NCBI GenBank assembly: GCA_947455255.1
Contig: CANGOA010000009.1
Coordinates: 1-38,335, forward strand
Reading direction: 5' to 3'
From: Flavobacteriia bacterium
GTDB lineage: Bacteria; Bacteroidota; Bacteroidia; Flavobacteriales_D; Crocinitomicaceae
Length of the DNA: 38,335 bases
The translations under genes and the position numbers were made by a program. Under the pieces are notes generated by a model that saw only the letters and a program-made list of their open reading frames with translations, had not been told where the DNA came from and searched no databases. Of the stretch, positions 1-38,335 are shown piece after piece; position 1 is the stretch's first letter, and every line of letters begins with the position of its first letter.

Positions 1-246
1 AAATTCTTAAACGAAATTCACCCTTTTGCAGATGGAAATGGAAGGGTATGCAGAATAATTATAGGAGCTATTTTAATGAAAAACAATTGTCCTCCTATTT
101 TCCCAAAGATTTTAGACCAGAAAAGTCAACTTGAATATATTTCAACCATCATTGAATGTGAAAAAATGAACTCCGATAATCCTTTAATTATCTACTTAGC
201 AAAGGGGATGTCAGAATATATGACAGAAAAAATTAAATCATTTTAA
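1..246 (+). CDS. Fic/DOC family protein, C-terminal part (5' end outside window)
   Basis: The frame is open from the first base and runs 81 codons to a TAA at 244-246. Residues 7-15 of the visible part read HPFADGNGR, the catalytic Fic motif HPFx(D/E)GNGR, with the His that deprotonates the target hydroxyl and the GNGR anion hole. Fic enzymes usually transfer AMP from ATP to Ser, Thr or Tyr of a target protein. All catalytic-loop residues are present, so the enzyme looks active. The N-terminal part, where an inhibitory helix or extra domain would lie, is missing, so subclass and regulation cannot be judged. The stop codon overlaps the next ATG (TAATG), which suggests translational coupling to the downstream kinase-fold gene. 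Confidence 0.88.
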   Translation, partial: KFLNEIHPFADGNGRVCRIIIGAILMKNNCPPIFPKILDQKSQLEYISTIIECEKMNSDNPLIIYLAKGMSEYMTEKIKSF

Positions 247-1274
247 TGCACCTAATCTCTAAAAAGAAACTCATCTATCCAATCTCGGATGCACTTCGTA
301 AATACCTGCGTCAATACGGTCGTGATGTAAAAACATCGTTGAAATATTCTGAATTGATGGGATACGAAAATTTTATCAATGTATACGACCGAGATGGCAA
401 TAATACCTATTGGATAACAGTAATATATAATCATTCCCAAGCGGATGAAATCAACGAAAAACTAAAACACGTATATGCGATTTTGAAAGCGGCAGGAGAT
501 GTTTCTGTAATCAATCACTTATACATCGATCGTATAGATTTTTGTCTCTATGCCAACACCGGACCTTTCAGAGTGAGGGTTGTAAATCGCTTAAACGACA
601 ACTTCGATTATTTCTATGTAAAAAAAGCGGATGCTTCCCGTATCTATGGCTTAGAACTAGAACACCTACTTTCACCAAATCACATCAGTTATTTCGTGAA
701 CGATGAAACCTTGATTGAAGAACACATTATTGGAATTCCAGCAGATCAATTCCTCACAAAAAACAATACCGTTCACCAAAATTTTGAGGAAACACGTTTG
801 GCAAAAGAGTTTGTAAAATTCAATGAACGATGTTTTGTTCGTTTATTAGGCGATATGCATTCTAGCAACTTCGTCATTGACGTTACGCCAGATTTCGAGT
901 CAACGCACTATCGCATGCGATCCATCGATTTCGATCAACAATCTTTCGAAAAACGAAAAGCAGTATATCTACCCCAATTTTTCAAACAAAACCTACCGTT
1001 TGTTGAGTTAGTAAGTAAGCATTTAACCCCTGAATCCATTCAGCAATATCAACGAGAGGAACGTTCCTTGATATTTAATCGCATCCGAAATTCTCGCTAT
1101 CAAATCCGCGATATCGTTCACGTAATGTCGAAAGACACCATTGCTCCTCAAGAAAATATAGATCAACTAAAACAAGAATTAGCTTTACATTATAAAAATA
1201 ATGAGTTTTTGAAGTGTAAATCCATGGGGGAAATTGTGCGAATTAGTTTGAAAATTCTGATAAAAGGGAAATAA
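246..1274 (+). CDS. Uncharacterised protein with aminoglycoside-phosphotransferase/kinase-like fold
   Basis: This is a 342-residue protein without signal peptide or membrane segment. I do not recognise a named family, but the pattern is that of a kinase-fold phosphotransferase. LGDMHSSN at residues 201-208 resembles the APH catalytic loop HGDxHxxN, and IDFD at 227-230 resembles the metal-binding DFD. An N-lobe-like stretch with a Lys pair at 126-127 and Glu residues at 137 and 139 would be the ATP-anchoring strand and helix. The first His of the catalytic loop is replaced by Leu. The ATG overlaps the stop of the Fic gene by one base, so the two are probably translated together. The substrate is unknown, and whether the protein is an active kinase is inference. 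Confidence 0.6.
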   Translation: MHLISKKKLIYPISDALRKYLRQYGRDVKTSLKYSELMGYENFINVYDRDGNNTYWITVIYNHSQADEINEKLKHVYAILKAAGDVSVINHLYIDRIDFCLYANTGPFRVRVVNRLNDNFDYFYVKKADASRIYGLELEHLLSPNHISYFVNDETLIEEHIIGIPADQFLTKNNTVHQNFEETRLAKEFVKFNERCFVRLLGDMHSSNFVIDVTPDFESTHYRMRSIDFDQQSFEKRKAVYLPQFFKQNLPFVELVSKHLTPESIQQYQREERSLIFNRIRNSRYQIRDIVHVMSKDTIAPQENIDQLKQELALHYKNNEFLKCKSMGEIVRISLKILIKGK

Positions 1275-1281
1275 AATTCCC

Positions 1282-1289
1282 TACATTTG
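1282..1289 (+). promoter_or_regulatory. Candidate Bacteroidota -7 box for the ctaB oxidase operon
   Basis: TACATTTG fits the Bacteroidota -7 consensus TAnnTTTG and lies 16 bases before the GTG start of ctaB, so the leader would be short. No convincing TTG element is seen at the usual 17-23 base distance upstream. Confidence 0.4.
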
Positions 1290-1305
1290 CACCAAAATTG
1301 TACAG

Positions 1306-2205
1306 GTGGATACGACAATAACGGATAATATAAAACCAGAAAGTAAACTAAAATCCTATTTAGTTTTTACAAAATTTCGTCTTTCAGCTTTAGTAGTAGT
1401 TTCCGCATTATCAGGCTATTTATTTGTTGTTTTTCGCGATGGAGCACCGGTTAACGGAACCATTATTTGGTTGTTAATGGTCGGTGGGTCACTCGTTACG
1501 GCCGCATCTAACGGTTCCAACCAAATCTGGGAAAAAGACATTGACATCTTAATGAAACGTACGCACGGTCGACCACTTCCACAAGGAAAAATGTCGGTCA
1601 AAGAAGCGTACATCGTAGTATTGGTCTGTTTAGTAGTTGGAACATACCTATTATACCGTATCAATTTTCTTTGTGCACTTTTAGGGTTCTGCGCTTTCAT
1701 TTCATACGTATTTATCTATACGCCTATGAAACGTGTATCGCCTTGGGCGGTGTTTGTTGGTGCTTTTCCAGGGGCTATTCCTCCAATGTTGGGAGCAATT
1801 GCACATACGAATGCATTTGGGATGGAACCTGGTGTATTATTCTTTATCCAATTTGTATGGCAATTTCCTCATTTCTGGGCAATCGCTTGGGTATCTTTCG
1901 ACGATTACAAAGCAGGTGGTTTCTCGCTTCTTCCCTCAAAATTCGGGAAGTCAAAAAATTCTGCATTTCAGATTACCATGTATTCTTTATTTCTGATTCC
2001 TTTTACACTATTACCTTGGGTGTTAGGTTGGGCAGGAACAACTACCTTGGTCATTGGAACCATATTAGGAGCTTGGTTCTTTTGGTACTCCTACCGTTTA
2101 CTATTGACCTGTGATGATAAAGATGCACGTCGACTTATGTTTGCATCCTTTTTCTATTTGCCACTCGTGCAATTTTTATATGTTTTTGATTATCTACCTA
2201 AATAA
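1306..2205 (+). CDS. ctaB: Protoheme IX farnesyltransferase (heme O synthase)
   Basis: This integral membrane prenyltransferase of the UbiA superfamily adds a farnesyl group to heme B to give heme O, the precursor of heme A for cytochrome oxidase. Its 299 residues match the family length (E. coli CyoE is 296). The first prenyl-diphosphate/Mg site is NQIWEKDID at residues 72-80 followed by MKRT and GRPLP. A second conserved loop reads YTPMKRVSPWAVFVGAFPGA. About nine hydrophobic segments can be seen. The start is a GTG at 1306, because the next ATG is far inside the conserved region. It is the first gene of a closely spaced run with two oxidase subunit III genes, subunit IV and SCO proteins, which supports a role in heme-copper oxidase assembly. 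Confidence 0.95.
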   Translation: MDTTITDNIKPESKLKSYLVFTKFRLSALVVVSALSGYLFVVFRDGAPVNGTIIWLLMVGGSLVTAASNGSNQIWEKDIDILMKRTHGRPLPQGKMSVKEAYIVVLVCLVVGTYLLYRINFLCALLGFCAFISYVFIYTPMKRVSPWAVFVGAFPGAIPPMLGAIAHTNAFGMEPGVLFFIQFVWQFPHFWAIAWVSFDDYKAGGFSLLPSKFGKSKNSAFQITMYSLFLIPFTLLPWVLGWAGTTTLVIGTILGAWFFWYSYRLLLTCDDKDARRLMFASFFYLPLVQFLYVFDYLPK

Positions 2206-2213
2206 TAAGCACT

Positions 2214-3317
2214 ATGCGCAGAGATTATAGCGACGAATTGAGTCCCGAAGTAAGGGAGAAAATGAAGAAAAATCTAGTCTACATCGCTATTTTTAGTGTT
2301 GTAATGATTTTTGCAGGATTCACTTCTGCATACATTGTTTCCATGGGGGATACATTTTGGGTAAAATACCCTCTTCCAACAGGATTTTGGATGAGTACAG
2401 CTGTAATTATTGTAAGCAGTATATTTTACCATTTCGCAGTTAAAAATGCACAAAAAGAAAAAGTGTCTACTGCACGTTTATTAATGCTTCTTACCCTTGT
2501 TTTTGGTATTGGATTCTCAGTATGTCAATTTGTAGGTTACAAACAATTAGTAAAAGAAGGTGCCGCTGGTGTAAGTCCAATTTTTGTTGTGGATGGTCGA
2601 TATGGAGACTACTTCGAAATTAAGTACCAAGGAAAAGCGATTGATGTTAATGGTAATGAATACCTACTAGCGGGTAAAAAAATGTCAGAAGTTCAATATG
2701 CGGAACTACAAAACTTTGTAAAACCTTTTGAAACAACTGCTGAACTAAAAGGATATACAATTACTTTATTAAACCCAAACTTTGAAATCTTCTACCAAAA
2801 AGAAAAAGTAACGGTTCAAGGAGGTAAATTAGTAACTGCGAAAGGATTGATTTTACAATATACGGACATGCGTCGTTTACAAAGCCTTGCTTGGAACATT
2901 CGTGATCATCGTGGGGATTTCTTCCACAAAGGGATGTTAGGCAAAGATTTCCATGTATTCTATAAAGGAAAAGAATTACAATATAAAAACCGTGAATTGA
3001 TGCTAGGTAAGAGACGTTTATCTCCGCCATTACAATTAAAAGCAAATCAAACACGCGACTTATCTACTTCCTATTTATACATCATTACTATTCTGCATTT
3101 ATTACACATTTTAGGTACAACAATTTACCTAATTAAGATGGTGGTAAAAAGTTTAAAAGCAAGAGCTTGGAGTGGTGATACAGGAGAAGAAGCTCAAGAA
3201 AAAGCGAAAAAAGCGTACGAAAAATATGTGTTGAGTTTACGATTGGGTGCTATTTTTTGGCACTTTCTAGGTATCCTTTGGATTTATTTGCTTATTTTTC
3301 TTCTTTATATTCATTAA
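2214..3317 (+). CDS. Heme-copper oxidase subunit III, paralogue 1, with a ~170-residue insertion
   Basis: Membrane subunit of a caa3/ba3-type terminal oxidase. Five transmembrane segments are visible (about residues 20-44, 58-76, 88-108, 284-310 and 343-366), the usual five-helix subunit III core, with a WHFLGILW signature in the last helix. Between helices 3 and 4 lies a hydrophilic stretch (about 112-283) rich in Lys and beta-type pattern (for example DGRYGDYFEIKYQGKAIDV), which makes the protein 367 residues instead of roughly 190-210. The insertion would face one side of the membrane as a soluble domain; its function is unknown. The gene starts 8 bases after ctaB and is followed by a second subunit III gene. 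Confidence 0.85.
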   Translation: MRRDYSDELSPEVREKMKKNLVYIAIFSVVMIFAGFTSAYIVSMGDTFWVKYPLPTGFWMSTAVIIVSSIFYHFAVKNAQKEKVSTARLLMLLTLVFGIGFSVCQFVGYKQLVKEGAAGVSPIFVVDGRYGDYFEIKYQGKAIDVNGNEYLLAGKKMSEVQYAELQNFVKPFETTAELKGYTITLLNPNFEIFYQKEKVTVQGGKLVTAKGLILQYTDMRRLQSLAWNIRDHRGDFFHKGMLGKDFHVFYKGKELQYKNRELMLGKRRLSPPLQLKANQTRDLSTSYLYIITILHLLHILGTTIYLIKMVVKSLKARAWSGDTGEEAQEKAKKAYEKYVLSLRLGAIFWHFLGILWIYLLIFLLYIH

Positions 3318-3356
3318 AAATAAACAGTAAATCATACTTTTATTATTTTTATTCCT

Positions 3357-3364
3357 TAAACTTG
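3357..3364 (+). promoter_or_regulatory. Possible internal -7 box before subunit III paralogue 2
   Basis: TAAACTTG matches TAnnTTTG in seven of eight positions and lies 16 bases before the ATG at 3381, in the 63-base AT-rich gap that is the longest inside the oxidase operon. No clear -33 TTG was found, so this is only a candidate. Confidence 0.25.
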
Positions 3365-3380
3365 CAAAAAAAATTATAGA

Positions 3381-4403
3381 ATGTCAAATCACAACGAAAC
3401 TCAAAATGATTCTGCTACCGCTTGGGGTGGTAAGGTTTCTCCTTTTAGTACTAGTTACGGAAAATTAATGATGTGGTTCTTCCTAGTATCGGATGCGCTT
3501 ACATTTGGTGGATTGCTAATTGCCTATGGTTTTACAAGACATGCGTGTCAAGTAGCTTGGCCAATTGGGGAAGAAACTTTTAACTCATTACCATTTTTAG
3601 GTCACGGTTACCCACTTTTATACGTGGCGTTAATGACGTTTATTCTTATCGTTTCTTCGGTAACGATGGTGTTAGCTGTTGAGGCTGGACACAGAATGGA
3701 CAAAAAAGGAGTTCAAAAATGGATGTTAGCAACGATCATCGGAGGTTTATTCTTCGTAGGTTCTCAAGCATGGGAGTGGTATCACTTCATTCATGGTTCT
3801 GAATTCGGAAAAATCGAATTAGCGGATGGTTCTAAAGCAATCGTTCAAGGTCACTTTGGTGAAATCAAAGACTTCACAGTAGTTGAAGCTGGAAAACACC
3901 ACAAAAAAGGAGAAGTTGTTAAAGAAGATTTATTACACCAATTCCACCACGCTATTGAGCATGGAAAATTGAAAAACGATACAATCACACTTCACGATGG
4001 TTCTAAAGCATTAGTTCACCGTGCAAAAGATGAGCACGTTGTTTTAGTAATCAAAGAAGACGGAGCTAAATATAAAACTGGACAAAAAGTAGAAGCTGGT
4101 GCAGACAAAATGTACCTAGAAGTAATCAATAGCGGAACTCCTCACCGTGTAATTTATGGTGCTAACCTTAAAGTAAACGAGTACGGACCAACGCAATACG
4201 CTCAATTCTTCTTCTTTATTACTGGTTTCCACGGATTCCACGTATTCTCAGGAGTAGTATTCAACTTCTTGATTTTCTTAAAAGTTGTTGAAGGACGTTA
4301 CCACAGAAGAGGTCACTATGAAATGGTTGAAAAAACTGGTTTATACTGGCACTTTGTCGATCTAGTTTGGGTGTTCGTATTTACATTCTTCTACTTAGTT
4401 TAA
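3381..4403 (+). CDS. Heme-copper oxidase subunit III, paralogue 2, with a repeat-containing insertion
   Basis: Second subunit III, 340 residues. Core helices lie at about 28-52, 77-100, 113-135, 272-300 and 318-340. Typical signatures are MMWFFLVSDALTF, GSQAWEW at 127-133, FFFITGFHGFHVFSG at 277-291 and YWHFVDLVWVFVF near the end. An insertion between helices 3 and 4 (about 138-268) contains two copies of a unit about 57 residues apart: IELADGSKAIVQ at 145-156 and ITLHDGSKALVH at 202-213, each followed by a Lys/Glu-rich strand pair. From memory, flavobacterial homologues also carry an insertion here, so its presence is not unique; the internal repeat is what stands out. It should assemble with subunits I and II, which are not in this window. 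Confidence 0.9.
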   Translation: MSNHNETQNDSATAWGGKVSPFSTSYGKLMMWFFLVSDALTFGGLLIAYGFTRHACQVAWPIGEETFNSLPFLGHGYPLLYVALMTFILIVSSVTMVLAVEAGHRMDKKGVQKWMLATIIGGLFFVGSQAWEWYHFIHGSEFGKIELADGSKAIVQGHFGEIKDFTVVEAGKHHKKGEVVKEDLLHQFHHAIEHGKLKNDTITLHDGSKALVHRAKDEHVVLVIKEDGAKYKTGQKVEAGADKMYLEVINSGTPHRVIYGANLKVNEYGPTQYAQFFFFITGFHGFHVFSGVVFNFLIFLKVVEGRYHRRGHYEMVEKTGLYWHFVDLVWVFVFTFFYLV

Positions 4404-4423
4404 TCTTATAAAATATATCTGTT

Positions 4424-4792
4424 ATGGAAAGAGATGATATTATTGAATATTCGTTACACACACACCACGATGAAGCAACTGGAGTTGATCTTCGTAAAAA
4501 GATTTGGAAAGTAACAGGATTACTTACTTTAATTACAGCAGTTGAAGTTATTATTGGAGCAACAATTCACCAAGACCATAACTTATGGGAAATGGTAAAA
4601 TGGGGGTTCATTATATTGACTATTGTAAAAGCATTTTTTATTGTAATGAGTTTTATGCACTTAGGTGATGAAAAGAAAACATTAAGATATGTAATCCTAT
4701 TGCCTTATTTTGTATTTATTCTTTATCTTATATTTATCTGTTTGACAGAAGGTAACGCAGTTCACGCAGCCTTGAAATCTATCGGATTCTAA
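4424..4792 (+). CDS. Cytochrome c oxidase subunit IV, prokaryotic type
   Basis: A 122-residue protein with a hydrophilic N-terminus rich in His (HTHHDEATG), then three hydrophobic segments at about 29-47, 57-78 and 86-110. The MSFMHLGDEKKTLRY stretch after the second helix is typical of small subunit IV (CyoD/CtaF-like) of caa3 oxidases. The protein is thought to stabilise the oxidase rather than take part in catalysis. It lies 20 bases after subunit III and 5 bases before the SCO-like gene, in the same run. Confidence 0.88.
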   Translation: MERDDIIEYSLHTHHDEATGVDLRKKIWKVTGLLTLITAVEVIIGATIHQDHNLWEMVKWGFIILTIVKAFFIVMSFMHLGDEKKTLRYVILLPYFVFILYLIFICLTEGNAVHAALKSIGF

Positions 4793-4797
4793 GATAT

Positions 4798-5472
4798 ATG
4801 ACTTCTACTAAAGGTAAAGCCGGACGAATGAAAAAATTGATAGTAACAATTCTTTTATTCGGACCGGCTTCTTTATTGATATTCATTTCCTCGCGTGGGT
4901 GTAAACATAAGTTTACCGAATTGGATGACATGGGTGCGATTCCAACCTACTCATTCACAGGAGTGGATGGTAAAAAATATACCGACCAAGATTTTAAAAA
5001 CAAAGTCGTTCTTTTTACTACTATCCAAAAAACGTGTCCTGGAAACTGTGCAATTTCATTGTGGCATTTAGATCAATTGATTTACCAACACTTACGTAAA
5101 AATCAAAAAAAATTAAGCTTTGTTAAATTGGTGTCTTTTGTAACGGATGGAAAAGGAAATCCTGCAGAAAATCTTTCTGATATCGAATATACGTTAAAAG
5201 ACCAAGTAGAACAATACGATTCTTCCATTTGGATACTTGCGCATGGGGATGCAAAAAAAGTGTACAACATCTCTCGTAATGGCGAAAACTTGATGCAAAA
5301 AGGAAAAAAGTATTACGGAGGGGAATCTTTTCAAGAGTTGATGTTATTAGTAGATAAACGTAACCATCTTCGTATGGCATTAAAAGGTAATTCGGAAGGG
5401 ATGATTCGCAAGATGAAAGAACACATTGCACTGTTAGACAAACAATACGACAAAGAAGCACTCAAAAAATAA
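4798..5472 (+). CDS. SCO-like protein with CxxxC but no His ligand
   Basis: Membrane-anchored thioredoxin-fold protein of the SCO1/SenC type, 224 residues. A hydrophobic anchor spans about 12-32. The copper motif CPGNC (Cys80, Cys84) is intact. In SCO proteins a distal His completes the copper site; the matching stretch here reads GGESFQELMLLVD, and aligned with the next gene (GGYAHSPAFVLVD) the His position is Phe178. It may therefore act as a thiol reductant for the CuA site or another thiol-exchange protein rather than a copper carrier; this is inference. Two in-frame ATGs exist (4798 and 4828); the second would begin directly with the anchor (MKKLIVT) and is equally plausible. Confidence 0.75.
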   Translation: MTSTKGKAGRMKKLIVTILLFGPASLLIFISSRGCKHKFTELDDMGAIPTYSFTGVDGKKYTDQDFKNKVVLFTTIQKTCPGNCAISLWHLDQLIYQHLRKNQKKLSFVKLVSFVTDGKGNPAENLSDIEYTLKDQVEQYDSSIWILAHGDAKKVYNISRNGENLMQKGKKYYGGESFQELMLLVDKRNHLRMALKGNSEGMIRKMKEHIALLDKQYDKEALKK

Positions 5473-5476
5473 GAAC

Positions 5477-6133
5477 ATGATCCGCTCATTCTTAGCCTTT
5501 CTTTTAGCTATACTATTTATAACTTCCTGTACTTCCAATAAAAAAGTACGCGTTCTACCAATCGTTGGAAATTACGATGTAGAATACGATACGATTGATG
5601 GAAAAGAGGTAACAGATACCATTTACCCGAAAGTTCCTGCTTTTTCCTATTTCAATCAAGATTCTGTAAAGATTACATCAAAATCCATGAAAGGTAAAGT
5701 ATGGATTGCGGATTTCTTTTTTACTTCTTGTCCTTCCATTTGTCCAAAAATGACATCCCAAATGAAGCGTTTGTCTCTACTTACGAAAGATTTAGAAAAA
5801 CAAATTCAGTTTATATCGTTTAGCATCAATCCTACTTACGATACACCGACACAATTAAGAGCATACCGTAAACATTATGGAATTACAGCCAAAAACTGGC
5901 AATTCTTTACAGGAGATGAAGCTGCTACCCACGAATTAGGAGTAAATTACTTTCAAGTTTTCGCAAATAAGGACATCGCAGAAGAAGGTGGATATGCACA
6001 TTCTCCAGCTTTTGTACTAGTCGACAAAGAAGGATATGTACGAGGTGTATATATCGGAACAGATACCAAACAAGTAGATCTTTTACACAAAGATGTACGC
6101 AAACTACTAGCATATGAGTACAATACCAAGTGA
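5477..6133 (+). CDS. SCO1/SenC family copper chaperone, lipoprotein
   Basis: A 218-residue lipoprotein with a signal peptide ending in the lipobox ITSC (Cys18). It has a thioredoxin-like fold with the copper-binding CPSIC motif (Cys85, Cys89) in FFFTSCPSICPKM and the distal His175 in GGYAHSPAF, so all three copper ligands of SCO1 are present. SCO1 proteins deliver copper to the CuA centre of oxidase subunit II. It follows the His-less SCO-like gene by 4 bases and its end overlaps the next gene by 20 bases, which points to translational coupling. It is the better candidate of the two for real copper delivery. Confidence 0.92.
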   Translation: MIRSFLAFLLAILFITSCTSNKKVRVLPIVGNYDVEYDTIDGKEVTDTIYPKVPAFSYFNQDSVKITSKSMKGKVWIADFFFTSCPSICPKMTSQMKRLSLLTKDLEKQIQFISFSINPTYDTPTQLRAYRKHYGITAKNWQFFTGDEAATHELGVNYFQVFANKDIAEEGGYAHSPAFVLVDKEGYVRGVYIGTDTKQVDLLHKDVRKLLAYEYNTK

Positions 6134-6644
6134 ACAAAAAGTTAAGAATTTCAAACGATTTACCATTGTAGCATCCATTGCAATACCAGTAGTAGTAGCA
6201 ATTTTGTTTGGAGTTAAAATTCCTGGAGAGGAGTTAAGCTTCTTACCTCGTATTTACGCGACAATTAACGGTGTAACAGCAATATTATTAGTTGGTGCAT
6301 TAGTTGCTATCAAACAAAAGAATATCGCCTTACACGAGCGCTTAATCAAAACGTGTTTGGTATTGTCTTTATTGTTTTTAGCGAGTTATGTAGCTTACCA
6401 CATGACGAGCGATTCTACCAAATATGGTGGTGATTACAAGGCTATCTACTTTTTCATCTTGATTTCGCACATATTATTGAGTGTTGCGGTAGTTCCATTG
6501 GTTTTGTTTACCTACCTATTTGCTTGGCAAGGGAACTTTGAAAAACACAAAAAATGGACTAAAATCACTTGGCCATTGTGGTTTTATGTTGCGGTAACAG
6601 GGGTTGTGGTATATTGGATGATCTCTCCTTACTATATACACTAA
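6114..6644 (+). CDS. DUF420 membrane protein, CtaM/YozB-like oxidase assembly factor
   Basis: A 176-residue protein with about five hydrophobic segments (roughly 15-34, 46-66, 79-96, 111-138 and 150-171). Conserved His residues lie at or next to membrane edges: His74 (ALHERLIK), His96 (YVAYHMTSD), His119 (LISHILLS) and His145 (EKHKKWT). This pattern fits the DUF420 family. The family member CtaM of Staphylococcus aureus has been reported as needed for aa3-type oxidase function, and Bacillus YozB is a homologue. Its place as last gene of the oxidase block, overlapping the SCO gene by 20 bases, agrees with an assembly role. I assign the family with good confidence and the CtaM function by analogy. 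Confidence 0.82.
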   Translation: MSTIPSEQKVKNFKRFTIVASIAIPVVVAILFGVKIPGEELSFLPRIYATINGVTAILLVGALVAIKQKNIALHERLIKTCLVLSLLFLASYVAYHMTSDSTKYGGDYKAIYFFILISHILLSVAVVPLVLFTYLFAWQGNFEKHKKWTKITWPLWFYVAVTGVVVYWMISPYYIH

Positions 6645-6647
6645 ACA

Positions 6648-6674
6648 AAAAAGGGAGGTAATACCTCCCTTTTT
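6648..6674. terminator. Bidirectional Rho-independent terminator
   Basis: A 13-base inverted repeat (aaaaagggaggta / tacctcccttttt) surrounds one central base. It lies 3 bases after the stop of the DUF420 gene and 16 bases after the stop of the convergent heptad-repeat gene. A/T runs on both sides give a U-tract in either direction. Confidence 0.9.
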
Positions 6675-6690
6675 CATACCCTTTAAGATA

Positions 6691-6993
6691 TTAACCGTTT
6701 TTACGGTTTTCTCTTTTTGATTCTTTATGCTCTTTTTTATCTTGGTGAAGTTGTTTTTTGTCTTCACGAGCAGCTTTTTTATCAGCTTTTAATTCTTTTT
6801 TAGCTTCTTTTGCAGCTTCTTTATCACCAGAAGTTTTTGCTTCTTTCAATGCTTCCTTGTCTTTTTTAACAGCCTCTTTATCTGTTTTTACTTGTTCTTT
6901 ATCTGCTTTTACTGCTTCTTTTTTAGCACCATCTTGAGCAAATAATGTTGTTCCTGCTAATACAACTAATACGGATAAAACTAATTTTTTCAT
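6691..6993 (-). CDS. Secreted Lys-rich protein of ten heptad repeats, unknown function
   Basis: A 100-residue protein with a clear signal peptide (MKKLVLSVLVVLAGTTLFAQ, probable cleavage after Ala19 or Gln20). The whole mature part is built on a seven-residue period: EAVKADK, EQVKTDK, EAVKKDK, EALKEAK at residues 26-53, then weaker copies ending in ADKKAAR, EDKKQLH and QDKKEHK. It has no Cys or Trp and about a third of its residues are Lys, so the mature protein would be a highly charged, probably helical rod. Similar small Lys/Asp/Glu-rich exported proteins are common in flavobacteria, but I know of no function. It is convergent with the oxidase operon and shares its terminator. Confidence 0.8.
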   Translation of the reverse strand: MKKLVLSVLVVLAGTTLFAQDGAKKEAVKADKEQVKTDKEAVKKDKEALKEAKTSGDKEAAKEAKKELKADKKAAREDKKQLHQDKKEHKESKRENRKNG

Positions 6994-7073
6994 AATTTCT
7001 AATTTTTAAGTGGTTTATATATCTATGACTCACTAGATATAGAAAGGTTTAAAAAACAAGTAAAAAAAATTAA

Positions 7074-7092
7074 AAATAATTTTAAATTATTT
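7074..7092 (-). terminator. Weak AT-only terminator candidate behind the SGNH gene
   Basis: An inverted repeat aaataattt/aaattattt with one central base lies 24 bases beyond the stop of the minus-strand SGNH gene and is followed on that strand by T-runs. The stem holds no G or C, so it would be weak. Confidence 0.3.
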
Positions 7093-7116
7093 GATATACA
7101 GCGTTTTAAAAATTAA

Positions 7117-8487
7117 TTATTTTCCAAATAATTCTCGATCCCTAAGATCCATTTGTTCTAACCACTTCAAAAACGACTCAAAAAACATATCACCTTTGAT
7201 TTTATAGCCAGTTGCCGTAAAATGTACTAAGTCATGTCGCATTAATCCGTAATTATACCAAGTAGTAGAAGCACCTAATTCGCCCATTATACCATACATA
7301 TCCCAAACAACACCTTCATACTTTTGTGCTAATTCACGTATCATTTCACGTTCACGTGCTACATTACGATTGAGGTATTTCTTTTTGAAATGTGCATCAT
7401 TTGGTACAGTCAATAAAATAGCGCAGTTAGGATTCACCCGTAATACTAATTGAATTAATGAATCTAAATTAGCTTTAAATACTTCAGGTTTAAAATCCTT
7501 ATATAATACATTTGCATCGTTAGTTCCTACAGAAAACGCAAAAAAATCAGGTGGTAACTCTCGTAATTGTTCTTCAAATAATTTATTAGCTAAATGTGTG
7601 GGTAAAGATGCACCATTAACACCAATGGTAGTATACGAAATTCCTGGTTCATTATTAGATAATTGAAAACCTAATAACCTAAATTTATAAGTATCTTGAC
7701 TCTGTTTAGTTAATTTCATGTGAAATTCCTCCAAATTTTTATCGAAGTGAATATCTGTATAACCTACATTAACGTTAGTTTGAACCCTTATTACAAAAGT
7801 GTCGTTTTCAACAAAAGAAAAAGTATAAGGAAATGCACCTTTATTATGATATACTCGTACTCTATCAAACACAGGCTTAACACGCGTCTTTTTATATCGA
7901 AATTTAATGTCAATGATTGAATCTGTAGTTTCAAGTACCATTCCTAATAATCCATATTCAAGAGAATCAGGTCTATCTAAAGTACTGCGATAACTTGTCC
8001 ACTTATTTGGAGATCGAAAACTATAATTTCTAGGATTATTCGTCTTTGCTAAATCAAATGGGAAAATCCAACCTCTTTCTCCAGGTAATCCTTTCCAATT
8101 TGTCTGTAAAAGCGTACGCATTTCATGAGTATAAACATCGGCTTGTAAATGAGATCCTCCAATATGGTAAAAGTTTAATTTTCGATCTTTAAAACGTACC
8201 ATTTGTTTAATGTCGAAATACAATTTTTCAAAATTTGGACTACGTTTTGTATAAAATTGGTAATGATTTCGATCTAAACGAATAAAAGGATAAGTAGCAG
8301 CTAGAGAAGAATCAATTATTCCAAAAAATTTTCGGTTTTTATATTCATTTAAATAGACATGATCTTTAACATTCTCTTTTTGTTCCTCCGTACAGCTTTG
8401 TATACAAATAGACAAAAGTAATCCAATCACAATAATACTGCGATGTAAAAAACATAATCGTAAAAGGAAATGTATATGCTTCATCAA
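7117..8487 (-). CDS. SGNH/GDSL-family hydrolase, lipoprotein
   Basis: A 456-residue protein. The N-terminus carries a hydrophobic stretch ending in a Cys at residue 32 (CIQSC), a plausible lipoprotein signal. SGNH blocks are in the expected order: GGSHLQAD at 110-117 with nucleophile Ser112, GVNGAS at 289-294, GTNDAN at 321-326 with the block III Asn, and HDLVHFT at 418-424 with the catalytic Asp419/His422. About 170 residues between blocks I and II (a beta-type region) are an insertion relative to compact GDSL esterases, resembling the extra domain of cell-envelope acyl or peptidoglycan O-acetyl esterases. The substrate is unknown. A VanZ-like gene lies 30 bases upstream on the same strand and is likely cotranscribed. 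Confidence 0.85.
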   Translation of the reverse strand: MMKHIHFLLRLCFLHRSIIVIGLLLSICIQSCTEEQKENVKDHVYLNEYKNRKFFGIIDSSLAATYPFIRLDRNHYQFYTKRSPNFEKLYFDIKQMVRFKDRKLNFYHIGGSHLQADVYTHEMRTLLQTNWKGLPGERGWIFPFDLAKTNNPRNYSFRSPNKWTSYRSTLDRPDSLEYGLLGMVLETTDSIIDIKFRYKKTRVKPVFDRVRVYHNKGAFPYTFSFVENDTFVIRVQTNVNVGYTDIHFDKNLEEFHMKLTKQSQDTYKFRLLGFQLSNNEPGISYTTIGVNGASLPTHLANKLFEEQLRELPPDFFAFSVGTNDANVLYKDFKPEVFKANLDSLIQLVLRVNPNCAILLTVPNDAHFKKKYLNRNVAREREMIRELAQKYEGVVWDMYGIMGELGASTTWYNYGLMRHDLVHFTATGYKIKGDMFFESFLKWLEQMDLRDRELFGK

Positions 8488-8517
8488 CTTTTGTTTAACG
8501 AGAAGTTTTAAAAAAAG

Positions 8518-8901
8518 TTACGCATCTAATAATGGAACTAAATTCATTCGTTGTGCTAATTTAAAAAGTAAAAAACTGAGAGTAATCCCGAAGCAATTGG
8601 CGTAAAAATCATAGATACTCGCATTACGATAGGGAATAAATAAATGTAAAGATTCACAAAATGCTGCAAACGAATATCCAATTATTAACGATTTTAAAGT
8701 CTTTAAAGTAATTTGACCCAAAAAGCAAAGAAACATAAATGGTAAAAAAATCAAACTATGTACAATATGATCCGATCGAAAACCAAAATATACGTCTGTT
8801 AATTTGATAGTGCCATTTAGAGGTAGTACAAGTAAGATAATAATACAACTAATATAAAAGTAGAAGAGTTTTTTATATATAACACCTGTGAATTTTATCA
8901 T
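8518..8901 (-). CDS. VanZ-like family membrane protein
   Basis: A 127-residue protein with four hydrophobic segments (about 11-29, 47-62, 68-84 and 98-115). The VanZ family pattern is visible: SDHIVHSL at 43-50, corresponding to DKxxHxxxF, and ESLHLFIPYRNASIYDFYAN at 83-102, corresponding to ExxQxFxPxRxxsxxDxxaN, with Glu83, Arg92, Asp98 and Asn102. Distant relatives affect glycopeptide resistance, but most VanZ-like proteins have no known role. The start codon lies just 10 bases beyond the U-tract of the usp terminator. Cotranscribed with the SGNH hydrolase downstream, it may work at the envelope; that is inference. Confidence 0.8.
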   Translation of the reverse strand: MIKFTGVIYKKLFYFYISCIIILLVLPLNGTIKLTDVYFGFRSDHIVHSLIFLPFMFLCFLGQITLKTLKSLIIGYSFAAFCESLHLFIPYRNASIYDFYANCFGITLSFLLFKLAQRMNLVPLLDA

Positions 8902-8910
8902 TTCTTTTTA

Positions 8911-8947
8911 TGTAAAAAAACAAAAGGCTACCAAATTGATAGCCTTT
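8911..8947 (-). terminator. Rho-independent terminator of the usp gene
   Basis: Stem arms aaaggcta (8923-8930) and tagccttt (8940-8947) with a 9-base loop. On the minus strand the stem is followed by ttgttttttt (8920-8911). It sits 20 bases after the usp stop and just 10 bases before the VanZ start. Confidence 0.85.
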
Positions 8948-8966
8948 CGAATTATTAATTTATATT

Positions 8967-9779
8967 TTATCCTAATGAAAAAGCAGAAATATTTTTCTTA
9001 GGGTTTAAAATCAAGATTGGAATGTTTGCTTCATTTGTAATCAAATATTCTTCTGGATTTGAAATTAATCCTGAAAGGATATTTCCTCTGTTTAAATTCA
9101 TAATGGTAATCAAATCTGCATCTACAGACTCTGCATGCTTTAATACTTCTTTTTCGAAATTTTTTGGATTTAAGAAAGAGATATCATAACTAATTCCTTT
9201 TTCACCTAAAAACTTTTGAGCAAATTTGATATTTACTTTAATTTGAGAACGGAAGATATCATCTGTTTCATCTGGAATAACTACGTGAACTTTTGAATTA
9301 AAATATTGAGCAATATTTGCTACATATCCTAATTTTTGTTTTGTTTCAGCATTTAAATCCAACGGAACTACGATTGAATCGTAACCAGTTTCACCAATTT
9401 CTTTCTGTTGAACAACAATAAATGGAACTTCAGAGTGCGTAATAACTTTCAATGCATGTGAACCTGTAATTTGTTGCCATCCTTTAACTCCATGAGTTCC
9501 CATAAAAATTAATTCAGCATGATGCTCTGCAGCAAAATCACCGATATCTTCAAAAATATTTCCAACTCTTACAGATGGAACTAATTCAACATCTGAATTT
9601 TTATCTAAAATAACTTTTTTCAATTGTGCTTCAGCAGCATCAATCTCTTTCAATTTACCAACAACGTGCAACAAATAAATACGAGCATTTACAATTTTTG
9701 CGGTTGCGATTGCATGATTCAGAGCATTATCTGCAACTGGTGTGAAGTCATGAGGTACAACAAATACTTTATGATTCAT
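8967..9779 (-). CDS. Universal stress protein with two Usp domains
   Basis: A 270-residue cytoplasmic protein of two UspA domains in tandem. Domain 1 (about 1-130) has the ATP-binding pattern GxxGxxG(N)xGS as GTHGVKG followed by TGSHA near residues 94-108, and PHDFTPVADNALNHA at its N-terminus. Domain 2 (about 134-262) keeps the fold (SIVVPLDLNAETKQKLGYVA) but its loop reads NRGNILSGLISNPEE and lacks the Gly-Ser pattern, so only domain 1 looks nucleotide-binding. Two-domain Usp proteins are common in Bacteroidota and are usually induced under stress or growth arrest. It has its own promoter candidate and terminator, so it is monocistronic. Confidence 0.93.
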   Translation of the reverse strand: MNHKVFVVPHDFTPVADNALNHAIATAKIVNARIYLLHVVGKLKEIDAAEAQLKKVILDKNSDVELVPSVRVGNIFEDIGDFAAEHHAELIFMGTHGVKGWQQITGSHALKVITHSEVPFIVVQQKEIGETGYDSIVVPLDLNAETKQKLGYVANIAQYFNSKVHVVIPDETDDIFRSQIKVNIKFAQKFLGEKGISYDISFLNPKNFEKEVLKHAESVDADLITIMNLNRGNILSGLISNPEEYLITNEANIPILILNPKKNISAFSLG

Positions 9780-9820
9780 ATTGTTTAATATTTAATAAGT
9801 TATGTTTTCAAAAACTGATA

Positions 9821-9828
9821 CAAAAGTA
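9821..9828 (-). promoter_or_regulatory. Candidate -7 box of the usp gene
   Basis: On the minus strand the sequence is TACTTTTG, a full match to TAnnTTTG, 41 bases before the usp ATG. No exact TTG is seen at -33 (gttat instead). The 9780-9993 region between the divergent usp and GH3 genes otherwise holds nothing I recognise. Confidence 0.5.
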
Positions 9829-9993
9829 GTCAATTCGCTTATTATATAACGCACTTTTAATGTAAAAGTTGTGCGATTTTTTTAAAAAGTATGAAAATTA
9901 ATCTCTATAAACGATTTCTTAATTCATGCTTAATGTTCAAATGTGTTTTTAGCATGACTTTTGGTATCACTTGAGTTACTAAAAATAGAGGAT

Positions 9994-11511
9994 ATGAAAT
10001 TTGTTGGAAGATTAGTAAAACAAACCGCAAAAATTGAATATAAACGAAGTTTAAAAAAAGACTTGTCATTTGGTTTACAGATAGATACTTTATTAAAATT
10101 AATTAAAACAGCAAAGAAAACGAGTTTAGGCAAGTCTTATGGGTTTTCTGAAATGTTGAATAACTCAGGAGTCATTGAAAGTTTTCAAAGTAAAGTGCCT
10201 ATCCAAAATTACGAAGAGTTTTATTCCTCTTGGTTGAATCAAACAGTGGAAGGAAAAAAGAATGTCATTTGGCCAGGAAAAATTAATCACTTCGCCTTAT
10301 CGTCGGGTACAACCGGTTCGCCAAGTAAACAACTCCCGATTACCAAACAGATGATTAAGTCGTTTCAAAAAACCAGTTTGAAACAAATAGTTACACTTTG
10401 TCAGTTGGATTTACCTACGGAGTTTTACCAAAAACAAGTATTAGTTGTTGGTGGAGCATCTAAACTAACCAAAATAGGTAAACGTTATGAAGGAGATTTA
10501 AGTGGAATTCTAAAAAAGCACACGAAAAAGATCGCAACTCCATTTACCAAACCTTCTAAACGAATCAGTGATATCAAGGATTGGAACAAAAAACTAGAGC
10601 AAATTGTGAAAGAAGCGCCAACGTGGGATATTGGTATTATTGCTGGGATTCCAAGTTGGTGTGTATTGGTGATGGAGGAAGTTGTAAAAAAATACGAACT
10701 GAATTCTATTCATGATATGTGGCCTAATTTGAAAGTGTATATCCATGGTGGAATTTTTATTGAGCCTTATGAAAAACGATTGGAAAAAGTGTGTGGGAAA
10801 CCACTTTATCAATTTGACACGTATTTGGCTAGTGAAGGATATTTCGCTTACCAATTGGATGAAAAAGAAAAAGTGATGCGCTTATTGATTGATAATGGTG
10901 TTTTCTTTGAATTCATTCCTTTTAATTCCAATTATTTTGACCCGGAAGGAAACTTGATAGATAGTTATAAAGCCTACACTTTGCAAGATGTGGAAGAAGG
11001 GATGGACTATGCTATGGTAATCACTACCAATGCAGGTTTATGGAGATATCAATTGGGAGATACGATTCGTTTTACGAATGTTGCTAAACGAGAAATTAAA
11101 ATTACAGGCAGAACGAAACAATATTTGTCGTTGGCAGGTGAACATTTATCCTTAGATAATATTCGGGTAGCCTTAACAAATGTAAGTCATGAACTCAATG
11201 TGGTTATAGAAGAATTTACAGTCTTTGCAAATGAAGAGTCTTCCAATCATACGTGGTATATAGGAACAGACAAGCATATAGACACTAAAACGATGCAGCA
11301 ATCCATTGACAAACAATTGTCCTTGTTGAATGACGACTATAAATCAGCTCGAAAAAACACACTTAAAGCTCCAAATATTCAATTGATTTCAAGTGATTTA
11401 TTTTATAAATATTTAGCAAGTGTTGGAAAATTGGGTGCGCAAAATAAATTTCCGAGAATATTAAGAAAAGAACAAAAAATTAATTGGTTAGAATTTCTTA
11501 AAAACAACTGA
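9994..11511 (+). CDS. GH3 (auxin-responsive promoter) family adenylate-forming protein
   Basis: A 505-residue protein of the ANL/GH3 superfamily; plant members adenylate jasmonate or auxin and conjugate them to amino acids. Visible motifs are the phosphate loop SSGTTGSPSK starting at residue 103, YLASEGYFAYQ in the middle, the YRYxxGD-like WRYQLGDTIRF, and TGRTKQYLSLAGEHLS, which contains the hinge and the start of the C-terminal lid. All steps for acyl-adenylate formation look intact. The substrate in bacteria is unknown. I chose the ATG at 9994 (preceded by agagga) over an in-frame TTG at 9961. It stands alone, divergent from usp, with purM 51 bases downstream. Confidence 0.88.
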   Translation: MKFVGRLVKQTAKIEYKRSLKKDLSFGLQIDTLLKLIKTAKKTSLGKSYGFSEMLNNSGVIESFQSKVPIQNYEEFYSSWLNQTVEGKKNVIWPGKINHFALSSGTTGSPSKQLPITKQMIKSFQKTSLKQIVTLCQLDLPTEFYQKQVLVVGGASKLTKIGKRYEGDLSGILKKHTKKIATPFTKPSKRISDIKDWNKKLEQIVKEAPTWDIGIIAGIPSWCVLVMEEVVKKYELNSIHDMWPNLKVYIHGGIFIEPYEKRLEKVCGKPLYQFDTYLASEGYFAYQLDEKEKVMRLLIDNGVFFEFIPFNSNYFDPEGNLIDSYKAYTLQDVEEGMDYAMVITTNAGLWRYQLGDTIRFTNVAKREIKITGRTKQYLSLAGEHLSLDNIRVALTNVSHELNVVIEEFTVFANEESSNHTWYIGTDKHIDTKTMQQSIDKQLSLLNDDYKSARKNTLKAPNIQLISSDLFYKYLASVGKLGAQNKFPRILRKEQKINWLEFLKNN

Positions 11512-11538
11512 TTTTCCTCGCTACTCGCCACTTTTTAT

Positions 11539-11546
11539 TAATTTTG
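11539..11546 (+). promoter_or_regulatory. Candidate -7 box of the purM-prfA operon
   Basis: TAATTTTG fits TAnnTTTG and lies 16 bases before the purM ATG. A TTT rather than TTG is found near -33. It suggests purM is transcribed separately from the GH3 gene. Confidence 0.45.
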
Positions 11547-11562
11547 TGTTTTTCTATTCGTT

Positions 11563-12729
11563 ATGTCAGATACAAGATACAATTTACGTGGTGTTTCCGC
11601 TGGAAAAGAGGATGTTCACAACGCTATCAAAAAAGTAGATAAAGGATTATTTCCTCAAGCATTTTGCAAAATCGTTCCAGATACTTTAACTGGGGACGAA
11701 GATTACTGTGTGGTTATGCATGCTGATGGTGCTGGGACAAAATCTTCCTTGGCATATATGTATTGGAAAGAAACTGGTGATTTATCTGTTTGGAAAGGAA
11801 TTGCTCAAGATGCATTGATCATGAACATTGATGATTTATTGTGTGTTGGAGCTGTGGATAATATCTTGCTTTCATCCACAATTGGAAGAAATAAAAACTT
11901 GGTTACTGGTGAAGTTATTTCTGCTATCATAAATGGTACGGAAGAATTATTAACTGAATTAAGAAATCAAGGGATTGGAATTAATTCTACAGGAGGAGAG
12001 ACTGCGGATGTAGGAGATTTGGTTAGAACACTGATTGTAGATTCTACGGTTGTTTGTCGTATGAAACGTTCCGAAGTAATCTCAAACCATAACATTCAAG
12101 ATGGAGATGTAATCATTGGATTAGCTTCTTTTGGTCAAGCAACTTACGAAACATCCTACAATGGTGGAATGGGTAGTAACGGATTGACATCTGCTCGTCA
12201 CGATGTATTCTGCAAAGAATTAGCTGCAAAATATCCTGAAAGTTTTGATCCATCCGTTCCTGATGAACTAGTATATTCTGGAAAATATAGTTTAACAGAC
12301 ACCGTTGAAGGTAGCCCAATCAATGCAGGTCAATTAGTTCTTTCTCCTACAAGAACGTATGCGCCAATTATCAAAAAAATATTGGATAATCATCGTGCAG
12401 ATATTCATGGTATGGTTCACTGCAGTGGAGGTGCACAAACAAAGGTTTTACATTTCGTTGATAACGTTCATGTAATTAAAGACAATTTATTTGACGTTCC
12501 ACCATTGTTCAAAACCATACAAGAAGAATCGAACACAGAATGGAAAGAAATGTACAAAGTGTTTAACATGGGTCACCGTATGGAAATCTATGTTCCACAG
12601 GCTATTGCTGCAGAAATCATTGCTATATCTGAATCTTTTAACGTACCTGCAAAAATTGTTGGTCGCGTAGAAAAACACGTTGGCAAAAAATTAACAATCA
12701 CTTCCGAATTTGGAGAATTCATTTACTAA
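11563..12729 (+). CDS. purM: Phosphoribosylformylglycinamidine cyclo-ligase (AIR synthetase), Bacteroidota form
   Basis: PurM-fold enzyme closing the imidazole ring of FGAM with ATP to give AIR, the fifth step of de novo purine synthesis. Its 388 residues are longer than the ~345 of E. coli PurM, as usual for the Bacteroidota form. Motifs are the N-terminal RGVSAGKEDVHNAI, the substrate/ATP-site HADGAGTKSSLA, the metal-binding QDALIMNIDDLLCVGA, the GGETADVGD loop, and HGMVHCSGGAQTK with MGHRMEIYV in the C-terminal domain. Some databases call this form AIR synthase-related, so the assignment as the pathway enzyme rests on family and on purQ, purD and purH elsewhere in this window. prfA follows after 6 bases. 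Confidence 0.88.
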   Translation: MSDTRYNLRGVSAGKEDVHNAIKKVDKGLFPQAFCKIVPDTLTGDEDYCVVMHADGAGTKSSLAYMYWKETGDLSVWKGIAQDALIMNIDDLLCVGAVDNILLSSTIGRNKNLVTGEVISAIINGTEELLTELRNQGIGINSTGGETADVGDLVRTLIVDSTVVCRMKRSEVISNHNIQDGDVIIGLASFGQATYETSYNGGMGSNGLTSARHDVFCKELAAKYPESFDPSVPDELVYSGKYSLTDTVEGSPINAGQLVLSPTRTYAPIIKKILDNHRADIHGMVHCSGGAQTKVLHFVDNVHVIKDNLFDVPPLFKTIQEESNTEWKEMYKVFNMGHRMEIYVPQAIAAEIIAISESFNVPAKIVGRVEKHVGKKLTITSEFGEFIY

Positions 12730-12735
12730 ACATAG

Positions 12736-13815
12736 ATGCAAGATTTATTAAAAAAATTAGAAGCGATTGAATATCGTTTTACTGAAGTTGGAACCTTAAT
12801 TGTCGATCCAGATATTATCTCGGATATGGACCGTTATGTGAAACTAAACAAAGAATACAAAGAATTAGAGGAGGTTGTTACAGCCTACAAAAAATACAAA
12901 AACATCATCGATAATCTTCAAAGTTCGAAAGAGCTTCTTGCGATAGAAGAAGATCCTGAAATGCGCGAAATGGCAAAGATGGAAATTGATGCTTTGGAAA
13001 ACATTCGTCCAAGTTTGGAGGAAGACCTTAAATTGTTGTTAATCCCGAAAGATCCGGAGGACAACAAAAATGCCATCATGGAACTTCGTGCTGGTACCGG
13101 TGGAGATGAAGCTTGTATTTTCGTGGAAGATTGTTTCCGTATGTACACGCTTTTCTTCAAAGAAATGGGTTGGCATTATGAAATTTTGAATTCACAAGAA
13201 GGTGGAACAAAAGGGATTAAAGAGATTTCCTTAGAAATTTCTGGAGATGGAATTTATGGTATGTTGAAATTTGAATCGGGTGTACACCGAGTACAACGTA
13301 TTCCTGAAACGGAATCGCAAGGTCGTGTGCATACTTCTGCAATAACGGTCGCAATTTTACCTGAAGCGGAAGAAGTAGATTTTGAATTAGATATGGGCGA
13401 TGTACGTAAAGATACGTTCAGAGCATCTGGAGCGGGTGGTCAGCACATTAATAAGACGGAGTCCGCAATTCGTTTGACACACATTCCTACAAATACCGTA
13501 GTAGAGTGTCAGGATGGTCGTTCACAACACAAAAACTTAGCCATGGCGATTTCTGTATTGCGTTCACGTCTTTACCAAAAAGAATTGGATCGTGTGCATG
13601 AAGAACGCGCAGCTAAACGTAAAACGTTGGTTTCTACTGGGGATAGATCGGCTAAAATTAGAACCTATAATTATCCTCAGGGACGAATTACAGACCATAG
13701 AATTAACAAAACGATTTACAACCTTTCCGCTTTCATGAATGGAGATATTAAGGATATGATTGATTCTTTGAAAATGGCAGAGAATGCAGAACGTATGAGA
13801 GGGGAAGCGGAATAA
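12736..13815 (+). CDS. prfA: Peptide chain release factor 1
   Basis: Class I release factor that reads UAG and UAA and triggers peptidyl-tRNA hydrolysis on the ribosome. Its 359 residues match the E. coli length of 360. The GGQ motif is at 234-236 in SGAGGQHINKTESA; its Gln is normally methylated by PrmC. The stop-codon tripeptide PxT appears as Pro190-Glu191-Thr192 in VQRIPETESQGRVHTSA. The MELRAGTGGDEA segment and the C-terminal YNYPQGRITDHR are also typical. It is not RF2: there is no SPF tripeptide and no programmed frameshift site. The 6-base gap to purM indicates cotranscription. Confidence 0.96.
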   Translation: MQDLLKKLEAIEYRFTEVGTLIVDPDIISDMDRYVKLNKEYKELEEVVTAYKKYKNIIDNLQSSKELLAIEEDPEMREMAKMEIDALENIRPSLEEDLKLLLIPKDPEDNKNAIMELRAGTGGDEACIFVEDCFRMYTLFFKEMGWHYEILNSQEGGTKGIKEISLEISGDGIYGMLKFESGVHRVQRIPETESQGRVHTSAITVAILPEAEEVDFELDMGDVRKDTFRASGAGGQHINKTESAIRLTHIPTNTVVECQDGRSQHKNLAMAISVLRSRLYQKELDRVHEERAAKRKTLVSTGDRSAKIRTYNYPQGRITDHRINKTIYNLSAFMNGDIKDMIDSLKMAENAERMRGEAE

Positions 13816-13851
13816 TAAAAAAGGTAAGAGTTACGAGTTACGAGTGAAGGT

Positions 13852-14514
13852 ATGAAGTATTTAGTTTTTTTATTGGTTTTTTTGTCGTTGACTTCCTGCG
13901 TGGAGATCATCGATGATTTGACGTTTAAAAGCGATGGTTCAGGAACTTTTAAGTATACAGTTAATTTAAGTGCAAGTAAAGTGAAGGTTAATTCAATTTT
14001 AGCACTAGATAGTTTGGATGGAAAAAAGATACCTTCCATACAAGAAATCAAGGATAAAATTGCAAAGTACAAAGAGATAATCTCTCAAAAAGAAGGTATA
14101 TCCAACGTAAAAGTGGAAACAGATTTTACCAACTTTATTCTGAAAATTCAATGTGATTTTACTTCCATAATTGCCTTGCAAAAAGCCGTAAAAGAAATTG
14201 TCCTGGATGAAAGTAAAAACAAGAAGGAAATAGAATCTTATTGGTTAACCTGGGAAGGAAATCGATTAAATAGATCTGTACCTTCAATTACCGGAGATTT
14301 AACTTCACGCTTAAAAAAAGAGGACATTGAAGGCTTAAAAAAAGGAAATTACATGTCCATTACACGATTTGATAGACCCATTGAAAAATGTGAAAACACA
14401 TCAAGCTTAATTTCAGCTAATAAAATGGCCGTAATGTTGAAAATTTCTCCTTACGCTTTGATACAAAATTTGAACTTGCTTGAAAATAATATATTGTTGA
14501 GCGAGAAAAAATAG
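13852..14514 (+). CDS. Lipoprotein of unknown function
   Basis: A 220-residue protein with a signal peptide and the lipobox LTSC (Cys16). The following CVEIIDDLTFKSDGSGTFKYTVNLS looks like the first strands of a beta-rich domain similar in style to other Bacteroidota outer-membrane lipoproteins in which DGSG is a tight turn. The middle (about 55-85) is Lys-rich and probably helical. No enzymatic motif is seen. It starts 36 bases after prfA and is followed 9 bases later by a large secreted protein and then by a third gene, so the three probably form a unit. Confidence 0.7.
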   Translation: MKYLVFLLVFLSLTSCVEIIDDLTFKSDGSGTFKYTVNLSASKVKVNSILALDSLDGKKIPSIQEIKDKIAKYKEIISQKEGISNVKVETDFTNFILKIQCDFTSIIALQKAVKEIVLDESKNKKEIESYWLTWEGNRLNRSVPSITGDLTSRLKKEDIEGLKKGNYMSITRFDRPIEKCENTSSLISANKMAVMLKISPYALIQNLNLLENNILLSEKK

Positions 14515-14523
14515 CTTTTACCT

Positions 14524-16383
14524 ATGAAAAATATTCTCTTATTAATCGTTTTTCTATCTAGTCTATTCTCCTTTGGACAGACATCAGATGACTTAATACC
14601 AAAAGAAGCCGTTACTGTTCTTGGGATTAACAACACATCCCTTTTGAAGAAAATTTCGATGGATTCCTTAATTCAATATGAATTCATGGAAGAAGTACAG
14701 GCAGAAATGTTTGATGGTTCTGCTGATAACAAAACATTGAAAGATGCAGGCTTTGATTTTGATCAAAAACTACATGTTTTCAATGGTAAAACTACTAATT
14801 ATGAAGTCTCAGGATTTTCATTTGGAATAAGTAGTTTAAAAGATTTGTTGCTTGTTTTTGATGATTTTGACAAGGTAAAAAGTCCTATTAATGGTATCGA
14901 ATATTATAATTCTTACTTCAATCATTTAATTATTAAAGGGAAAGCTGGATTAGTATTACGGGTTGATCCATCCTATGAAAAAATCAAACATGTGACAGAT
15001 TCCATTTGGATCAAACGTGGGAATGGTTATTTCTTTGATGATAAAGATAAAAAAGAGGAGGAAGATGGGGATGAGGAAGCTGAAGACCCATTAAACAAAA
15101 TCTTGAAAGAAGGCGAGTTAGAATCGGATGATTCAGAAGTGAAATTAAACGCCAAAGACGTTATCAATAAAACCTATTGGGAATTAAAAGATAGTGTAAC
15201 GAATGATTTACAGGTTAAATATTTACAATTAATCTTAAATGAAATTTTTGAAAAAAACATTCATTTAAAAAATCAAGATAGCAAATTTGCAGAACAATTG
15301 ACGCATAATTCAGAAGGAATTTTTTACATGGATAATTCACGTAACCTTCAAAATGCTAAAGGCTTATGGTATTTTCAAACAATGTTTCCAGAACTATTTA
15401 AGGATATAAAGAACCTATACTCAGGTAATGTTGTTGTTGGAGATATATATTTAAAAAACAATGCTATTGAGTTTAAACTTCAAGCAAATTATGGGGAAGA
15501 TTTGGGGAAAATCTACGAAAAATTAAATAGTACAAAATTCGATAAAAATGTTCTCCGTTATATTCATCAAGATTGTGCTGGTTTCTTTACGTATAATATA
15601 AATCTAAAAGAGGGTTACAGACAAGCTTATGACATTATCATCCCAATGTTAAGTAAACAAAAAGATCCTCGCGTTACAAGCAATGTATTAAAAGCAGAGT
15701 TGTTGAATGAATTTATCAACTTAGATGCATTGTTTGATACTTATCGCGGTAGTATGTTTGGGACATTTAATGGAGTCAAAAAAGTCAAAACTAAGCGTAT
15801 TGAATTTAGTTATGATGAAAAGACTTTTGAGTATACCGAAAAAGAAATTATTGGAGAAGAAGAAATGCCAATGTTTACTGTAGGGTTTTCCACTGGTAGA
15901 GCTGATATACCAGAAAAGATTTTGAACTACATGGGTAAAATGACTACTCGATTCAAAAAAACCGATAATTACTGGAAAATCGATGATGCTATTTTTAATT
16001 CTATTCCAGTCTATGTGATTAACCGCAATGGATTATTAGTAATTACAAATGATGAAAGTTTAGCAATAGAAAACATTGATGGTTATGGTAAACATGCACT
16101 TTCAGGAAAAAAAGCAAAAAATGCAAAGAAAAGTAAATTTATGTACTCATACTTTAATATTGGCGAAGTATTAAGTAAAATACCAAAACAAGTATTTACT
16201 TCTAAACAAAATAAAGTATTAGACTCAATGCGTGGAAAGGAAGGTTATATTGAATTAACAACCCTTAAAACAACCTCAACAAACACAGATTTTGAGATTA
16301 ATTATTACTTCCAAGGAGAGTACACAAATTCTGGGAAATATTTGCTAGATCTTATTAACTCTGCATTTGTATTGGCAAAATAA
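14524..16383 (+). CDS. Large secreted protein of unknown function (DUF4836-like layout)
   Basis: A 619-residue protein with a signal peptide (residues 1-19, ending FSFGQ). The opening IPKEAVTVLGINNTSLLKKI resembles exported DUF4836-type proteins, which start with a similar IPKDA.aVv.i....L pattern; this is a resemblance from memory. A strongly acidic stretch, about 172-188 (DDKDKKEEEDGDEEAED), breaks the protein into two parts. No catalytic motif, membrane anchor or C-terminal sorting domain is visible. It lies between a lipoprotein gene (9 bases upstream) and a second exported protein (5 bases downstream), so all three likely act at the same envelope site. Confidence 0.68.
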   Translation: MKNILLLIVFLSSLFSFGQTSDDLIPKEAVTVLGINNTSLLKKISMDSLIQYEFMEEVQAEMFDGSADNKTLKDAGFDFDQKLHVFNGKTTNYEVSGFSFGISSLKDLLLVFDDFDKVKSPINGIEYYNSYFNHLIIKGKAGLVLRVDPSYEKIKHVTDSIWIKRGNGYFFDDKDKKEEEDGDEEAEDPLNKILKEGELESDDSEVKLNAKDVINKTYWELKDSVTNDLQVKYLQLILNEIFEKNIHLKNQDSKFAEQLTHNSEGIFYMDNSRNLQNAKGLWYFQTMFPELFKDIKNLYSGNVVVGDIYLKNNAIEFKLQANYGEDLGKIYEKLNSTKFDKNVLRYIHQDCAGFFTYNINLKEGYRQAYDIIIPMLSKQKDPRVTSNVLKAELLNEFINLDALFDTYRGSMFGTFNGVKKVKTKRIEFSYDEKTFEYTEKEIIGEEEMPMFTVGFSTGRADIPEKILNYMGKMTTRFKKTDNYWKIDDAIFNSIPVYVINRNGLLVITNDESLAIENIDGYGKHALSGKKAKNAKKSKFMYSYFNIGEVLSKIPKQVFTSKQNKVLDSMRGKEGYIELTTLKTTSTNTDFEINYYFQGEYTNSGKYLLDLINSAFVLAK

Positions 16384-16388
16384 ATCGC

Positions 16389-17720
16389 ATGGTTCGTAAA
16401 GTCACATTTATACTCTTTCTGTTATCTCTGCTAATAGCATTCTTTTACTTTCGTCCGTTATTAACAACAACGAAACCACAACCATCCTTAATGGACCGTA
16501 TGCCTGATGGTGACTTTATTGGAAGAGTAAATGTATTAAGCATTGCAAAAGAATCAAATGCAATGCTATATTTTAATAAAATTCCATTTAGAGATTTAAT
16601 TACTCCTGAATTTTTATTGGCTCAAGGTAAAAGTTATGGATTGGATTTTCAACGTCCCTCCTACTTCTTCGCAAATATGAATGGTGAATGGGGTACTTTA
16701 ATTCATGTTGCCGATTCAAGTAAACTTTACTCTGGCATAGTACGCTTAAAAAAGAAAATAGATTTACAAGATACCATTGTAGGTCAACAAAAAGTATACT
16801 CCTTTAAAAAGAAGAGTGCATACATTACCTATGGTAAAAACTGGATATTTCTTTACAAAGGGAAAAAACTTTTAAAACGTATGTATCATGTGATGTATTC
16901 AGAAAAAGGAGATATCACAAATGTTTGGAAAAAGTTTTCAAAAGAAAAACAGTTCCGTTTTGAGAAATTAGTCCTGTACTCAAATTACAAAGGATTGATC
17001 GATAAAGGAATCACAACCGCGATGTTTGCGCATGATTCGGATTCAACTTCAATGAAATTAAAAGTATATTTTAGAAGTAAGGTTCCGCTAGCGGTAACAC
17101 CCAAAAAAGAGGGGATTGCATTTAAAAACTACTATTATACGGGTAGGTTAATGAATATTCATATGAATGTGCATCGTTTACGAACGTCTAAAAACGACCC
17201 TTTTTATAAAATTATGGCTGGATTAAGTCAACGAGTAAGTTTTCCGCTCAATTCTTTTTTAAATGCTTGGGAAGGAGACATTTCATATCACCAAGGAGGT
17301 TCCATCACGGTGAAAGAAAAAGTAATTGAATCTGTGTTAGATGAAAACTTTAATGTATCTCAGGTAGAGACACTGAAGGAGAAGAAAGTTCCAGGATTTG
17401 CTTTATTATTTTCCATTAATAACAACATTCATGACTTGTTATATCAATTATTTGTCAAGGGAATTTTACGGAAAGAAGGTGAGCAACTACGTTTCTTATT
17501 TTCACCAGCTATAAAGATGAAATTGACCCCAAACGTCGCGTATTTTTATTCTTCCGACAATGTCCCAATGACAGAAATGTCTTCGTATAACGGCGGTGTT
17601 TGGATGCAGAACTACACCAAATTTGGTTTTCAGTTAGATTCAATGAATCGTCGCGAAGCATTTGGCTCGGTTACTATACCGGTGGAAAGAATAATAAGAT
17701 ATGTAAAGGGTAATTTATAG
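16389..17720 (+). CDS. Exported or membrane-anchored protein of unknown function
   Basis: A 443-residue protein with an uncleaved-looking N-terminal hydrophobic segment at about 6-22 (FILFLLSLLIAFFYF), then a long extracytoplasmic part. The sequence after the anchor (LMDRMPDGDFIGRVNVLSIAKES) echoes the start of the mature part of the preceding gene (IPKEAVTVLGINNTSLLKKI), suggesting the two are distant relatives. I do not recognise the family. The stop lies just 4 bases from the stop of the convergent membrane-protein gene at 17725, with no hairpin between. Confidence 0.65.
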   Translation: MVRKVTFILFLLSLLIAFFYFRPLLTTTKPQPSLMDRMPDGDFIGRVNVLSIAKESNAMLYFNKIPFRDLITPEFLLAQGKSYGLDFQRPSYFFANMNGEWGTLIHVADSSKLYSGIVRLKKKIDLQDTIVGQQKVYSFKKKSAYITYGKNWIFLYKGKKLLKRMYHVMYSEKGDITNVWKKFSKEKQFRFEKLVLYSNYKGLIDKGITTAMFAHDSDSTSMKLKVYFRSKVPLAVTPKKEGIAFKNYYYTGRLMNIHMNVHRLRTSKNDPFYKIMAGLSQRVSFPLNSFLNAWEGDISYHQGGSITVKEKVIESVLDENFNVSQVETLKEKKVPGFALLFSINNNIHDLLYQLFVKGILRKEGEQLRFLFSPAIKMKLTPNVAYFYSSDNVPMTEMSSYNGGVWMQNYTKFGFQLDSMNRREAFGSVTIPVERIIRYVKGNL

Positions 17721-17724
17721 ACTC

Positions 17725-18048
17725 TTAGCTGGCTAACATTAATATAATTATTAGCCATAATATTAATCCAATTATAGAACCAATTAAACTTATTATGATT
17801 TTGATATTATCGTAATTGTTTATTTTTAATTTTAAAATTTTACGCTTCCTTCCAATAAAGTAATGAATAACTAAAATCAAAACACAAATTGGATGAAGAG
17901 AAACACAAAAAGCTACCCAAAATATTAAAAATCCTGGAAATATATGAGTTAAATATGAGTCAATAAACTGTAGAAATAAAAATATAAAAGGTACTATAAT
18001 TAAAAATGTAGTAAACTTTCTAAGTTTAAGATAAATAGGACTCAACAT
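17725..18048 (-). CDS. Small membrane protein of unknown function
   Basis: About 107 residues from the ATG at 18048, with three hydrophobic segments (roughly 15-32, 36-62 and 82-105) and a basic loop GRKRKILKLKI between the last two. I chose this start because it lies 11 bases after the stop of the upstream lipoprotein gene; an in-frame TTG at 18081 would overlap that gene. No family recognised. It is cotranscribed with the lipoprotein at 18060-18872. Confidence 0.6.
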   Translation of the reverse strand: MLSPIYLKLRKFTTFLIIVPFIFLFLQFIDSYLTHIFPGFLIFWVAFCVSLHPICVLILVIHYFIGRKRKILKLKINNYDNIKIIISLIGSIIGLILWLIIILMLAS

Positions 18049-18059
18049 GGATATATTAT

Positions 18060-18872
18060 TTACAACCCTTCTATACTCCAAGATCCTTTTATAAAGGACT
18101 GGTAAGTAAATCCTCCCACTTCTTGAATTTTATCAAACTGTAAGTAAATGGTTCCGTTTAAATAACGCAATTCATCTTTACGTATTTCGGCGATAAAAGG
18201 ATCATTTTGTCTGACTTTTAAAGCACTAGTATAACCACCTGCCCCTGGGGTTCCGACCAACATATAGGTATCTTTTCCTGATTGAATAAATCCTTGAAAA
18301 GTAGTCGCAAATTCTTTTTCTTGATTCAATGCTCTCATTGGTCTATCAATACTGCATACTGTTTTTGGGACGGCTTCATATTTAGCTTTTTGGAGATTCG
18401 CTTCTGAAACTGCTTTACGCTCTTTTGATTTCAAACAAATACCGTTTGGAGCATAATAGGAGATTCGTTCCGTAAAATCTGCGCTTTCATTCGTTACAAA
18501 AATTTCTTTGGTCATAAACACCTTTCCATGGTGTAAATAAAATGAATTAGAACCCATTCTAATCGCATCTTTTTCCGTAAAATTTTCAACTAATTTTATA
18601 ATATTTTCATCATTATCTAGATGAGCATCTACATGAATTGTTGTTTTATCTTCTTTTCCATAATCCAAGGAGCTTGCAAACTTACCAGAAGCCAATACAA
18701 AAGAATCAATTTCCATCATTTGTTTATCAAACGATTTTTCGTCCTTTAATTTGTAAACAATTAAATCTTTTTGAGACGTTTGATTTGTATCTGAAGATTT
18801 TTTGGAATTGTTTGACTTACACGCAGCTAAAAATAGCAAAGCAGATAAGATAAATAAGCTATAATTTTTCAT
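18060..18872 (-). CDS. Lipoprotein of unknown function
   Basis: A 270-residue protein with signal peptide and lipobox LAAC (Cys18), followed by a Ser/Asn/Lys-rich linker of about 18 residues. The rest alternates strand-like segments, with two internal Cys residues (around 151 and 173). The final third (YTSALKVRQNDPFIAEIRKDELRYLNGTIYLQFDKI) looks beta-rich. No enzymatic motif is seen. A good -7 box lies upstream and a small membrane-protein gene follows, so the two form a short operon on the minus strand. Confidence 0.68.
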   Translation of the reverse strand: MKNYSLFILSALLFLAACKSNNSKKSSDTNQTSQKDLIVYKLKDEKSFDKQMMEIDSFVLASGKFASSLDYGKEDKTTIHVDAHLDNDENIIKLVENFTEKDAIRMGSNSFYLHHGKVFMTKEIFVTNESADFTERISYYAPNGICLKSKERKAVSEANLQKAKYEAVPKTVCSIDRPMRALNQEKEFATTFQGFIQSGKDTYMLVGTPGAGGYTSALKVRQNDPFIAEIRKDELRYLNGTIYLQFDKIQEVGGFTYQSFIKGSWSIEGL

Positions 18873-18897
18873 ATGAATCTAAAGATTGAGGTAAATA

Positions 18898-18905
18898 CAA
18901 AATTA
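18898..18905 (-). promoter_or_regulatory. Candidate -7 box of the lipoprotein/membrane-protein operon
   Basis: TAATTTTG on the minus strand matches TAnnTTTG fully and lies 25 bases before the lipoprotein ATG at 18872. No clear -33 TTG. Confidence 0.45.
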
Positions 18906-19006
18906 AAATAAAAAAGGAAACTACAGATTTTACTGATTAAACGAACGAACACATGATAAATTGTATGTAAAACAAGCGAAAGAAAACAATTCTAGTGTTA
19001 GAACCT

Positions 19007-19014
19007 TATATTTG
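19007..19014 (+). promoter_or_regulatory. Candidate -7 box of the PP2C phosphatase gene
   Basis: TATATTTG matches TAnnTTTG fully and lies 29 bases before the GTG start at 19044. Together with the minus-strand box at 18898-18905 it makes a divergent promoter region. Confidence 0.5.
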
Positions 19015-19043
19015 TGTAAGCTTAACTACGTAATTATAGAACT

Positions 19044-20045
19044 GTGAATCAAGAAAATTTATCTGAAAACAATTTGTTTAATCACATTATTTCACCAATT
19101 ATTCAATCACTGAAAGATTCTGAAGAAAATAAACAAACGATTCCTACAACAATTATTCAAGAACATAGTTTAGTATTTCAAGACCCATTATTTTGGGAAA
19201 ATTTTAAAAATCATATCATTCTAGAGTTTGCGAATGATATGATTGAGCAGAAAAAAGAATTAATAAATAAAAACCAACAAATAACAGATAGTATAAAGTA
19301 CGCACAAACCATTCAAAAGGCTATTTTAACATCTCATGAATACTTTACATCTGTATTTTCTGATCATTTTGTGTATTACCAACCAAAAGATATTGTAAGT
19401 GGAGATTTCTATTGGGCGTTTAAAACAAAAACAGATAAAATATATTGGTGTACTGCTGATTGTACAGGTCATGGTGTTCCTGGGGCATTCATGACTATGA
19501 TAGGAAATTCCTTGTTGAATGAAATCATCATTGAAAATGAGGTCGAAGAAACAAATATAATTCTTGACAAATTACGTGAATCAGTCATCAAAACACTAAA
19601 TAAATCAGTGGATGTTACATCTATTGCTGATCGTAATAGCAATGGGATGGATATCGCTTTGTGTTGTTGGGATTTAAATACAAATGAGCTAACATTTTCT
19701 GGGGCACATAGTTCGGTGATCATTATTCGTGCTGGAGAAATGATACAAATTAAAGGGGATAGACAACCAATAGGTTTACACCGTAAAATGGAGCCATTTA
19801 ACCAAGAAACCTTTCAATTGGAACATGGAGATCGTTTGTATACCTCAAGTGATGGATATACGGATCAATTAGGAGGTGAAGAGACAAAACGTTACTCTTT
19901 TACGCGCTTAAAAAGTCTACTGTTAGAAATCGCATTATTACCTATGGAAAAACAAAAAGAATCATTGGCAAAACATCATCAAGCTTGGAAAGGGGAAATC
20001 GATCAAATTGATGATATCGTAGTTGTAGGAATATTAGTAGGTTAA
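19044..20045 (+). CDS. SpoIIE-type PP2C serine/threonine phosphatase
   Basis: A 333-residue soluble protein. An N-terminal part of about 75 residues is followed by a helix (KNQQITDSIKYAQTIQKAIL) seen in many Bacteroidota SpoIIE phosphatases, then the PP2C/SpoIIE domain from about 100 to the end. Metal-binding acidic residues are in VSGDFYW (Asp121), ADCTGHGVPGAFMTMIGNSLL (Asp139), SSDGYTDQ (Asp270) and the terminal QIDDIVVVGI. All look intact. There is no sensory, response-regulator or membrane domain. The start is GTG at 19044. The gene converges on a SiaC-like gene 23 bases downstream. SiaA of Pseudomonas, the phosphatase that dephosphorylates SiaC, belongs to this class, so SiaC is the likely substrate. 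Confidence 0.92.
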   Translation: MNQENLSENNLFNHIISPIIQSLKDSEENKQTIPTTIIQEHSLVFQDPLFWENFKNHIILEFANDMIEQKKELINKNQQITDSIKYAQTIQKAILTSHEYFTSVFSDHFVYYQPKDIVSGDFYWAFKTKTDKIYWCTADCTGHGVPGAFMTMIGNSLLNEIIIENEVEETNIILDKLRESVIKTLNKSVDVTSIADRNSNGMDIALCCWDLNTNELTFSGAHSSVIIIRAGEMIQIKGDRQPIGLHRKMEPFNQETFQLEHGDRLYTSSDGYTDQLGGEETKRYSFTRLKSLLLEIALLPMEKQKESLAKHHQAWKGEIDQIDDIVVVGILVG

Positions 20046-20068
20046 GCGAATAAATTTCAGAAGTTCCT

Positions 20069-20443
20069 TTAAATAGCTTTTAATTCACCAGAAATTGAAA
20101 CTAAATCAAACAATTCTACTCCTGCCTCTCTCATATCTTCATCTTCTGATTGATAGTGCCAGATTACATGAACTTTTGTTTCATTTTCATTGAAATTTTC
20201 AAAAAATTCAAATAAATCAAGTAAGACTTTACTAGTGGAGGTATTAAAATAATCCAACGCTATACTAAGAGTTAACTTATTCCCTGATTGTTTAAGGTAA
20301 CTTTCAAACCAATTAAAAATAGGCTTAAAAAAAGCTAATGGATTCTCTGGACGAGAATTACCACGCAAAATAAACTCATTCGTTGTTGGATTTAAAACAA
20401 CATGAGGTGTCATAAAAGTCCCTTCTATTTCTAATACTTCCAT
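20069..20443 (-). CDS. SiaC family regulatory phosphoprotein (DUF1987)
   Basis: A 124-residue cytoplasmic protein. RGNSRPENPLAFFKPIFNWF at 27-46 is the family signature (RGxSxPExxxxF(Y/F)xPxxxWF). LDYFNTSTSKVLLDLF at 63-78 is the phosphorylation segment, and Thr68 falls at the very residue number reported as phosphorylated in Pseudomonas SiaC. Known SiaC switches between a phosphorylated form (kinase SiaB) and a free form (phosphatase SiaA) that activates the diguanylate cyclase SiaD. Here only a SiaA-type phosphatase is next to it; no SiaB or GGDEF gene is in the window, so the downstream partner is unknown. Confidence 0.9.
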   Translation of the reverse strand: MEVLEIEGTFMTPHVVLNPTTNEFILRGNSRPENPLAFFKPIFNWFESYLKQSGNKLTLSIALDYFNTSTSKVLLDLFEFFENFNENETKVHVIWHYQSEDEDMREAGVELFDLVSISGELKAI

Positions 20444-20447
20444 TCTT

Positions 20448-20455
20448 TAAAGATA
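20448..20455 (-). promoter_or_regulatory. Possible -7 box very close to the siaC-like start
   Basis: On the minus strand TATCTTTA matches TAnnTTTG in seven of eight positions and ends 4 bases before the ATG. If used, the mRNA would start at or next to the start codon. No -33 TTG is seen. Confidence 0.3.
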
Positions 20456-20576
20456 CGAAAAATTAAAATTGTGTATTAAATTGATTTAGAATTTATTTTT
20501 TTTCTGGCTAATTCACCAACAATTAATAAATTTATTAACTTTACAGCAATTATTATTGACAATAAAACAACATCAA

Positions 20577-20735
20577 ATGAATATTCTAGGAATTGTAACA
20601 TTTTTCTTAATCGCTGGAATGGCGTTTTGGGTACTTTTATTTTTATTAGGATTTGTACTTCCTTTCTGGATTACATTAGGTGTTTTCGATAAATTACGTC
20701 CTAAAAGAGTTTTTGAAGAAGAAGAAACTGAATAG
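20577..20735 (+). CDS. 52-residue single-pass membrane protein
   Basis: A short frame from ATG 20577 to TAG 20733-20735. It encodes MNILGIVTFFLIAGMAFWVL, one long hydrophobic stretch continuing to about residue 36, then a basic segment (DKLRPKR) and an acidic tail (VFEEEETE). Signs that it is real: it fills its own intergenic space, has a plausible AT-rich upstream region, ends shortly before a strong terminator, and shows the positive-inside charge pattern of a membrane peptide. No known family. It could be a small modulator of a membrane complex, but nothing here says which. Confidence 0.6.
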   Translation: MNILGIVTFFLIAGMAFWVLLFLLGFVLPFWITLGVFDKLRPKRVFEEEETE

Positions 20736-20758
20736 TTTTTATATCAACATATTTAAAC

Positions 20759-20786
20759 AAAAAGACCGGAATATTCCGGTCTTTTT
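20759..20786. terminator. Bidirectional Rho-independent terminator
   Basis: Stem gaccgga (20764-20770) / tccggtc (20775-20781) with an ATAT loop, flanked by aaaaa and tttttt. It lies between the 52-residue membrane gene (plus) and the DinB gene (minus), and the symmetrical A/T runs serve both directions. Confidence 0.92.
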
Positions 20787-20800
20787 TGTTTGTCATAATC

Positions 20801-21292
20801 TTACATATCAGCTGTTGGTCCGTACATTCCTGGTATTGGAATATCTAACAAACGTAAATACACAGACAATTGTGCTCTGTGGTGGTATAAGTGATTCAAA
20901 CACCATGTTCTAGCTACTTCTCTTTTTGGAGCAGTTAAGATTACATAATCACCATTACGCATTGTCCAATTTCTATCAAATTCTTCTTCTTGAACTTCTG
21001 AAAGGATTACTTCTGCTTTAGCAACTAGGTCATCGTGTTTCGCAAGAATATCTTCTGTAGAATTATATACGTTAGGAGTCCCACCACCTTTAGCAAAATC
21101 CAACTCATCTGTCTTTAAAGTCTCTTTCCACCAACCTGTTATTTCAGCAATGTGTGTCGCTAATTTCAACAAAGGCATTGATTTTTCGTGTGGCTTATAA
21201 TCCCCTTTTTCGAATGGCACTAGGGCTAATAATTTACGAGTATTAGCAGCTTCTGCTTTCATCTCTGCCAAAAACATTTCACTTGTTTTCAT
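20801..21292 (-). CDS. DinB family protein (putative metal-dependent thiol S-transferase fold)
   Basis: A 163-residue four-helix-bundle protein. Metal-ligand His residues are His47 in LATHIAEITGWW and His134 with His137/His138 in LNHLYHHRAQLSVYLRLL, the standard DinB/YfiT three-His arrangement. The C-terminal IPIPGMYGPTADM is also common in the family. The family includes bacillithiol or mycothiol transferases but most members are uncharacterised. It is preceded by a 48-base gap from the next minus-strand gene and ends at a strong shared terminator. Confidence 0.88.
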   Translation of the reverse strand: MKTSEMFLAEMKAEAANTRKLLALVPFEKGDYKPHEKSMPLLKLATHIAEITGWWKETLKTDELDFAKGGGTPNVYNSTEDILAKHDDLVAKAEVILSEVQEEEFDRNWTMRNGDYVILTAPKREVARTWCLNHLYHHRAQLSVYLRLLDIPIPGMYGPTADM

Positions 21293-21340
21293 ATTATTTG
21301 ATTTATTTTTTAACTAGTTAACTTTAAAATAAATTGGAAA

Positions 21341-22150
21341 TTAAATTTTAATCATCGTTACAGTAGTATCAGTAATTCTATGTTTTTCTAAAATCCAATC
21401 GGCCTCTACATACGTAAGAGTTAAAACTCCTTTTTTAAACTCATATTTAAATAAATCAGCGTCTGACTTAGCACCACCACCAGAAGTATGATATAAAAGA
21501 ATTGCATCAAAATATACACCTCCAGAAAAATCATAAATTACTTCATAAAATGTATAATCACCTAGTCCCTTAATTTTACCATTACGATCAAATGTATAAC
21601 TCATTTGTTTGTCTTTCGTAAAATAGGTCCCTTCAAAAAGAATGCGACGTAATTCAGTGTTTTCATCTACCACTTTACGATAATCATCTGTCTTTTTCAA
21701 ATCAGAAAAATACATTTTAATAAGTTCTTCTGTCAAAGGATATAATTCAAAACGTTCTTTCTTTTTATTGATTTCTGTTAAACCTTTAAATACATTTTTC
21801 TGACGATCAAATTCCAAAAAAGCATCAATTTCATCATCTGAAGCAGGGAAAGGTTTCAACAAAAATGAATCAACTTCTTGACTTGGTTTTCCAATGATGA
21901 ATCCATAAAAAGTGGACGCTGGAAAACGATGTTTATAAATGGATTTGGATTGTTCTATCTTTTTTAAGTATGCATCACTCATCCAAAATCCAGGTAGAAA
22001 TTCAGCTTGTGTAGACAATTTAATTAATGGAGATCTACTTTCAGAATTCAATTGTATTTTCTTTTGTCCTTGATCTTCGTTGCAAGCAAAAAGTATCAAG
22101 AAAGTCAAAAAACCAATTAAAGTAATATATATCGTTCTTTTTTTATTCAT
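21341..22150 (-). CDS. Lipoprotein of unknown function
   Basis: A 269-residue protein with signal peptide and lipobox LFAC (Cys23), then a Gln/Lys-rich linker. Later segments YFTKDKQMSYTFDRNGKIKG and YDFSGGVYFDAILLYHTSGGG look like the beta strands of a small barrel or lipocalin-like fold; that reading is only a guess. It is the last gene of a minus-strand run: the TPR protein gene ends 3 bases upstream, so they are certainly cotranscribed. No family recognised. Confidence 0.68.
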   Translation of the reverse strand: MNKKRTIYITLIGFLTFLILFACNEDQGQKKIQLNSESRSPLIKLSTQAEFLPGFWMSDAYLKKIEQSKSIYKHRFPASTFYGFIIGKPSQEVDSFLLKPFPASDDEIDAFLEFDRQKNVFKGLTEINKKKERFELYPLTEELIKMYFSDLKKTDDYRKVVDENTELRRILFEGTYFTKDKQMSYTFDRNGKIKGLGDYTFYEVIYDFSGGVYFDAILLYHTSGGGAKSDADLFKYEFKKGVLTLTYVEADWILEKHRITDTTVTMIKI

Positions 22151-22152
22151 TT

Positions 22153-23985
22153 TTACATTTGATCTTCAAGGTCTAGTTTATCTCCGCGCAATAATCGTAA
22201 TCGTTTACGCGCTTCTACAACAAACAAACTTCCTTTATATTGAAAAATAATTTTTTTGTATTGCTCGATGGCTTTTTCTTTGTCACCTAAATGATTCTCA
22301 TAAATGTCACCTAATTGAAATAAAGCATCATCTGCTAAGATATCCTCGGCATAAGATTTAAGTAACTTGTCAAGATAATTAATAGCTTCTATCCAATTTC
22401 CTTGTTGTTGAAATGCTTGAGCTTTTCGAAGTAAAATCTCATCTGCTAATCCATGATAAGGAAAAGCAGTTAAAATCGAATCATACAATAAAAATGCTGG
22501 TTTATATTGATGTTGCTCTAAGAGCAAATCTGCTTGTGCAAATTGGTGCATGGCCGTATAATTACTGTCTAATCCATAGTTATCTGTAATTAAAAGTGAC
22601 AATTTCAAAGCATCATTGGCTATAAGTTTTGAGGTCGATTGTTTAAGGATGTCTAACTGAGATTGCGCAAATTGAAAATCTCCGTCATAATAAAAAATAC
22701 GGGCATTTTTAAATTTAGCTTCAAAACCAATAGTTTCAAACTTATAGTCATTATCGATTTGCATATATAACAAAGAAGCTTCCCAAATTTCATTTTTCAA
22801 AACATAAAAATCTGCAAGCAACATTTTAATTTCAGAGACTTGAATTACAGAAAGTCCTGGTATGGTCATGGATTCTTTCAAAAGTTGAATCGCTTCATCC
22901 ACTTGATTGGTAAATAGCCCTTGTATTTGAGCTAACTCTTTTAAAATAGTTAAAGTATTTCTAGATTTACCTAAGCGTTGAATTGCACCTTTGTATTTAA
23001 GAATGATGTTTTGCAAGGTGTCTTTATCTAAATTTCGTTGTTCTGTCACTTCTAAGAAATATGTGTGTAATAATGCATTTTCACACATAAAATGAAAACC
23101 TTTTTCTTTTCCATAGTTTAAGACGTAATTATATCCTTTTCGTGCAAGGAAATAATCTTTATTCTGAGTAAAGACATTCGCTAATTCAAAAACACGAGAT
23201 CCAGAACTATTTTCGCGTTTATCTATTGCTTGTGCCTGTGTTAATGCAAGTGAAAATTGTTTACGTTGAGTAAAAAACCATTGTAACATTTCTGCATAAA
23301 TCAAATCACTAGATCGTGATTGTGAACGATCGATTAATTCTTCTTTTAACAAATCTGCAATTGGATTAGTAATTTGAGTAAAATCAATACGTTGTGCTAA
23401 CGCTGTTTGAACTTGTTCTTCAAAATCCTTGTTATTTTCAAGTAGTTCTAAATACTCATTAATCATCTTTTGATGTTGTCCCAAAAGCAAATAAACATCT
23501 GCAAATTGTAAATTTAAAGGATACGTATTTCCAAGATTTTTTCGTCCTTTTTCAAGCATTTGTAAAGACAACTCTATTTTTCCTTTTTCTTTAAACGCCT
23601 TGTAAACCTCTAATACCTTAACACTAGACATCGCATTTTCCTCGATTAATCGCTGGTAAATTTTAATTGCTGCTTTTGGTTCGTCATGAGTTTCATAAAA
23701 TTCACCCAACATTACTGGATAATCGACAGTATAAGAATCAAAATCTATTTGTTTTTTTAAAATTTTCTCTGCTTCGCGCTCTTTCTTTGTTTTTAGTAAG
23801 CAAGTATAATAACGTAAAAAAGTAAACTTGCTGTTTTCTTTTTGAAATACTTGTTGGCAATAGGGAAGTGCTTTTTCGAAATCACCATTTGAATAATAAT
23901 ATTGTGCTAACTGTTGGTCTGTGCTTACCTGTGCTTGAAAAGTAAAGGTAGTAAATAAAAAAATCAACAAAATACACACTCGCAT
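22153..23985 (-). CDS. Secreted tetratricopeptide repeat protein
   Basis: A 610-residue protein with a signal peptide (about 1-18, ending TFQAQ). It is made of TPR-like helix pairs throughout: for example AQYYYSNGDFEKALPYCQQV near the start, AIKIYQRLIEENA at about 106-118, and in the last 120 residues QADLLLEQHQYKPAFLLYDS, GNWIEAINYLDKLL and KEAIEQYKKI-like units, with QLGDIYENHLGDKEKAIEQY giving the best consensus match. TPR arrays act as protein-binding scaffolds, here in the periplasm. No catalytic domain. It lies 5 bases after one lipoprotein gene and 2 bases before another, so it likely works with them at the outer membrane. Confidence 0.85.
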   Translation of the reverse strand: MRVCILLIFLFTTFTFQAQVSTDQQLAQYYYSNGDFEKALPYCQQVFQKENSKFTFLRYYTCLLKTKKEREAEKILKKQIDFDSYTVDYPVMLGEFYETHDEPKAAIKIYQRLIEENAMSSVKVLEVYKAFKEKGKIELSLQMLEKGRKNLGNTYPLNLQFADVYLLLGQHQKMINEYLELLENNKDFEEQVQTALAQRIDFTQITNPIADLLKEELIDRSQSRSSDLIYAEMLQWFFTQRKQFSLALTQAQAIDKRENSSGSRVFELANVFTQNKDYFLARKGYNYVLNYGKEKGFHFMCENALLHTYFLEVTEQRNLDKDTLQNIILKYKGAIQRLGKSRNTLTILKELAQIQGLFTNQVDEAIQLLKESMTIPGLSVIQVSEIKMLLADFYVLKNEIWEASLLYMQIDNDYKFETIGFEAKFKNARIFYYDGDFQFAQSQLDILKQSTSKLIANDALKLSLLITDNYGLDSNYTAMHQFAQADLLLEQHQYKPAFLLYDSILTAFPYHGLADEILLRKAQAFQQQGNWIEAINYLDKLLKSYAEDILADDALFQLGDIYENHLGDKEKAIEQYKKIIFQYKGSLFVVEARKRLRLLRGDKLDLEDQM

Positions 23986-23990
23986 ACTAT

Positions 23991-24527
23991 CTATTTTGAG
24001 GCAATTTCAGCAGCAAATTTTTCTACTACATCTTTCACTTGAAGATAAGCATGAAGATTATCTATTTGTAATTTGGTCATATCTTCCACAATTTGCTGTA
24101 GATTGTCAACTTTATCTGTTTCAAACGCTAAAAATTTATCGTAATTCGCGCGATCGCCATCGCCATTTTTTATGTCATTTGTCAAATTTGCAATTGAATT
24201 TTTTACTTTTTGAGAACCAAAAAGAATTTTCTCTCCATATGTTTCCACCAAATTTAAGCGCTTGTATATTCGGTTATAGCTGTCTATTTTTTTTGCTATA
24301 TCAATAGACAATGTATCTCCGTCTACATCAAATTTGACGCGATATTTTAACTCTTTCATCGTGTAAATAATCTCAGAAATAGTATCTTTTTTCAATGCTT
24401 CATATTCACGTTGGATATGATCTACGCGTTTATCTAAGATAGAAAGTTCTTCCAATTGCTGTTTTTTTGCTACATCGTGACACGATACCAATCCTATTAT
24501 TAACGTTAAAAAGACAAAAAATTTCAT
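23991..24527 (-). CDS. Coiled-coil lipoprotein of unknown function
   Basis: A 178-residue protein with signal peptide and lipobox GLVSC (Cys16). The mature part is almost wholly charged helix with few prolines (LEELSILDKRVDHIQREYEALKKD at the start, LQQIVEDMTKLQIDNLHAYLQ near the end) and so is probably a coiled coil. First gene of the lipoprotein/TPR/lipoprotein operon downstream of radA. On the minus strand TATTTTCG, one base off the -7 consensus, lies about 40 bases before the ATG and may be its own promoter. Confidence 0.68.
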   Translation of the reverse strand: MKFFVFLTLIIGLVSCHDVAKKQQLEELSILDKRVDHIQREYEALKKDTISEIIYTMKELKYRVKFDVDGDTLSIDIAKKIDSYNRIYKRLNLVETYGEKILFGSQKVKNSIANLTNDIKNGDGDRANYDKFLAFETDKVDNLQQIVEDMTKLQIDNLHAYLQVKDVVEKFAAEIASK

Positions 24528-24574
24528 GGGATAAAATACTTGTTATTCTATAGTACGAAAATACAATATAAATT

Positions 24575-25939
24575 TTAGCTGAACAATGCTTTTAGTACCT
24601 CATCGATACGACTGCACATCACTAATTCAATTGAATGATTTTTTTGAGAGATTCCTTTATTAAATGAGGAAATAATAATTTTTTCAAACCCTAATTTTTC
24701 AGCCTCCGAAATTCGTTGTTCAATACGATTAACAGGACGAATTTCGCCTGATAAACCAACTTCGGCAGACAAACAAATGTTTTTAGGAACTGGTAAATCT
24801 GCATTTGAGGATAATACAGAAGCAACAACTGCCAAATCAATTGCTGGGTCATCTACACGAATTCCACCAGCAATATTTAAGAATACGTCTTTTGCACCTA
24901 ATTTGAACCCACAACGTTTTTCCATAACTGCTAATAACATATTTAATCTTCGCAAATCAAACCCTGTAGATGAGCGCTGTGGTGTACCATAAGCTGCTGT
25001 GCTAACTAGTGCTTGTACCTCAATCAACATTGGACGTAATCCTTCCAAGGTAGATGCAATCGAAATTCCACTTAACGTAGCGTCAGTATTGGTAATCAAT
25101 ATTTCGGATGGATTCTCTACCTGACGAAGTCCAGAACCAAGCATTTCATATATACCCAATTCATTTGTACTTCCAAAACGATTTTTGATGGTTCTCAATA
25201 ATCTATAAACGTGATTTCGATCACCTTCAAATTGCAATACAACATCCACCATGTGTTCCAACACTTTTGGTCCTGCTAGTGCTCCTTCTTTGGTAATATG
25301 ACCAATTAAAAAAACAGGAACCTCCGTTTGTTTGGCATAACGCAATAATTGCGCTGTGCATTCTCGTACTTGTGAAATGCTACCCGGAGAACTTTCAATA
25401 TGGGAACTATACAATGTTTGAATAGAATCAATGACTAACAACTGAGGTTTAATCTCTTCCGTTTGCAAAAAGATATTTTGTAAGTTGGTTTCTGTTAGTA
25501 TAAAGCATTCGTTGTTATCTAAACCGATGCGTTCTGCACGCATTTTGATTTGCTGTTCACTTTCTTCACCAGAAACATAGAGTATGCGCAAGTTTTTTTC
25601 TGTAACTGCTAATTGTAACATTAAGGTAGACTTACCAATCCCTGGTTCACCACCAAAAAGAATCAAAGATCCTGGCACTAAACCTTCACCTAATACACGA
25701 TTTAACTCTTTATCATGCAGTGTAATACGCGCTTCTGCACGGTGTTCGATATCTTGAACTGCTTGAGGTTTAGCCGACTTTCCATTACTCGTAGAAAAAG
25801 CAACTACCGATGAATCATTGTTGCCAATAATTTCTTCCACAAAGGTGTTCCATTCCGAGCAAGAAGGACATTTACCTAACCATTTGGGTGTTTGGTGTCC
25901 ACAATTTTGACAAAAAAATGCTGTTTTAATTTTAGCCAT
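24575..25939 (-). CDS. radA: DNA repair protein RadA
   Basis: A 454-residue RecA-like ATPase that drives branch migration of recombination intermediates. In order: zinc finger with Cys10, Cys13, Cys24 and Cys27 (CQNCGH and CPSCSEW); RecA-like domain with Walker A GEPGIGKST at about 97-105, Walker B LLVIDSIQT, and the RadA-specific KNRFGSTNE; and a C-terminal Lon-protease-like domain (LNIAGGIRVDDPAIDLAVVASVLSS) without a catalytic Ser-Lys dyad. The start is the ATG at 25939, two codons after an in-frame TTG, because MAKIKTAFFC is the usual RadA opening. A good promoter lies 3 bases upstream of the ATG. Confidence 0.96.
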   Translation of the reverse strand: MAKIKTAFFCQNCGHQTPKWLGKCPSCSEWNTFVEEIIGNNDSSVVAFSTSNGKSAKPQAVQDIEHRAEARITLHDKELNRVLGEGLVPGSLILFGGEPGIGKSTLMLQLAVTEKNLRILYVSGEESEQQIKMRAERIGLDNNECFILTETNLQNIFLQTEEIKPQLLVIDSIQTLYSSHIESSPGSISQVRECTAQLLRYAKQTEVPVFLIGHITKEGALAGPKVLEHMVDVVLQFEGDRNHVYRLLRTIKNRFGSTNELGIYEMLGSGLRQVENPSEILITNTDATLSGISIASTLEGLRPMLIEVQALVSTAAYGTPQRSSTGFDLRRLNMLLAVMEKRCGFKLGAKDVFLNIAGGIRVDDPAIDLAVVASVLSSNADLPVPKNICLSAEVGLSGEIRPVNRIEQRISEAEKLGFEKIIISSFNKGISQKNHSIELVMCSRIDEVLKALFS

Positions 25940-25942
25940 AGT

Positions 25943-25976
25943 CAAAGGTAAAGATTTTAAGAACGAGCGAAAGCAA
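25943..25976 (-). promoter_or_regulatory. Promoter of radA, possibly giving a leaderless mRNA
   Basis: On the minus strand TTG (25976-25974), a 23-base spacer, and TACCTTTG (25950-25943) fit the Bacteroidota consensus TTG-N17-23-TAnnTTTG. The -7 box ends 3 bases before the ATG, so the predicted start of transcription falls on the A of the ATG. Confidence 0.55.
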
Positions 25977-26130
25977 TCAAGTCAATAAAATCATCTTGGG
26001 CTAAATGTTTTAACGCTATCCAAAACTTTCACATGAAAAATAAGAACCAATTATTTATCTTATACTACCTACAAAGTCTAAAACTACTTCACTTAAAATA
26101 ATTATTACCTTTACTTTCAAATTATTATAC

Positions 26131-26913
26131 ATGAAAAAGGTCAGTTTCTTAATTTTTCTATTAAGTGTTTTAAGTTCTTGCATAGTATACAGAATGCATA
26201 AATTAACCCATAACCCTTCTGATAGCTACTTTGTAAAAGGAAAAAAATACCATTACAATACATTTTATATTGACAGTTTAGGAGATACTGTTGTTCGAGG
26301 AAAGTTAATCATAGCTCCAACTGGAAAACCTTGGATTGCGCAACCAGGAGTTCAAGAATCAGTATATTATTATTATTTTGTAGATAGTTTGGAGTATGTC
26401 AAATTTATTGATCCTGAACCATTTTTTGCAAAAAGAAACAGCGACTATTTTGCAAAAAAACATAAATTAAAATTTAATAAAAAAGAAAATACAGGTGGTT
26501 ATATGAAAAGTAATTATTTCTACATCCATCCACCTAGAACAAATCAATTTAGATTATTATTTTATTCTCCACATCCATTTATGGCTAATCAATTGTTAAA
26601 TGATTCGTCTAATAATGAGTTTAATGTAGAATTAAAATTTTTTGGACCAATAATGTCGCTAATGAGTACTTATAAAGTAAAACCAATTTCAAAATCCTCA
26701 CTTTCTTCAGTTCCTGCATCCATCAAAGTTTGGAAAGTGGATATCGATGGTAAAATGAAGTTCAAAGATACAACTGAAACGTATTATACTGGATTATATA
26801 ATTCAACTATTGAGGCTGAATTTTGCAAAGAGTTTGCATATATCAAGATGCATTATCGGTTTGAGAATGGAATACAAGTGCTTTTCAACTTCGAAAAAAT
26901 GACGGAAGAATAA
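26131..26913 (+). CDS. Lipoprotein of unknown function
   Basis: A 260-residue protein with signal peptide and lipobox LSSC (Cys17). The rest is rich in aromatic residues and Lys (SYFVKGKKYHYNTFYID, ESVYYYYFVDS), a pattern often seen in beta-rich Bacteroidota outer-membrane lipoproteins. No motif of a known enzyme. It stands alone, divergent from radA and convergent with the YeeZ-like gene, so it is probably monocistronic. The 190-base region upstream holds no clear -7/-33 pair; TACCTTTA about 20 bases before the ATG is one base off. Confidence 0.65.
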   Translation: MKKVSFLIFLLSVLSSCIVYRMHKLTHNPSDSYFVKGKKYHYNTFYIDSLGDTVVRGKLIIAPTGKPWIAQPGVQESVYYYYFVDSLEYVKFIDPEPFFAKRNSDYFAKKHKLKFNKKENTGGYMKSNYFYIHPPRTNQFRLLFYSPHPFMANQLLNDSSNNEFNVELKFFGPIMSLMSTYKVKPISKSSLSSVPASIKVWKVDIDGKMKFKDTTETYYTGLYNSTIEAEFCKEFAYIKMHYRFENGIQVLFNFEKMTEE

Positions 26914-26951
26914 TTTAATGTTCGTTTCATGCAATTGTAACAGATAAAAAG

Positions 26952-27731
26952 TCACAATATCTCATACCTCATCCCTAACTCTCGGATTGATTTCTCATTA
27001 TTTACAATTTTTCCCTCCCCTTCTTCGATAAATTGAGGAAGTTCAAAGCCAAATTTTCTACATGACTCCGTATAATATTCGTTTCGTGTAGGATGCTGTG
27101 ACGCACAAGCGTTTACAATTTCACCCCAATAGTTTTTCTCTAGAATATTGATAATGATTTGAATACTATCCTGTTGTACAATTAAATTCACAGGTTGATT
27201 TCCATTGGCAATGTCTGTTCGACCTGCAAAAAACTTCGCAGGATGACGATTTGGTCCGATGAGTCCTGCCATACGAACAATGGTTAAACGCTTTTTTAGT
27301 TGCTTGCTTAGTAATTGTTCTGCAAAAGCAATATGATTAATATGTGCATTTTCATCCCATGTAAATGCATCTTCGTTTGCATCTTTAACATGTTCTGGAT
27401 AAACACCAGTCGTACTTACAAAAACAAAACGTGTGGACTCACTAAATTGTTGGGCTACATTCAAAAGATGTTCACCATACTCTTGTATACTATTTACTTT
27501 TCCAGGTGGAAAATTAAGAATACAATAATCCGTATTTTCTGTTAATTCATTTGGGACAATTACATTTGTTAATCGACTATTAAAACAATATGCTTTGAGT
27601 TTTTTAAGTTCAAGGATTTCTATTTTTTCGTTAGTTCTAGTTGAACCAACTATGGAATGTCCTATTTGTATTAATTTTTCTCCTAGCGGCTTACCCAACC
27701 ATCCAAATCCGATAATAGCAATCTTACTCAT
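26952..27731 (-). CDS. NAD(P)-binding Rossmann protein, YeeZ-like epimerase family
   Basis: A 259-residue protein. The N-terminal beta-alpha-beta nucleotide loop reads IAIIGFGWLGKPLG at 4-17 (GxGxxG). FVSTTGVYPEHV near 103-114 corresponds to the STTGVYG-like segment of extended short-chain dehydrogenases, and MAGLIGPNRHPAKFFAG is the PGxxGPxR-like substrate loop. This pattern matches E. coli YeeZ and related NAD-dependent epimerase-like proteins, whose substrate is unknown. The usual YxxxK Tyr is not obvious. Its start overlaps the end of ppk1 by 8 bases, so the two are cotranscribed. Confidence 0.82.
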   Translation of the reverse strand: MSKIAIIGFGWLGKPLGEKLIQIGHSIVGSTRTNEKIEILELKKLKAYCFNSRLTNVIVPNELTENTDYCILNFPPGKVNSIQEYGEHLLNVAQQFSESTRFVFVSTTGVYPEHVKDANEDAFTWDENAHINHIAFAEQLLSKQLKKRLTIVRMAGLIGPNRHPAKFFAGRTDIANGNQPVNLIVQQDSIQIIINILEKNYWGEIVNACASQHPTRNEYYTESCRKFGFELPQFIEEGEGKIVNNEKSIRELGMRYEIL

Positions 27732-29784
27732 TACTATCTTCTCCTACTAACTCTAGTTGATTTTTATAATACTCATACAAAGCCATTTGAGAACGAACAG
27801 GGTAATCTAAATCATTTGTATGGTGTTTATTTTTTAATTTTTTATCAATCTCGCGAGACTTTTGGTTGTCAGACCATTGTAATCCAAAAATTGTTTGAAG
27901 TTCATTTTGAAGAACTTTATCTAAAATCGGTGCTCCAACTTCGATACGTTTGTCTAAGTTACGTTCCATCCAATCAGATGAAGAAATATAATAAAGAGGA
28001 GATCCATTATTCTCAAAAATCATAAAACGCGCATGTTCTAAAAAACGATCTACAACACTAATGGCTTCGATGTTTTCACTTTGATTTTTAATTCCAGGAA
28101 CCAAACAACATACCCCGCGCACATTCAGTTTAATTTTAACACCAGCTTTACTAGCTTGATACAATTTATCAATCATTTTTACATCCACCAAATTATTGAT
28201 TTTTATACAAATTCCTGAAGGTATCCCCTTTTTAGCATTATCAATTTCCGTTTGAATTAAACTTGTCAATTTACGGCGATTGTTGAATGGTGAAACGAGT
28301 AAATTGCGATAAACTCCCCTTTCAATATTATTTTCCATCAAGCGAAATACTTTTCTAACTTCTTGGCAAATGGAATTATTTGATGTAAAATATCCTACAT
28401 CAGAATATATTTTAGCTGTTTTTTCATGAAAATTTCCAGTACCAATAAATGCAATGATTTGTTCCTTCCCTTTGACAACACGAGTAATTTTCAATAATTT
28501 AGAATGTACTTTCAAGCCTTGTACACCATAGATGACACGTGCTCCTTGTTCTTTCATGCGTTCTGCCCAATAAAGGTTGTTTTCCTCATCAAAGCGTGCT
28601 TGAATTTCAAAAATCACAACAACTTCTTTTCCATTATTTACCGCATTTAATAATGCATTCATAATTTGCGAATTATGCGCAACGCGATAAACATTGATTT
28701 TTATAGACCTTACTGTTGGATCAATTGCTGCTTCACGTATCGTATCTACAACGTAATCAAACTTTTGGTATGGAAAATGGAGTAATACATCTTTTTCAGC
28801 AAATGTATTTAAATAGCTTTTGACATGGATTAAATCTGGATGGTCTAAAGGTGGTAATTTTTCATACACTAATTCTTTTTTTCCAAAATCAGGAAAACCA
28901 GCAAAGTCTTTAAAATTATGGTAACGTCCTCCAGGAATAGCATTTAATCCCGCTTTAAGATTTAATGCTTTTAACAAGTAATTTTTTAAATCTGTTGGCA
29001 TCTTTGCATCGTAAACAAAACGTACAGGTTCACCTTTTTTTCTGTTTTGTAGACTCGCTTCCATTTTTTCAATGAAAGACACGGATAAATCATCATCTAA
29101 GTTTAACTCCGCATCACGGGTAAACTTAAAGGTAAAAGCCTCCATCTCTTTCACATCAAAAATGGTGAAAATGGACTCTAAGTGTAAACGAATGATATCA
29201 TCAATTAAGATAAAAAACGATTTATCTTCTTGCTGTATCTTATAAAAACGTTGATAAGTTGATGGTATTTGAATTAAAGCGTAAAATACTTTTTTTGAAT
29301 TTTCTTTTTCTAATCTTACTGCTAGATAAATATGTGTATCTCTTAGTTTTGGGAAAGGCAATTTAGGGTTAAGTATAATCGGAACTATTTCATGTTTGAG
29401 TTCAGCATGAAAATAATTAGAAAGTTCTTCTCTATGTTTGTTCGTTAAGTTCTTTTCTGTTAATTGATAAATATTCTTTTCTTTTAATTCTATCAACAAA
29501 CCTTGATAACAAGACTCAAACATTTTTTGTTGTTTCAATACTTCTGCACGAATATCCTCCAACAATTCGGAAGCTGTTCCATTATAACCTTGTACGGAAT
29601 TTTTTTTAATCGAAATAATACGTTTAATGTTTGCAACTCTTACACGGAAAAATTCATCCATATTATTAGAATATATTCCTAAAAAGCGCATACGTTCAAC
29701 CAAAGGAACATTCGGATCTATTGCTTCTTGTAGTACTCTTTCGTTAAATGACAACCAACTTAATTCCCGATTTACTAATTCCAT
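27724..29784 (-). CDS. ppk1: Polyphosphate kinase
   Basis: A 686-residue enzyme that makes polyphosphate reversibly from the gamma phosphate of ATP. The PPK1 N-terminal domain begins NRELSWLSFNERVLQEA at residues 5-21, and the middle head domain covers about 110-320. The first phospholipase D-like catalytic half contains VHSKLLKI with His427, equal to the autophosphorylated His435 of E. coli, and IGTGNFHEKTAKIYSD follows. The second half contains RFLEHARFMIFENN with the second catalytic His. Its length equals E. coli PPK1 (688). The gene starts after ispD with its own promoter candidate at 29811-29818, and the 3' end overlaps the YeeZ-like gene. Confidence 0.97.
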   Translation of the reverse strand: MELVNRELSWLSFNERVLQEAIDPNVPLVERMRFLGIYSNNMDEFFRVRVANIKRIISIKKNSVQGYNGTASELLEDIRAEVLKQQKMFESCYQGLLIELKEKNIYQLTEKNLTNKHREELSNYFHAELKHEIVPIILNPKLPFPKLRDTHIYLAVRLEKENSKKVFYALIQIPSTYQRFYKIQQEDKSFFILIDDIIRLHLESIFTIFDVKEMEAFTFKFTRDAELNLDDDLSVSFIEKMEASLQNRKKGEPVRFVYDAKMPTDLKNYLLKALNLKAGLNAIPGGRYHNFKDFAGFPDFGKKELVYEKLPPLDHPDLIHVKSYLNTFAEKDVLLHFPYQKFDYVVDTIREAAIDPTVRSIKINVYRVAHNSQIMNALLNAVNNGKEVVVIFEIQARFDEENNLYWAERMKEQGARVIYGVQGLKVHSKLLKITRVVKGKEQIIAFIGTGNFHEKTAKIYSDVGYFTSNNSICQEVRKVFRLMENNIERGVYRNLLVSPFNNRRKLTSLIQTEIDNAKKGIPSGICIKINNLVDVKMIDKLYQASKAGVKIKLNVRGVCCLVPGIKNQSENIEAISVVDRFLEHARFMIFENNGSPLYYISSSDWMERNLDKRIEVGAPILDKVLQNELQTIFGLQWSDNQKSREIDKKLKNKHHTNDLDYPVRSQMALYEYYKNQLELVGEDSNE

Positions 29785-29810
29785 ATTTTAATTTCTAACA
29801 ACGATAAAGA

Positions 29811-29818
29811 CAAAAATA
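29811..29818 (-). promoter_or_regulatory. Candidate -7 box of ppk1
   Basis: TATTTTTG on the minus strand is a full match to TAnnTTTG, 26 bases before the ppk1 ATG. TTC instead of TTG lies 17 bases upstream. Confidence 0.45.
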
Positions 29819-29829
29819 GAGATTATTTG

Positions 29830-30480
29830 TTATTTGAATGTTAAATCAACAGGTGTTGTAATTTTCACATTTTCTACATTTCCATCCACCAAAGATATAG
29901 TAAAACCTGCTTCTTCAACTAAACTCGCGTCATCAGTAATTCCATCATGAAATGGAAGTTGATACGCTTTTTCCAAGATACTTTTCTCAAATACTTGTGG
30001 AGTTTGCACACTTCGGAAGCAACTACGAACCACCGCTCGTGAGTTGCCATTTGGTAATAATTCTCTGAGTGACTCGTTCACTTCAAGTACTGGAATTCCA
30101 GTGCCTTTAGTTTTAGCGGCTTCAAAACAACGTTGAATAGTTTCTTGAGAAACATTTGGGCGCACACCATCATGAACTGCAACGAATTTTCCTTTTGCTA
30201 ATTTTAATGCGCCTTGTATTGAATGGTAACGTTCTTTTCCGCCAGACAATAAAATATGAGGAATAGTAAATTGATATTGGTTACATAATTCTTCCCAATA
30301 CGTCAACCATTCTTCAGGTAGTGTTACGAGAATTTGTGCTTGATTATCAAATGTATAAAAACGTGAAATCGTTTTCATTAAAATAGGAGAATCTCCTAAT
30401 ACCAAAAATTGTTTAGGAATAGTGCCACCCATTCTTTTTCCAATTCCACCTGCTGTTATGATGATTGTATTTTCGTGCAT
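29830..30480 (-). CDS. ispD: 2-C-methyl-D-erythritol 4-phosphate cytidylyltransferase
   Basis: A 216-residue enzyme of the MEP isoprenoid pathway that joins CTP and MEP to CDP-ME. Motifs are the nucleotide loop ITAGGIGKRMGGTIPKQFL at residues 8-26, LLSGGKERYHSIQGAL, VHDGVRPNVS with Asp and Arg of the active site, SVQTPQVF, and the terminal ITDDASLVEEAG with NVKITTPVDL. All family-conserved residues appear present. I start at the ATG 30480; an in-frame upstream TTG would lie inside the terminator hairpin of the gene before it. The mRNA start is puzzling because that terminator ends 4 bases before this ATG. Confidence 0.95.
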   Translation of the reverse strand: MHENTIIITAGGIGKRMGGTIPKQFLVLGDSPILMKTISRFYTFDNQAQILVTLPEEWLTYWEELCNQYQFTIPHILLSGGKERYHSIQGALKLAKGKFVAVHDGVRPNVSQETIQRCFEAAKTKGTGIPVLEVNESLRELLPNGNSRAVVRSCFRSVQTPQVFEKSILEKAYQLPFHDGITDDASLVEEAGFTISLVDGNVENVKITTPVDLTFK

Positions 30481-30483
30481 AGT

Positions 30484-30513
30484 GAAAAAAAAAGGTTGTC
30501 TAAAAGACAACCT
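30484..30513 (-). terminator. Rho-independent terminator between the small membrane gene and ispD
   Basis: Perfect 9-base stem aggttgtct (30493-30501) / agacaacct (30505-30513) with a 3-base loop. On the minus strand the stem is followed by a run of nine T (30492-30484). It lies 20 bases after the stop of the small membrane-protein gene and only 4 bases before the ispD ATG. Confidence 0.85.
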
Positions 30514-30532
30514 AAAATTATGTTAGTGAAAA

Positions 30533-30715
30533 TTATTTAATCTGATTTGGATTATTTTCAGCTTCTTTGTTGAATTTACGTTGGAAATTCAACCAATAGA
30601 ATAAACCGAAAAAACCTAGAATAATACAAGAATAATTGAATACATTTCCAACTATATCATAAAATCCAAAAAAGAAATTAAAAAAATTCGCGATTCCGTA
30701 CCAAAGTGCATTCAT
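30533..30715 (-). CDS. Small membrane protein, DUF6341-like
   Basis: A 60-residue protein from the ATG at 30715 (an in-frame TTG at 30748 is rejected as start). It has an amphipathic aromatic first half (NALWYGIANFFNFFFGFYDIV), a hydrophobic segment at about 27-43 and a charged tail (NFQRKFNKEAENNPNQIK). This layout, and its position head-to-head with a DUF6427-like gene, resembles the small DUF6341 proteins of flavobacteria; the identification is from memory of that gene pair. Function unknown. A strong terminator follows its stop. Confidence 0.6.
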   Translation of the reverse strand: MNALWYGIANFFNFFFGFYDIVGNVFNYSCIILGFFGLFYWLNFQRKFNKEAENNPNQIK

Positions 30716-30795
30716 AGTTTCTAAGTTTTTATAAGACAAAATAAACAATTTCTTTTCAAATTATCAACAATTGTGGATTTTATTTTGATTTTCTG

Positions 30796-30826
30796 TTGAA
30801 AATCTTGCCATCCAATTGTATCTTCG
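30796..30826 (+). promoter_or_regulatory. Candidate promoter of the DUF6427-like gene, very short leader
   Basis: TTG (30796-30798), a 20-base spacer, and TATCTTCG (30819-30826), one base off TAnnTTTG. The box ends 5 bases before the ATG at 30832, so transcription would begin one or two bases before or at the start codon. Confidence 0.4.
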
Positions 30827-30831
30827 CGACA

Positions 30832-31788
30832 ATGACGCGCATTTTTTTAGGCAATCAAATTTATGTACTCTTGTTACTTCCCCTCATCATAGGAGGTTAT
30901 GTGACACTCAATGAAATATCTGGATATTTTGAAGTGCTTCCAGAAATAAACCTTGGATTTTGGGGTAGTTATTTCATTGAAAATCATTTTTGGATTAATT
31001 ATCTAAGTCTTGGATTAATTTTAATCAACGCTGTATTAGCGAATTATTTGTTTAATTCTAACGAATTTTACGAGCGAAATAGTTACATCATATCGCTATT
31101 ATATGTTTTGTTTATGAGTTATTTCCATTCGTTTTATCAAATGGATGGCGTTTTGATTTCTCATACATTGCTTATTTTCTGTTTGTTTCAATACTTTCGA
31201 CTGCAAAATAATTCTGACGGACGTAAAATTGCGTTTAATGGCTCATTTTTATTAGGAATTGCGGCAACTTTTAATCCCCCTTTTATTTTGTTTTTTCCTA
31301 TTGTTTGGTTTATGATCACTCGTATTCGCCCATTTGTGTTCAGAGAAGTGTTATTAGCTACAATTGGATTTGCACTACCTATTGGATATGCATGTTTTTT
31401 TGTGTTTTATTTCTATAAACAATTACATTGGGATTGGTACAAATTATCTGAAAACTTTCTTCAAAACACTACTGTAATTGGTTCTTCAGTTTCTATTTTT
31501 ATTTTGATAGGCTTATTGAGTTTGCTAACATTAAGTTACAAAACATCCAAAAGTTCTTTACGATTCAAAAAGTTATTAGCGATTTTAAAATTGGTCCTAT
31601 TAGTTGGAGTGGTAATTGGTGTTTATGAATATTCCCACGATCGCAATTTTGAATGGTTAAGCGTAGCAATCTTACCGTTATGCTTTTTCTATCCATTTTC
31701 CTTCTTTAATAAATCGTCTTTATTACTTTCTAAAATATTGTTTTACACATTGTTCATATTTTCACTTGCTAAATTTTTCATTAAATAA
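30832..31788 (+). CDS. Multi-pass membrane protein, DUF6427-like
   Basis: A 318-residue protein with about nine hydrophobic segments and few loops. Recognisable stretches are FYERNSYIISLLYVLFMSYF followed by HSFYQMDG, and DGRKIAFNGSFLLGIAATFNPP; these match my memory of the DUF6427 family of Bacteroidota, which sits beside DUF6341 and near purD. Function unknown; the overall layout recalls membrane proteins of glycosyltransferase or lipid type, but no catalytic motif is evident. The ATG at 30832 was preferred to a TTG at 30796, which is more likely part of the -33 promoter element. purQ follows after 82 bases with a separate promoter candidate. Confidence 0.72.
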   Translation: MTRIFLGNQIYVLLLLPLIIGGYVTLNEISGYFEVLPEINLGFWGSYFIENHFWINYLSLGLILINAVLANYLFNSNEFYERNSYIISLLYVLFMSYFHSFYQMDGVLISHTLLIFCLFQYFRLQNNSDGRKIAFNGSFLLGIAATFNPPFILFFPIVWFMITRIRPFVFREVLLATIGFALPIGYACFFVFYFYKQLHWDWYKLSENFLQNTTVIGSSVSIFILIGLLSLLTLSYKTSKSSLRFKKLLAILKLVLLVGVVIGVYEYSHDRNFEWLSVAILPLCFFYPFSFFNKSSLLLSKILFYTLFIFSLAKFFIK

Positions 31789-31809
31789 TTAACGTGCAAG
31801 TGAAATGAC

Positions 31810-31817
31810 TACTTTTG
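31810..31817 (+). promoter_or_regulatory. Candidate -7 box of the purQ-purD operon
   Basis: TACTTTTG matches TAnnTTTG fully and lies 53 bases before the purQ ATG, leaving a leader of roughly 50 bases that is A-rich. I looked for a purine riboswitch in this leader and did not see one. Confidence 0.5.
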
Positions 31818-31870
31818 TAAAGTAAAATTTGTCGATTGACAAAAAAGTTTAAAAAAATAAAACGAAGCAA

Positions 31871-32560
31871 ATGAAATTTGGAGTTGTTACTTTCCCTGGG
31901 TCGAACTGCGATGAGGATATGGTATATGTATTGGAAACAATGTTAAACCAAAAAGTTGAACGCTTATGGCACAAAGATTCTGATCTTAAAGGAGCAGATT
32001 TTATCGTGCTTCCTGGAGGATTCTCTTATGGAGATTACTTGCGTTCTGGTGCGATTGCAAAACTTTCTCCAATTATGGGTGAAGTTATAAAGCATGCAAA
32101 CAAAGGTGGATACGTATTAGGAGTATGTAACGGTTTCCAAATTTTGACCGAATCTGGATTGTTGGACGGAGCGTTACTTCACAATAATACCCAAAAATTC
32201 ATTTGTAAAAATGTGTATTTGAAACCTGAATTTACATCTTCAGCAATTACTAAAGATTTAGATCCAACTAAAACGTACCAAATTCCAATCGCACATGGTG
32301 AAGGACGTTTCTATGCTTCAGATGATACTATCAAAAAGATTTACGATAACGAACAAGTTATTTTTAAATACGCTGCACAAGACGGTACAATCAATGATGA
32401 ATTCAACCCAAATGGTTCAATAGATAGCATTGCTGGTATCTGTAATTCTGGGAAAAATGTATTTGGAATGATGCCACACCCGGAAAGAGCTGCGGATGCA
32501 GTATTAAATAATTTAGACGGAAAATTGTTATTCGAATCATTATTGAATAACTGTAAATAA
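31871..32560 (+). CDS. purQ: Phosphoribosylformylglycinamidine synthase subunit I (glutaminase)
   Basis: A 229-residue class I glutamine amidotransferase that releases ammonia from glutamine for the conversion of FGAR to FGAM. The catalytic triad is Cys86 in GVCNGFQIL, His203 and Glu205 in MPHPERAAD. The oxyanion region PGGFSYGDYLRSGAIA at 48-63 is typical of PurQ. A separate PurQ means the synthase is of the three-subunit PurS/PurQ/PurL type or works with a free PurL; neither is in the window. It lies 9 bases before purD. Confidence 0.95.
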   Translation: MKFGVVTFPGSNCDEDMVYVLETMLNQKVERLWHKDSDLKGADFIVLPGGFSYGDYLRSGAIAKLSPIMGEVIKHANKGGYVLGVCNGFQILTESGLLDGALLHNNTQKFICKNVYLKPEFTSSAITKDLDPTKTYQIPIAHGEGRFYASDDTIKKIYDNEQVIFKYAAQDGTINDEFNPNGSIDSIAGICNSGKNVFGMMPHPERAADAVLNNLDGKLLFESLLNNCK

Positions 32561-32569
32561 ACAAATACA

Positions 32570-33856
32570 ATGAGAGTTTTATTATTAGGATCTGGAGGTA
32601 GAGAACATGCAATTGCTTGGAAAATAGCACAAAGTTCTCAGTTAGACAAATTGTTCATCGCTCCTGGAAATGCAGGAACGCGTAACCATGGAACAAACGT
32701 GGCTATCCAACCAACAGATTTCGAAGCAATCAAAACTTTTGTCTTAGAAAATGAAATTGAAACAGTTGTTGTAGGTCCTGAAGATCCATTGGTAAAAGGA
32801 ATTTATGATTTCTTTCAAGCGGATGAGTCTATCAAACATGTGAATGTGATAGGGCCTTCAAAAGAGGCTGCAAAGTTGGAAGGAAGTAAAGATTTTGCTA
32901 AGAAATTTATGCAACGTCACAACATACCAACTGCAAAATATGCAACATTTACAAAAGATACCTTAGAAGAAGGATATGCTTTTCTTACTTCCATGAAACC
33001 TCCTTATGTATTAAAGGCAGATGGATTGGCTGCAGGTAAAGGAGTGGTTATTCCTGATACGTTAGATGAAGCAAAAGCGGAATTAAAGTCCATGTTAGCG
33101 GATGCTAAATTTGGGGATGCTAGTTCTCGCGTAGTGATTGAACAATTCTTGAAAGGAATTGAACTATCCGTGTTTGTATTAACAGACGGAGAATCGTATA
33201 AAATTCTTCCAGAAGCAAAAGATTACAAGCGCATAGGCGAAGGTGATACTGGCTTAAATACAGGAGGAATGGGAGCTGTATCCCCTGTTGTTTTTGCAGA
33301 CAAAACTTTTATGGATAAAATTGAAAATCAAATCATTATACCTACAATTAAAGGCTTAAAGGCTGAAAATTTAGTGTACAAAGGATTTGTATTTTTCGGA
33401 TTAATTTCCGTGAAAGGCGAACCATATGTGATTGAATACAATTGCAGAATGGGTGATCCTGAAACAGAAGTAGTTATGCCTCGTATCAAATCGGATATCT
33501 TAGATTTATTTGAAGGAATCGCGACTGGTACACTTTCTGAACGTGATGTTCAGTTTGACGAACGTGCAGCTACTACGGTTATGATGGTTGCTGGTGGTTA
33601 CCCAGAAGAATATCAAAAAGGAAAAACGATTCATGGCTTAAACGCTGTGAAAGATAGTATAGTTTTCCATGCTGGCACAAGCTCTGACGGACCTGTTGTT
33701 CTCTCTTCAGGTGGTCGTGTTCTCGCTGTTACATCCTATGGAAAAACGATAGAAGGAGCATTAAATAGATCTTATGCTTCCATTGAAGGTATCGAATTTG
33801 AAGGAGCAAACTTCAGAAAAGATATTGGAAGAGACTTAGTCAATTATACCAAGTAA
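32570..33856 (+). CDS. purD: Phosphoribosylamine-glycine ligase (GAR synthetase)
   Basis: A 428-residue ATP-grasp ligase that joins phosphoribosylamine and glycine, the second step of purine synthesis. In order: N-terminal domain VLLLGSGGREHAIAWKIA at 3-20, PGNAGT, GPEDPL; ATP-grasp domain with VLKADGLAAGKGVVI and GDTGLNTGGMGAVSP; metal-binding YNCRMGDPETEVVMPR; and a C-terminal domain with TVMMVAGGYPEEY. The length matches the family (429 in E. coli). Cotranscribed with purQ upstream; a CNNM-type membrane gene follows 6 bases after its stop. Confidence 0.97.
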   Translation: MRVLLLGSGGREHAIAWKIAQSSQLDKLFIAPGNAGTRNHGTNVAIQPTDFEAIKTFVLENEIETVVVGPEDPLVKGIYDFFQADESIKHVNVIGPSKEAAKLEGSKDFAKKFMQRHNIPTAKYATFTKDTLEEGYAFLTSMKPPYVLKADGLAAGKGVVIPDTLDEAKAELKSMLADAKFGDASSRVVIEQFLKGIELSVFVLTDGESYKILPEAKDYKRIGEGDTGLNTGGMGAVSPVVFADKTFMDKIENQIIIPTIKGLKAENLVYKGFVFFGLISVKGEPYVIEYNCRMGDPETEVVMPRIKSDILDLFEGIATGTLSERDVQFDERAATTVMMVAGGYPEEYQKGKTIHGLNAVKDSIVFHAGTSSDGPVVLSSGGRVLAVTSYGKTIEGALNRSYASIEGIEFEGANFRKDIGRDLVNYTK

Positions 33857-33862
33857 TTCTAC

Positions 33863-35119
33863 ATGGACCCCGGTTACCTTATTATTGTAATTACTCTTTT
33901 CATTTCTGCGTTTAGTTCTGGAGTAGAAATTGCATTTGTTTCATCTAGTCGTTTACGCATTGAATTAGATAAAAATAAAGGTTCTGTTACAGGGAAAATA
34001 TTGGGGTTTTTCTACCGACATGAAGGGCATTTTTTAGCTGCTTTACTACTCGGTAACAACATTGCACTCGTACTTTTTGGGATACAAGCAGCGGAAATAC
34101 TAAATCCAATCATTGCTTCCTGGGGAGTAAGTGAACAAGTACTCCAATTATTGATTCAAACAGTCATCTCTACCATCTTGGTATTGATTATCGCGGAATT
34201 CTTGCCTAAAGCGATTTGTCAGTTGAATCCAAATGCATTCATGAAGTCGTTTGCTGTTCCTGCCTACCTATTTTACTGGATCTTATATCTTCCGACTTCC
34301 GTCATCATGTTTATCAGTTTGCGTTTCCTTAAGCTCATGAAAGTGGAGATCTCAAGCACTGAAAAAGTATTTTCGAAAGTCGATTTAGAACACTATGTGC
34401 AAGACATGAATGAACGCATCAAGGAAGAAGAGGACTTTGGAAATGAAATGCAAATACTCCAAAATGCCTTAGATTTCTCTAAAATAAAAGCGCGCGATTG
34501 TATGGTTCCTCGACCAGAAATCATAGCTATTGAAGTCAATGAACCGATTACAAATTTACATGCTTTGTTTGTAAAAACAGGTATTTCTAAAGTGGTTGTT
34601 TTCCGTGATTCCATCGACAATATTATTGGTTATGCGCACTCGTTTGAGTTGTTCAACAAACCAGATTCCATTGCTAAAATCTTAAGGCCTATTCTTTTTG
34701 TTCCAGAATCCATTCCTGGAAAAGAGTTGTTAGAGATGTTTACGAGCAAATCTGTAAGTATCGCGATTGTAGTTGATGAATACGGAGGAACAGCGGGTGT
34801 AATTACTATCGAAGATGTGATCGAAGAAATTTTTGGAGACATTGAAGACGAACACGACAAAGAAGATTGGTTAGAAGAAAAAATTTCAGATTCCGAATAC
34901 CGTTTCTCTGCGCGTGCGGAAATTGATTATCTAAACGAAAATTATAAATTAGGACTCGTAGAATCCGAAGAATACGAAACCCTTGGAGGATTGATTATTC
35001 ACGAATTAGAATCCATCCCAGAAGCTGGACAAGAAATAAAAACCGACAAATTACGAATGGTGATCGAAGAGGTTTCGGATCGTAGAATTGAAGTGGTAAG
35101 GCTGTTTGTTGGGGAATAA
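33863..35119 (+). CDS. CNNM/HlyC-CorC family transporter (DUF21 with CBS and CorC domains)
   Basis: A 418-residue protein. The DUF21 membrane domain (about 1-190) has four hydrophobic segments and signatures ISAFSSGVEIAFVSSSRLR, LLGNNIALVLFG and LIIAEFLPKAICQLNP. Two CBS modules follow at about 205-330 (KARDCMVPRPEIIAIEV and VVDEYGGTAGVITIEDVIEEIFGDIEDE), then a CorC_HlyC domain (about 340-415) with LGGLIIHELESIPEAGQEI. Members handle Mg or other divalent cations; the old name hemolysin is misleading. It is not GldE, judging by the absence of that protein's longer N-terminus. It is likely cotranscribed with purQ-purD, only 6 bases upstream. Confidence 0.92.
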   Translation: MDPGYLIIVITLFISAFSSGVEIAFVSSSRLRIELDKNKGSVTGKILGFFYRHEGHFLAALLLGNNIALVLFGIQAAEILNPIIASWGVSEQVLQLLIQTVISTILVLIIAEFLPKAICQLNPNAFMKSFAVPAYLFYWILYLPTSVIMFISLRFLKLMKVEISSTEKVFSKVDLEHYVQDMNERIKEEEDFGNEMQILQNALDFSKIKARDCMVPRPEIIAIEVNEPITNLHALFVKTGISKVVVFRDSIDNIIGYAHSFELFNKPDSIAKILRPILFVPESIPGKELLEMFTSKSVSIAIVVDEYGGTAGVITIEDVIEEIFGDIEDEHDKEDWLEEKISDSEYRFSARAEIDYLNENYKLGLVESEEYETLGGLIIHELESIPEAGQEIKTDKLRMVIEEVSDRRIEVVRLFVGE

Positions 35120-35150
35120 AATTATCTTTCATAAAGCTGTTCGATAACTT

Positions 35151-36164
35151 ATGAATACACATTTTTACAAAGCAGCTAAGTACTTAAAATTTATACCAAT
35201 AAACTTACTCCGTAAATTGACATCTCAATCTGTTGTTTTGCCTTTTTATCATACTGTTTCAGATACTGAATCTTTACACATAAAGCATTTGTATCAGACT
35301 AAGAGCATAAAACAATTTGAAAAAGAATTGGATTTTTTATTAAAGAACTTTCAACCAATAGATTTTCTAGAATACAGTAAAAGTATATTAGAAGGAATTC
35401 CTTTAAAAAATAGATTTTTACTCACTTTTGATGATGGTTTGTCAGAGTTCTATACAGTTATTGCCCCTATTTTGAAACGTAAGGGGATACCAGCAATGAA
35501 TTTCTTAAATTCTGCATTTGTGGATAATAAAGATTTATTTTATCGTTATAAAATAAGTGTTATTATTGAAAAATTACAAACTTCTTCCTTTTCAGATTCT
35601 ACAAAACAAGCTATTAAACTTTGGTTTTTAGAACAAGGAACAACACTTAATGATTACCATAAAGGATTATTAAGAGTTACCTATCAACAAAAAAATACGT
35701 TGGATAATTTAGCCCAAGTTATATCCTTAGATTTCAAAGACTATCTAAAAAAAGAAGAACCTTATTTGACTACAAAACAAATAAATGAGTTGACTGAACA
35801 AGGGTTTCATTTTGGAGCACATAGTATTGACCATCCTCCCTTTCATACAATTTCTTTAGAAGACCAACTTCGTCAAACAAAAGAGAGTATACATACCATT
35901 TCTTCAAATTTTCGATTAACTTACAATACTTTTTCTTTTCCTTTTACTGACTTTAATGTTTCTAAAACTTTTTTTGATGAAATTGAATCCAATGTTGGGC
36001 TAACTTTTGGTTGTGCTGGATTAAAAAATGATAGTGTCAACTTTAATAAACAACGAATACCATTTGAAATTGACGGTTTTAATGGTGAAGAAATTCTACG
36101 TGGTGAGTATTTATATTATATCTTTAAATCTTTATTGAAAAAAAATACAATTCATCGCAATTAA
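35151..36164 (+). CDS. Polysaccharide deacetylase family protein (NodB-like)
   Basis: A 337-residue protein of the carbohydrate esterase 4 / NodB fold. Motif 1, LLTFDDG at 90-96, contains the catalytic base Asp94 and metal ligand Asp95. Motif 2, HSIDHP at 224-229, gives two His metal ligands. FSFPFTDFN near 265 is the third motif, where many members read (F/Y)(R/A)PxG. About 125 residues between motifs 1 and 2 are longer than in simple deacetylases. No signal peptide is visible, so it may act in the cytoplasm on a lipid-linked or nucleotide-linked sugar. The stop overlaps the start of the GNAT-like gene (TAATG), so the pair is coupled. Confidence 0.88.
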   Translation: MNTHFYKAAKYLKFIPINLLRKLTSQSVVLPFYHTVSDTESLHIKHLYQTKSIKQFEKELDFLLKNFQPIDFLEYSKSILEGIPLKNRFLLTFDDGLSEFYTVIAPILKRKGIPAMNFLNSAFVDNKDLFYRYKISVIIEKLQTSSFSDSTKQAIKLWFLEQGTTLNDYHKGLLRVTYQQKNTLDNLAQVISLDFKDYLKKEEPYLTTKQINELTEQGFHFGAHSIDHPPFHTISLEDQLRQTKESIHTISSNFRLTYNTFSFPFTDFNVSKTFFDEIESNVGLTFGCAGLKNDSVNFNKQRIPFEIDGFNGEEILRGEYLYYIFKSLLKKNTIHRN

Positions 36165-37252
36165 TGGAGACAATCTCATTTACTAAATCATCACTTGAGG
36201 AATTTATTCATTCAGATAAATTTGATCAATTAGTTAACCTACCGATTAGTAAACTCCGTGCAATTTCTCAAATCAATAACCCAAGAGCAAAAGTTGATCA
36301 AGTACTTCTTGTTGCTCAATTTGACGAAAACAAAACAGTTGGGTATCTTGGAATATTGCCTGATGAAATTTATATAGATAATCAAACACACATTGTTGGG
36401 TGGTTAACATGTTTCTGGGTGGATGAAGAATATAAATCTCAGAATGTTGCAGCTAACCTTTTCTTAAGAGCTATTAGAGCATACAATAAAAATATATTTA
36501 TTACGAATATTGTTCCTCGCTTAGAACCAGTCTACCAAAAAACAAAATTGTTTTTTCCAACAGTCTATAAAACAGGATTTAGAGGATATTTTAGATTTAA
36601 CTTAGCAGAAATTCTCCCTCCGAAAAAATCTGTTTTTCAAAAAATAAAACCATTACTACAATTAGGAGATGCTCTCCTAAATACTATTACTGACATTCGT
36701 TTCGTTTGGAACAAACAAAAACATCTTGGCAATTTTGAATACGTAAAATCGACCGATGCTATTTCTGAGGAATTTTTTATAAAACACCAAAAGAACAATT
36801 GGATTAAACGTACAAAAAAAGAAATTAATTGGATACTCCAATACCCTTGGTTAAAGCAAGGGGAAGACACTGAACAACTCGCTACTCGTTATTATTTCTC
36901 TTGTATCGAAAAAGCATTTGAAACAAAGGTTGTACAATTTAAAAACGATAAAGATGAGATTATCGTTTTAGTCATTCTAAATATTAAAAACAAACAACTT
37001 ACTGTACCTTATCTTCTTGCTGAACCAAAAGATTTCCCATTGCTTTCATCATTCATTTTCAATCTAATGTCTTCCGAAAGATTAACTATGTTTACTAGTT
37101 ATCATACTGAGTTCTGCAATTATTTAACCATTATCAAAACACCGTTTTTATTTTCAAAAGAAATGAAAAAACCTTATTTCATTTCGAAGAAATTTGAAGG
37201 TCTTCAAAACTTAAATTTTCAAGATGGAGATGGAGATTGTGCATTCTATTGA
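36164..37252 (+). CDS. GNAT-like acyltransferase, coupled to the deacetylase
   Basis: A 362-residue protein. GWLTCFWVDEEYKSQNVAANLFLRAIRAY at about 79-107 has the shape of GNAT motif A (a strand ending WVxPEYRGxGxGxxL, then a helix), but the acetyl-CoA loop reads KSQNVAANL, that is, an altered RGxGxG/A pattern. The second half (about 190-350) may be another degenerate GNAT-like unit, as in some sugar- or FemAB-type acyltransferases. The ATG overlaps the deacetylase stop by one base, so the two likely act on the same glycan. Family is moderately sure, reaction is not. Confidence 0.65.
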   Translation: METISFTKSSLEEFIHSDKFDQLVNLPISKLRAISQINNPRAKVDQVLLVAQFDENKTVGYLGILPDEIYIDNQTHIVGWLTCFWVDEEYKSQNVAANLFLRAIRAYNKNIFITNIVPRLEPVYQKTKLFFPTVYKTGFRGYFRFNLAEILPPKKSVFQKIKPLLQLGDALLNTITDIRFVWNKQKHLGNFEYVKSTDAISEEFFIKHQKNNWIKRTKKEINWILQYPWLKQGEDTEQLATRYYFSCIEKAFETKVVQFKNDKDEIIVLVILNIKNKQLTVPYLLAEPKDFPLLSSFIFNLMSSERLTMFTSYHTEFCNYLTIIKTPFLFSKEMKKPYFISKKFEGLQNLNFQDGDGDCAFY

Positions 37253-37280
37253 TGTTTTTAAATAAAAATATTTCATATTA

Positions 37281-37324
37281 GTTACGAATAAACCTGCTAA
37301 TCGTAACAAAAATGTTACGAATAA
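37281..37324. repeat. Direct and inverted short repeats upstream of purH
   Basis: gttacgaata occurs at 37281-37290 and 37314-37323. The second copy is part of a perfect 8-base stem tcgtaaca (37301-37308) / tgttacga (37313-37320) with an AAAA loop. No U-tract follows, so this is a poor terminator; it could be a protein-binding site. Confidence 0.5.
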
Positions 37325-37412
37325 TATTAGTATCCAAAGTCAACTAATTTAGCCAAGTTTGAAAGCATAAAAAATTCTTTCCACAATCCAACTATTTTAT
37401 CAAAACAAAGCG

Positions 37413-37442
37413 TTAAAATCTCCTTTTTTTGCCTTAATTTTG
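37413..37442 (+). promoter_or_regulatory. Candidate promoter of purH
   Basis: TTA (37413-37415), a 19-base spacer, and TAATTTTG (37435-37442), a full match to TAnnTTTG, 22 bases before the purH ATG. The -33 element has A in place of the usual G. Confidence 0.5.
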
Positions 37443-37464
37443 TACCCTATTTTACACGTCCAAA

Positions 37465-38335
37465 ATGAGTACAACTAAAACAATAAAAAGCGCATTAATT
37501 TCGGTATATGATAAGACTGGTTTAGAGCCAATTATCAATCGTTTAAACGAACTAGGAGTAACTATTTATTCTACTGGTGGAACACAAGCTTTCGTGGAAA
37601 GTTTAGGTGTAACTGTGGAACGTGTAGAAGACCTGACTTCTTATCCATCTATTTTGGGTGGTCGTGTAAAAACATTGCATCCAAAAGTTTTCGGTGGAAT
37701 CTTAAACAGAAGAGGCCATTCAGAAGACCAAGGACAGATTGCAGAATTTGAAATCCCTGAGATTGATTTGGTGATTGTGGACCTATACCCTTTCGAAGCG
37801 ACTGTTGCTTCAGGTGCAAGTCATGAAGACATCATCGAAAAAATTGATATCGGTGGAATTTCTTTAATTCGTGCTGCAGCAAAAAATTACCAAGATGTGG
37901 TAATTATTCCTTCTCAAGAACAATACGAAGGTTTTTTGAATGTATTAAACTCTAATGCAAACGGAGCTTCAACCTTGGAAGAACGTAAAAATTTCGCACG
38001 TGATGCGTTCCATGTATCTTCACATTACGACACACAAATTTTCCATTATTTCAATCAAGGAGAGAAAGTAACCTTCAACGAGAGTCTAAAAACGAACCAA
38101 GTATTGCGTTATGGAGAAAATCCACACCAAAAAGGGATTTTTCACGGAAATTTAGATGATATTTTCACGAAGTTACACGGAAAAGAGTTATCTTACAATA
38201 ACTTGTTAGATGTAGATGCAGCTGTTTTGTTATTGAATGAATTCAAGGCAGACGGACCAACCTTTGCGATATTGAAACATAATAATGCGTGTGGGGTTGC
38301 GACAAGAAATACAATCAAAGAAGCATACGAAGTAG
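37465..38335 (+). CDS. purH: Bifunctional AICAR transformylase / IMP cyclohydrolase, N-terminal part
   Basis: Last two steps of de novo purine synthesis: formylation of AICAR and closure to IMP. The ATG is at 37465 and the frame is open to the end of the window (290 codons of about 505). The MGS-like cyclohydrolase domain (about 1-135) shows ISVYDKTGLEPIINRL, YSTGGTQAF, GGRVKTLHPKVFGGIL and VDLYPFE. The transformylase domain begins near 195 and shows RYGENPHQKG and ILKHNNACGVA with the catalytic Lys271-His272 pair. Its promoter region has a -7 box and repeats upstream. It is the third purine locus in the window, after purM and purQ-purD. Confidence 0.97.
   Translation, partial: MSTTKTIKSALISVYDKTGLEPIINRLNELGVTIYSTGGTQAFVESLGVTVERVEDLTSYPSILGGRVKTLHPKVFGGILNRRGHSEDQGQIAEFEIPEIDLVIVDLYPFEATVASGASHEDIIEKIDIGGISLIRAAAKNYQDVVIIPSQEQYEGFLNVLNSNANGASTLEERKNFARDAFHVSSHYDTQIFHYFNQGEKVTFNESLKTNQVLRYGENPHQKGIFHGNLDDIFTKLHGKELSYNNLLDVDAAVLLLNEFKADGPTFAILKHNNACGVATRNTIKEAYEV

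Follow-up and report, generated by a model that had tools for sequence, protein, structure and literature searches.

A SiaA-like phosphatase and SiaC gene pair without a neighbouring SiaB kinase in a freshwater Bacteroidota bacterium

The SiaABCD system of Pseudomonas aeruginosa comprises the phosphatase SiaA, the kinase SiaB, the phosphoprotein SiaC and the diguanylate cyclase SiaD. In Pseudomonas, T68 of SiaC is phosphorylated by SiaB and dephosphorylated by SiaA (PMC7647112, PMC8457831), while Y65, N67, T68 and S69 of SiaC contact SiaD (PMC8457831). In the literature searched, with subscription journals mostly outside its range, SiaABC proteins are described only via the c-di-GMP cyclase in Pseudomonas, the name DUF1987 occurs only in the Pseudomonas paper, and the terms 'DUF6272', 'SiaB family' and 'SiaC family regulatory' are not used.

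The gene pair described here lies in a stretch of 38,335 nucleotides (the window), which is the entire contig C9 of a freshwater Bacteroidota genome, G000 (3.04 Mb in 212 contigs, estimated to be 76.85% complete). A sequence-only reading of the window had pointed to a SpoIIE phosphatase gene convergent with a SiaC homologue. Both open reading frames are present as described, with their stops 23 bp apart, and both products exceed the Pfam cut-offs of their families (PF07228 and PF09345). The features of the locus are as follows:

19044..20045, forward strand: SpoIIE/PP2C-type phosphatase, SiaA-like and cytosolic, GTG start, 333 aa
20069..20443, reverse strand: SiaC homologue of 124 aa with Thr68 in YFNTSTSK
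19044..19223, forward strand: fast-evolving N-terminal segment of the phosphatase (residues 1-60), followed by an extended predicted helix and then the phosphatase domain
18922..20493, no strand: two-gene unit including both upstream regions, from empty-site alignments
19007..19014, forward strand: TATATTTG, candidate -7 promoter motif ~30 bp ahead of the GTG start of the phosphatase gene

The gene pair and its products

Upstream of the phosphatase gene, TATATTTG matches TAnnTTTG, which we take to be the -7 promoter motif of Bacteroidota, and both the motif and the leader 3' of it are conserved in G004 and G009, the two other genomes carrying the pair. The two reading frames are directly adjacent in G004 and share 4 bp in G009. 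Adjoining the site is a small open reading frame (window 20578-20735, ~52 aa) whose product contains a hydrophobic stretch. It is conserved in relatives without the pair, and a perfect hairpin with a T run comes after it (20759-20786). Neither SiaB nor GGDEF was found by profile search among the other window genes scanned, as the sequence-only reading had maintained.

The phosphatase matches Pfam SpoIIE PF07228 with an E-value of 6.9e-20. Its best NCBIfam match is the SiaA model (equivalog NF038263), reached with 188.4 bits and thus below the cut-off of 700. Residues 62-329 align with the SiaA-PP2C structure in the PDB (6k4e, E 4.7e-33), which is also the best structural match of the AlphaFold model (target-normalised TM 0.80, with a mean pLDDT of only 71). 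The metal-site residues D121, D139, G142, D270, G271 and the pair D323-D324 are all in place and match the active-site list given for SiaA, i.e. D457, D474, G477, D600, G601 and D653 (PMC7647112). Equivalents of SiaA E609 and R618 are kept as well, and the position of R652, the proposed phosphate holder of SiaA, is occupied by Ile.

For the SiaC homologue, Pfam PF09345 is matched with an E-value of 5.6e-35 (120.1 bits, cut-off 24.5). Here, too, the best NCBIfam match is the SiaC model, although the score of 85.3 bits remains below the cut-off of 150 of the biofilm-control equivalog NF038265. Since both scores lie below the equivalog cut-offs, the two proteins are, as judged from their profile scores, members of the SiaA and SiaC families but not equivalogs of their counterparts in Pseudomonas. 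Residues 3-111 align with Pseudomonas SiaC (6kko/7e6g, E 3e-13), and the AlphaFold model (pLDDT 91.7) superimposes on 7e6g_D with a TM of 0.93 and an rmsd of 1.4 (Foldseek E 2.4e-10); apart from SiaC crystal structures (TM ~0.9), Foldseek returned nothing at comparable confidence. T68 aligns with the T68 loop of the Pseudomonas protein, as had been proposed, and is placed by the model at the start of helix 2 (residues 68-85). The motif GNSRPEN is present and all four SiaD-contacting residues (Y65, N67, T68, S69) are kept, while the pocket positions I71 and L107 of Pseudomonas SiaC are Ser and Ala, respectively. Across the three carrier species the phosphosite loop YFNTSTSKVLLD is identical.

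The sequence-only reading had further stated that the phosphatase has lost any membrane or HAMP sensor. Its lack stands, with no HAMP match in the profile search and no membrane helix found (maximum 19-residue hydropathy 1.25). The loss was an inference, and the short form probably goes back to an older lineage and is no fresh truncation, because a solitary relative of 356 aa shares both the short architecture and the N-terminal segment. This cytosolic SpoIIE protein, the closest short relative of the window phosphatase, is encoded in the metagenome-assembled genome G059 (L186, CAMDMY010000011.1, 5800-6870), with neither SiaB nor SiaC found within 6 kb. A strong hydrophobic stretch ahead of the phosphatase domain is present in the long relatives and missing from the short proteins. 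Recent truncation of a sensor phosphatase of about 1050 aa is not favoured, given the DPxFW N-terminal segment common to the window phosphatase and L186 and the grouping of the short forms in the tree at 88/74, where alternatives were not rejected (p-AU 0.12 and 0.15). Residues 1-60 of the phosphatase show only 52-65% identity between species versus 88-93% for residues 111-333; a helix spans residues 48-104 in the AlphaFold model (mean pLDDT 71).

Relatives and origin of the pair

In SiaC trees, the window protein and its G004 and G009 copies fall into one clade (100/100 support) with SiaB-linked SiaC proteins, all its other members being encoded next to a separate kind of SiaB, termed type-2. 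One tree places the window SiaC nested inside this type-2 clade (88/92), which would point to a loss of SiaB within it; the other trees do not resolve whether the window SiaC is nested in or sister to the SiaB-linked set. Descent from the second, operon-encoded SiaC of the same genome was rejected (p-AU 0.0005). Within the genus, the closest homologues are encoded directly downstream of the divergent type-2 SiaB in G002, G003, G006, G008 and G011, where a SpoIIE gene converges on SiaB-SiaC just as the window SpoIIE gene does on SiaC. The SpoIIE proteins of these loci have 1049-1061 aa where the contig is complete, and Reg_prop and Y_Y_Y domains were identified in both long genus proteins scanned. 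The Fluviicola genome L190 has the same three genes, but there SpoIIE is divergent from SiaB-SiaC. In G059, a SiaC of the window clade lies beside a type-2 SiaB on a different contig from the solitary short SpoIIE gene.

The pair occupies the same place in G000, G004 and G009, whereas in G001, G008 and G010 the flanks are joined by ~50-80 bp instead of ~1.57 kb; G005 contigs break near the site. The two genes hence come and go together, be it by gain in one lineage or by loss in the others. Insertion by a mobile element was discarded, as neither flanking repeats nor a transposase or mobile-element gene was seen at the pair, and composition gives no sign of foreign origin (pair GC 0.307 versus 0.328, at about the 26th percentile of same-size windows).

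How ordinary such an arrangement is was seen in a survey of 59 genomes, G000 included. SiaC occurs in 52/59 and SiaB in 53/59 of them, while any GGDEF match was obtained in 5/59 (2 over the cut-off). SiaB and SiaC without a diguanylate cyclase are thus ordinary in the order and no peculiarity of the window locus. Among the matches listed, 80 of 150 SiaC genes are without SiaB and 48/125 SiaB genes without SiaC within 3 kb, some of these orphans being located at contig ends. SpoIIE lies within 3 kb in only 5/67 fetched orphan SiaC loci, and the pair as carried by G004 and G009 accounts for two of these five. By these profile matches, orphan SiaC is common in the order and SpoIIE with SiaC but without SiaB is rare. 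A more distant example of the same layout is found in G015 (L271, 2175-4444), where a 632-aa SpoIIE gene converges with SiaC with overlapping stop codons; no SiaB was found within the fetched stretch. In some relatives (G015, G019, G034, G048) each genome harbours between 8 and 13 copies of SiaC, and two tandem DUF6272 domains are encoded by several SiaB genes of relatives (ORFs of ~351-395 aa).

Kinase, output and selection

Profile search of the G000 contigs, which represent 77% of the genome, gave a single SiaB gene (C25:8058-8678), two SiaC and six SpoIIE genes. The SiaB gene is preceded by two SpoIIE genes and followed by the second SiaC, in a run that begins with an MCP fragment, CheR, a histidine-kinase-like protein, CheD, CheB and a CheY-like receiver, continues with a CheC-like protein of 205 aa (no Pfam match), a receiver, SpoIIE, SpoIIE, SiaB and SiaC, and ends with a TerB-domain ABC transporter and a PKD protein of 2219 aa that carries a type IX secretion signal. 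Judging from this layout, the Sia switch encoded there may be linked to chemotaxis and to a surface protein. Much of the gene order of the run (L010, 1-18962) is kept in G001, G002, G007, G008 and G010. GGDEF was found neither in G000 (77% complete) nor in any of 13 genus genomes, in line with the earlier suggestion that the output is unlikely to be c-di-GMP. Of the SiaB/GGDEF locus that the sequence-only reading had set against its own proposal, only the SiaB part, with SpoIIE and SiaC genes of its own, was therefore found.

The kinase search, covering the SiaB family, detected no type-2 SiaB in the carriers G000, G004 and G009 (77, 92 and 86% complete). G004 and G009 each have an additional, orphan SiaB that belongs to the operon type and has intact motifs, situated between rnc and the pyruvate kinase gene (L097, 9509-10099 on G004:C1; L098, 2212-2802 on G009:C71), a site which is empty in G000 and G001. 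A related orphan SiaB is present at a different site in G005. In the tree, these orphans fall near the operon SiaB and apart from the well-supported type-2 clade.

The reading that we prefer, and to which we would give an even chance, is that the pair constitutes the SiaA/SiaC half of a SiaABC-type switch, i.e. phosphatase and phosphoprotein, whose cognate SiaB kinase has been lost. The unlinked candidate SiaB of the chemotaxis operon would then phosphorylate the window SiaC in trans at Thr68, with the orphan operon-type SiaB perhaps contributing in G004 and G009, and the soluble SiaA-like phosphatase would remove the phosphate. Unphosphorylated SiaC would bind and activate a target that is neither a GGDEF cyclase nor encoded nearby. 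The choice offered earlier between a kinase elsewhere and a self-contained two-part switch thereby tips towards the former, because C25 encodes a SiaB that is accompanied by SpoIIE and SiaC genes of its own. Taken together, the window phosphatase probably resets the window SiaC, the kinase that charges the switch is probably encoded elsewhere, and the output is probably something other than c-di-GMP.

Three substitutions (R652 to Ile, I71 to Ser and L107 to Ala), as read from the alignments, count against the preferred reading. Against phosphorylation in trans in particular, G000 has no SiaB at the orphan site, so that the only kinase seen has a SiaC partner of its own. With the assembly 77% complete, a second SiaB may also be missing from the data, which likewise counts against this reading. 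Recognition of the window SiaC by either SiaB is putative. A precedent for the sharing of a kinase is provided by Chlamydia, with two RsbV but one RsbW homologue (PMC8256260). In Bacillus, phosphatases of this kind owe their specificity to docking loops, and cross-talk is harmful (PMC11418112); kinase sharing is therefore not to be assumed. A rewired arrangement, in which the chemotaxis-operon kinase would charge two SiaC proteins, each with its own phosphatase and with separate outputs other than c-di-GMP, is put forward tentatively and is on the improbable side.

Alternatively, a cognate or additional SiaB could reside in the unassembled part of the genome, making the pair part of an ordinary three-part SiaABC switch with dispersed genes. 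The incompleteness of the assembly (76.85%) leaves room for this, G059 with its solitary short SpoIIE and a SiaB-SiaC pair on another contig exemplifies it, and the extra operon-type SiaB genes of G004, G009 and G005 at unlinked sites fit as well. Yet type-2 SiaB was found in none of the three carriers, so that a separate assembly gap would have to be assumed for each, and G000 lacks the orphan SiaB at its site; such a dispersed switch appears doubtful.

Purifying selection acts on both genes of the pair, as shown by pairwise Nei-Gojobori comparison of G000, G004 and G009, with dN/dS of 0.07-0.10 for SpoIIE and 0.03-0.18 for SiaC (~0.15-0.18 for G000 versus the other carriers). Because dS is high between G000 and the other carriers, pN/pS is the safer figure; it amounts to 0.15-0.16 for the window SpoIIE between species and to ~0.34 for the window SiaC between G000 and the other carriers, whereas the operon SiaC gives 0.05 in the same G000 comparisons. 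Relative to synonymous change, the window SiaC hence evolves about five to seven times faster than the operon SiaC, and its identity between G000 and the other carriers is 61-63% versus 95-96%. Constraint on the window SiaC is thus weaker or shifted. The low dN/dS, the identical phosphosite loop and the conserved sequence upstream of SpoIIE favour a function of the pair.

The faster evolution of the window SiaC would also fit slow decay. That the pair is a decaying remnant heading for loss, with the kinase already gone and SiaC diverging as described, is nevertheless very unlikely: neither stop codons nor frameshifts were found in the pair genes across the three carrier species, the leader on the promoter side is conserved and dN/dS stays low (~0.07-0.10 for SpoIIE, no more than 0.18 for SiaC). 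Somewhat less remote, but still unlikely, is a window SiaC that is never phosphorylated and always active, the phosphatase acting on other substrates or guarding against stray phosphorylation. The missing cognate kinase and the looser SiaC constraint would agree with this, as would the short SpoIIE of G059, which has no adjacent SiaC and indicates that this type of phosphatase can work apart. It is difficult to reconcile with a Thr68 and whole phosphosite loop unchanged in three species, an intact SpoIIE active site and two genes that are present or absent together.

Comparison with known systems

The locus is of moderate importance, mainly since intermediate arrangements are preserved in close relatives. 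Three-gene, dispersed and kinase-less versions of the switch occur side by side among them and offer a way to study the evolution of kinase sharing. In the sampled Flavobacteriales genomes SiaB and SiaC are nearly universal and GGDEF is nearly absent; the lineage also lets one ask what SiaC controls without c-di-GMP.

The closest described system is SiaABCD of P. aeruginosa, with which the pair has in common the SiaC fold, Thr68 and its loop, and the SiaA-type PP2C active site. Unlike that system, the locus is without SiaB, no GGDEF was found in G000, and the genes are convergent and form no operon; unlike SiaA, the phosphatase is without a membrane or HAMP region and has Ile in place of R652. 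The type-2 loci (G002, G003, G006, G008, G011, L190) provide the closest SiaC relatives (48-56% identity), a related phosphatase domain (53-56%) and, within the genus, the convergent layout. They differ in keeping SiaB and in a complete phosphatase of 1047-1061 aa with a membrane stretch, the two genus proteins scanned carrying propeller and Y_Y_Y domains. The SpoIIE-SpoIIE-SiaB-SiaC operon on C25 is built from the same gene families, likewise with no GGDEF, but has its own kinase, SiaC and SiaB of different clades, and the adjoining ABC transporter and T9SS-type PKD protein. Finally, the combination of a PP2C phosphatase, an ATPase-fold kinase and a STAS-like phosphoprotein recalls the partner switches RsbU/RsbW/RsbV and SpoIIE/SpoIIAB/SpoIIAA; in contrast to these, no link to a sigma factor is seen here and the substrate is of the SiaC type (PF09345).
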